Virus record (IMG/VR): IMGVR_UViG_3300022562_000769
Location: 1-34,178 of that record
Source: a virus
DNA length: 34,178 bases
Strand: one strand, 5' to 3'
The notes under the pieces are model-generated. The model had not been told where the DNA came from. It ran no database searches and saw nothing but the letters and a program-made list of their open reading frames with translations. Below, one piece after another: positions 1 through 34,178 of the stretch. Made by a program: the position numbers and the translations under genes. Within the stretch, counting starts at the first letter, position 1. Each line of letters opens with the position of its first letter.

Positions 1-1
1 A

Positions 2-100
2 AGAATACAACGAAAGATCAAGCAAGAAGAACTAACAATTAGCCAGTTAAACGAATTATTATATGAAAACCTGTCGCAAATGCAAGAAAACAAAAAGTGA
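2..100 (+). CDS. 3' end of an unknown gene (partial at window edge)
   Basis: An open frame enters from the left edge and stops with TGA at 98-100. The visible 32 residues are charged and helical in character (rich in K, E, Q and L) and contain no recognisable motif. It overlaps the start of the next gene, a packing style shared by its neighbours. Only the C-terminus is visible, so no function can be assigned and the frame could be incidental. Confidence 0.45.
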   Translation, partial: RIQRKIKQEELTISQLNELLYENLSQMQENKK

Positions 101-254
101 TTGGGATTTCAAGTGGGATGGTAAAACCTGCACAGAATGTAAAAGTAAAATGGTGAAAGTATGCCTTACATGTAACGAGCCACTTAAAGAACATGATAGG
201 TGTAAAATATGCACAAAATTAATACATGGAGAAGAAATTTGTTGTAAAATATGA
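63..254 (+). CDS. Small cysteine-rich zinc-binding protein
   Basis: A 63-residue protein with four CxxC pairs (C4/C7, C23/C26, C34/C37, C47/C50) and a final CC at 60-61. This is the pattern of two back-to-back zinc ribbons. Such small zinc-ribbon proteins are common in phage genomes and usually lack an assigned role; nucleic-acid binding or host-factor binding is possible but not shown. It overlaps the next gene by ATGA, indicating translational coupling. The opposite-strand frame over the same bases is low in conserved character and was discarded. Confidence 0.7.
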   Translation: MKTCRKCKKTKSDWDFKWDGKTCTECKSKMVKVCLTCNEPLKEHDRCKICTKLIHGEEICCKI

Positions 255-454
255 TAGATGAACACCATATATATAAACAAGGGCAAGTAATGGGTAAGTT
301 TAAAACGCTTTTGATATTGTCAGAATTGCTAAAAAGTGGTAAAATAGAAGAAATGCAGGATTACATAAGACAAGGAGTAATAATAACTCATGAAGAATTG
401 GGCAATAATAAAAATAATAAAAGCGGAGACCCTGAAGAAAGCCCTAAAAAATGA
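251..454 (+). CDS. Small hypothetical protein
   Basis: A 67-residue protein whose ATG overlaps the TGA of the zinc-binding gene upstream. The middle part (about residues 15-45) looks helical and amphipathic, and the C-terminus is rich in N, K, E, S and P and likely disordered. No family is recognised. Its 3' end overlaps a further small gene starting at 390, so the four genes between 63 and 666 look like one tightly coupled unit leading into the terminase genes. Confidence 0.6.
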   Translation: MIDEHHIYKQGQVMGKFKTLLILSELLKSGKIEEMQDYIRQGVIITHEELGNNKNNKSGDPEESPKK

Positions 455-557
455 GGCTGAAGCTGAGATAGTTAAAATAGGGGAAGTAAAAAAAGAAATT
501 AATCAATTAGTAGACGCAGTAGGCTTTGATTTTCAAGGCAACCCAGAAGATGAATAA
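390..557 (+). CDS. Small hypothetical helical protein
   Basis: A 55-residue protein starting at ATG 390, with an AGGAG at about 372-376 upstream. It is rich in K, E, A and I (from KNWAII to a C-terminal NPEDE) and probably forms one long helix or short coiled coil. It overlaps the gene before it by 65 bases and the gene after it by 8 bases. The coupling pattern supports it as real; function unknown. Confidence 0.5.
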   Translation: MKNWAIIKIIKAETLKKALKNEAEAEIVKIGEVKKEINQLVDAVGFDFQGNPEDE

Positions 558-666
558 ACTAATACAAGCAATAATAGCAGGTATTATAGTAGGCATTATA
601 TATCAATCTAATGAGCCTTTAGCAATAGCTATAATAACTACTTTAATAGCTTATAAAGCATTATGA
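550..666 (+). CDS. Very small membrane protein
   Basis: A 38-residue hydrophobic protein with two predicted membrane stretches (about residues 4-17 and 23-36) separated by a short polar turn (YQSNEP). It starts inside the end of the previous gene and ends by ATGA overlap with the small-terminase candidate at 663. Tiny membrane proteins of this type are frequent in phages; holin-like, anti-host or accessory roles are all possible. It lies far from the lysis genes, so holin is not the preferred call. Confidence 0.5.
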   Translation: MNKLIQAIIAGIIVGIIYQSNEPLAIAIITTLIAYKAL

Positions 667-1070
667 CAGAAAAAGTAAACTGGATAGATAAAATGATAGA
701 AAGAGAAGCATTACCACCTACATTAAGAGAAGAAACAGTAGAGGTTTTTTGTAATACTTATAACATAGGAACAAGTACTTATTACTATCAAGCTTCCAAA
801 CCAGAAAATCAAGAGAAAATAGTGAATTTATCTGTTAATTATGCTAAGAAACATACTTCTGAAATACTGGATAATTTAGGGGAAAGAGCAAAAAAGGATA
901 ATAAAGCATCAGAATTATTCCTAGAGTTTATATTAAAGTTTGCAAAGAGACAGGAAATGGATTTAAAAGATATTTCAGAGTATGAGAAAATGACAGACGA
1001 AGAATTAGAAAAAGCATTAGATGAATCAAAAATTAAGAAAACTCAAGGAGGAGAAACTAAGGAGGATTAA
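663..1070 (+). CDS. terS: Probable terminase small subunit
   Basis: A 135-residue protein directly upstream of and overlapping the large terminase gene, which is where phages keep the small terminase. The N-terminal part (about residues 15-45) reads like a helix-turn-helix (an ETVEVFCNTYNIG segment followed by a second helix), expected for DNA recognition. The middle is helical, as needed for the oligomerisation core, and the C-terminus is acidic then basic. In the family this subunit recognises phage DNA and presents it to the large subunit. The call rests on context and on the HTH-like region rather than on a clear family match. Confidence 0.6.
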   Translation: MTEKVNWIDKMIEREALPPTLREETVEVFCNTYNIGTSTYYYQASKPENQEKIVNLSVNYAKKHTSEILDNLGERAKKDNKASELFLEFILKFAKRQEMDLKDISEYEKMTDEELEKALDESKIKKTQGGETKED

Positions 1071-2415
1071 GGAAGAACGCCATAGATACTTCACACCAAA
1101 TGGTAAACAAGAAGAATTTATACAACTTAATGACTTTATAAGGATATTCTCTGCTGGTAATGGTGTAGGCAAGACAGCCTTAATGTGTAATATAATAGCT
1201 TCTTATGCGAATCCAGGACATAATAAATATTTTAATATTGAGAAGCGTAAAACGAGGGGTAGAATTGTATCAACGAAAACAAACATTCAGGAGAATATTA
1301 TCCCAGAGCTTCAAAAATGGTTATTTAAAGGACAATATAAAACAGAGAAAGCAGGAAAAGTCTTTGAATCAAGATGGCACACAGAGTGGACAGACTTTGA
1401 TATAATGACTTATGAGCAAGACCCTCAGGAGTTTGAGTCTGTTACGCTGGACTGGATAGTATTTGATGAGCCACCTCCATATAAGATTTATGCAGCTTCT
1501 GTTGCACGTTTTAGATTTGGAGGGATTATAATGATGTTCATGACCCCACTCTCTGACTCTGCATGGATATATGATGAGCTTATGTTAAATGATGCTACAC
1601 AAAAAGGCGTTGTTTATGCTGAAGTGGAGGATAACTGCATAGAACACGGAATAAGAGGGATACTAAGGCATGATGATATAGAACGTATGATAGCTGAGTA
1701 TACAGATGATGAAAGAGAGGCAAGAACAAAAGGTAGATTTATGCACTTAGCTGGGCTGGTATATAAAGAATACAATGAGAAGGTTCATAGAATAGAGCCA
1801 TTTGATATACCTGATGATTGGACATTGTATTGTGCTTTAGACCCACACCCAAGAACTCCTCATGCTGTAATGTGGATGGCAGTAGACCCTCAAGGAACTA
1901 AATATGTTGTTGACGAATTATTCTGTGAAGGCTCACCAGAAGTGCTAGCAGCTAAAATTAAAGTTAAGGAACATGAATTAGGCTTAAAGGTGCGTCAAAG
2001 AATAATAGACCCGATGGCGTTTGTAAAAGACCAGACAAAAGACGTGCCAATACTCCAACAACAACTAGCGAGTCTAGGGCTTTATTTCTTACCTGCTTCA
2101 AAAGATTTATCAACTGGGATACTAAGAGTTAAACAAGCGTTGCAATATGGGCAAGAAAATGGTATAATAACTAAAAGCCCTGAGGTTTTCTTTTTTAGAA
2201 CTTGTACACGAACAGATTATGAGTTTAAAAGATACGTCTGGGATGAGTGGTCAGTTAAGATGCAAGAGCAACGTAACGCTAAGTCAAAACCTAAAGACAA
2301 AGACGACCATATGATGGAATGCTTATACAGACTGCTCATGCTTGAGCCTAAATATATACCACCAGATTTTGACGAGGAAATAATATCAACAACTAATAAA
2401 TTTACAGGATACTAA
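1021..2415 (+). CDS. terL: Terminase large subunit (packaging ATPase and nuclease)
   Basis: A 464-residue protein with the full terminase layout. The Walker A loop is GNGVGKT at 46-52, Walker B is VFDE at 147-150, and a coupling motif like FMTPL follows at 173-177. The C-terminal RNase H-like nuclease begins near residue 268 with a first aspartate in ALDPHP (D274), a second in IIDPMA (D330) and a DDH..E cluster near 428-434. It pumps DNA into the prohead through the portal and cuts the concatemer. The ATG at 1021 overlaps the upstream gene by 50 bases; the basic leader (residues 1-22) precedes the conserved part, and no better start is visible. Confidence 0.95.
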   Translation: MNQKLRKLKEEKLRRIKEERHRYFTPNGKQEEFIQLNDFIRIFSAGNGVGKTALMCNIIASYANPGHNKYFNIEKRKTRGRIVSTKTNIQENIIPELQKWLFKGQYKTEKAGKVFESRWHTEWTDFDIMTYEQDPQEFESVTLDWIVFDEPPPYKIYAASVARFRFGGIIMMFMTPLSDSAWIYDELMLNDATQKGVVYAEVEDNCIEHGIRGILRHDDIERMIAEYTDDEREARTKGRFMHLAGLVYKEYNEKVHRIEPFDIPDDWTLYCALDPHPRTPHAVMWMAVDPQGTKYVVDELFCEGSPEVLAAKIKVKEHELGLKVRQRIIDPMAFVKDQTKDVPILQQQLASLGLYFLPASKDLSTGILRVKQALQYGQENGIITKSPEVFFFRTCTRTDYEFKRYVWDEWSVKMQEQRNAKSKPKDKDDHMMECLYRLLMLEPKYIPPDFDEEIISTTNKFTGY

Positions 2416-2460
2416 ACGCACTTGAAGCGGACAGTCCCAAAACGGACACACTAAGGCATA

Positions 2461-4293
2461 ATGCCTGAAATAAATAACGAGACCATACAATTTGTTAAAA
2501 AGCGTTATCAAGCAGCAGAGAATGTTACCAAGAATGACATTAATAAGTTCTCACGCTTTAACAGACTTTATCGTAATGAGCAAGTAGACAAAAACTATAC
2601 AGGAATGGCTAATCTATTTATTCCTGAGCCTCATAGGATAGTAACTCGTAAGACAGCTAAGATAGTAAATGCCATTAAGAGTATTAATGTAACAGCAGAG
2701 AATGAAAGCGACAGAGCTAAATCAAAAACTGCACAGGTACTGTTAAACTTCTTACAAAGAAAACTAAGCCTCAAAAACTTTTATAGAATGTGGATTAAAG
2801 ACTCTAGGATTATAGGGTTGTCTTGGGCTAGAACAACATGGAGAGTGGATGACGAAACTGATAAGAAACCATGGCGAGGATTTAAAGTAGACCTATTCTC
2901 AGTGGATAGGATATTTGTAGAGCCTAAAAGAACTCTGTTAGATATATTTCAGGGTAAATTAAACTATCTTATCGTAGAGTATGAACAGGATATTGAAACC
3001 ATAGAGGCTAATAAAAACTATGACAAAAAAGTTATAGGTTTAATGAAAAACAAAGGAGGCAACACTATTAAAGAAACAGCCTTATCCCAATCACGCCAGA
3101 TAACAATAGACTCAGGAAATGTAATCAAGGATGATGTTAATAAAGAGCACACCATCAAAGAATACTGGGGGAAGAAAGACGGCAAGGATATGCTTATAGT
3201 TATAGCAGACGATAAATGGGTGCTTAGGGAAGACGAGAATCCTTATGCTGATATATTAGATAACCCTATACCTTTTGTACCAATGGCTTCATCACTTGAA
3301 CCACACGAGTTATTCCCAATGGGAGATATAGAGCCTAACGAGAGTTTATTCAATGAGCTTAATGATACTCGTAATCAAAGAATGGACACAGTTACGCTTA
3401 ATATTGACCCTGCTAAAGAAGTATTAAGAGGTGCTAATATCAAGAAAAAAGATTTAATAGCCAAGAGAGGATGGACAATAGAGACTGATATTCCTGGAGG
3501 ATTAAGATTTATCCCTCCTGACATGCAAGGAGTAAGGGCAGCAATAGACGAGGAAGAAATAATAAGAGGAGATATTCAGCAATCAACAGGAGTCTTAGAC
3601 TTTGCACAGCAATCACAAGTACAGCAAGGAGTAGGAATAGACACTGCATCAGGGGCTTTAGTAGCTAAGAGTGAATCAGATGTTATCACAGAGGATGAAC
3701 TAGCTATCGTAAAGGAAGGATTAAGACACTTCTGGAGAAACTTACTAGCTCTATCACAAAACTTCTTAGATAGAAAGTTTGCTATCAGACTTACAGAAGA
3801 TGGAGTAGAACAATTCTTTGACGTAGACAAACAAAGCATTCAAGGAAACTTAGACATAGATATTGATATTGAAACGCTACAAGACAAGACCACAAGACAG
3901 AACTTAGCACTTATGTTATTTAATCAGGCTAAAACAGTTCCAGGAGCTAATTTAGGGAAGTTCTTTACAGATTTGTTAGTTACATTCAAAGAGGACATTA
4001 ATATACAAGAATACTATCAGCCACCACAACCACAACCAGATACGCCTAAGATTTCTATTTCACTTAAAGGAGACCTTAATTCTTTCCAAGCAAGCGAGAT
4101 TTACAAGACTATACCAAATGTAGACCCTAAGATGGCAGACCCAATCTTATCTCAAGAGGGTAGAGCATTAATGCAAGGTAAACTACCAGAAGACCAGCAA
4201 GCCCAAGCTAATAAAGATAATGCTCAAGCAAAGAAAGAATTAGCCCAAGCAGATAAATTAGCAAGTGAAACAGTAAAGAATTTAACATCATGA
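2461..4293 (+). CDS. Portal protein
   Basis: A 610-residue protein right after the large terminase. It has the features of podovirus portals: an N-terminal region with NLFIPEPHRIV (about 52-62) and a long alpha/beta body. A segment with a QQ-rich loop (SQVQQGVG, about 385-392) sits before a helical stretch, and an alanine/lysine/glutamine-rich C-terminal helix (about 575-610) would form the barrel. The portal dodecamer is the DNA gate at the head vertex and the docking site for terminase and then adaptor. It starts at ATGCC without a strong SD. The end overlaps the next gene by ATGA. Length fits P22/N4-like portals. Confidence 0.85.
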   Translation: MPEINNETIQFVKKRYQAAENVTKNDINKFSRFNRLYRNEQVDKNYTGMANLFIPEPHRIVTRKTAKIVNAIKSINVTAENESDRAKSKTAQVLLNFLQRKLSLKNFYRMWIKDSRIIGLSWARTTWRVDDETDKKPWRGFKVDLFSVDRIFVEPKRTLLDIFQGKLNYLIVEYEQDIETIEANKNYDKKVIGLMKNKGGNTIKETALSQSRQITIDSGNVIKDDVNKEHTIKEYWGKKDGKDMLIVIADDKWVLREDENPYADILDNPIPFVPMASSLEPHELFPMGDIEPNESLFNELNDTRNQRMDTVTLNIDPAKEVLRGANIKKKDLIAKRGWTIETDIPGGLRFIPPDMQGVRAAIDEEEIIRGDIQQSTGVLDFAQQSQVQQGVGIDTASGALVAKSESDVITEDELAIVKEGLRHFWRNLLALSQNFLDRKFAIRLTEDGVEQFFDVDKQSIQGNLDIDIDIETLQDKTTRQNLALMLFNQAKTVPGANLGKFFTDLLVTFKEDINIQEYYQPPQPQPDTPKISISLKGDLNSFQASEIYKTIPNVDPKMADPILSQEGRALMQGKLPEDQQAQANKDNAQAKKELAQADKLASETVKNLTS

Positions 4294-4514
4294 AAGAACT
4301 AGACGAAAACCAAATAGACTTTCTTCAAGATATGGTTAAAACAGAAGGATATAGAATCTTTGAAGATTTAGTACAAGAACAAGCAAACTTATTAAGAAAA
4401 CAGGCAACCCAGAGAAACACTCTGTTGGAAGATGCACGATTAGCAATATGGAACTCAGCAGAAGCTCAGGGTCTGGAAAGGTCGTTGGAAATAGTAAAGC
4501 GTTATTTTGAATAA
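4290..4514 (+). CDS. Small helical hypothetical protein in the head module
   Basis: A 74-residue, almost wholly helical protein (heptad-like spacing of L and I, many Q and E), overlapping the portal stop by ATGA. No family is recognised. Its place between portal and scaffold suggests a head-assembly accessory role, but the sequence does not show one. Confidence 0.65.
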   Translation: MKELDENQIDFLQDMVKTEGYRIFEDLVQEQANLLRKQATQRNTLLEDARLAIWNSAEAQGLERSLEIVKRYFE

Positions 4515-4516
4515 AT

Positions 4517-4651
4517 ATGCCGTACAAATCAGAAGCACAAAGGAAATTCTTTCATTCAAAAGGTGCTAAAAAAGCAGGGATAACAGCTAAGGTTGTAAAA
4601 GAATATGATAAAGCATCTAAAGGGAAGAAATTGCCAAAAAAGAAAAAGTAA
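4517..4651 (+). CDS. Small basic phage protein beginning MPYKSEAQRKFF
   Basis: A 44-residue protein with an N-terminal signature (MPYKSEAQRKFFH) familiar from many short phage proteins found beside portal and capsid genes. It has a central AKVVKEYDKASKGKK segment and a poly-lysine end. It is strongly basic and may bind nucleic acid, but no role is established for this group. It starts at ATGCC two bases after the previous stop. The compact spacing and the recognisable N-terminus make it a convincing gene. Confidence 0.75.
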   Translation: MPYKSEAQRKFFHSKGAKKAGITAKVVKEYDKASKGKKLPKKKK

Positions 4652-4668
4652 TCATTAACTTTAAAATC

Positions 4669-4878
4669 ATGCCAGATGAACTTACAAATAGAAATCCATT
4701 GAAGGAAATGACAGACGAACTCAATAAAGAAAATGGAAACCCAATAGATTTTAAGATACAGGATATCAGAATGCCTGATGTAGAAGTTAGTATCAATAAA
4801 ATGGGAGTAGAAGGAAGGGTAAGCCCCGTATCAGACAAGCCACAAAAGAGAGACAACCCAGAATGGTATAAAGGATAA
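4669..4878 (+). CDS. Small hypothetical protein in the head module
   Basis: A 69-residue, polar, probably partly disordered protein ending in NPEWYKG. It starts at ATGCC with no SD. No family is recognised. It ends just at a strong promoter (4879-4907), so it closes the portal-side transcription segment. Confidence 0.6.
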   Translation: MPDELTNRNPLKEMTDELNKENGNPIDFKIQDIRMPDVEVSINKMGVEGRVSPVSDKPQKRDNPEWYKG

Positions 4879-4907
4879 TTGATAAATTAGCGAATAAATG
4901 TTATAAT
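4879..4907 (+). promoter_or_regulatory. Sigma70-type promoter for scaffold and capsid genes
   Basis: TTGATA at 4879-4884, a spacer of exactly 17 bases, then TATAAT at 4902-4907. The expected start of transcription near 4914 leaves only about eight untranslated bases before the scaffold ATG at 4922. It sits just ahead of the most highly needed virion genes, which fits a dedicated late promoter. Confidence 0.7.
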
Positions 4908-4921
4908 TAAATAAAATAATC

Positions 4922-5680
4922 ATGCCAGACGTAGAGAACACAGGAGACGCCCCTGTAATCCCTGCTGGAACTGAAAAAAATCTTTATGGTTTAAATCAAT
5001 TCCCACAGGAAACAGGAAAAGCTCCAAACTCCGTGCCTACAAATGAGGAAGCACAGGGGGAAACAGCCCCAGCTAATCCAGAGAATGCTCCACAAGGAAC
5101 AACATTCGAGGAACTAGCAGCGAAAAAGGGTTTTAAGTCAGCAGACGATTTAGCGAAATCATACGCTGAACTTGAAAAGTCGCACACTAAACAATCTATG
5201 GATATTTCTGAACTTATGAAAGCAAGACAACAAGAGCCTTCGCAGGCTGCTCAAGCTCAAATGGTTCAGAAAGTACAGGATGACAATCCTGATATGTCTC
5301 AAGATGAGGCTATACAGATAGTTGAAAAACTTATCTCCAAGCAAGTATCTCCTTTAAAAGAGGAACTAGAGATTTTAAGGACATTCAAGAGTGAAGAAGA
5401 ACAGAGGTTAGCTCCTCAAGCAGCTCAGATAGTCAAAGAGAATCCAGGTATCTCATGGAAACTTGCTTTAGAAATAGCTCAATCAAGAACATCCAGCGAA
5501 AGATTGAAGGAACAAGGAACACAAGAAGCATACCAAAGTATCCAAAAGAAACAGGCAGTCCAAGCGGACTCTGTTCAGACGGGTATCAAAAAAGAAGTCA
5601 ATTTAGAAGACTTGGTTAATAATAAAGACATTCCTTTCTCTGAAGTTCAAAAGATAATGAAGCAGAGATTTAACCAATAA
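4922..5680 (+). CDS. Head scaffolding protein
   Basis: A 252-residue protein immediately upstream of the major capsid gene. The N-terminus (1-60) is rich in P, A, E and G and likely disordered. It is followed by a TFEELAAKKGFKSADDLAKS segment (61-80) and a YAELEKSH stretch, a hallmark of phage scaffolds, then long Q/E/K-rich helices and a basic C-terminus (KIMKQRFNQ). Scaffolds co-assemble with the capsid protein and leave before or during DNA packaging; the basic end normally contacts the shell. Start is ATGCC behind a strong promoter with a very short leader. Confidence 0.8.
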   Translation: MPDVENTGDAPVIPAGTEKNLYGLNQFPQETGKAPNSVPTNEEAQGETAPANPENAPQGTTFEELAAKKGFKSADDLAKSYAELEKSHTKQSMDISELMKARQQEPSQAAQAQMVQKVQDDNPDMSQDEAIQIVEKLISKQVSPLKEELEILRTFKSEEEQRLAPQAAQIVKENPGISWKLALEIAQSRTSSERLKEQGTQEAYQSIQKKQAVQADSVQTGIKKEVNLEDLVNNKDIPFSEVQKIMKQRFNQ

Positions 5681-5700
5681 TAATTAAGTCTTAAATTGAA

Positions 5701-6777
5701 ATGCCTTCAATTACATCGGACACAATGTCCACAACCAGCACGCTGACAAATACGATTAAATCGTATTATGACAGAATGCTATTGGAGACTCTTGACCCGC
5801 AGACAAAGTACTACCAGTTTGCAGTTAAGAAACCTCTCCCAACAGGTGAAGGTACAAGTATAATCTGGAACAGACCACGAAGACTTGGTTTTGGTCAGAA
5901 AGTTACAGCTGGAATTAAACCATCTGCTAATGCTCTATCAACAACTAAAGTTTCATCTCTTATTGAGGTGTACGGAGGTTTCGTTGTTTTGGAAGATACA
6001 GTACAATTAACATCAATAACAGACACACTTGATATGGCTACTCAGGAGCTTGCAAAACAAGCAGCTGAGACAATAGATAAAGCTATAATGCAGGCAGTCT
6101 TGTTCTTTGATGACCCTGACACAGCAGTTTCTGCTGTACACGTTGGAAAGACATCAGCCGACCTTGTTATCTCAACAGATTCAATCGTTGGTAATGTTTA
6201 CTCAACAGCTCTTATCGCAGTTTCTGACATCAGACGTTGCGTAGGAGAACTTAGAAGAAGAAACGCAGCTACATATGACGGACAAAACTTCGTTGGTGTT
6301 ATTAATCCTGTTGTTGCAGAAGACCTAAGGTCAGACTCAACATGGCAGAATTGGCATCAGTATGTTACTCCAGAAAACTTGTATGCTGGTGAAATCGGAA
6401 GAGTTGAAGGAGTTAGATTTGTGGAAACAACTCAGACTCCTGTATCAGCTGGTTCTGGAAACGGACTAGCTATCTCAGTTGCAGCTGGAGCATCAGCTAT
6501 CGCTTATGGTACAAACATATTCGGTAGAGGATTCTACGGAGCTACAGAGCTTGATGGTGGTGTTAAGACATTCCTTGTACAAGGAGCATCCAAGTCAGAC
6601 CCATTGAATCAAACAACTACTTACGGATGGAAAGCACACTTTACATCTAAAGTATTGAATGTTTCAGCAGGTCTAACACTATGGACTGGTTCTAACGATA
6701 CAATGACTGGAACTTCATCTACGTCAGCCAGAGAAGGTGCTGGACTTACACTTTCAGCTATACCAACATCTACATAA
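5701..6777 (+). CDS. Major capsid protein, N4-gp56 family
   Basis: A 358-residue protein with the N-terminal pattern of the N4-gp56 capsid family: a TNTIKSYYDR..LLETL segment (about 16-32), a KKPLPTGEGTSIIWNRPRRL segment (44-63) and an IEVYGGFVVLEDTVQLTS stretch (about 88-105). It adopts the HK97 fold in relatives and forms the icosahedral shell. It follows the scaffold with 20 bases between and starts at ATGCC with no SD. Codon use here is visibly richer in C-ending codons than the neighbours, as expected for the most abundant protein. A hairpin follows its stop. Confidence 0.92.
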   Translation: MPSITSDTMSTTSTLTNTIKSYYDRMLLETLDPQTKYYQFAVKKPLPTGEGTSIIWNRPRRLGFGQKVTAGIKPSANALSTTKVSSLIEVYGGFVVLEDTVQLTSITDTLDMATQELAKQAAETIDKAIMQAVLFFDDPDTAVSAVHVGKTSADLVISTDSIVGNVYSTALIAVSDIRRCVGELRRRNAATYDGQNFVGVINPVVAEDLRSDSTWQNWHQYVTPENLYAGEIGRVEGVRFVETTQTPVSAGSGNGLAISVAAGASAIAYGTNIFGRGFYGATELDGGVKTFLVQGASKSDPLNQTTTYGWKAHFTSKVLNVSAGLTLWTGSNDTMTGTSSTSAREGAGLTLSAIPTST

Positions 6778-6791
6778 TAGTAGTGGTATTA

Positions 6792-6815
6792 CTCAGCTCC
6801 TTTATGGGAGCTGGG
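6792..6815 (+). terminator. Stem-loop after the capsid gene (weak terminator or mRNA stabiliser)
   Basis: CAGCTCC (6794-6800) pairs with GGAGCTG (6807-6813) around a six-base loop, extended by C6792-G6815. No T-tract follows, so it is unlikely to terminate efficiently. A 3' hairpin that protects capsid mRNA or causes partial attenuation is more plausible. Confidence 0.5.
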
Positions 6816-6837
6816 ATAATATCATTAAATTAATAAA

Positions 6838-7041
6838 ATGGGACTATCAGCAAGAACAGATGACAACACAGGGCAACCTTTAGGTGAGGGATTTATCACG
6901 CTATCAACATCAGCGGGTAATGCTTTGCTTTTTAGAGATCCTGCATCTGCAAATCAATACAGGATTAATAACCCTGCACAGTTCAACCAGGCAAGTCATG
7001 GGGAGTTTAATAAAGACTACCAAAGACCATCACAAGCATAA
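6838..7041 (+). CDS. Small hypothetical protein after the capsid gene
   Basis: A 67-residue polar protein (MGLSART start, repeated N/Q/S, ending QRPSQA). It lies directly after the capsid gene, a common place for head decoration or completion proteins, but no family is recognised. Its start has no SD and sits in an A/T run. Treated as real because of spacing and coding character. Confidence 0.6.
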   Translation: MGLSARTDDNTGQPLGEGFITLSTSAGNALLFRDPASANQYRINNPAQFNQASHGEFNKDYQRPSQA

Positions 7042-7058
7042 TAATTAGTTTTACTTAA

Positions 7059-7229
7059 ATGGCTAAAAAGAAAGCAGCACCAGTAGAAACACCAGTAGAG
7101 ATTAAAGAAGAAGATGTACAGAATCAAAGAGAGTGTTTCGTTTGCGGTGTAAGAATCAATACAGTACAGCATAGACACAATAATAAACTATTTTGTGGAG
7201 TGCCTTGTTACAATAAACATGTAAAATAA
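7059..7229 (+). CDS. Small zinc-finger protein with lysine/alanine-rich N-terminus
   Basis: A 56-residue protein starting at ATG 7059 with a basic AKKKAAP leader and a Cx2C...Cx3C pair (CFVC near 27-30, CGVPC near 47-51) around a GVRINTVQHRHNNKLF segment. It is likely to bind one zinc ion; function unknown. Its final A is the first base of the epimerase ATG at 7229, so the two genes are translationally coupled. Confidence 0.65.
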   Translation: MAKKKAAPVETPVEIKEEDVQNQRECFVCGVRINTVQHRHNNKLFCGVPCYNKHVK

Positions 7230-8122
7230 TGAAAGTATTTATAACAGGCGGTGCGGGCTTTATAGGCTCACACTTAGCCAAGAAGTTGGAAAGCTTAGGG
7301 AATGAAGTTCAATCAATAGACAACTTCTCACACCAGAGTAAAGCTTCAAATAAATCTAAATACGGAGATGTAAGATATTACAGAGATATTGAGGGTTATG
7401 TTAAATGGGCTGACGTTGTATATCATCTCGCAGCTCAAATTCATGTAGATAAGAGCATCTATAACCCGCAAGAAACAATAGATGTAAATGTAATGGGAAC
7501 TCTTAATATCTTAGAGGCTTGCAGAAAGTACGGAAAGAAACTTGTATTTGCCTCAACATCAGAGGTTTATGGTTCTTCACAATCTGAATTAATGTCAGAA
7601 ACTCATCCTTTAGACGCTCAATCACCTTATGCTGCCTCAAAAGCAGCAGGAGATAGGCTTTGTAAGTCTTATATAGATACTTACGGAATGGATATAGCAA
7701 TACTTAGAAACTTCAACACATTCGGAAAATATCAGAATGACGGAAGTTATGGAGGGGTAATAGCTATATTCACACGGCAAGCACTTAACGGAGAACCTAT
7801 TACAATATACGGAGATGGAGAACAAGAAAGAGATTATATGTACATAGATGACGCAATAGAAGCATATCAGTTCATATCCACACAGACTGGCGTTATAAAT
7901 TTTGGCTCTGGACAAACTGTAAAAGTTAAAGACATCGCCAGGTGGGTGAAGGAAATCACTAATAGCAAATCAGAAATAGTTCACTTAGACCCAAGACCTG
8001 GCGAAGTTCAGAGATTATGTGCAGACATAACCAAAGCCAAGAGTTTGGGATTTAAACCTAATACTAATTTTAAAAGAGATTTAGAAAAATATGTCAGATG
8101 GTATACATGCCAGCAAAATTGA
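7229..8122 (+). CDS. NAD-dependent sugar-nucleotide epimerase/dehydratase (extended SDR)
   Basis: A 297-residue extended short-chain dehydrogenase/reductase. The N-terminal NAD-binding loop is GGAGFIGSH (7-15), the active-site S/T lies in FASTSEVYG (about 107-115), and the YxxxK pair is Y134 and K138 (YAASK). A downstream RDYMYIDDAIEAY stretch is typical of UDP-glucose 4-epimerase, dTDP-glucose 4,6-dehydratase and UDP-glucuronate decarboxylase relatives. The substrate is certainly a nucleotide sugar, but the exact reaction cannot be read from sequence. It sits inside the virion gene block, about 2 kb before the main glycan island, and overlaps both neighbours. It probably feeds the same glycan. 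Confidence 0.88.
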   Translation: MKVFITGGAGFIGSHLAKKLESLGNEVQSIDNFSHQSKASNKSKYGDVRYYRDIEGYVKWADVVYHLAAQIHVDKSIYNPQETIDVNVMGTLNILEACRKYGKKLVFASTSEVYGSSQSELMSETHPLDAQSPYAASKAAGDRLCKSYIDTYGMDIAILRNFNTFGKYQNDGSYGGVIAIFTRQALNGEPITIYGDGEQERDYMYIDDAIEAYQFISTQTGVINFGSGQTVKVKDIARWVKEITNSKSEIVHLDPRPGEVQRLCADITKAKSLGFKPNTNFKRDLEKYVRWYTCQQN

Positions 8123-8495
8123 AAAAGTAGCAGAGGAAGCTATCATAGATAAAATAGAGAATAAAAAGCCTACCTTCGGAGATGAAGTACATGAGGACTC
8201 TGCTTTAGAGGTGCCACCAAGTCTTTATGAAGGTAAGTTCAAAGTTCCTATGATAGCAGATGACTTTGGGATAAAAGCACCCTCACAGGATGATATGCAG
8301 AAACTTAAAGCAATAGACCAGTATATACTAGATAAGATTAAAGATGGGTATGAGGATACTCAAGATAGTTATTCAGAAATATTAGATGATTTAATGCGTA
8401 TGTTAGGATTAAGCGAGAACGATTTAAATAAAGTAGATAAATTATATCAAGCAGTAATATTAAGAAGATTTTTAAATGTCGGGAACAACAGGTAG
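8091..8495 (+). CDS. Hypothetical acidic helical protein
   Basis: A 134-residue protein rich in D, E, K and I, mostly helical, with no recognised domain. The ATG at 8091 overlaps the epimerase end by 32 bases, and the end overlaps the next gene by 20 bases. Position between a sugar enzyme and a virion protein leaves its role open. A virion accessory or neck role is possible because the next gene is structural. Confidence 0.6.
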   Translation: MSDGIHASKIEKVAEEAIIDKIENKKPTFGDEVHEDSALEVPPSLYEGKFKVPMIADDFGIKAPSQDDMQKLKAIDQYILDKIKDGYEDTQDSYSEILDDLMRMLGLSENDLNKVDKLYQAVILRRFLNVGNNR

Positions 8496-9393
8496 TCCAC
8501 AAGAGAAAAAACCCATAGATGAAATAGAAAACTGGAACTTAGACAGGTCAGTTACGCCTTATACTATGGTAAGAGGGAATATGCAAAAAGCTGGGGGTTC
8601 TTGGTTTTATAGTACGGGGGATTTAAAGACTGATATTGCCTTAGGAAATATAACTAATTACTCCTTTGTACATAAATTTGGGAGAAATGCTAATGTGAGT
8701 ACATCCTTAGTTCCTGTTTGTGATAGCGGTGGATATCAAACACCAACATCAGCAGTATCATTAGAATTTGTATCTTCATCTGCTTCAGATGCTCTAAATT
8801 CAACAGGTATGCACGAACTTACTATTGAAGGATTAGATGCTAACTGGAATTTACAAACAGTTACTACAGCAGCTCACGCAACAAACGGAACTACCGCAGT
8901 CGCAGTTTCAGGTACTTGGTTAAGAGTTTTTAGAGCTTATGTATCTCAATCAGGAGCTTATGCTAATGTAGTTACTCCAACTCCATCACACATAGGAACA
9001 ATTACAATAAGAGTAGCATCAGCGGGGGCTACTTATGCAACTATCCCTACTTTAGATACTAATTTTGGTGGGGGGCAATCCTTGATAGGTTGGTATACAG
9101 TCCCAGCAGGCTACACAGCCTACTTACTTTCAGAGGTTTATTCCTCCGATGTAGCAACTAATAAAACCACCAACTTTTATTTAATGAAAAGAGAAAATGC
9201 TAACGATACAACATCATCTTATACAGGAACACTCAGAGTCCAGCAAGCAATTATTGGAACAGATGGTACTCACAGCTACGAGCATCAATCACTAGAGTCA
9301 TTTCCTCAGTACACAGACTTTGGATTTATGGCGTTAGCCTCTGCAGCAACGGACGCTTCAGTAGAGTTTGAAATATTACTTGTTGCAAATTAA
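8476..9393 (+). CDS. Virion structural protein (beta-rich, head or tail accessory)
   Basis: A 305-residue, beta-rich, small-residue-rich protein. It contains an HELTIEGLDANWN stretch (about 114-126), a TWLRVFRAYV stretch (about 147-156), an IGTITIRVASAG stretch and a WYTVPAGYTAYLL stretch. This pattern is familiar from uncharacterised virion proteins of marine and freshwater phages, usually annotated only as structural. No enzymatic motif is seen. A head-fibre or decoration role is an inference. It ends just at the promoter of the glycan island. Confidence 0.65.
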   Translation: MSGTTGSPQEKKPIDEIENWNLDRSVTPYTMVRGNMQKAGGSWFYSTGDLKTDIALGNITNYSFVHKFGRNANVSTSLVPVCDSGGYQTPTSAVSLEFVSSSASDALNSTGMHELTIEGLDANWNLQTVTTAAHATNGTTAVAVSGTWLRVFRAYVSQSGAYANVVTPTPSHIGTITIRVASAGATYATIPTLDTNFGGGQSLIGWYTVPAGYTAYLLSEVYSSDVATNKTTNFYLMKRENANDTTSSYTGTLRVQQAIIGTDGTHSYEHQSLESFPQYTDFGFMALASAATDASVEFEILLVAN

Positions 9394-9408
9394 AAAATGT
9401 GCTATAAT
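9380..9408 (+). promoter_or_regulatory. Promoter of the glycan island (extended -10)
   Basis: TTGTTG at 9380-9385, 17 bases of spacing, and TATAAT at 9403-9408 preceded by TGC, giving an extended -10. It lies across the end of the virion gene and 30 bases before the first glycan gene at 9438. Together with the terminator at 18932-18960 it frames the island as one transcription unit. Confidence 0.7.
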
Positions 9409-9437
9409 AGTATTAATATAATTAAACTAAATTCAAA

Positions 9438-10199
9438 ATGAAGAATTTAATAATAGGACAAGGAGAGATTGGAAAATCACTCTATGAAGTCCTAAGTAAA
9501 GCTCACGAAACTTATATAAGAGATAAAGAAGATTTACAGATAGACGGGATAGAAGTTCTCAATATCTGCTACCCTTATCATAAAGATTTCGTTAAAACAA
9601 CTAAGGCATACATAAAACAGTACAAACCTAAAGTTGTAATAATTCACTCAACAGTAAAACCTGGCACAACTAAACAGTGCGGGGATTTGTGTGTCCATTC
9701 ACCAGCACACGGAAAACATCCTAATTTACAGGAGGGGATTTTAACTTTTGTAAAATATATAGGAGGAGAGGATGTTTACTCTGTATTTTTAGCTGATAAG
9801 TTTTTAAAGGAAGCAGGTATTGATACTCAAGTAGTAGCTAACTCAAAGACTTCTGAGTTATCAAAGATTTTCTGCACTTCATACTATGGTTGGAATATAA
9901 TATTTATGAAAGAAATGGCAAAAATATGCAAGAAAGAAGGAGTCTCATTTAAAGAGGTATATTATGACTGGAATGTATTTTATAACGAAGGATATGCTAA
10001 ATTAGGCATGGAACAATTCAGAAGACCAGTATTAGAACCTATGAATAAGGGGCGAACAGGCGGACATTGTGTAGTAGAAAATAGTTATTTATATAGTTCA
10101 TTTTTAACAGATACCTTAAGGGCAAAGAATCTTGAATATGAGAAGGAGGCACAAGATGAAGAGAAAAATACCAGAAATTCAAAGACATCTAATAGGTAG
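9438..10199 (+). CDS. Short nucleotide-sugar 6-dehydrogenase-like protein
   Basis: A 253-residue protein of the UDP-glucose/UDP-ManNAc dehydrogenase type. It has an N-terminal Rossmann loop GQGEIG (7-12), an IIHSTVKPGTT motif (about 68-78), a conserved VHSPAHGKHP stretch and the central helical domain. Near residues 210-214 it has TGGHC, the GGHC form of the catalytic-cysteine motif. Full-length relatives have about 400-440 residues with a separate C-terminal UDP-binding domain; here that domain is missing. Short versions of this family occur in phages. It would oxidise the C6 alcohol to an acid using NAD, but activity without the third domain is uncertain. Confidence 0.75.
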   Translation: MKNLIIGQGEIGKSLYEVLSKAHETYIRDKEDLQIDGIEVLNICYPYHKDFVKTTKAYIKQYKPKVVIIHSTVKPGTTKQCGDLCVHSPAHGKHPNLQEGILTFVKYIGGEDVYSVFLADKFLKEAGIDTQVVANSKTSELSKIFCTSYYGWNIIFMKEMAKICKKEGVSFKEVYYDWNVFYNEGYAKLGMEQFRRPVLEPMNKGRTGGHCVVENSYLYSSFLTDTLRAKNLEYEKEAQDEEKNTRNSKTSNR

Positions 10200-10548
10200 T
10201 AATCCTATTATTCACGAGTACACTTGGATTGGCGACAAAGTTACAATCGGTGATAATGTCAAAATCCAAGCATTTGCTTTCATTCCAAACGGAGTAATGA
10301 TACACAACGATGTATTCATCGGTCCACACGTTTGTTTTACAAACGACAAACACCCACCGTCTGGGGGTAAGCACTGGGCTTTTACCGTAGTAGAGGATGG
10401 TGCTGTAATCGGTGCTAACGCTACAATCATATGCGGTGTAAGGATAGGTAAAAATGCCGTAGTCGGTGCTGGTTCAGTAGTAACCAAAGACGTGCCTGAA
10501 GGTATCACAGTAATAGGCAATCCTGCCAAGCCCTTAGCGGGGGGTTAA
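10156..10548 (+). CDS. Hexapeptide-repeat sugar N-acetyltransferase (WlbB/WbpD-like)
   Basis: A 130-residue left-handed beta-helix protein with repeated [I/V]GxxxxI turns (IGDKVTIGDNVKI, IGANATI, IGKNAVVGAGSVV) and a CFTNDKHP loop at 60-67, typical of acetyl-CoA-dependent sugar amine acetyltransferases. The start at 10156 is preferred because AGAAGGAGG lies just upstream; an in-frame ATG at 10132 has no such site. It overlaps the dehydrogenase end by 44 bases. A second acetyltransferase of the same class lies at 13184, so the two may acetylate different amino sugars or different positions. Confidence 0.85.
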   Translation: MKRKIPEIQRHLIGSNPIIHEYTWIGDKVTIGDNVKIQAFAFIPNGVMIHNDVFIGPHVCFTNDKHPPSGGKHWAFTVVEDGAVIGANATIICGVRIGKNAVVGAGSVVTKDVPEGITVIGNPAKPLAGG

Positions 10549-10563
10549 ACCCGCTTTAATTTT

Positions 10564-11397
10564 ATGAATATATTAGTAACAGGAGGAGCTGGATTTATCG
10601 GTTCACATTTATGTGAAAGGCTGGTAAAAGAAAATAATGTAACTTCACTTGATAATTATTTCACAGGCTCGGAAAAGAACCATATAGACGGAGTAAGGTA
10701 TATCAAAGGAGATACGAGGAACATAAGCGATATAAAGGAAGTCCCAGATATAATTTACCATTTAGGAGAATATTCAAGAGTAACAACAAGTTTTGAGGAT
10801 ATAAATTTAGTTCACCAGTTCAATATAGCAGGAACATTTGAAGTATTAGAATATTGCAGAAAGAATAAAGTAAGGTTGATATATGCAGGTTCAAGTACAA
10901 AATTCGGAGAATTTGAAAATATAGATACTCCTTATGTACATTTTAAGAAATCTAATACAGAATTAGTTAATAAATACGGAGAATGGTTTGGATTAGATTA
11001 TGCAATTACTTACTTTTATAACGTATATGGAGATAGAGAGATAAGTACAGGTAAATACTCAACACTTATAGGGATATTCAAAGAACAATATAAACAAGGA
11101 AAAAATTTAACAGTAGTATTACCAGGTACTCAGAAAAGAATATTTACCCATGTAGATGATATAGTATCAGGATTAATTTTAGTAGGAGAAAAAGGCAATG
11201 GGGATGGTTACTGTATAGGAGCTGATAAAGAATACTCTATCTTAGAGGTAGCAAAGATGTTTAAAAGTAGAATAGAGTTCATAAATAAAAAGAGAGGAGA
11301 TAGGCGAAATTCAAAAATCAATACAAACAAAACAAAACAATTAGGCTGGAAGCCATTAAAATCATTAGAAGACTATATAAATGATACCATTTTGTAA
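10564..11397 (+). CDS. NAD-dependent epimerase/dehydratase (extended SDR), second copy
   Basis: A 277-residue extended SDR with GGAGFIGSH at 7-15, a GSSTKFG segment (about 106-112) and a YxxxK pair at Y124/K128 (YVHFK). A RIFTHVDDIVSGL stretch follows, as in UDP-sugar epimerases. It is shorter than usual and its YGE..G..YAITYFYNVYG region matches the family's substrate-loop order. It is clearly diverged from the SDR at 7229, so the two are unlikely to be a recent duplication. Substrate is a nucleotide sugar, reaction not determined. It overlaps the aminotransferase start by 17 bases. Confidence 0.85.
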   Translation: MNILVTGGAGFIGSHLCERLVKENNVTSLDNYFTGSEKNHIDGVRYIKGDTRNISDIKEVPDIIYHLGEYSRVTTSFEDINLVHQFNIAGTFEVLEYCRKNKVRLIYAGSSTKFGEFENIDTPYVHFKKSNTELVNKYGEWFGLDYAITYFYNVYGDREISTGKYSTLIGIFKEQYKQGKNLTVVLPGTQKRIFTHVDDIVSGLILVGEKGNGDGYCIGADKEYSILEVAKMFKSRIEFINKKRGDRRNSKINTNKTKQLGWKPLKSLEDYINDTIL

Positions 11398-12397
11398 AAC
11401 AACATTAGGAAAAGAAGAAATAGAAGCAACCAAAAGAGTTATAGAATCTGGTTGGGTTGTTCAGGGAAGATTAACAGACCAATTTGAGAAAGAATTTGCT
11501 AAGTATGTAGGTTCTAAATATGCGGTATTTGTAGACTCAGGAACGGCAGCTTTAACATTATCTTTACAATATCTCAAGAATCAAATAGGAATTCAGAAAT
11601 ATATAGTACCTTCATTCACGTTCACAGCAACAGCAGAGGCAGTTTTAAACTCTGGTAACGAATTAGAGTTTGGAGATATAGATTTGAAGACTTTTTTATT
11701 AGATAACGATAGTCTATTGTCTGTTCCAGTTCATTTAGGAGGAAGACAATATAAAAACAACGCATTTATTTATGATTCAGCACACAGAATAGAAAAAAAC
11801 GGTTTCTCAGGCAGAAAATCATCTCATTTAACACTAGAATGCCACTCATTTTATGCAACAAAGAATATGTCTACTATTCAAGGGGGAATGATAGTTACTA
11901 ACGATAAAAAAGCTTATGAATGGTTAAAAAAAGCAAGAGACCACGGACTAGATATGACAACAGAACAGAGATATAAAGGTAAATATGCACAATATGATAT
12001 AGACTTTGTAGGATGGAGGTTTAAGTCAGATGATTTAAGAGCTGGAGTAGGGATAGAACAGCTCAAAAAACTCCCAAAGAACACGAGAAGGAGAGATGAG
12101 ATAGTAGAAATGTACAATAAAGGATTCGGATTAGATAGAAAAGGGAATCATCTTTATATAGTCTTAGTATCAGACCAAAAAGCATTCATGGAATACATGA
12201 TGGACAACGAAATTCAAACAGCAATAAACTACAGACCGCTTCACACCATGACAGGCTACGAAAAATACACAAAACATCTTCCAAATACAGAGTTTGTAGG
12301 CTCACACTGTGTATCATTGCCTTTATATCCAGGACTTACAAATAAAGAGGTAGAATTTATTATTAAAACAGCGAAAGCATCAGGAATGTTAATATGA
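11381..12397 (+). CDS. DegT/DnrJ/EryC1/StrS-type sugar aminotransferase
   Basis: A 338-residue PLP enzyme. The internal-aldimine lysine is K161 in SFYATKNMSTIQGG (157-169), the PLP-ring aspartate is in YDSAH (D132), and the N-terminal GTAAL loop and VPSFTFTATAEA stretch are as in the family. It transfers an amino group, usually from glutamate, to a keto-nucleotide-sugar. Next to a Gfo/Idh/MocA dehydrogenase and an acetyltransferase it matches the WbpE/WlbC step, which aminates a 3-keto UDP-GlcNAcA. The end overlaps the next ATG by four bases. Confidence 0.9.
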   Translation: MIPFCKTTLGKEEIEATKRVIESGWVVQGRLTDQFEKEFAKYVGSKYAVFVDSGTAALTLSLQYLKNQIGIQKYIVPSFTFTATAEAVLNSGNELEFGDIDLKTFLLDNDSLLSVPVHLGGRQYKNNAFIYDSAHRIEKNGFSGRKSSHLTLECHSFYATKNMSTIQGGMIVTNDKKAYEWLKKARDHGLDMTTEQRYKGKYAQYDIDFVGWRFKSDDLRAGVGIEQLKKLPKNTRRRDEIVEMYNKGFGLDRKGNHLYIVLVSDQKAFMEYMMDNEIQTAINYRPLHTMTGYEKYTKHLPNTEFVGSHCVSLPLYPGLTNKEVEFIIKTAKASGMLI

Positions 12398-13191
12398 GAT
12401 TTGCATTAATAGGTAATGGATTTATAGGCTCACGCCACATACAAGCTATTGAAAGGATAGGAGGTAAATTAGTATGGGTCTGTGATATAGACGAGTCAAA
12501 GAAAGTAGAAGGGTTGAACTTTACAAAAGATTATCGTGAAATTCCAATCAAGGATATAGATTATGCGATAATATGCACACCAAATCATTTACATTTTGAA
12601 ATGGCACAATATTTTAGAGGAGATGAAGTTGAAGTGTTATGTGAGAAGCCTCCAATAATAGACTCGGAAGATTTTAATGGTAGTTTCTATGATTTTAATG
12701 TTGTATTGCAACTGCATTACGCTAAAAAAGTTATGGAACTTAAAAAAACTATGAATGATAAGCCTAAGTTGATTGAAATGGACGTAAGAGTTTATAGAGA
12801 TAAAAGCTATTGGGAAGGATGGAAAGGCAAAGAGAATAAATCAGGTGGAATATTGTTTAATATAGGAGTTCATTACATAGATTTATTAATTTACTTATTT
12901 GGTAAGAATTTTAAAGTATTAAAGAAATCATACTCAAAGAACGAGGCAAGTGGAATAATAGAATTTGGCAATTCAATAGCAAAGTATCATTTTGAAATAA
13001 TGGATACAAATAAAGGTCAAACTAGGTCTTTAAAGATAAATGGAGATGAGATAGAACTTTCAAATAAAGACAATTTATCTTACGAGGATTTACACTTGGA
13101 TGTTTATAAGGCTATGCTAGAAGGGAATTGCAACCAGTTTAGCCAAACATTCACTTTAATTAAACTAATAGAAGATTTAAAAAATGTATAG
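12394..13191 (+). CDS. Gfo/Idh/MocA oxidoreductase (WlbA/WbpB-like 3-dehydrogenase)
   Basis: A 265-residue NAD-dependent oxidoreductase with the Rossmann loop GNGFIGSRH (7-15), the CEKPP motif (83-87) that carries the conserved lysine, and a GGILFNIGVHYIDLL segment (151-165) with the expected H160 and D163. It is shorter than the usual 310-350 residues, mostly in the C-terminal half. Coupled by ATGA to the aminotransferase and overlapping the acetyltransferase, it fits oxidation of C3 of UDP-GlcNAcA, the WlbA/WbpB reaction. Other sugar 3-oxidations are possible. Confidence 0.85.
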   Translation: MRFALIGNGFIGSRHIQAIERIGGKLVWVCDIDESKKVEGLNFTKDYREIPIKDIDYAIICTPNHLHFEMAQYFRGDEVEVLCEKPPIIDSEDFNGSFYDFNVVLQLHYAKKVMELKKTMNDKPKLIEMDVRVYRDKSYWEGWKGKENKSGGILFNIGVHYIDLLIYLFGKNFKVLKKSYSKNEASGIIEFGNSIAKYHFEIMDTNKGQTRSLKINGDEIELSNKDNLSYEDLHLDVYKAMLEGNCNQFSQTFTLIKLIEDLKNV

Positions 13192-13639
13192 TGTATCAAG
13201 CATAATAGAAAAAAATGCAACCATAGGAGACGGAACTCGTATATGGCATTTCACTCAAGTTTGTAAGAATGCAAGGATAGGAGTTGATTGTAGTGTTGGA
13301 AAAAACTCTTACATTGGAGAGAATGTGATGATAGGGGATAACGTCAAGATTGCAAATAATGTCAATATCTATGACGGAGCAATAATCAAGAATAATGTAT
13401 TTATAGGGAATGGAACTTGCTTCACAAATGTCAGAAAACCTCTTGCAGAACAAAAAGGCAAGAAGCTTAACACAATTATAGATAACGGAGTATCAATAGG
13501 TGCAAATTGCACAATAGTCGGAGGGATTACAATAGGAGCTAACTCTGTTATAGCAGATGGCTCTGTTGTTGTAAGGAATATCCCAGCAGGAGCTTGGGTA
13601 AATGGTAACCCTGGTCAAATAAAAATTAAAAGAGATTAA
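13184..13639 (+). CDS. Hexapeptide N-acetyltransferase, WbpD/WlbB type
   Basis: A 151-residue left-handed beta-helix enzyme. The N-terminal ATIGDGTRIWHFTQV stretch (12-26) and the CFTNVRKP loop (79-86) are hallmarks of WbpD/WlbB acetyltransferases. These transfer acetyl from CoA to the 3-amino group of UDP-2-acetamido-3-amino-glucuronate. It follows the aminotransferase and 3-dehydrogenase by overlapping starts, the same grouping as in bacterial wbp/wlb loci. It is only distantly like the other acetyltransferase at 10156, which lacks the IGDGTRIWHF segment. Confidence 0.9.
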   Translation: MYSVSSIIEKNATIGDGTRIWHFTQVCKNARIGVDCSVGKNSYIGENVMIGDNVKIANNVNIYDGAIIKNNVFIGNGTCFTNVRKPLAEQKGKKLNTIIDNGVSIGANCTIVGGITIGANSVIADGSVVVRNIPAGAWVNGNPGQIKIKRD

Positions 13640-13641
13640 AA

Positions 13642-15825
13642 ATGAAGTTTAGCTTTATAATGCCTTGCTATAATGATGGCAAGTACATAAAACAAGCGGT
13701 AGAGTCTATTTTAGACCAAGATGTTGAGAATATTGAAGTTATCTTAATAGATGACGGCTCAACAGATAATTCAAAGCTTGTTATAAAACAATTAGAGGAA
13801 CAATACGACAAAGTAAAAGCTATTTACTTTGATAAAAACCAAGGAGCTTGTGTAGCAAGAAACGCTGGAGCTAAAATAGCAAAAGGGGAATATTATGTTC
13901 ACTTGCCAGCAGACTCAAGACTGTATCCTGGAATGGCTAGGATATGGTTAAATGCTTTTGAGGATAATCCTGATTATGATTTTGTCTATGGGGGGTATAG
14001 GTTCACTGATGATGATTTTAATGAACTTGCAGGAATGGATTATTTCTTTGAACCTTTTGACCCTTATTTACTTGAAGTTACAAACTACATAGACGGCTCA
14101 TTTCCTATAAAAGCTACTACTTACTGGGAAACAGCTAAAAAGATGGGAATGAAAGACGGATTATGGGATAAGAATATTAAGAGTTTGCAAGACTGGGATT
14201 TTTGGTTATCAGTAGTCAAAAATGGAGGAAAAGGATTTTACATAAGAGATATATTTTTTGAAACAGTTATCCCGCATAAAGGAGGATTAAGTTTTGACTC
14301 AGCTCAAAATTGGGTTGAAAGAACAAATCAGATTAAAGAAAAGCACAAGATATCAAAAAGAGATATTTGTGTTGCTTCAGTGGGAGCTAACTGGCATGCA
14401 ATCAATATTGCCAAAATGCTAGGAGCTGATTATAAACAGATGCCTTCATTTAAGCCTCATGAATACCAGTCAATTTATGTTATAGGTTTTTATCCAGAGT
14501 TTGCATCTCATCAAGATAAAATGTTCTTAAATAACATAGACAAGCCTGAACTTGGTAAGACTCCTGCTAAGAAAGTAGTTCATTTGGTAGGTTCAGATGT
14601 ATGGCAGTTATATCATGTCTCAACAATGAGTCTTAAGGTGTGGAGAGAATATTTTAAAAATTCAATAGATACTTTATTGTGTGAGAGTGATTTTATTAAG
14701 AATGAACTTGAGGAGTTAGGAATTAAGAACGCACAGATAGTCCCTATACCACCAAAGACACTTTACAATGTAATGCCTCTACCTAAGAAATTCACAGTAG
14801 CAGTTTATCAACCCTATGTTAATGCAGAATTCTATAATCCAGGAGCTATGGAAGAAATAGCAAAAGCTTGCCCTGATATAGACTTTAAATTCTTTGGCAA
14901 TCCAACGAGAGTAGGTAAAAGGAAATTAAAAAAAATTAAAGACGAAAAAGGACAAGACGGAGTGGTGTGGGATTATGAAGAAGGAGATGACACAAATATT
15001 GAGGATATGGGCTACATCGATGACATGGAAAGCTTTATTAAAAATTGTTCAGCAATCATAAGATTTCCTCAACATGATGGACTTCCATTGGGAGTGCTTG
15101 AATTCCTTACAGCTGGTCGGTATGCAGTAACCTCAGTGCCTATTAAACACGCAAAATGCCTTCCTATAAGCAAGTTTAACATAAAGTCGGTAGTAGATAG
15201 CCTAAACGAGTTAAAAACCATTACAGAGCCAAATAAAGAGGCTTCTAAATATTGGAGAAAAGAACTTGACCACGATAAATATGTAAAAACAATGAAAAAT
15301 ATTTGCGGTTATGACCCTAAGAAATACTGGGATAAAAGAGCTTTATCTTGGGATGTTCAGGCAACAGATGAGCCGTGGGATTCAGAGGAAGTAAAAAAAA
15401 TGATAGATAAACTCCCAGAGAAGCCTCAATCAGTATTAGATATGGGGTGTGGTAATGGTAAATGGTTTCCATTACTCTCACAATTTGGAGAATACGAAGG
15501 CTTTGATATAGCAAAGAAACTTGTAGACATAGCAAAGAAAAAATACCCCAAAGGAAAGTTCAAAGTTGGTAAGGTTGAAACATACAAAGCAGATAAAAAG
15601 TTTGATTTAGCATTCTCATATACAACCTTAGAACACATAGTTGATGCAGACTTTCCAAAAGCAGTAAAGAATATTAAGAAGTTAGCAAACTATTTACTAC
15701 TCATAGAACCAGAAGGGTTCACTTCAAGATATTACTGCCATAATCACGATTATTCAAAACACTTTAAGGTCATTGGAGAAGTTAAATTACAAGATAAAGT
15801 TATAAAATTATGCGACCTAAGATAA
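13642..15825 (+). CDS. GT2 / GT-B glycosyltransferase / methyltransferase fusion
   Basis: A 727-residue protein of three parts. Residues 1 to about 235 form a GT2 (GT-A) glycosyltransferase with MPCYNDGKYI, DDGS at 37-40 and a PADS at 89-92 where DxD is usual. Residues about 240-545 look like a GT-B (GT4-like) transferase, with HLVGSDVW near 313 and a HDGLPLGVLEFLTAG segment near 477-491. Residues about 555-727 are a class I SAM methyltransferase with YWDKRA, the SAM loop VLDMGCGNG near 598 and an LEHI motif. It would add two sugars and cap or methylate the product. It overlaps the next gene by 16 bases. Confidence 0.85.
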   Translation: MKFSFIMPCYNDGKYIKQAVESILDQDVENIEVILIDDGSTDNSKLVIKQLEEQYDKVKAIYFDKNQGACVARNAGAKIAKGEYYVHLPADSRLYPGMARIWLNAFEDNPDYDFVYGGYRFTDDDFNELAGMDYFFEPFDPYLLEVTNYIDGSFPIKATTYWETAKKMGMKDGLWDKNIKSLQDWDFWLSVVKNGGKGFYIRDIFFETVIPHKGGLSFDSAQNWVERTNQIKEKHKISKRDICVASVGANWHAINIAKMLGADYKQMPSFKPHEYQSIYVIGFYPEFASHQDKMFLNNIDKPELGKTPAKKVVHLVGSDVWQLYHVSTMSLKVWREYFKNSIDTLLCESDFIKNELEELGIKNAQIVPIPPKTLYNVMPLPKKFTVAVYQPYVNAEFYNPGAMEEIAKACPDIDFKFFGNPTRVGKRKLKKIKDEKGQDGVVWDYEEGDDTNIEDMGYIDDMESFIKNCSAIIRFPQHDGLPLGVLEFLTAGRYAVTSVPIKHAKCLPISKFNIKSVVDSLNELKTITEPNKEASKYWRKELDHDKYVKTMKNICGYDPKKYWDKRALSWDVQATDEPWDSEEVKKMIDKLPEKPQSVLDMGCGNGKWFPLLSQFGEYEGFDIAKKLVDIAKKKYPKGKFKVGKVETYKADKKFDLAFSYTTLEHIVDADFPKAVKNIKKLANYLLLIEPEGFTSRYYCHNHDYSKHFKVIGEVKLQDKVIKLCDLR

Positions 15826-16598
15826 GCGTAGTAATGCCTGTTTATAACAGGGCTTACTGCATACAAGACGCTATACGTTCAATGATAGACCAGCACTTTA
15901 AAGAATGGGAGCTTATTATTGTAGATGATGGTTCAGACGATAAAGACAAACTGATAAGAGTTATTCAAAGCTTTAATGATGATAGGATAAGATTCGTTCC
16001 ACTAGAACATACAGGGCATATCTCAACTGTAAGAAATGCAGGTAATAAGGAAGCCAAAGCAGATTATATAGTGGTTCATGATTCAGATGACATGGCTTTC
16101 CCTAATAGACTTCATGAGATATATAAAACATTCAAAGAAACAAATGCAGATGTTGTTTATCATGGAATGTACACAAGAATGCATGACCAAGAACACAATG
16201 CAGTAGCAAGAGGATGGAAACCTGCAGAGAAGTTTGATAAAGACAGACTTTTAAACGAACAATATATACCAGGACAAGTAGCTTACAAAAAAGAGGCTAT
16301 ATTAAAACATCCCTATGACGAAAGAATACAAGTATGCGATGATTGGCAAATGCTTTTAGAATTAGCCTTAAATAATTATAAATTTTACCCAATAGATAAA
16401 GACTTATACGAATATGTCTATCTTGAGGATAGTGCAAATGTAAGTGGTGAAATTAGTGGAAAGCGTAAATCTGATACTGAAATAATAATTAATATTCTAA
16501 AAGATAAGTATAAAATAAATGCTACCGCCAGGATGGAATCTCATAAACTATTGCCAGGAGAAAATCAAGGCATAGCAGAAAGCTTTAGACAAAAATGA
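15810..16598 (+). CDS. Family 2 glycosyltransferase
   Basis: A 262-residue GT-A enzyme with VVMPVYNRAYC at 7-17, DDGS at 39-42 and an intact metal-binding DSDD at 91-94. A PGQVAYKKEA stretch and a DDWQMLLELAL acceptor-side stretch follow, typical of GT2 inverting transferases. It transfers a sugar from a nucleotide donor to a glycan or protein; donor unknown. It overlaps the fusion gene before it and the small gene after it, so it is co-translated within the island. Confidence 0.9.
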   Translation: MRPKISVVMPVYNRAYCIQDAIRSMIDQHFKEWELIIVDDGSDDKDKLIRVIQSFNDDRIRFVPLEHTGHISTVRNAGNKEAKADYIVVHDSDDMAFPNRLHEIYKTFKETNADVVYHGMYTRMHDQEHNAVARGWKPAEKFDKDRLLNEQYIPGQVAYKKEAILKHPYDERIQVCDDWQMLLELALNNYKFYPIDKDLYEYVYLEDSANVSGEISGKRKSDTEIIINILKDKYKINATARMESHKLLPGENQGIAESFRQK

Positions 16599-16786
16599 TT
16601 AGATACAAACCACACACACAAATATTATTCTTTTCAAATGGAGCAAGAAGACCTATAAATAACATAATCATGGTAGAAAGAGGTCAATGGTTTCATTTAT
16701 ACGAAGAAAACGGCACAGAATGGATTGTAAATCCTGATAATGTACTATGTGTAAAAGTATTAAAACCATCTAAAATAAATGAGTAA
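16595..16786 (+). CDS. Small hypothetical protein within the glycan island
   Basis: A 63-residue beta-rich protein overlapping the glycosyltransferase by ATGA and the epimerase by eight bases. It carries an ILFFSNGARRPINNI stretch and a WFHLYEENGTEWIVNP stretch. No family is recognised. The compact SH3-like or PilZ-like pattern of alternating strands is only a guess. Tight coupling on both sides argues that it is translated. Confidence 0.55.
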   Translation: MIRYKPHTQILFFSNGARRPINNIIMVERGQWFHLYEENGTEWIVNPDNVLCVKVLKPSKINE

Positions 16787-17738
16787 AATATTTACAATCG
16801 TAGGTGCAAGACCAAACTTTATAAAGTTAGACCCAGAATTAAAACAAACCATAGTTCACACTGGACAGCACTATGACAAGAATATGTCTGATGTTTTCCT
16901 TAAAGGTTTCAAGCCTAAATATAACTTAAATTGTAAAGGCAACCAGGTGGGAAGAATGATAGATAAATTGAGACCTATTTTAAAAAGAGAACAGCCTGAT
17001 TTAGTTTTAGTTTTTGGTGATACGCACTCATCTTTAGCAGGAGCTTTGGCAGCTTGTTATGAGAAGATTAAAGTAGTTCATGTAGAAGCAGGTTTAAGAA
17101 GTTACACTAATATGCCAGAGGAGATTAATCGCAAGCTAATTGATAAAATAGCAGACATTAAACTATGTCCCACAGAAAGAGCCTTGCTTAATTTAGTAGA
17201 TGAACATCTTGAGGATAACGCTCATTTAGTAGGCGACCCTATGTTTGATGCTTTAACGAAAAGACTTCCAATTAAAAAGACAAATAATTACAGAAAATAT
17301 ATCTTAATAACATTACACAGAGAAGCAAATGCAACAAATGATTATATTAAGAAGCTATTTAGAGTTTTAGAAAGTACAGATGAACAATACATATTCCCAG
17401 CACATCCGAGAATTAAGAAATTTGTGAAAAATGTTCCTAAAAATGTTAAAATAATAGAGCCTCAGAAGTATGAGAAAATGCTTGAACTTGAGAGTAACGC
17501 TAAGAAGATAATTACAGATTCAGGCGGAGTTCAGAAAGAGGGAGCATGGATGAATGTCCCAGTGATAGTTATGAGAGAAGAAACAGAATGGGTAGAGCTT
17601 GTCAATAAGGGGAGTATAAAACTTTCAAAATTAGAAGAATTAAAAAACGATATAGAAAACTTTAAAGGTGCGATAATATCTGCTCCAACAGGGGCAGTGA
17701 ATAAGAAAATTAGAGAAATAATATACAAACATGTCTAA
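16779..17738 (+). CDS. UDP-GlcNAc-type 2-epimerase (WecB/WbpI family)
   Basis: A 319-residue GT-B-fold epimerase. The family signatures are all visible: VGARPNFIK (8-16), HTGQHYD (27-33), FGDTHSS (79-85), HVEAGLRS (101-108), PEEINR (113-118) and ITDSGGVQKEG near 245-255. WecB makes UDP-ManNAc; WbpI/WlbD of the same family epimerises C2 of UDP-GlcNAc(3NAc)A. The 3-amino pathway enzymes in the same island favour the WbpI/WlbD role, although WecB activity cannot be excluded from sequence. It is slightly shorter than typical (about 350-375). Confidence 0.92.
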   Translation: MSKIFTIVGARPNFIKLDPELKQTIVHTGQHYDKNMSDVFLKGFKPKYNLNCKGNQVGRMIDKLRPILKREQPDLVLVFGDTHSSLAGALAACYEKIKVVHVEAGLRSYTNMPEEINRKLIDKIADIKLCPTERALLNLVDEHLEDNAHLVGDPMFDALTKRLPIKKTNNYRKYILITLHREANATNDYIKKLFRVLESTDEQYIFPAHPRIKKFVKNVPKNVKIIEPQKYEKMLELESNAKKIITDSGGVQKEGAWMNVPVIVMREETEWVELVNKGSIKLSKLEELKNDIENFKGAIISAPTGAVNKKIREIIYKHV

Positions 17739-18909
17739 GAAAAATTTAAGTGAGCTTTTACCAAAAAGACAACCAGGAAAATTAAATATATTTTTCAATG
17801 TATCAGAGAACTCTGGTGTTGGTTATTACAGACAGTATCTTTGGGCTGAAGAACTTAACAAACAAGGTTTAGCTCAAACAATGATAAATGATTTTAGATG
17901 GGGAGAAGGTGAGCATGTATTAATGAGTGATGAAGACTTATTTGCAATAGCTAACTGGGCTGATTTATTTGTAGTAGGAAGACTTGATAGAGCAGATTGG
18001 CTTGCTAAATGGGGAGGAACAAGGGAGTTCTTTAATATGCCTATGATTATGGATACAGACGATAATGTAAGGCATGTCAGACCTTCAAACCCAGGTTATC
18101 AAGGTTATCAACCAGGAGCAGAAGCTCTACACTGGAATAAAGTAGCTTTTGCTAAAGTATTTGATGCTATTACAGTATCAACTGACAATCTTAAAGAATT
18201 TCACAAAAAAGAACATCCTAAGATTTATGTGCTTCCAAATTCAATAGATTTCACGCACTTTAACTTAGAAGGCAAAAAAAGCACAGACGGAAAAATAAGA
18301 ATAGACTTCAATGGTTCAGGTTCTCATTATGAAAGCATGATGATTATTAAAAAGCCTATTATTGAGATAATGAAGAAATACGATAATGTATTATTCTCAA
18401 TCCCTAAAATTTTTAAGTCTCATTTTGAAGATGTGCCGAAAGAAATACTTGACAGAATGACATTTTATCCTTGGATGAAATTAAAAGACTTTCCAAAAGA
18501 CATGGCAGAAAGAAGCGTTGATATAGGGCTTGCCCCTTTGGCAGATAATAACTTTAATAGGGCTAAATCAAATCTAAGATGGATGGAGTATTCGGCTCTT
18601 AAAATACCTGTTATATGCTCGCCAGTAGAGGCTTATAAATGTGTGGAAGATGGAAAGACTGGATTAGTTGCAAAAGAACGTGAACAATGGTATAATAGTA
18701 TTGAGAAACTTATATTAAATGAAAGTTTAAGGAAAAAATTAGCAGAAAACGCTTATAAGAAGATATATAAAGATTTTAACATTTCCGTTAATGTAAAGAA
18801 TGCTTTAAAAATATACGAGGAAACAGTAAAGAAATATCACAATTTTTTTGGCAAGAAAAAGAAGTTTATTCCAGCAGGAAAAGGAAAATGGAAAGAGATT
18901 AAATTATAA
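17731..18909 (+). CDS. GT4-like (GT-B) glycosyltransferase
   Basis: A 392-residue GT-B glycosyltransferase. The N-terminal domain has an SGVGYYRQYLWAEEL stretch (about 28-42) and a MDTDDNVRHVRPSNPGYQGY stretch (108-127) that recurs in phage-borne transferases. The C-terminal nucleotide-sugar domain holds DIGLAPLADNNFNRAKSNLR (near 266-285) and a YSALKIPVICSPVEAY stretch with the usual E for the donor ribose. It ends the glycan operon, overlapping the 2-epimerase by eight bases, and is followed by a strong terminator. Confidence 0.85.
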   Translation: MSKKNLSELLPKRQPGKLNIFFNVSENSGVGYYRQYLWAEELNKQGLAQTMINDFRWGEGEHVLMSDEDLFAIANWADLFVVGRLDRADWLAKWGGTREFFNMPMIMDTDDNVRHVRPSNPGYQGYQPGAEALHWNKVAFAKVFDAITVSTDNLKEFHKKEHPKIYVLPNSIDFTHFNLEGKKSTDGKIRIDFNGSGSHYESMMIIKKPIIEIMKKYDNVLFSIPKIFKSHFEDVPKEILDRMTFYPWMKLKDFPKDMAERSVDIGLAPLADNNFNRAKSNLRWMEYSALKIPVICSPVEAYKCVEDGKTGLVAKEREQWYNSIEKLILNESLRKKLAENAYKKIYKDFNISVNVKNALKIYEETVKKYHNFFGKKKKFIPAGKGKWKEIKL

Positions 18910-18931
18910 TTAAAATCAAGACCTAAAAAAG

Positions 18932-18960
18932 AAAGGCTGTAACAAGCCTTTTTTTATTTT
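18932..18960 (+). terminator. Rho-independent terminator of the glycan island
   Basis: AAAGGCT (18932-18938) pairs with AGCCTTT (18945-18951) around a GTAACA loop, followed directly by a T-rich tail to 18960. It closes the island transcript. The tail lies immediately before the ATG of the adaptor gene at 18964, which therefore has no promoter or SD of its own in the gap. Confidence 0.85.
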
Positions 18961-18963
18961 ACC

Positions 18964-19656
18964 ATGAGTAGAGAAATATCATCAGTAGACACAATAGTAG
19001 CAGAAGTAGCATCAAGACTTAATGTTCTTTCAGCGAGTGAAGAGGACAATATTATAACCGATATAAACGGTTGTACTTTTGATGTTCAAAGGACATTCCC
19101 ACAGGCACCATTCTTACAGACATCAACAGCACAGACACTTTCAGCGGGGTATTCAGAATATGCAGGAGATTCAGATTTTGAGAAGATGTACTCAATTTTA
19201 AATATCACAGACGACATTAAAATGACTTATTTGCCACCAGAGCAGTTTGACTCTTTGGTGGTAGATGCAACAACATCAGGAAGTCCCGCAATTTATACAA
19301 TCATAAACGGAGGCACTTCAATTAAATATGCTCCAATTCCAGGGCAAGCCACAGACATAGTTAAAAGATATCAAAAACTTTTAGGTACAGTATCAGCACA
19401 GTCAGCGACTCCACCACTCCCAACTAAGTATAATGAATTATATTGCCTATACGGAGAAATGAAAGGATTAAGAAGACAGCAAAGATATCAAGAAGCTAGA
19501 GAAGTTAAAAATGACTATGATGAATTAAAAGCGATAATGATTAAAGATCTATCAGATATGACTTCTGAGAACATTCCAATAAGGTCAGTCAGAGAGTTTA
19601 AAAGTTCAATTAATGATTACGGAGACCCCGTAAAGAACATATATGGAAATAATTAA
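18964..19656 (+). CDS. Phage adaptor (connector) protein, SU10-type
   Basis: A 230-residue protein with the order seen in SU10-like adaptors: an N-terminal helix (VDTIVAEVASRLN, 8-20), a central YLPPEQFDSLV segment (about 89-99), a beta hairpin ending IKYAPIPG (about 119-126) and C-terminal helices (ELYCLYGEMKGLRRQQRYQEA). Adaptors bind below the portal and join the tail nozzle to the head. The ATG follows a terminator's T-run by three bases and lacks an SD. It overlaps the next gene by 14 bases. Confidence 0.7.
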   Translation: MSREISSVDTIVAEVASRLNVLSASEEDNIITDINGCTFDVQRTFPQAPFLQTSTAQTLSAGYSEYAGDSDFEKMYSILNITDDIKMTYLPPEQFDSLVVDATTSGSPAIYTIINGGTSIKYAPIPGQATDIVKRYQKLLGTVSAQSATPPLPTKYNELYCLYGEMKGLRRQQRYQEAREVKNDYDELKAIMIKDLSDMTSENIPIRSVREFKSSINDYGDPVKNIYGNN

Positions 19657-20101
19657 AAGAGACGACACAGTTTATGAGTTTATACCAGGAGAGGATGTAT
19701 TTTTAGGATACGAACCAGCAGATTCAAATTTAGGATTAGACGCACCAAGCCAGATAGGAAGTAAATTAGGGTTAGATACTTTAATTGCAGGAAACGTAGA
19801 TATAGAGGTTATGGCAAGGTCAGTTGATAGATTTGTAAGAGACGGTATTCAAGAGGACTCAATGAAAGGAAGCCAAATAGCATTTGAAAGAGGCTTACAA
19901 AAACTTATAGATAGAGTAGGAGTAAATATGATTGATGAGATTGAAAGAGGACAAGGACTTAAACTTTTAGAAAGATTATTCAACGAAGTATCATTACAGA
20001 GTAAATTATCAGGACAGACAAACTTAAAGAATGTGAAGAAAGAATTAAAGAAAGCTAAAATAGATTATTATAAAAAGCAAATTAAGAATTTATTAAAATA
20101 A
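19643..20101 (+). CDS. Hypothetical virion-module protein
   Basis: A 152-residue protein with a short beta-rich N-terminus (YEFIPGEDVFLGYEP) and a long helical C-terminus ending in a lysine-rich stretch (KNVKKELKKAKIDYYKK). No family is recognised. It lies between the adaptor and fibre-like genes, so a neck or tail accessory role is likely by position only. Confidence 0.6.
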   Translation: MEIIKRDDTVYEFIPGEDVFLGYEPADSNLGLDAPSQIGSKLGLDTLIAGNVDIEVMARSVDRFVRDGIQEDSMKGSQIAFERGLQKLIDRVGVNMIDEIERGQGLKLLERLFNEVSLQSKLSGQTNLKNVKKELKKAKIDYYKKQIKNLLK

Positions 20102-20102
20102 C

Positions 20103-20411
20103 ATGCCGATATTAAAATCAATTCAAGAGCTGGAGAATGCAAGGGAGAATACATCATATTCAAACATTACAACCTCAGCTCAAACAACAGTAAAAAGTGC
20201 AGCAGGTTTTCTTCATGGGGTAATGGTCAATGCCTCACCTACAAGTGCGGTCAGATTTTATGACAACACAGTTTCAGGAGGAGACACTATAGCGACAATC
20301 CCTGGTTCACAAGCAGCAGGAAGCTGGTATCAGTTTGATGTAAGATTTGGAACTGGTCTCACAGTTTCATCTGGCTCAGCTGATACAGATGTAACAATTA
20401 GTTTTAGATAA
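20103..20411 (+). CDS. Small beta-rich virion protein
   Basis: A 102-residue protein with a TTVKSAAGFLHGVMVNA stretch (about 29-45), a VRFYDNTVSGGDTIATIPGS stretch (51-70) and a final TDVTISFR strand. This is a recurrent small beta-sandwich in phage tail and decoration proteins. No catalytic motif is present. It starts at ATGCC with no SD and is followed after two bases by the repeat-containing fibre protein, suggesting they act together. Confidence 0.65.
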   Translation: MPILKSIQELENARENTSYSNITTSAQTTVKSAAGFLHGVMVNASPTSAVRFYDNTVSGGDTIATIPGSQAAGSWYQFDVRFGTGLTVSSGSADTDVTISFR

Positions 20412-20413
20412 TT

Positions 20414-21343
20414 ATGGCTTTTCCATATGACAATCAAGAAAGACCGCTTTCAGAACAGGCTATACTAACAGGTGTAGCAGGTGTCTCTGCTGGTTCAGGA
20501 GCATTAAGAGTTTCTGCTATTACAGCAGGAGCTTCATTATCATTTGATGGAGATGCTTCTAATAATCGTGTTTCTGGGATTCAAGATGATGCTAATAATT
20601 TAATGGTCTCAACTAAATCAGGAGATGCAGGAACTATGCGTGTATCTGCAATAGGTGGCACATCTTCCCCATTATCAGCAGACTCAAGCTCTGTTAGTGC
20701 TATACAGGCAGATGCAGGGCAATTACTCATATCTGCAAAATCAGGTGATGGTTCTCAATTCAGAATATCTGCCGTACAATCAGATGCTACTAATCAAAAT
20801 ATTTCAGCTAAGTCTAATGATGGAGCATTATTCAGAGTATCAAGTGTTCAAGATGACGGAGTAAATCTAAATATATCAGCAAAATCAAATGATGGGGCTT
20901 TGTTCAGAGTATCGTCTATTCAAGGAGATGCAACAAACCAGAATGTAAGTGCTAAATCAGGAGACGGAGGAACATTTAGAGTGTCAGCTCTAGGAAGAGC
21001 AGAAACAGGAGCAGGAGCTTCAATGTTCTCAACCTCAGCGGGTATAGCACAGCTTTCAGTAGTTAAGGCTTCAGGAGGAGTTCTATTAGCATATCAATTA
21101 GGAAATAAAGCAGGTTCAGACCAATGGATAGAGGTATTCAACGCTTCTGCAACTTCTGCGGTTACATTAGGGACAACAGTACCAGTAAAAGAGATATATG
21201 TCCCAGCAACAGGTGGAGCAAACATGTCTTACGGAATAGAACCGCCTTACTTTTCAAACGGAATAACGATAGCAGTAGTATCAGCAACAGGAGGAACAAC
21301 AGCAGGAGCTTCGGCAGTTACAGTATCATTAGATTATAAATAG
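20414..21343 (+). CDS. Repeat-containing fibre-like protein
   Basis: A 309-residue protein with a short N-terminal region and tandem 24-residue repeats from about residue 106 to 195 (consensus ISAKSxDGxxFRVSxVQxDA). Degenerate copies lie at about 41-81. A C-terminal beta-sandwich follows (about 210-309) with WIEVFNASATSAVTLG and an IYVPATGGANMSYGIEPP stretch. The repeats would form a beta-solenoid or fibrous stalk and the end a head domain. The C-terminus resembles the small virion protein just upstream in style. Role: tail or head fibre, by architecture. Confidence 0.65.
   Translation: MAFPYDNQERPLSEQAILTGVAGVSAGSGALRVSAITAGASLSFDGDASNNRVSGIQDDANNLMVSTKSGDAGTMRVSAIGGTSSPLSADSSSVSAIQADAGQLLISAKSGDGSQFRISAVQSDATNQNISAKSNDGALFRVSSVQDDGVNLNISAKSNDGALFRVSSIQGDATNQNVSAKSGDGGTFRVSALGRAETGAGASMFSTSAGIAQLSVVKASGGVLLAYQLGNKAGSDQWIEVFNASATSAVTLGTTVPVKEIYVPATGGANMSYGIEPPYFSNGITIAVVSATGGTTAGASAVTVSLDYK
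20729..20998 (+). repeat. 72-bp tandem repeats coding 24-residue units
   Basis: Within the fibre gene the units beginning at residues 106, 130, 154 and 178 share ISAKSxDG, FRVS and QxDA in the same spacing. The DNA of adjacent copies is similar but not identical, which points to old duplications kept by selection. Copy number may vary between related phages. Confidence 0.75.
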
Positions 21344-22458
21344 TGCTTAACTTAACAGGTAAAACAGCAAAAGAAAGAGCAACGATAAAAGGGCAAGCGA
21401 TTGCTCAAATTAATGCTTTACCAAGAACGAAAAGAAAGGACTTTGATATTGAAATAATAGGTATAAACGCAATACCAAATGGAGTAGAAGTGTTTGCTAA
21501 AGCATGGGATTCAAACGGACAAATAGGTTTTTCAAAAGACGGAACAGTTGATATTGAAAGATTTGTATTTATTAACCCACCAATCCTAGTAGACGACCCA
21601 GCAGGAACGATTATAAAAGATATAAAAAATCAAGATGGGATAATTATAGGACAAAGAAAACTCAAAGAGGATATTAAGGAAGCACTTTTACAAAGTTTAG
21701 AACACACTATAAAAGTTTCAGCTCTTTCAAATCCAAGAGGTAAGATAGTTTCAGGTAAAGTGGGTAACACAACATCAACATTCTACCCAGATGCAGATAC
21801 AGAAACTTCTTCATTTGATGGGTATGTACTAAGAGGTGGTATAGATGAAACGTTTGCAACTATTAGAAATGGAGCAGGGACAGGCACAAATGATTCAACA
21901 GACTTGATAACGACCCAGCTTAGACCATCCTCAACAACAGACCAATATGATAACTGTATAATAGGATTGATGGTGTTTAATACAGCGTCAATACCAGACA
22001 CGGACACAGTATCAGCCGCAACACTAAGTATGTATGGACTTAGCAAAGCTTCTTATTTAGATGCAGATGAGGTTACGATAGCATCCGCAACAACAGCTTC
22101 AAACACAGGTGCAAGTACATCGGATTATGCAAACTCAATGGGGGGTACTGAATATGCTTCTGCGAGGATAGCGTATGCGTCTTGGGATACTGCAGGATAT
22201 AATGATTTTTCTTTAAACGCATCAGGGATATCAGCAATCTCTCTGACAGGAGTATCAAAATTCTCATTTCACTTAGGTTGGTTGTTTGATAACTCCTTTG
22301 GAGGAACTTGGAGAACAAATATATCAAACCAAGCAACATCAGTAAACTCAAATGCAGCAGAACACACAGGAACAACACAAGACCCTAAACTTGTAGTGGT
22401 TCATTCAGCAGTAACGTCAGTAGTAAGAAATTTAATGACTCTTGGAGTCGGAAGATAA
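21343..22458 (+). CDS. Tail fibre/spike-like protein with a C-terminal jelly-roll domain
   Basis: A 371-residue protein starting at GTG 21343, which shares one base with the previous stop. Residues 1-130 are mixed alpha/beta (an IKGQAIAQINALPRTKRK segment, then FVFINPPILVDDP). From about 143 a beta-sandwich begins with TTSTFYPDADTETSSFDGYV and continues with small-residue strands to the end. This pattern is typical of carbohydrate-binding jelly-roll modules on phage fibres. Receptor binding is a reasonable inference; no enzymatic residues stand out. Confidence 0.6.
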   Translation: MLNLTGKTAKERATIKGQAIAQINALPRTKRKDFDIEIIGINAIPNGVEVFAKAWDSNGQIGFSKDGTVDIERFVFINPPILVDDPAGTIIKDIKNQDGIIIGQRKLKEDIKEALLQSLEHTIKVSALSNPRGKIVSGKVGNTTSTFYPDADTETSSFDGYVLRGGIDETFATIRNGAGTGTNDSTDLITTQLRPSSTTDQYDNCIIGLMVFNTASIPDTDTVSAATLSMYGLSKASYLDADEVTIASATTASNTGASTSDYANSMGGTEYASARIAYASWDTAGYNDFSLNASGISAISLTGVSKFSFHLGWLFDNSFGGTWRTNISNQATSVNSNAAEHTGTTQDPKLVVVHSAVTSVVRNLMTLGVGR

Positions 22459-22459
22459 T

Positions 22460-23917
22460 ATGCCAACATTAACATTAAAAAACTTAAAAGGAATTAGTTT
22501 TGATGAGACTAAATGGTCTGGAGGTTTTGCTCGTTATGCTAAAGGTGTTGATGTTTATGGTATGGGGGACAATGCAAGCAAGATTTCATATCCTGGTGTA
22601 GTTCAATGTGCTAAAACACTTTCAGCAGAAACAGGAGCTTTATCAGGGACTTCTGCTATTACAGAACAAATAATAGATTTTGCATATCATGGTGGAGGAA
22701 GATATGCTTGTGGTGCTGGAAATCCTATAAGAATTTACAGAGACGATTCACCGTGGACTTGGCTTTCTGGTGTTAGTGCAGAAAACGCTGGAACAGTTGC
22801 AGCAAGCGTAGAGGATTATGCAGGAGATATGTATTATGCTCAACGAACATATTTAGGGCAATACAATAATGGTACAGGAGCATCTTCAAGCCAATTTAAA
22901 ACATTCACAGCAACAACTGATACACCAAGACCACAAAAAGTTTATTCAGGAAGTTTGTTTACAGGGAATGACCAGTATGTAACAAAATGGGATGGCACGA
23001 CATGGTCTCCTACCAAGCTTACTTTGCCAAGTGGATTTGTAGTTAAGAGTTTAGAAGTTTATTCAGACAGGCTTTATGTATCAGCTGATGACGGACAAAG
23101 TGCAAGAATTTTTATATGGGATGGTGTCTCTACAACTTATGAAGATGCTATTAAACTTGTAGATGAGAATGTAGCACCATCATTAATAACAGACGGTTCA
23201 TTTTTATGGATAATCCCAAACAGAGGAACAGCGAGTGCTGGAGTTCCTATTTATGTATGGAATGGAGGAAGTTTAGATTCTCCTTTTGTACTACCTATAA
23301 AAAGAGACCCTCAAACAGGAGTGAGTCTTTACAAGGGTGGGGTTTTAATAGGAAGCGAGGAAACGGGAGCAACCGCAACTTATGAAGACGGAATTGCTGG
23401 TATATGGATGATAAGGAAAGACGGGGATACTTACTCGCCTGTTCTATTATGGGATTTAGCACAAAGCACAACAAGTAAAACAGTAGGAGCAATTTTTTCA
23501 TCAGGTAATCAAGTGGAAGTAGGTTTTGTGGATACAACAAGCGGTTCAACTTATCGTATAGATACACTTGATTCTACAACAACAAATATATCAGGAGTGT
23601 GGTCATCACTCCCAATAGATGCTGGAACTTCTGAAAATAAAATATGGAAAGGTGTTATGGTTGAATTAGAACAAGATGAAACTATATTCTCAAATGTTAC
23701 CGTTAGTTATCGCCTGGATTATGCAACAAGTTTTACAGATTTGCATACATTTTCAACAACAGGCACACAAGGTTCACTTCAAAGTAATGCTAAAAAATGG
23801 ATACCAATAAGACGTAAAGGTAAGGTTATAGAAATAAGAGTTACATTAACATCTTCTAGTGCTAATTCAGCTAGATTACATTCAATTAAATTGCAATATT
23901 CAAATACAAATGTTTAA
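22460..23917 (+). CDS. Beta-propeller virion protein, nozzle-like
   Basis: A 485-residue protein from the ATGCC at 22460; an upstream in-frame TTG at 22442 would only add six residues and overlaps the previous gene. It contains recurring blade-like units with aromatic-D/N-G turns (KWDGTTWSP near 176, IWDGVST near 218, VWNGGSLD near 266), consistent with a beta-propeller. Nozzle or tubular B proteins of short-tailed phages are propellers, which supports this call by fold and position. No sequence family is securely recognised, so a fibre role is also possible. Confidence 0.55.
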   Translation: MPTLTLKNLKGISFDETKWSGGFARYAKGVDVYGMGDNASKISYPGVVQCAKTLSAETGALSGTSAITEQIIDFAYHGGGRYACGAGNPIRIYRDDSPWTWLSGVSAENAGTVAASVEDYAGDMYYAQRTYLGQYNNGTGASSSQFKTFTATTDTPRPQKVYSGSLFTGNDQYVTKWDGTTWSPTKLTLPSGFVVKSLEVYSDRLYVSADDGQSARIFIWDGVSTTYEDAIKLVDENVAPSLITDGSFLWIIPNRGTASAGVPIYVWNGGSLDSPFVLPIKRDPQTGVSLYKGGVLIGSEETGATATYEDGIAGIWMIRKDGDTYSPVLLWDLAQSTTSKTVGAIFSSGNQVEVGFVDTTSGSTYRIDTLDSTTTNISGVWSSLPIDAGTSENKIWKGVMVELEQDETIFSNVTVSYRLDYATSFTDLHTFSTTGTQGSLQSNAKKWIPIRRKGKVIEIRVTLTSSSANSARLHSIKLQYSNTNV

Positions 23918-24188
23918 AACACTTACAAGACAATTAAAAAACGGAGTAGTGATAACCACTGGCAAAGGAGATACCATGATACAAAGAGGGACTTATACCT
24001 TAGCGGCAGGTTCAGCGTCTGTAACATTTGATGAGGAATTTTCAGACACAACAAACTTAATAATTATTTGTCAGACAAATACAGCTAATATCCAGTACCC
24101 GTCAGGTTCATCAACAACAGGGTTCACAGCAAATGGCACAGGAACTGATACAGGTTCATATTTAGCGGTAGGAAACATTAAACTTTAA
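23910..24188 (+). CDS. Small fibre-end-like beta protein
   Basis: A 92-residue protein from the ATG at 23910, which overlaps the previous stop by eight bases; an in-frame start at 23859 lies inside the previous gene. It holds a GTYTLAAGSASVTFDEEFSD stretch (27-46) and a TTGFTANGTGTDTG segment near the end, the pattern of a C-terminal domain found on many phage tail fibres (gp53-like). As a separate short gene it may cap or decorate a fibre. Confidence 0.6.
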   Translation: MFKTLTRQLKNGVVITTGKGDTMIQRGTYTLAAGSASVTFDEEFSDTTNLIIICQTNTANIQYPSGSSTTGFTANGTGTDTGSYLAVGNIKL

Positions 24189-24192
24189 ACAT

Positions 24193-25959
24193 ATGGCACT
24201 ATTCAATTTTAACAATACATTACTTGGCAATAAAAATCTTTTAAATGACCAGAATGTCAAACAACCTCAAAAACCTCTTAATTTTACTCCATCACCAATA
24301 TTTAGTTCTTTATTGGGTGGTATTAAAAACATAGGAAGTAAAATAGGGAGTGCTTTTAGTAATGCTCAACCATATCAACCAACACAACCCCCACAGAATC
24401 AAAATACAGGGGGTACTTTATTCAATCAGCCAAATTTAATTGGTAATTTTAATGTTCCTGGTTACACTCCCACACAAACACCCCAGACATCTCAATACGG
24501 TCCAATCCAGCAACAAGACCAACAACCAATTCAAGGACCAATACAACAGTCCCCCACTCCCCTACCCTCTCAAGCACCCCAAAATACCCCACAAACACAA
24601 GCTCCTGCACCACAACCAGTAGGGCAGGGGACAGCACCAGCAGTGCCAGTAGCACAACCGCAACAACCAACTCCGCAACCACCACAGCAGCCACAAACAA
24701 CTCAAACACCAGACCAGGCTGGATTAAACACGGGCAATCCACAACTTGACGCTTTCTTGCAAAACCTACCCCAGATACAGCAAGCTTTAGGTATAGGAGT
24801 AGAAACACCAGAGCAAAAAGCTTTTAGACAACAACAAGAAGGAACACTCAATAGACTTATAGCATTACAAGAAAATCTTATAAAAGCTCAAGCTCCTTCT
24901 GATACAATCACAAACTTAGATAAAGTAATCCAAGAGCAAACACAGGCATTGAGACAAACTTCTCCAGAAAATCTATTTGCTACTACCCCACAATTTCAGC
25001 AAGCAGGTATAACTCAAGGACAACTCCAAAGAGAAGCTGGAGCAAGACGAGCACCTATTGCACAAGCTTTGTCAGACTTACTTACATCACGTTCAATCTT
25101 AGGAGAACAGCAACAGCAACAACAGCAAGCATTACAAAATCAATTCTCAGGCATTCAGAATATCGCAGGACTCCAACAGGCTTTACAATCACTTCAGCCA
25201 CAACAAGGACTACCAGAATCAGTACAGTCAGGAATATTGGGAGCTTTAACTAAACAAGCTTTCAGAACACCAGAGGAAATACAGACTGGTAAATTAAACT
25301 TAGAATTATTACAACAGCAGGTAAAAGATGCACAAGACCCTATAAACAAACAAATTCAGCAAGCTCAGTTAGCAAATATAATCTCACAGATAAATGAAAG
25401 AAATAAAGGTTCAATAGGAACTATTCTCCCAGATGTGATAACGCCAGAAGCAGAAGCTCCAATACTATCAGGAATAATATCAGGACAAAAAGATGCAACA
25501 GCAAGAGAAAGTTCATTTGGTGCTATAGCGTCATTCAAGAATGCTCAAAATATAATTGGTTTACTTGACCAAGGAGTCCAAACAGGTCCATTAGTCGGAA
25601 GAGCAAAAGAGGGACTTTCAGTATTTGGAATTCCATTAGCACCAGGGTTAAGAACGTTTGGAGCAACAAGTCAATTAGCAGACCAGTTTTCGGCTGCTAC
25701 AACAGCGTTTACAGCTAACTATATTAAAGCATTATCTGGTGTACAGGTAACTGACAAAGAAAGAGAGTTCTTAATGAATGCTTTACCTTCAGAAACAAAA
25801 CAAGAAAGCGTGAATAGAGCTGGAATCAAAGAGCTTCTTAATTTCTTACGAAATAAATATGAGCTTCAATTAGGAGTTAAGTTTGACAAATTCCCTAACG
25901 AAATACCTGACCCATTCAATACAAGTTTAGAGAATGACTTTAATAAGTATCTTAAATAA
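24193..25959 (+). CDS. Large P/Q-rich internal virion or ejection protein
   Basis: A 588-residue protein. Residues about 58-176 are extremely rich in P and Q with many near-repeats and must be disordered. The middle has further Q-rich helices (EQQQQQQQAL near 311). The C-terminal part (about 430-588) is more ordered with an FGAIASFKNAQNIIGLLDQG stretch and an FTANYIKALSGVQVTDKERE stretch, as in internal proteins that leave the capsid with DNA. It is followed by a similar-sized helical protein, matching the paired ejection proteins of podoviruses. Function is by context. Confidence 0.6.
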   Translation: MALFNFNNTLLGNKNLLNDQNVKQPQKPLNFTPSPIFSSLLGGIKNIGSKIGSAFSNAQPYQPTQPPQNQNTGGTLFNQPNLIGNFNVPGYTPTQTPQTSQYGPIQQQDQQPIQGPIQQSPTPLPSQAPQNTPQTQAPAPQPVGQGTAPAVPVAQPQQPTPQPPQQPQTTQTPDQAGLNTGNPQLDAFLQNLPQIQQALGIGVETPEQKAFRQQQEGTLNRLIALQENLIKAQAPSDTITNLDKVIQEQTQALRQTSPENLFATTPQFQQAGITQGQLQREAGARRAPIAQALSDLLTSRSILGEQQQQQQQALQNQFSGIQNIAGLQQALQSLQPQQGLPESVQSGILGALTKQAFRTPEEIQTGKLNLELLQQQVKDAQDPINKQIQQAQLANIISQINERNKGSIGTILPDVITPEAEAPILSGIISGQKDATARESSFGAIASFKNAQNIIGLLDQGVQTGPLVGRAKEGLSVFGIPLAPGLRTFGATSQLADQFSAATTAFTANYIKALSGVQVTDKEREFLMNALPSETKQESVNRAGIKELLNFLRNKYELQLGVKFDKFPNEIPDPFNTSLENDFNKYLK

Positions 25960-25960
25960 T

Positions 25961-27457
25961 ATGCCTACATTTCAAACGCAAAAATTTATACAAGACCAGT
26001 TAAATAAAGGTGTATCACAAGATAAAATAGCTGGTTTCTTACAATCAAAAGGAATTGACCCAAGTCAACCAGAACAAAAAATAGCAGGTAAAGGACAAGT
26101 TAATTTCCTTGAAAGATTAAAAGCTTCATTTGGTGGAGCAGAAGCACAAGCCAAAGCAAAACAACTAGAACAACAAGCTGGATTATCTGGTAAATTTGAT
26201 ATAGGAGATATAGCAGATATAGCAGGTTCAATACCCTCAACAGTAGGATTTATTGCTGGTGGGGCTTTAGGGGGTGTCCCTGGAGCTGCTGCAGGGTCTG
26301 CTTTAGGTGAGGCAGTAAGACAAGGAATAGGAGAAGCAGTAGGAACTCAGAAACAATTTGAACCAGGAAAAATTTTAGCTGAGGGTGCATTTGGAGGTAT
26401 TGCAGGAGGAGCTGGTAAGTTGATAAGTCCTTTAGCTAAATTCTTAGGAGGTGGTATCTCAAAAGCAGGAACTAAGATAGGTAATTTTGCAACAACAAGA
26501 ACAGGAGTATTAGGAGTAACCGAAGGATTCAAACGCCCTCAAGAAGTCGGGGCTGCTATCAAGGCTGTGTCCAGAGGCACAGGAGATGTTATAGCTCCTA
26601 TTGAAAAAAATCTAAGGATGGTAAGAGGAACTCCAACTAAAGGACTTGAAGGCAAAATTAAATCAACCTTCAAAAAAGCAGAGGAGAATATAATAATAAA
26701 ACCAGTAGCTAAAGATTTAATCAAACAAGAACCTAAAAAGATAATCGCAGATTTTCTTGATATTCAAAAAGCAACTGTAAGAGATGTTAATAATGCAGCC
26801 TTAGGAACTACCGAGAAGAATACAGTTAAAAATATTCTTAAATTAGTTAATAAACAAAAAAGTTTTACAACTAAAGATGTAGTCCAATTAAAAAGAAAAG
26901 TAGCAAAGCTTTATAGAGGAACTAAAAATACGAAACAATCAGATGCAATCGTAACTAGACTAAGTGGGAAAGACGGACTATTCAATAAAATTCTAAAAGA
27001 AAATGACCCTAAATTTAGAAAAGCATCCGCTAAATATTCAAGTGATATACAATTCTTAGATAAAATAGATGCAAATATTCTTGGTAAACCAGGGAGTCTT
27101 AATGTTGAAACAGCAGCAAGTAAGATAAGACAGTTAGCGGTAGACTTAAATGACCCAACTAAAAAAGAAGCAACAGAAGCTCTTATAAAAGAACTCCAAA
27201 AACGTACAGGGGTAGATTTTCTTAAACCTATAACAGATTTGGGAATAGCAATAGATATAGCTCCTAAAGGAGGTTTAAGAGCTGGGGTTGTGAGGGAAGC
27301 AGTGAGACTTGCACAAATATTAGTAAATGCGACTGCAAGAGGGGCTGGTAGAATAGCTCAACAAATAGGAACAGTCCCAGGACAAGAGATAAAACAAGGT
27401 GTTGGGATAGCTACAAAAGTAGGTTTATTTGAAGCATTAAGACAAACTAATAAATAA
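25961..27457 (+). CDS. Second internal virion/ejection protein
   Basis: A 498-residue protein starting at the ATGCC at 25961; an in-frame ATG at 25934 lies inside the previous gene. It opens with an FIQDQLNKGVSQDKIAGFLQ segment (about 8-27). A glycine/alanine-rich hydrophobic region follows (about 87-155, GGALGGVPGAAAGSALGEAV) that could insert in a membrane, then long K/E-rich helices, and another hydrophobic stretch near the end. Such a plan fits an ejection protein helping DNA cross the envelope. No peptidoglycan hydrolase motif is seen. Confidence 0.6.
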   Translation: MPTFQTQKFIQDQLNKGVSQDKIAGFLQSKGIDPSQPEQKIAGKGQVNFLERLKASFGGAEAQAKAKQLEQQAGLSGKFDIGDIADIAGSIPSTVGFIAGGALGGVPGAAAGSALGEAVRQGIGEAVGTQKQFEPGKILAEGAFGGIAGGAGKLISPLAKFLGGGISKAGTKIGNFATTRTGVLGVTEGFKRPQEVGAAIKAVSRGTGDVIAPIEKNLRMVRGTPTKGLEGKIKSTFKKAEENIIIKPVAKDLIKQEPKKIIADFLDIQKATVRDVNNAALGTTEKNTVKNILKLVNKQKSFTTKDVVQLKRKVAKLYRGTKNTKQSDAIVTRLSGKDGLFNKILKENDPKFRKASAKYSSDIQFLDKIDANILGKPGSLNVETAASKIRQLAVDLNDPTKKEATEALIKELQKRTGVDFLKPITDLGIAIDIAPKGGLRAGVVREAVRLAQILVNATARGAGRIAQQIGTVPGQEIKQGVGIATKVGLFEALRQTNK

Positions 27458-27458
27458 T

Positions 27459-27776
27459 ATGCCAGAAGAACCAAAAGACAAAGAATATCACATAGGACAA
27501 AAAGCTTGGATAGAGCATTTAAACGATGATAAATCATTTCAAGGTAAAGTTGAAAGAGTCTTGTTTGGTAGTGAAGAAGAAAAAGCTAAAGGAATGGTTG
27601 AGAAAGTAGATGAAATTCATGCAATAGTAATGAAGAATGTAAACAAAAAAGGAGCTATTAGAGAAATGTTCATGGGTGTAAGAGGTCTTGCTACATTATT
27701 AACAGCAATAGTAATTATATTAGGAATCATTAAAGGCTGGTTTGTAGCTCTTCTAGCTTATTTTTTCCATAAATAG
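27459..27776 (+). CDS. Holin-like protein (one C-terminal membrane segment)
   Basis: A 105-residue protein with a polar, charged N-terminal two thirds and a hydrophobic C-terminus (about 75-103) containing RGLATLLTAIVIILGIIKGW and ending YFFHK. This matches small holin or superfamily-III-like proteins that place an N-terminal helix in the cytoplasm. It lies at the start of the lysis end of the genome. An accessory membrane role is the alternative. Start at ATGCC one base after the previous stop. Confidence 0.55.
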   Translation: MPEEPKDKEYHIGQKAWIEHLNDDKSFQGKVERVLFGSEEEKAKGMVEKVDEIHAIVMKNVNKKGAIREMFMGVRGLATLLTAIVIILGIIKGWFVALLAYFFHK

Positions 27777-27791
27777 TTATCCACTTTTAAC

Positions 27792-27820
27792 TACAAAAAA
27801 ACCTCAAAATATGGTATAAT
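27792..27820 (+). promoter_or_regulatory. Extended -10 promoter before the zinc-finger cassette
   Basis: TATAAT at 27815-27820 preceded by TGG (extended -10), with only a weak -35 (TACAAA at 27792-27797, 17 bases away). A start near 27827 would give a leader carrying AAAAGGGG just before the ATG at 27853. The TGGTATAAT core recurs at three other sites in the window. Confidence 0.6.
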
Positions 27821-27852
27821 AGGAGTAACTGTTCTTTAAAAGGGGAATAATC

Positions 27853-28065
27853 ATGGACTGTCATATCTGCCACTTACCCATTCCTGAAGGCAAGGAGAAA
27901 GAAGTACAATGCAACTCTAAAGTATATTACTTTCATCAGGATTGCTTTGAGCAATACACTGACAAGTCTTATCTTGAGGAGATGAGTCGCTTGTACGCTA
28001 TTCAAAAGGAGTTCGCAAATGACTTCATCCAATATCAATACACTTTGCAAATGGCTTCACATTAA
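27853..28065 (+). CDS. Small zinc-finger protein (CxxC...HxxC)
   Basis: A 70-residue protein with C3/C6 and H28/C31 as probable zinc ligands. A YYFHQDCFEQY stretch is typical of LIM- or PARP-like mini fingers found in phage small proteins. The rest is helical. A GGGG-containing SD lies upstream. It begins the cassette of small genes with strong SDs and less AT-rich coding. Confidence 0.65.
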   Translation: MDCHICHLPIPEGKEKEVQCNSKVYYFHQDCFEQYTDKSYLEEMSRLYAIQKEFANDFIQYQYTLQMASH

Positions 28066-28093
28066 CCTTCACATACTGGTCTCAAGGGCTTTT

Positions 28094-28267
28094 ATGTGGA
28101 AGTACAAACGGAGTGATGCTTACTCCATTTCAAACGCTATCCATGTGATAGCAAGCGAGGATGAAATACCTCTTTTCGTACAGAACTATGTGCGTCAAGT
28201 GGTCTATCCTAAAAGGAGGATGCCATGTTCATTAGAAACGACCCACACAACAACATTGGGACATTAG
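28094..28267 (+). CDS. Hypothetical small protein
   Basis: A 57-residue frame starting at ATG 28094 (AAGGG upstream), encoding an SDAYSISNAIHVIASEDEIP stretch followed by FVQNYVRQVVYPKRR. A longer start at 28019 would overlap the previous gene by 47 bases. The end overlaps the next gene by 43 bases, and the last 15 residues coincide with its SD and start, so the true end is as read but coding strength is modest. No family recognised. Confidence 0.4.
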   Translation: MWKYKRSDAYSISNAIHVIASEDEIPLFVQNYVRQVVYPKRRMPCSLETTHTTTLGH

Positions 28268-28410
28268 AGTTTGACCTCAAAAAGACTGACGAGGTAATTC
28301 TCTACATTGAAATCCTTGAGGCAATCAAGGACAACTCCGAGAGCCGAAGGATAAAGGCTGTCGTTCAGGGAGCTATTGACGAAGTAGCTCATCCTCCTTC
28401 GGTAAATTAA
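28225..28410 (+). CDS. Small hypothetical protein with strong SD
   Basis: A 61-residue protein with a near-perfect AAAAGGAGG site five bases before its ATG, a rarity in this genome. The sequence is mixed alpha/beta (LEFDLKKTDEVILYIEILEA) and ends ahead of another AGGAGG-led gene. No family is recognised. The SD makes the start secure. Confidence 0.65.
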   Translation: MFIRNDPHNNIGTLEFDLKKTDEVILYIEILEAIKDNSESRRIKAVVQGAIDEVAHPPSVN

Positions 28411-28420
28411 GGAGGTCGCC

Positions 28421-28669
28421 ATGAAATGGAATAACCCAGTAGATGTTGTAAAACGGGTGGCTGGTGAGCTATCCGAAGAACGCAGATGTGCTTTCTGCTT
28501 GGCTTTTATACCGCTTAACAAGGGCTGTATAAAGTTTAACCATAAGTTTTACTGCAATCATTCACACTTGGGCTATTATCAAGCTCAAAAACGGAGGGAG
28601 TTTCGTGAACAACAAGACTACCCTAAAGACGAGGAGGTGGATGATGACTACCCTTACATTAGTCGCTAA
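28421..28669 (+). CDS. Small zinc-finger protein with strong SD
   Basis: An 82-residue protein with AAGGAGG upstream, C23/C26 and a C45/H47/H49 cluster (FYCNHSHLGYY) that could complete a zinc site. An acidic C-terminus (KDEEVDDDYPYISR) follows. It resembles the zinc-finger protein at 27853 in plan (CxxC, then a FY/YY..C/H segment), so the two may be diverged copies. Role unknown. Confidence 0.65.
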   Translation: MKWNNPVDVVKRVAGELSEERRCAFCLAFIPLNKGCIKFNHKFYCNHSHLGYYQAQKRREFREQQDYPKDEEVDDDYPYISR

Positions 28670-28763
28670 AACCGCATGGATGATTTTTATAGTAGGATGT
28701 ATTGTGGGCTTCGCCATCGGTGTGGGGCTTACATACAAGCTGATCCCTGAACTGAGAAAATAA
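28644..28763 (+). CDS. Very small single-span membrane protein
   Basis: A 39-residue protein with one hydrophobic span (about 8-30, containing MIFIVGCIVGFAIGVGL) and a short basic tail. GAGGAGG sits six bases upstream of ATG 28644; a second in-frame ATG at 28641 is too close to it. It overlaps the zinc-finger gene by 26 bases. Tiny phage membrane proteins of this type can be holin-like or spanin-related, but nothing decides it. Confidence 0.55.
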   Translation: MTTLTLVAKTAWMIFIVGCIVGFAIGVGLTYKLIPELRK

Positions 28764-28800
28764 GGAGTTTTCGGGGACACTCCAATATCAAAAATCCCCG

Positions 28801-28847
28801 CCACTCTTCCTTTCAAAAGGAATAATTAACCCATAGTGGTTTTTTAT
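28801..28847 (+). terminator. Terminator after the small-gene cassette
   Basis: An outer CCACT/AGTGG stem (28801-28805 with 28835-28839) encloses a second hairpin, TCCTTT/AAAGGA, and is followed by TTTTTTATT. A further CGGGGA/TCCCCG pairing lies just upstream. The stretch 28764-28905 holds these hairpins and no gene. Confidence 0.65.
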
Positions 28848-28905
28848 TAAGGCTCCTTCCCTTGTGGGCGGGAGAGTGGTAGCGTAATGGCGTAAATACG
28901 ACACA

Positions 28906-29652
28906 ATGACAAAAATACTTTTGTTTGACATAGAAACTGCACCCAACCTTTCTTATGTTTGGGGGAAATACGAACAAGATGTTTTAGATGTAAAAGACCA
29001 TTGGTATATGTTATGTTTTGCAGCTAAATGGCTTGATAAAAAGAAGGTTCTTACTTCTTCCCTTCCAGACTTTTCGTTGTATAAAAAAGACCCATTAAAC
29101 GACAAAGAAGTAGTTAAGAAGCTCTGGGAATTACTAGATGAAGCAGATATAGTAATAGCCCATAATGGAGATGCTTTTGATATTAGAAAAACCAATGCTC
29201 GCTTTATAAAACACGGATTAAAAGCTCCTTCCTCATATAAAACCATTGATACTTTAAAAGTAGCCCGTAAGTATTTTAAATTTGACTCTAATAAACTTGA
29301 TGACTTGGGACATTACTTAAATATAGGGCGTAAGATTAACACAGGAGGATGGGCTTTATGGGCTGGCTGTATGAAAGGAGATATGAAATCTTGGAAGAAA
29401 ATGTTAAAATATAATCGTAGAGATGTTATACTGCTTGAGGAAGTCTACCTGAAACTCCGCCCATACATGACAAATCACCCAAATATAAATATAACCCCAG
29501 AGATAGAAGATGCTTGCCCGACATGCGGTTCACGTAATTTAATAAGACGAGGGTATCATATAAGAAAAACCAATAAAGCCAGAAGATACCAGTGTAATGA
29601 CTGTGGGTCATGGTCTCAGGGTAAAGTAGAATATTCACTTAAAAAAGTATAA
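28906..29652 (+). CDS. DnaQ-like 3'-5' exonuclease with C-terminal zinc ribbon
   Basis: A 248-residue protein. The exonuclease has FDIETAP (D8 and E10), HNGDAFD (86-92, second motif) and YNRRD (169-173, third motif with Y and D), which is the DEDDy arrangement. The last third carries CPTCGSRNLIRRG..., with C204/C207 and C230/C233, a zinc ribbon of the kind seen in transposases. It may trim or proofread DNA or RNA ends. No polymerase domain is attached. The zinc ribbon suggests targeting to a nucleic-acid partner. It overlaps the next gene by one base. Confidence 0.8.
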   Translation: MTKILLFDIETAPNLSYVWGKYEQDVLDVKDHWYMLCFAAKWLDKKKVLTSSLPDFSLYKKDPLNDKEVVKKLWELLDEADIVIAHNGDAFDIRKTNARFIKHGLKAPSSYKTIDTLKVARKYFKFDSNKLDDLGHYLNIGRKINTGGWALWAGCMKGDMKSWKKMLKYNRRDVILLEEVYLKLRPYMTNHPNINITPEIEDACPTCGSRNLIRRGYHIRKTNKARRYQCNDCGSWSQGKVEYSLKKV

Positions 29653-29861
29653 TGCAAATATTTTATTTAGATAGAATTGAAGACGAATCAGGAATTAGCG
29701 GCACAGGACATGTAGCTGATGGTGTAATATTTGATGATGGTGTTTGTGTCTTGCATTGGAAGTTTGGAGAGTCTACTAATGTATATAACTCTATTGAACA
29801 AGTAGATAGAGTACACGGACATGGAGGTAAAACTAAAATAATATATGCTAAAATTATCTAA
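29652..29861 (+). CDS. Small conserved-type hypothetical protein
   Basis: A 69-residue beta-rich protein with a GTGHVADGVIFDDGVCVLHW stretch (17-36) and a VDRVHGHGGKTKI stretch, a pattern common in small phage proteins of unknown role. It lies between the exonuclease and the M23 endopeptidase and overlaps both. Confidence 0.65.
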   Translation: MQIFYLDRIEDESGISGTGHVADGVIFDDGVCVLHWKFGESTNVYNSIEQVDRVHGHGGKTKIIYAKII

Positions 29862-30651
29862 TCCTTTTAAAAACGCAATACTAAAATACTACCCGAACGG
29901 AGATATCGTTCAGGGTTTTGGCTGGAATAAAGAGCTTTATTTTAAGACACTCGGCATACAAGGTCATAACGGTATAGACATATTTCAGCCCGCAAACACT
30001 CCAGTATACGCATCTCATAGCGGTACAGTAGCAATAGCACACAATGATCCGCAAGGGTTTGGAAAGTATGTAATGATTATATCTGATGAAATAGACGGAG
30101 TATTTCACGCTACGCTATACGGTCATTTAAACGAAATACAGGTTGAATTAGGTTCTAAGATAAATAATGGAGACCAGCTAGGACTTTGCGGTAACACAGG
30201 ATTTGTTATATCAGGTGGTACGCCTTTTTGGGGCAACGCACCAGGTAATCTTGGTGTACACTTACATTTCGGATACAAAAAATTAACTAAAGGTCTTTCG
30301 CACTCTTATCCTGGACTTCCAGGACAGAGTTTTGATATAATTCAATATAATAATGGATACTATGGGTATATTGACCCTCTTCCCTATTTAATAATTAATA
30401 ACGAACAAATGAAACATGTAATCGTAGGACAAAATCAGTATCTTCTAGGTGAAATACAAGGTCAAAAAGTAGCTTATGCTATCGCTAATGTGAATGATTT
30501 AGATTATCTTGCTTTAGAAGGAGACCCCGAAGTTTTAGACAACTTAGATGGCTATAAGGTTTTTGAAACAATGTCAGAAGGCACTTCAAAAGAGATAAGG
30601 GATAAACTTGATGAAATAGTAAGTCTTTATAATGATGCTGTAAATTTATAG
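29845..30651 (+). CDS. M23 (LytM-type) peptidoglycan endopeptidase
   Basis: A 268-residue protein with an M23 metallopeptidase domain: H41 and D45 in HNGID, YGHL at 92-95 and the HLHF motif at 139-142 that carries the second zinc histidine. The domain cuts peptide cross-links in cell walls, so it is the likely endolysin. Residues about 180-268 form a separate C-terminal part with no recognised binding repeat. No signal peptide is seen, so release would depend on a holin. Its ATG overlaps the previous gene by 17 bases. Confidence 0.88.
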   Translation: MLKLSNPFKNAILKYYPNGDIVQGFGWNKELYFKTLGIQGHNGIDIFQPANTPVYASHSGTVAIAHNDPQGFGKYVMIISDEIDGVFHATLYGHLNEIQVELGSKINNGDQLGLCGNTGFVISGGTPFWGNAPGNLGVHLHFGYKKLTKGLSHSYPGLPGQSFDIIQYNNGYYGYIDPLPYLIINNEQMKHVIVGQNQYLLGEIQGQKVAYAIANVNDLDYLALEGDPEVLDNLDGYKVFETMSEGTSKEIRDKLDEIVSLYNDAVNL

Positions 30652-30662
30652 TGCATAACTTA

Positions 30663-30691
30663 TTGGATTTTACCTTTAAAAATGGTATAAT
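30663..30691 (+). promoter_or_regulatory. Promoter of the first structured RNA
   Basis: TTGGAT at 30663-30668, 17 bases, and TATAAT at 30686-30691 preceded by TGG. A start near 30698 falls at the beginning of the structured region and no coding frame follows for more than 150 bases. Confidence 0.7.
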
Positions 30692-30697
30692 AGTATA

Positions 30698-30844
30698 AAA
30701 GCAACTATGGTAATGAGGTTGCAAACTAGAAGCTCTGTCAGCACTAACTTCTAGGTAAAAGTGCCAGCTTATCTGGAGTGCTGTGCCACCCAGCTTAGTG
30801 GGAAAGGGCGTCAGCTCTAAGTTACCAATCCCTATGTTGGGTGG
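30698..30844 (+). ncRNA. Putative structured non-coding RNA
   Basis: This gene-free stretch of about 150 bases follows a strong promoter and is unlike its AT-rich surroundings. It holds GCAAC/GTTGC (30701-30705 with 30718-30722) and CTAGAAG/CTTCTAG (30726-30732 with 30748-30754). It also holds CCAG/CTGG (30764-30767 with 30773-30776) and CCACCCA/TGGGTGG (30786-30792 with 30838-30844). The loop of the first hairpin (TGGTAAT, 30708-30714) can pair with GTTACCA (30821-30827), suggesting a pseudoknot. It matches no riboswitch or RNA class that can be recognised by eye. The 3' end overlaps a second promoter. Confidence 0.55.
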
Positions 30845-30850
30845 TATAAT
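30822..30850 (+). promoter_or_regulatory. Promoter overlapping the 3' end of the structured RNA
   Basis: TTACCA at 30822-30827, 17 bases, and TATAAT at 30845-30850 preceded by TGG. It would serve the genes from 30865 onward, with a start near 30857. Confidence 0.6.
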
Positions 30851-30864
30851 AAATAATTAAAACT

Positions 30865-31062
30865 ATGTTTAACAAAAAACTTAAAAAAAGAATAAGTGCG
30901 TTAGAGAATTATTTAGGTATAGCTTTCTGTGCTGATGGATATGATGATGAGGGTTATTATTTAGAAGAAAAACACGGCAAGATTAAGTCTATGAAAGATG
31001 ATTTAAAAGAGGTCAGAGATAAATTAAAGTTAAAAGATAAAGATAGGTTTTTAGATTTATAA
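30865..31062 (+). CDS. Small hypothetical charged protein
   Basis: A 65-residue, strongly charged protein with a helical KKLKKRISALENYLG start, a central acidic YDDEGYY segment and a coiled-coil-like end rich in K, D and L. No family recognised. It opens a short segment that leads to a membrane protein and a transglycosylase. Confidence 0.6.
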   Translation: MFNKKLKKRISALENYLGIAFCADGYDDEGYYLEEKHGKIKSMKDDLKEVRDKLKLKDKDRFLDL

Positions 31063-31076
31063 TTAATATAAAACAA

Positions 31077-31229
31077 ATGTTAAACGGATACAAAACATAT
31101 ATCGTAGCGGTAGTATCAATCGCTTGGGCAGTCTTCGGACTTGCACAAGGAATGATAGATGGTGTAACAGCCACAAATGTGATTTTAGCAGCTCTTGGAG
31201 CAGTTGGAATCAGAAATGCAATTAAATAA
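31077..31229 (+). CDS. Small membrane protein, holin candidate
   Basis: A 50-residue protein with two hydrophobic stretches (about 8-25 and 34-47) separated by MIDGVTATN, and a basic C-terminus (IRNAIK). This is a typical small phage holin layout. It sits directly upstream of a transglycosylase, supporting a lysis role. The stop lies just before the transglycosylase frame. Confidence 0.65.
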   Translation: MLNGYKTYIVAVVSIAWAVFGLAQGMIDGVTATNVILAALGAVGIRNAIK

Positions 31230-31243
31230 ACCATATTGAGAGA

Positions 31244-31657
31244 CTGCTAAAAATCCTTGTTGCGTTAGCGTTTCTGCTTGCAATCCTTTTACTCAGACCG
31301 CAAGTTGTAAATGCCGACCCTCAAGGACACAGAAGTTTCTTATCTGATGCTCTCGTTGCACCGAATATCATAGATACTGGGTGTAGAGAATTATCAGGGA
31401 TTAAGCAATACGCTTGCTTTAAAACAGACGATTGGGAAAGTCTCAACAACATAATAACTCGTGAATCACACTGGAATCCCACCGCACAGAATCCCCATTC
31501 AACAGCTTATGGTTTATGTCAGTTTCTAGACCAGACATGGATAGAAAAAACATCAGACCCTTATAAGCAGATAGATCAGTGCTTAAACTATATTTCTGAT
31601 AGATATAAAACAGCAACTAACGCATGGATATTCTGGGAATTGCATCATTGGTTTTAA
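31244..31657 (+). CDS. Lytic transglycosylase with signal peptide; non-canonical start
   Basis: An open frame of 137 codons from CTG 31244 to TAA 31657 encodes a lysozyme-like SLT domain. The catalytic glutamate is E74 in TRESHWNP (72-79), followed by YGLCQFLDQTW (89-99). The first 24 residues (LKILVALAFLLAILLL then an A-containing end) form a textbook signal peptide or anchor. No in-frame ATG, GTG or TTG lies upstream of the catalytic part; the frame is open only from 31226. CTG 31244 (GAGAG close upstream) or ATT 31235 are the available starts. It cuts glycan strands of peptidoglycan. An assembly indel is the alternative explanation. Confidence 0.75.
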   Translation: MLKILVALAFLLAILLLRPQVVNADPQGHRSFLSDALVAPNIIDTGCRELSGIKQYACFKTDDWESLNNIITRESHWNPTAQNPHSTAYGLCQFLDQTWIEKTSDPYKQIDQCLNYISDRYKTATNAWIFWELHHWF

Positions 31658-31707
31658 AATGTTATACTTCCCTATCTCAATACAATGGTTGTAAGCAAAC
31701 CGAAACG

Positions 31708-31740
31708 AAAAAGCCACCTCTAAAGGTGGTTTTCTCGTCT
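31708..31740. terminator. Bidirectional terminator
   Basis: CCACCT (31714-31719) pairs with AGGTGG (31724-31729) around CTAA, extended by A/T pairs, with TTTTC downstream and GAAAAA upstream. It ends the lysis transcript on the + strand and can end the minus-strand zinc-ribbon transcript from the other side. Confidence 0.75.
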
Positions 31741-31789
31741 ACCAATCCGCCCATCAATCTATCGTAAGTATAGTATAAAAAAGTTTATC

Positions 31790-31810
31790 TCGGTGCGTTA
31801 TAGCAACCGA
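31790..31810 (-). terminator. Hairpin just after the minus-strand zinc-ribbon gene
   Basis: TCGGTGC (31790-31796) pairs with GCAACCGA (31803-31810) with one bulged A. On the minus strand it follows the stop codon at once and has a T-run a few bases later (complement of AAAAAA at about 31777-31782). It is a possible terminator or 3' stabiliser. The rest of 31658-31810 holds the bidirectional terminator and nothing else seen. Confidence 0.45.
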
Positions 31811-32017
31811 CTAAGGTACTATGGGAGTTGAGGTACGGACTCGTAAGAAATGTGCTTCATGTGGTAATATTGTAAACATCTCATTAGCTTTTTCTATTTT
31901 CATTGAACACTCTCTGCAGATCTCTCTATAAAAGAACTTCGGGAAAAACTTAGTCTTTTCACACACCATGCAGGTTCTTATCGGGAGGTCATCATTTTCT
32001 AATATTATTTCATTCAT
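31811..32017 (-). CDS. Minus-strand zinc-ribbon protein, leaderless
   Basis: A 68-residue protein, the only convincing minus-strand gene. It has CMVC (near 16-19) and CREC (near 34-37) flanking KTKFFPKFFYREI, the pattern of a small zinc ribbon. The start at 32017 is chosen because a perfect minus promoter (TATAAT at 32029-32024) ends six bases before this ATG, predicting a leaderless mRNA; an in-frame ATG at 32065 lies upstream of that promoter. A DNA-binding regulator of the opposing transcripts is a fair guess, not shown. Confidence 0.65.
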   Translation of the reverse strand: MNEIILENDDLPIRTCMVCEKTKFFPKFFYREICRECSMKIEKANEMFTILPHEAHFLRVRTSTPIVP

Positions 32018-32023
32018 ATATAG

Positions 32024-32052
32024 ATTATAGCATTTTATAAAAACACTTGCAA
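32024..32052 (-). promoter_or_regulatory. Minus-strand promoter sharing its -35 with a plus promoter
   Basis: Read on the minus strand: TTGCAA (32052-32047), 17 bases, TATAAT (32029-32024) preceded by TGC. TTGCAA is its own reverse complement, so the same six bases are the -35 of the plus promoter. The predicted start coincides with the ATG at 32017. Confidence 0.75.
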
Positions 32053-32075
32053 TAATTTTGTCCACATGCTATAAT
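32047..32075 (+). promoter_or_regulatory. Plus-strand promoter for a small RNA, shared -35
   Basis: TTGCAA (32047-32052), 17 bases, TATAAT (32070-32075) preceded by TGC. Start expected near 32082. A terminator ends at about 32145, so the product would be near 65 bases with no substantial coding frame. Confidence 0.75.
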
Positions 32076-32081
32076 GTATTT

Positions 32082-32145
32082 AGCATACACCTCCCCCCGA
32101 AGGTCATGCTACCCCTTAGCCCACTATAATGGTGGGCTTTTTCTT
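32082..32145 (+). ncRNA. Putative small RNA with a CCUCC-bearing hairpin
   Basis: Between promoter and terminator lie about 64 bases. The first hairpin is AGCAT (32082-32086) with ATGCT (32106-32110) plus ACCT (32089-32092) with AGGT (32101-32104), leaving a CCCCCCGA loop. The strand reads CCTCCCCCC from 32090, the anti-Shine-Dalgarno core CCUCC within it. The second hairpin is the terminator. Only a seven-codon frame (ATG at 32106) is possible. C-rich loops of this sort are known in bacterial sRNAs that bind ribosome-binding sites. Confidence 0.55.
32118..32145 (+). terminator. Rho-independent terminator of the small RNA
   Basis: AGCCCAC (32118-32124) pairs with GTGGGCT (32132-32138) around TATAATG, followed by TTTTTCTTTT. 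Strong, GC-rich stem with T-tract. Confidence 0.85.
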
Positions 32146-32160
32146 TTGTGTATAACTTTC

Positions 32161-32188
32161 TTGAAAGATTTATTGTGGGTGGTATAAT
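32161..32188 (+). promoter_or_regulatory. Promoter giving a leaderless transcript
   Basis: TTGAAA at 32161-32166, 16 bases, TATAAT at 32183-32188 preceded by TGG. Six bases separate it from the ATG at 32195, which is where transcription should begin. The same six-base gap is seen for the minus-strand gene at 32017. Confidence 0.7.
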
Positions 32189-32194
32189 TAGTGT

Positions 32195-32560
32195 ATGTCT
32201 TGGGAGTGTAAAAAATCAGATAATAAATTACACCAGTTCCTCTACAATGGAGCTAATTGTTCCTTTTGTGGTATCTCACAATACGATTTAAATAAGAGAG
32301 AAAAGCCTATTGCAAAATCTCTTGGAAAGAGTTATAATAAACCAGAGGTAAATGCAAAGAGTAAACGAGGCGTATTATTCCAAGACTTAGTTAAATTCTT
32401 CGGGATAACAAACAAACAAAAATTCTTCTATCAGACTATCAGATACTCAAATGACGAGATAGATTATGCCATGAGCGTGATAAAAGACAGATTAAATAGA
32501 GGAGAATTAAAAGGAAATCCTACGGGATACTTTCTGGGGATATTAAAAAATTTAAAGTAG
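32195..32560 (+). CDS. Hypothetical protein with a CxxC finger, leaderless
   Basis: A 121-residue protein. The N-terminus has an HQFLYNGANCSFCGISQYDL stretch with one CxxC and a nearby His and Cys that might complete a zinc site. A basic linker follows (about 30-60) and then a helical C-terminal domain (LVKFFGITNKQKFFYQTIRY, DEIDYAMSVIKDRLNRG) that could bind nucleic acid. No family is recognised. Its ATG lies at the predicted transcription start. Confidence 0.65.
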   Translation: MSWECKKSDNKLHQFLYNGANCSFCGISQYDLNKREKPIAKSLGKSYNKPEVNAKSKRGVLFQDLVKFFGITNKQKFFYQTIRYSNDEIDYAMSVIKDRLNRGELKGNPTGYFLGILKNLK

Positions 32561-32565
32561 CACTT

Positions 32566-32918
32566 TAAAATCAGGAGTTAAGTCAAGTCAAAAGTTAAGT
32601 CAATGTTAAAAACACAAATAAAAAGAGTTAAGTTAAATTACGAAGAAGTTAATGCAGAGATAAACATTCTTTTTGGTAGAATAATGACGATAATAGACGC
32701 ATCTTTACCAGAGGGTCAACAAAAAAAAGCGATAAAAGATTTATTATGGGCAGAGAGAAGTAGAACTGGTGATTTATTTTGGAACTGGTCTCACCCAGAC
32801 AGCAAAGGTCTTCCTGAAAGAGAAATGGAGCATCTACAAGTTCCAAATGAAGAAGAAATAGAAGAAGTAGAAGTAGAATTTAAAGAAGAATAATAATTGA
32901 TTTTAACTCCTGATTTTA
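32566..32918. repeat. 16-bp perfect inverted repeat flanking one gene
   Basis: TAAAATCAGGAGTTAA at 32566-32581 is the exact reverse complement of TTAACTCCTGATTTTA at 32903-32918. The pair brackets the 96-residue gene at 32603. The left arm contains AGGAG, about 26 bases before that ATG, so pairing of the arms in the mRNA could hide it. No target-site duplication is obvious. Confidence 0.75.
32603..32893 (+). CDS. Hypothetical acidic-tailed protein
   Basis: A 96-residue protein with a helical N-terminal half (an RVKLNYEEVNAEINILFGRI segment), an ERSRTGDLFWNW segment in the middle and a strongly acidic end (EEEIEEVEVEFKEE). No family recognised. Ahead of it the motif AGTTAAGTCAA is repeated (32577-32602), and a 16-bp inverted repeat encloses the gene. 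Confidence 0.6.
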   Translation: MLKTQIKRVKLNYEEVNAEINILFGRIMTIIDASLPEGQQKKAIKDLLWAERSRTGDLFWNWSHPDSKGLPEREMEHLQVPNEEEIEEVEVEFKEE

Positions 32919-32923
32919 GGGTA

Positions 32924-32952
32924 TTGCAAAAGAAATAAATATTTGATATAAT
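32924..32952 (+). promoter_or_regulatory. Promoter before the 35-codon gene and second structured RNA
   Basis: TTGCAA at 32924-32929, 17 bases, TATAAT at 32947-32952 preceded by TGA. Start near 32959, leaving a leader of about 17 bases before ATG 32976. Confidence 0.75.
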
Positions 32953-32975
32953 TGTAATAATAATTAACAAAAACT

Positions 32976-33083
32976 ATGTCCAAAAGCAAAGAAAACAAAA
33001 GAATAGTATCTTATACATTAGGGGATTATTCCTTTGCTTTGGACAGCAAATCATTTGAATATGAAACAGAGAGGCGTCTTTAA
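32976..33083 (+). CDS. 35-residue peptide ending in a terminator
   Basis: A short frame from ATG 32976, beginning MSKSKENKRIVSYTLG and ending ERRL, just after a strong promoter. Its TAA stop (33081-33083) lies in the loop of a terminator hairpin. The arrangement resembles a leader-peptide attenuator, though the peptide shows no run of a regulatory amino acid. It may also be simply a small protein gene. Confidence 0.5.
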   Translation: MSKSKENKRIVSYTLGDYSFALDSKSFEYETERRL

Positions 33084-33107
33084 TTAGATGCCTTTTTGTT
33101 TTGTTTT
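33072..33107 (+). terminator. Terminator overlapping the end of the 35-codon frame
   Basis: AGGCGTCT (33072-33079) pairs with AGATGCCT (33086-33093), one G-T pair, six-base loop holding the TAA stop, then TTTTTGTTTTGTTTT. A structured RNA region starts at its end. Confidence 0.8.
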
Positions 33108-33285
33108 AAAACAGGAATATGAGAGTGGCGGACTGTGAGCCGTAGAGAAAAATCGGTAAGATGTAACCCCGTGACCCAAAGTGTACATACTGGGAAACTC
33201 GCAACAGTATTTATTAGCCAGGAGTAATTATCTGGTATCCATAAATAGGCTGTAAGTCAAACCTTACCTCTCGTATTCCTGTTTT
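33108..33285 (+). ncRNA. Putative large structured RNA closed by an 18-bp stem
   Basis: AAAACAGGAATATGAGAG (33108-33125) pairs along its whole length with CTCTCGTATTCCTGTTTT (33268-33285), one G-T pair. Inside, CAG-TATTTAT-CCAG pairs with CTGG-ATAAATA-CTG to form a long hairpin (about 33205-33252). GGTAAG (33155-33160) can pair with the CTTACC at 33263-33268, and CCC..AGT with ACT..GGG (about 33175-33194). No coding frame is present and the base composition is less AT-rich than around it. A known RNA class cannot be named by eye; a small non-autonomous mobile element with inverted ends is the alternative. Confidence 0.6.
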
Positions 33286-33296
33286 AGATTATTAAC

Positions 33297-33506
33297 TTTA
33301 AAGAGTAATGGAAAAAGATATGAAGAGACAGAAAAGAAAAAGTATAATTTGTAAAAAGTGTGGTAAAAAGTTTAGCTCAAAACCACCACAGGGAATACCG
33401 TATCCAACCTTTATGCAGTAATTGTAAGCCAAAGTATTATGGTGTTTAATAAAAGATAATTAACCCCTAAAAAGAACTAATAATTAATTTAAAGAGTAAT
33501 GGAAAA
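33297..33506 (+). repeat. 19-bp direct repeat at two gene starts
   Basis: TTTAAAGAGTAATGGAAAA occurs at 33297-33315 and again at 33488-33506, each time spanning the start codon of a small gene. The shared AAAGAG may act as the ribosome site; the match suggests one gene start was copied from the other. Confidence 0.7.
33308..33449 (+). pseudogene. Zinc-finger gene interrupted by a frameshift
   Basis: The frame from ATG 33308 gives a basic start and CKKC with GKKF, then reads into a stop at 33421. The +1 frame over the next bases gives a coherent ending, EYRIQPLCSNCKPKYYGV with a stop at 33449, supplying the missing second CxxC. One lost or slipped base near 33385-33400 would join both halves into a normal two-CxxC zinc ribbon of about 46 residues. 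It may be a true mutation, a sequencing error or a +1 frameshift. Confidence 0.6.
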
Positions 33507-33672
33507 GAAAGAGATAAAAATATCTTACTTTAAAAAAGATGGCAGATTACCAGAAGGAGTTTACATGTTTAAGAAGCCAAATATCTGGTATCCAGTAGTC
33601 TATTTTAGAAAACCAAAAGGAGCGACAAAGAAAGAGTTTGAAACGGTTAAAGATTATCTAATAAATCAATAA
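33499..33672 (+). CDS. Small hypothetical protein
   Basis: A 57-residue protein starting in the second copy of the 19-bp repeat. It is basic and aromatic, with a PEGVYMFKKPNIWYPVVYF stretch and a KKEFETVKDYL helix at the end. No family recognised. Confidence 0.6.
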   Translation: MEKKEIKISYFKKDGRLPEGVYMFKKPNIWYPVVYFRKPKGATKKEFETVKDYLINQ

Positions 33673-33677
33673 AACAT

Positions 33678-33878
33678 ATGGGAAAAGAGATAAAATTAGT
33701 TAAACTTGGAGTTGATACAGTCGTTTTTGAAGATGGATATTGGATGGATAGAAAAGATTATGATTTTTCAAATGCAGAAGATGAATATGGGATACCTATG
33801 AACAGAAATAGAATAGGTTGGGATGTAAACGAAGTAACCAAAAAGCTGACTTATTTTTTCTTGCCTATTAACCCCTAA
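33678..33878 (+). CDS. Small hypothetical protein
   Basis: A 66-residue protein with a beta-rich start (IKLVKLGVDTVVFEDGYWMD) and an acidic middle, ending FFLPINP. No family recognised. Its stop lies within a repeated 16-bp intergenic motif. Confidence 0.6.
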   Translation: MGKEIKLVKLGVDTVVFEDGYWMDRKDYDFSNAEDEYGIPMNRNRIGWDVNEVTKKLTYFFLPINP

Positions 33879-33886
33879 AAAGACTT

Positions 33887-34087
33887 ATGGAAGAAACAAA
33901 ATATATATGTGATAAATGTAAACTTATAATAGATGGATTAACAACCCCAGAAGAAGGAGATTATAAAATGGCTGGTGGTGGAGAATTATGCACTTTAATC
34001 TATCAAGGGAAAATGGGTCATAATGGTTTTTTAAAAAATAAGCATTATCATTATTATTGCTTTTGCGATATAGTAAATAATATTTAA
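33887..34087 (+). CDS. Small cysteine-containing hypothetical protein
   Basis: A 66-residue protein with CDKC (8-11) and a C-terminal HYHYYCFCDI stretch whose His and Cys residues could complete a zinc site. This is one of several small zinc-binding candidates at this end of the window. No family recognised. Confidence 0.6.
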   Translation: MEETKYICDKCKLIIDGLTTPEEGDYKMAGGGELCTLIYQGKMGHNGFLKNKHYHYYCFCDIVNNI

Positions 34088-34092
34088 GACTT

Positions 34093-34178
34093 ATGGAAGA
34101 TAAAATAAAAGAATATACAAAAGAACAGGTAGTAGAAATGATAGAAAGAGCTTTCTGGGATGGAGTAGAGCAAGGAGG
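34093..34178 (+). CDS. 5' end of an unknown gene (partial at window edge)
   Basis: A frame opens at ATG 34093 and runs off the right edge after 28 codons. The start reads MEDKIKEYTKEQVVEMIERA, an amphipathic helix typical of small phage proteins. No more can be said. Confidence 0.5.
   Translation, partial: MEDKIKEYTKEQVVEMIERAFWDGVEQG

Follow-up and report, generated by a model that had tools for sequence, protein, structure and literature searches.

Bidirectional promoters have only recently been recognised as a class, which so far is defined by a common -10 element. The available part of the report by Warman, Grainger and colleagues (PMC12825309) describes such promoters in E. coli and other prokaryotes as pseudo-symmetric DNA that RNA polymerase can bind in either orientation, with transcription starts typically 10, 18 or 23 bp apart and a divergent, often protein-coding output. 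Binding one way excludes binding the other way. According to the same part of that report, competition at basal activity was seen in none of the five E. coli bidirectional promoters tested and appeared only after activation, and interference led to lower noise. Overlapping divergent promoters, of which only one is usable at a time, are also known from Pc/Pr of pLS20 (PMC4207663), where Pc has a 17-bp spacer and an extended -10, and where the switch requires unequal promoters, the autoregulating RcoLS20 protein and DNA looping.

Here we analysed a locus in a 34-kb virus record (34,178 nucleotides, analysed as a whole and referred to as the window). It belongs to a tailed phage with recognisable terminase, capsid and M23 peptidase. 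Positions 32024-32075 read ATTATA-N17-TTGCAA-N17-TATAAT, with spacers of 17 on either arm (Table 1). Because TTGCAA is the sole palindromic hexamer starting with TTG, sequence logic dictates that a shared -35 with the consensus TTG must be TTGCAA. This hexamer agrees with the -35 consensus at four of six positions, and the extended -10 makes up for the shortfall. The extended -10 boxes, one on each strand, read TGCTATAAT, and each -10 region is an exact inverted copy of the other over 10 bp (ATTATAGCAT / ATGCTATAAT). The elements of a sigma70-type extended -10 promoter (TGnTATAAT, a spacer of 17 ± 1 and a -35 starting with TTG) were found in both directions. The first-pass annotation had described a palindromic TTGCAA with a perfect TATAAT and TGC 17 bases to each side, lying between a minus-strand zinc-ribbon gene and a plus-strand small RNA. 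The sequence bears out this geometry, and an ORF and a hairpin with terminator were found on the respective strands. Either arm resembles a complete transcription unit with a terminator at its end.

Table 1. Features of the phage locus (window coordinates) and recurrent gene pairs at matching sites elsewhere.
Feature	Coordinates	Strand	Remarks
Bidirectional terminator	31714..31729	.	CCACC stem and T-tract; 3' of the minus-strand gene; can also serve the upstream plus-strand lysozyme-like gene
Zinc-ribbon ORF	31811..32017	-	68 aa, CxxC..CxxC; ATG at 32017; from sequence reading
Minus-strand -10, TATAAT	32024..32029	-	extended by TGC at 32032-32030
Shared -35 hexamer, TTGCAA	32047..32052	.	own reverse complement
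Plus-strand -10, TATAAT	32070..32075	+	extended by TGC at 32067-32069
Predicted ~58-nt RNA	32081..32138	+	UAGCAU/AUGCUA outer stem, ACCU/AGGU inner stem, CCCCCCGA loop, terminator
Intrinsic terminator	32118..32138	+	AGCCCACTATAATGGTGGGCT, then TTTTTC
Separate promoter of next plus-strand gene (ORF 32195-32560)	32161..32188	+	TTGAAA-16-TATAAT
proA/smpB			11 loci
nth/exonuclease			12 loci
mtnA			3 loci
mnmE/mnmG			2 loci
SRP RNA / DnaB-like helicase	L050:7168-7489, L061:7683-8000		divergent, one symmetric TTGCAA promoter

The spacing of these elements was compared with dinucleotide shuffles of the window. TTGCAA-N17-TATAAT was observed 6 times, against 0.07 expected, and the other spacings from 8 to 27 yielded one case, at 14. 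TATAAT alone was not enriched (62 against 56 expected), and the signal is therefore the spacing. TTGCAA stands at 20 sites in the window; five have TATAAT at 17, only the one at 32047 has it on both sides, and the symmetric arrangement was absent from 300 shuffles of the window. TG-extended -10s in the window are biased towards the coding strand (13 against 2). TTGCAA with an extended -10 was present in all eight genomes checked, against a single control match across all eight. The further plus-strand TTGCAA-17-TATAAT sites in the window lie at 2140, 18668, 32310 and 32924, three of the four within coding genes; the site at 32924 also has TAAAAT on the opposite strand, at 18 bp.

Leftward, the minus-strand -10 is followed by CTATAT and the ATG. 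The expected start, 7 nt past the -10, falls on the A of this ATG, and the zinc-ribbon mRNA is therefore predicted to be leaderless. Shine-Dalgarno sequences are absent from nearly all listed phage genes, the exceptions including 28421 (AAGGAGG, with a complementary CCTCCTT before it) and 27853. Searches with the zinc-ribbon ORF found no confident family and no homologues in phages; the sole match, L002, was rejected as lying antisense to a longer ORF. No known regulator domain was found in the product, though its zinc ribbon may nevertheless contact nucleic acid. Its identity to the zinc ribbons of three HNH proteins was 19-22%, with alignment at the four cysteines only, and kinship with these is therefore not claimed. 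A short plus-strand ORF with its own CxxC motif (31821-31931, MGVEVRTRKKCASCG...) runs antisense to the gene, possibly by chance.

Rightward, the predicted ~58-nt RNA folds with -22.2 kcal/mol (z = -4.25). C-rich-loop regulatory RNAs of the RsaE / csRNA type, from Gram-positive bacteria, are short and consist of hairpins and an intrinsic terminator. The ~58-nt RNA is like them in its length, hairpins, C-rich loop and terminator. Unlike them, it matched no Rfam family at or above the gathering threshold of the covariance models, and its best duplexes with targets in the phage were no better than those of shuffled RNA; the likeness is one of resemblance only. Our most likely guess is that it is a C-rich-loop antisense regulator. 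An exact scan of viral contigs with its 16-base core, made for homologues, returned unrelated sites only. Pairing with the whole zinc-ribbon mRNA, which 22 of 500 shuffles equalled or bettered, was set aside as an unconvincing, terminator-like GGUGG/CCACC match. Mimicry of the anti-Shine-Dalgarno by its ACCUCC was likewise rejected: Shine-Dalgarno sequences are scarce in the phage, but no target evidence was found.

The next plus-strand gene has its ATG 6 nt past the -10 of its separate promoter and is predicted to be leaderless as well; no homologue of it was found. Two other stretches of the plus strand drew attention. Positions 33104-33290 form a strongly folding, RNA-like element of ~187 nt with a closing stem of ~21 bp (AAAACAGGAAUAUGAGAG / CUCUCGUAUUCCUGUUUU; z -5.0), and positions 30692-30850, between extended -10 promoters at 30686 and 30845, are possibly a structured non-coding stretch (z -2.5). 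Neither matched an Rfam family at threshold.

The occurrence of the arrangement elsewhere was examined with the pattern ATTATANCA-N14-TTGCAA-N14-TGNTATAAT, which has 22 fixed bases. In a scan of the viral collection, it matched 17 other contigs, and controls with 14-bp spacers (14/14) or with the core TTCGAA, an anagram of TTGCAA with equal composition, gave 0 matches each. These counts bear on the idea that one side alone is a working promoter and the other a fortuitous symmetry. Promoter-like matches in AT-rich DNA are often due to chance, and promoter scans returned about as many as shuffles did; yet the symmetric pattern recurs against zero in two controls, and both sides have a perfect extended -10, a spacer of exactly 17 bp and a unit closed by a terminator, which makes a one-sided promoter quite unlikely.

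One scan of cellular genomes (257 Gb) revealed the pattern in 72 contigs, mostly of Clostridia, with a few Patescibacteria, namely Yanofskybacteria, three Saccharibacteria and one Gracilibacteria. Chance was gauged here by a composition bound, which gives fewer than 2 matches if all genomes had the most favourable composition (18% GC); the spacer and core controls cover the viral collection. The pattern is also present in genomes of up to 68% GC. Clustering by flanking protein grouped the 89 sites into 45 independent clusters, 32 of them singletons. Searches for close relatives of the phage itself found none, and clues to its host were slight, as the terminase relatives are distant and unassigned, and a search for the UDP-GlcNAc epimerase-like protein within the phylum to which L053 belongs did not discriminate.

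The recurrent gene pairs (Table 1) were named from a reading of the translations. Cellular examples, including proA/smpB, nth/exonuclease, mnmE/mnmG and dnaB/SRP RNA, are constitutive or housekeeping pairs. Among loci of one gene pair the spacers vary and the elements are kept, with a mean majority identity of 0.61-0.64 in the two large groups; only the spacer variation is informative, because the loci were chosen by pattern match. In L050 and L061, the 5' end of the SRP RNA (Rfam) lies 6 nt past one -10, and the DnaB-like gene reads the opposite way. In L096, a tRNA-Ser gene starts 8 nt beyond one -10. These three loci provide a direct precedent for the pairing of an RNA gene with a protein gene on one common -35, and the positions of their RNA 5' ends agree with the start sites expected from the model. 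The recurrence, the zero control matches, the housekeeping pairs and the RNA genes 6-8 bases past a -10 together support real two-way promoters with one common -35. Seven related contigs (L019, L021, L026 and L031-L034) have an HNH_3 protein on one side of the symmetric promoter and, on the other, a repeat-rich, possibly non-coding stretch with recurring GTACTTGTACTTAT.

At ten loci (L018, L020, L022, L025, L027, L028, L029, L030, L035 and L057), one side is occupied by an RHH-type gene of 50-60 aa, a call made by sequence reading and confirmed in both of the two cases to which Pfam was applied. The opposite side encodes an HNH, TnpB-type or LAGLIDADG protein, representing three nuclease families, in at least nine of the ten. 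Seven of these calls were made by Pfam (L028 slightly below the family cut-off), and those for L029 and L035 by similarity to L022; L020 has a short unclassified ORF in this position. The divergent pair looks like a recurrent module of a regulator and a selfish nuclease.

This association raises the question of whether the promoter is also an operator, at which a dimeric regulator of phage or host origin would recognise the symmetric site and govern transcription both ways. RHH proteins may act so at the ten RHH/nuclease loci, where this kind of promoter lies between the RHH-type gene and a second, divergent gene, which encodes a mobile nuclease at nine or more of them. In the window, the perfect inverted repeat of 10 bp that takes in the -10 boxes would fit an operator. 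However, an RHH gene is absent beside the site, and the repeat needs no further explanation, since its length is that of the promoter elements plus one base at most. We regard an operator at this site as improbable.

The predicted start sites, ~32082 on the plus strand and ~32017 on the minus strand, lie ~65 bp apart, so that polymerase footprints would overlap and two polymerases probably could not occupy the site simultaneously. From the shared -35 the first-pass annotation had deduced a switch built into the site, bistable or mutually exclusive. In such a switch, firing in one direction would lock out the other and two cell states would result. The footprint overlap fits such a switch, and overlapping divergent promoters do act in that of pLS20, together with the regulator RcoLS20. 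The exclusion, however, would be transient, lasting only while one polymerase occupies the promoter. A Gillespie model, made for illustration and run on assumed rates, compared exclusive occupancy without feedback with independent promoters. The exclusive promoters gave unimodal outputs, with bimodality coefficients of 0.33-0.50 (usual threshold, 0.555) and correlations between the proteins from -0.09 to +0.04, much like independent promoters. No feedback regulator or operator was found at the site, and pairing of the ~58-nt RNA with the zinc-ribbon mRNA start was not significant, 178 of 500 shuffles being equal or better. The published bidirectional promoters, in the available part of their description, do not compete at basal activity. 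Constitutive housekeeping pairs use the same geometry, which makes bistability unlikely as its purpose. Two divergent sigma70-type promoters with a common -35 thus survive from the earlier proposal, whereas its switch is unsupported, and we consider it very improbable. Common elements, tempting as that reading is, need not mean bistability.

The site is best explained, with a probability of roughly three in four, as a compact and probably constitutive bidirectional promoter, with a common -35 and two extended -10s, used by the host sigma70-type polymerase with weak interference. Since dozens of unrelated loci in bacteria and phages carry the same design, and housekeeping genes often flank it, an economical promoter for both directions seems a better description than a bistable switch. 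The host housekeeping RNA polymerase would read the palindromic TTGCAA as a -35 both ways, and the direction would be set by the extended -10 box on either strand. Leftward transcription would yield the leaderless zinc-ribbon mRNA, ending at the terminator at 31714-31729, and rightward transcription the terminated ~58-nt RNA. With polymerase bound in one orientation at a time, each initiation would briefly block the opposite direction, and the output would be shared, roughly balanced and weakly interfering, with no stable choice.

Together with 45 independent loci elsewhere, the window site suggests that two-way transcription has a second solution, built on a common -35 and recognisable from sequence alone. 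An earlier description of the shared -35 design was sought, and literature searches of partial coverage yielded nothing relevant. We tentatively propose, at slightly less than even odds, that these sites form a distinct class of bidirectional promoter that has evolved repeatedly, with a common TTGCAA -35 serving two outputs with their own extended -10s in Clostridia, Patescibacteria and phages. The outputs so tied would be housekeeping pairs, an RNA and a protein gene, or the selfish nuclease of a mobile element and an RHH regulator. The pairs proA/smpB, nth/exonuclease, dnaB/SRP RNA and RHH/nuclease offer testable cases of polymerase competition.

Compared with the known systems, the window site is like pLS20 Pc/Pr in having overlapping divergent promoters that would be usable one at a time, and shares the 17-bp spacer and extended -10 of Pc. 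pLS20 favours an arrangement of -10 over -35, with unequal promoters and looping RcoLS20, none of which was found here. With the promoters of PMC12825309, as far as the available part of that report describes them, it shares the near-symmetric DNA, the predicted binding of polymerase in either orientation, each to the exclusion of the other, and the divergent output. Their starts lie close together on opposite strands, flanking or inside a common -10; here, 40 bp separates the two TATAAT boxes, the predicted starts are ~65 bp apart and the common element is the -35. The site is thus a variant of the known bidirectional promoter, with a common -35 instead of a common -10.

Follow-up and report, generated by a model that had tools for sequence, protein, structure and literature searches.

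Does the intergenic stretch around position 32,082 of this phage encode a small regulatory RNA, and if so, on which messages would it act? The DNA analyzed here, referred to as the window, is the whole 34,178-base virus record IMGVR_UViG_3300022562_000769. Its genes include those for a terminase, a major head protein and lysis, as well as sugar-nucleotide and glycosyltransferase genes and a gene for an exonuclease subunit of DNA polymerase, and nearly all of them are oriented rightward. An earlier note, made from the sequence alone, proposed an RNA of about 64 bases between a consensus promoter and a strong terminator. The promoter and terminator sequences, the predicted fold and shuffled controls bear out this proposal. 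Promoter, fold and terminator are computed features; from them we infer that the following intergenic unit is transcribed.

32047-32075, + strand: predicted rightward promoter, composed of TTGCAA (32047-32052), a 17-nt spacer and the extended -10 element TGC-TATAAT (32070-32075).
32082-32143, + strand: predicted small RNA (sRNA) of about 62 to 64 nt, with two hairpins and the sequence AGCAUACACCUCCCCCCGAAGGUCAUGCUACCCCUUAGCCCACUAUAAUGGUGGGCUUUUUCUU.
32118-32143, + strand: predicted intrinsic terminator with a 9-bp stem, a loop of 3 and a U tail.

The +1 of the sRNA is predicted at about 32082, approximately 7 bases past the -10 element, and the terminator reads AGCCCACTA-TAA-TGGTGGGCT at 32118-32138, followed by TTTTTC. 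This unit is the only one in the window above the strict thresholds of a shuffle test, in which 1,861 dinucleotide-preserving shuffles of the entire window, scanned on both strands, yielded three units in total. The resulting mean of 0.0016 per shuffled window, compared to one in the real window, is optimistic, since the thresholds were picked after the unit was known, though the margin is wide. Even at looser thresholds, just 26 promoter-terminator units were detected in 2.5 Mb of other collected loci. A spurious, nonfunctional pairing of a promoter with a terminator could account for a unit picked out of an entire window and lacking any detected relative, but these low background counts make it quite unlikely. 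A discrete small-RNA gene at 32082 is therefore, as far as sequence features go, a solid prediction.

The surroundings of the unit include a second, leftward promoter and two short ORFs.

32024-32052, - strand: predicted leftward promoter, with the shared palindromic TTGCAA, a 17-nt spacer and the -10 element TGC-TATAAT.
31811-32017, - strand: divergent 68-amino-acid ORF with a CxxC/CxxC pattern, predicted to be leaderless.
32161-32188, + strand: second rightward promoter, TTGAAA-N16-TATAAT with extended TG (11/12), distinct from the sRNA unit.
32195-32560, + strand: 121-amino-acid ORF with a CxxC motif, its start codon coinciding with the predicted +1.

The self-complementary TTGCAA serves as the -35 element of two mirror-image promoter arms, both with TGCTATAAT. 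The leftward transcript is predicted to begin at 32017, on the first base of the ATG that opens the 68-amino-acid ORF; Pfam returned no match for this ORF. As the predicted +1 falls on the ATG in both flanking ORFs, both are predicted to be leaderless. A symmetric TTGCAA divergent promoter like that at 32024-32075 was also present in 55 stretches of viral contigs (L177-L231), which makes it a recurrent design; many of these stretches precede short regulator-like ORFs, and many have an SD-led gene on either side.

This arrangement raises the question of whether the hairpin is an RNA element at all. ATGCTA/TAGCAT occurs four times within 84 bp (32028, 32066, 32081, and 32106), compared to 26 times elsewhere in the 34 kb, and such clustered copies might each form half of an operator through which a regulator controls the divergent promoter. 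The first hairpin of the RNA would then arise incidentally from the inverted repeats of the operator, and the recurrence of the symmetric promoter ahead of regulator-like genes fits this idea. Two of the four copies are, however, merely the TGCTATAAT -10 elements, and operators would leave both the inner stem ACCU/AGGU of the hairpin and the terminator unexplained. We regard a role purely as regulatory DNA as rather unlikely.

The main rival to a base-pairing sRNA is a terminated leader. The 6S RNA of phage lambda, a short terminated RNA ahead of a gene block on the same strand, is made from the strong promoter pR'. The unit described here likewise combines a strong promoter and a short RNA with a terminator immediately before a rightward gene block. 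In this scenario, the promoter would fire constantly and transcription would stop at 32118-32138 until a phage antitermination factor allowed read-through, which the genes from 32195 on would need; the hairpin would act as a signal or arise incidentally, with no seed role for the cytosines. A candidate for the regulator is the gene on the leftward arm. However, the roughly 62-nt phage RNA differs from lambda 6S RNA in starting at a divergent promoter and in being followed by a gene with its own promoter. This near-consensus 11/12 promoter is predicted to start transcription at the ATG of the downstream gene, so that read-through should not be needed and the sRNA would be a separate unit. Furthermore, no antiterminator gene was recognized. 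A terminated leader is accordingly a possibility that we take seriously but consider doubtful.

If the RNA acts by base-pairing, its fold should expose a seed. The 64-mer folds into two hairpins with -21.1 kcal/mol (z -3.9), a value matched by 0 of 200 shuffles; taken singly, hairpin 1 has a z of -2.8 and the terminator a z of -4.3.

32082-32110, + strand: hairpin 1, with the outer stem AGCAU/AUGCU (32082-86/32106-10) and the inner stem ACCU/AGGU.
32090-32098, + strand: CCUCCCCCC, with CCU paired and CCCCCC open according to unpaired probabilities.
32111-32117, + strand: linker ACCCCUU, a second C-rich putative seed, single-stranded with an unpaired probability of 1.0.

In the inner stem, ACCU (32089-32092) pairs with AGGU (32101-32104), leaving CCCCCCGA (32093-32100) as the open loop. 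The earlier note placed CCUCC, the core of the anti-SD, at and in this loop. The hairpin and its C-rich loop are indeed predicted, but CCUCC straddles the border of stem and loop, and each base of CCU has an unpaired probability of at most 0.02. Since CCU is held in the inner stem, the exposed seed would be the run of six cytosines at 32093, and the window's + strand has no other run of at least six C. Pairing with GGAGG would require about 5 kcal/mol of unfolding. The linker is an open C-stretch that had been overlooked; its CCCC and the last four cytosines of the loop all have unpaired probabilities near 1. With a seed taken as at least four open C, the unpaired probabilities thus predict that the sRNA carries one.

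Which messages such cytosines might recognize depends on the use of SDs in this phage, for which a census was computed. Most of its roughly 50 starts pair with the anti-SD more weakly than random 20-mers of the window (median of -0.6 versus -2.9 kcal/mol), indicating that SDs are avoided. Strong SDs precede 27853, 28019, 28225, 28421, 28644, and 10156. The previous description of an SD-poor phage with strong sites at 28225, 28421, 28644, and 10156 was therefore correct, and those at 27853 and 28019 are additional. These genes form two candidate targets.

27853-28763, + strand: candidate target, an operon with five small ORFs and the sole series of consecutive genes with strong SDs.
10156-10548, + strand: second candidate target, a gene of the sugar cluster with the SD GGAGG.

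The small ORFs of 27853-28763 have a higher G+C content of about 42%. The gene at 10156 is preceded by a nucleotide-sugar epimerase gene and followed by an aminotransferase gene. Its SD is kept in five of six relatives (L064, L065, L067, L070, and L071) and absent in L093, and the genes adjoining its counterparts mostly have no SD.

Pairing was scored without gaps, counting the opening costs of both partners. The best site among the phage starts is AAGGGG before 27853, where AAAAGGGG complements CCCCUU of the linker with a predicted -6.1 kcal/mol. GGAGG at 10156 reached -1.8 kcal/mol, and 28644 (+0.6 kcal/mol), 28421 (+2.1 kcal/mol, at a site which is not its SD), and 28225 (+5.0 kcal/mol) scored unfavorably because both partners are structured. 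The notion that the RNA could bind SD-type sites holds insofar as pairing between a C-rich seed and G-rich SDs is possible in principle, albeit not through a CCUCC that is half buried, and silencing of 28225, 28421, and 28644 is argued against by opening costs which place them near or above zero, with the reservation that the value for 28421 does not refer to its SD. With energy gaps this small and matches this short, these models prove no target. Co-folding of sRNA and messages favored no SD gene over shuffled sRNAs, in a pseudoknot-free model that excludes pairs between loop and message.

Binding of SDs by C-rich seeds has precedents in bacteria. UCCCC motifs of RsaE/RoxS-type sRNAs bind SDs, which is an established mode of sRNA action (PMC9217828), and C-rich seeds of anti-SD sRNAs do so in Rhizobiales as well (PMC10746234). 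The predicted phage RNA resembles RsaE/RoxS of Staphylococcus and Bacillus in its seeds, which in these sRNAs are of the UCCCC type, include one in a 5' stem-loop and serve for G-rich SDs (PMC9217828). In contrast, RsaE/RoxS are chromosomal, conserved and found in SD-using Firmicutes, while the phage RNA belongs to an SD-poor phage and no sequence relatives of it were found; Rfam gave no match to place it in the RsaE/RoxS family proper. The alpha-r14 or "cuckoo" sRNAs of Rhizobiales likewise have a hairpin bearing an anti-SD stretch that contains CCUCC, but comprise at least three hairpins, each with an ultraconserved unpaired CCUCCUCCC (PMC10746234, PMC3927594). The phage sRNA has a single nonterminator hairpin in place of several, its motif CCUCCCCCC is unrepeated and the CCU therein is paired, so that no unpaired CCUCCUCCC is presented. 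Considering these differences and the lack of an Rfam match, it is a member of neither family, and by analogy the likeness to RsaE is closer and that to the CCUCCUCCC sRNAs of Rhizobiales looser. The phage sRNAs sar, DicF, IsrK, and AgvB are also short and act on messages or other sRNAs (reviewed in PMC12197685); they differ in coming from phages of well-studied hosts and share no known target with the RNA described here, and their sequences were compared via Rfam only.

Taken together, we favor, with a probability of roughly 0.4, a lineage-specific phage sRNA with C-rich seeds and an RsaE-like mode of action, whose likeliest role would be to regulate the phage's own SD-led operon. An RNA of about 62 nt would be made from the right arm of the symmetric divergent promoter and stop at the intrinsic terminator. 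We infer that it would work in trans by base-pairing, with the open C6 loop and the CCCC linker as seeds for G-rich ribosome-binding sites. Since clear G-rich SDs occur in the phage messages only at 27853-28763 and 10156, these genes would be the likeliest targets, and the sRNA might time or limit their expression, foremost that of 27853 with its AAAAGGGG, rather than shut off the host. A unit better than chance, two open C-stretches, an SD-poor phage and the site at 27853 with -6.1 kcal/mol count in favor of this proposal; the weakness of a 6-bp CCCCUU/AAGGGG match and the poor scores of the strongest SDs count against it. If it is correct, this mode of regulation would extend to a phage lineage with mostly SD-less and several leaderless genes, in which a single SD-led operon would be a natural target.

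The sRNA is at present a well-formed orphan candidate. Rfam yielded no family at the gathering threshold and, at a relaxed threshold over the RNA, nothing beyond chance. The exact 17-mer of the hairpin had five matches in viral contigs, each lying in coding-like sequence and lacking both a promoter and a terminator, and none of 83 viral-contig stretches with TATAAT-N6-26-ACCTCCCCCC had the promoter-hairpin-terminator layout. Descriptor and promoter-terminator scans of about 2 to 2.5 Mb of other loci revealed no second example of this layout, and neither local BLAST nor a DNA search of 15 related virus records returned anything resembling the sRNA. The genes surrounding it are orphans too: the 121-amino-acid protein encoded at 32195 retrieved no convincing relatives when used as bait, a lone partial match to the leftward 68-amino-acid protein was judged spurious, and the early genes were unmatched in structural relatives. 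Seven loci retrieved with the SLT lysis protein as bait all were without such a unit.

Relatives found through other genes are informative about the host. They are mostly SD-poor and often leaderless, with G004 (L077 and L078) being richer in SDs, and TG-extended -10 boxes often end 6 to 8 bases before the ATG in those relatives that have the head protein in common with the window. Across the phage group (the window, L073-L083, and L093), SD-poor genes thus occur together with TG-extended -10 boxes close to the ATG, which suggests that leaderless messages are common in this group and that its host is bacterial. As the relatives share this SD-poor, often leaderless style, the host probably makes little use of SDs. 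An archaeal host was considered via L093, the sole genome match, a contig binned as Nanoarchaeota, and rejected. In this contig, one ATG is preceded at a distance of 6 nt by a TGTTATAAT of bacterial type, which makes mis-binning likelier than an archaeal host, and it is probably a mis-binned contig.

A host with little SD use bears directly on the role initially envisaged, in which the RNA would act as an SD decoy or blocker, silencing those host messages that depend on an SD and leaving SD-less phage genes running. Such a shut-off would make little sense in such a host. A C-rich stretch in an SD-poor phage and a bare consensus SD that pairs at -5.8 kcal/mol after opening of the inner stem are compatible with it. 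However, most relatives are SD-poor and often leaderless, half of CCUCC is hidden in a stem, a single RNA this small would need to be more abundant than the host messages, and the phage's own sugar gene at 10156 would suffer too. Silencing of SD-dependent host messages is thus very unlikely. It is tempting to speculate that the phage RNA might sort messages by their translation start, blocking SD-led messages of the host or of acquired genes and sparing leaderless and SD-less ones; such a translational-class switch would be a new way of controlling translation in the infected cell, but among the possibilities discussed here we give it the least credence.

Further structured or compact elements were observed. 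A compact unit at 32924-33097 (+ strand) has the promoter TTGCAA-N17-TATAAT, a terminator at about 33066-33097 and a short ORF from near 32977 without an SD. It is followed by about 180 bases of pronounced structure (33105-33290, + strand), with a long closing stem AAAACAGGAAUA...UAUUCCUGUUUU and a predicted -58.4 kcal/mol (z -4.1). Rfam gave no match for this stretch, which is possibly a larger structured RNA or ribozyme, judging from the modeled fold. Finally, in the leaders TATAATTGGGG[GA]AGGTAAAA..ATGACCTCCCCCC of L105, L159, and L168, the first codons complement the adjoining SD, and these leaders could form a self-closing ribosome-binding site.
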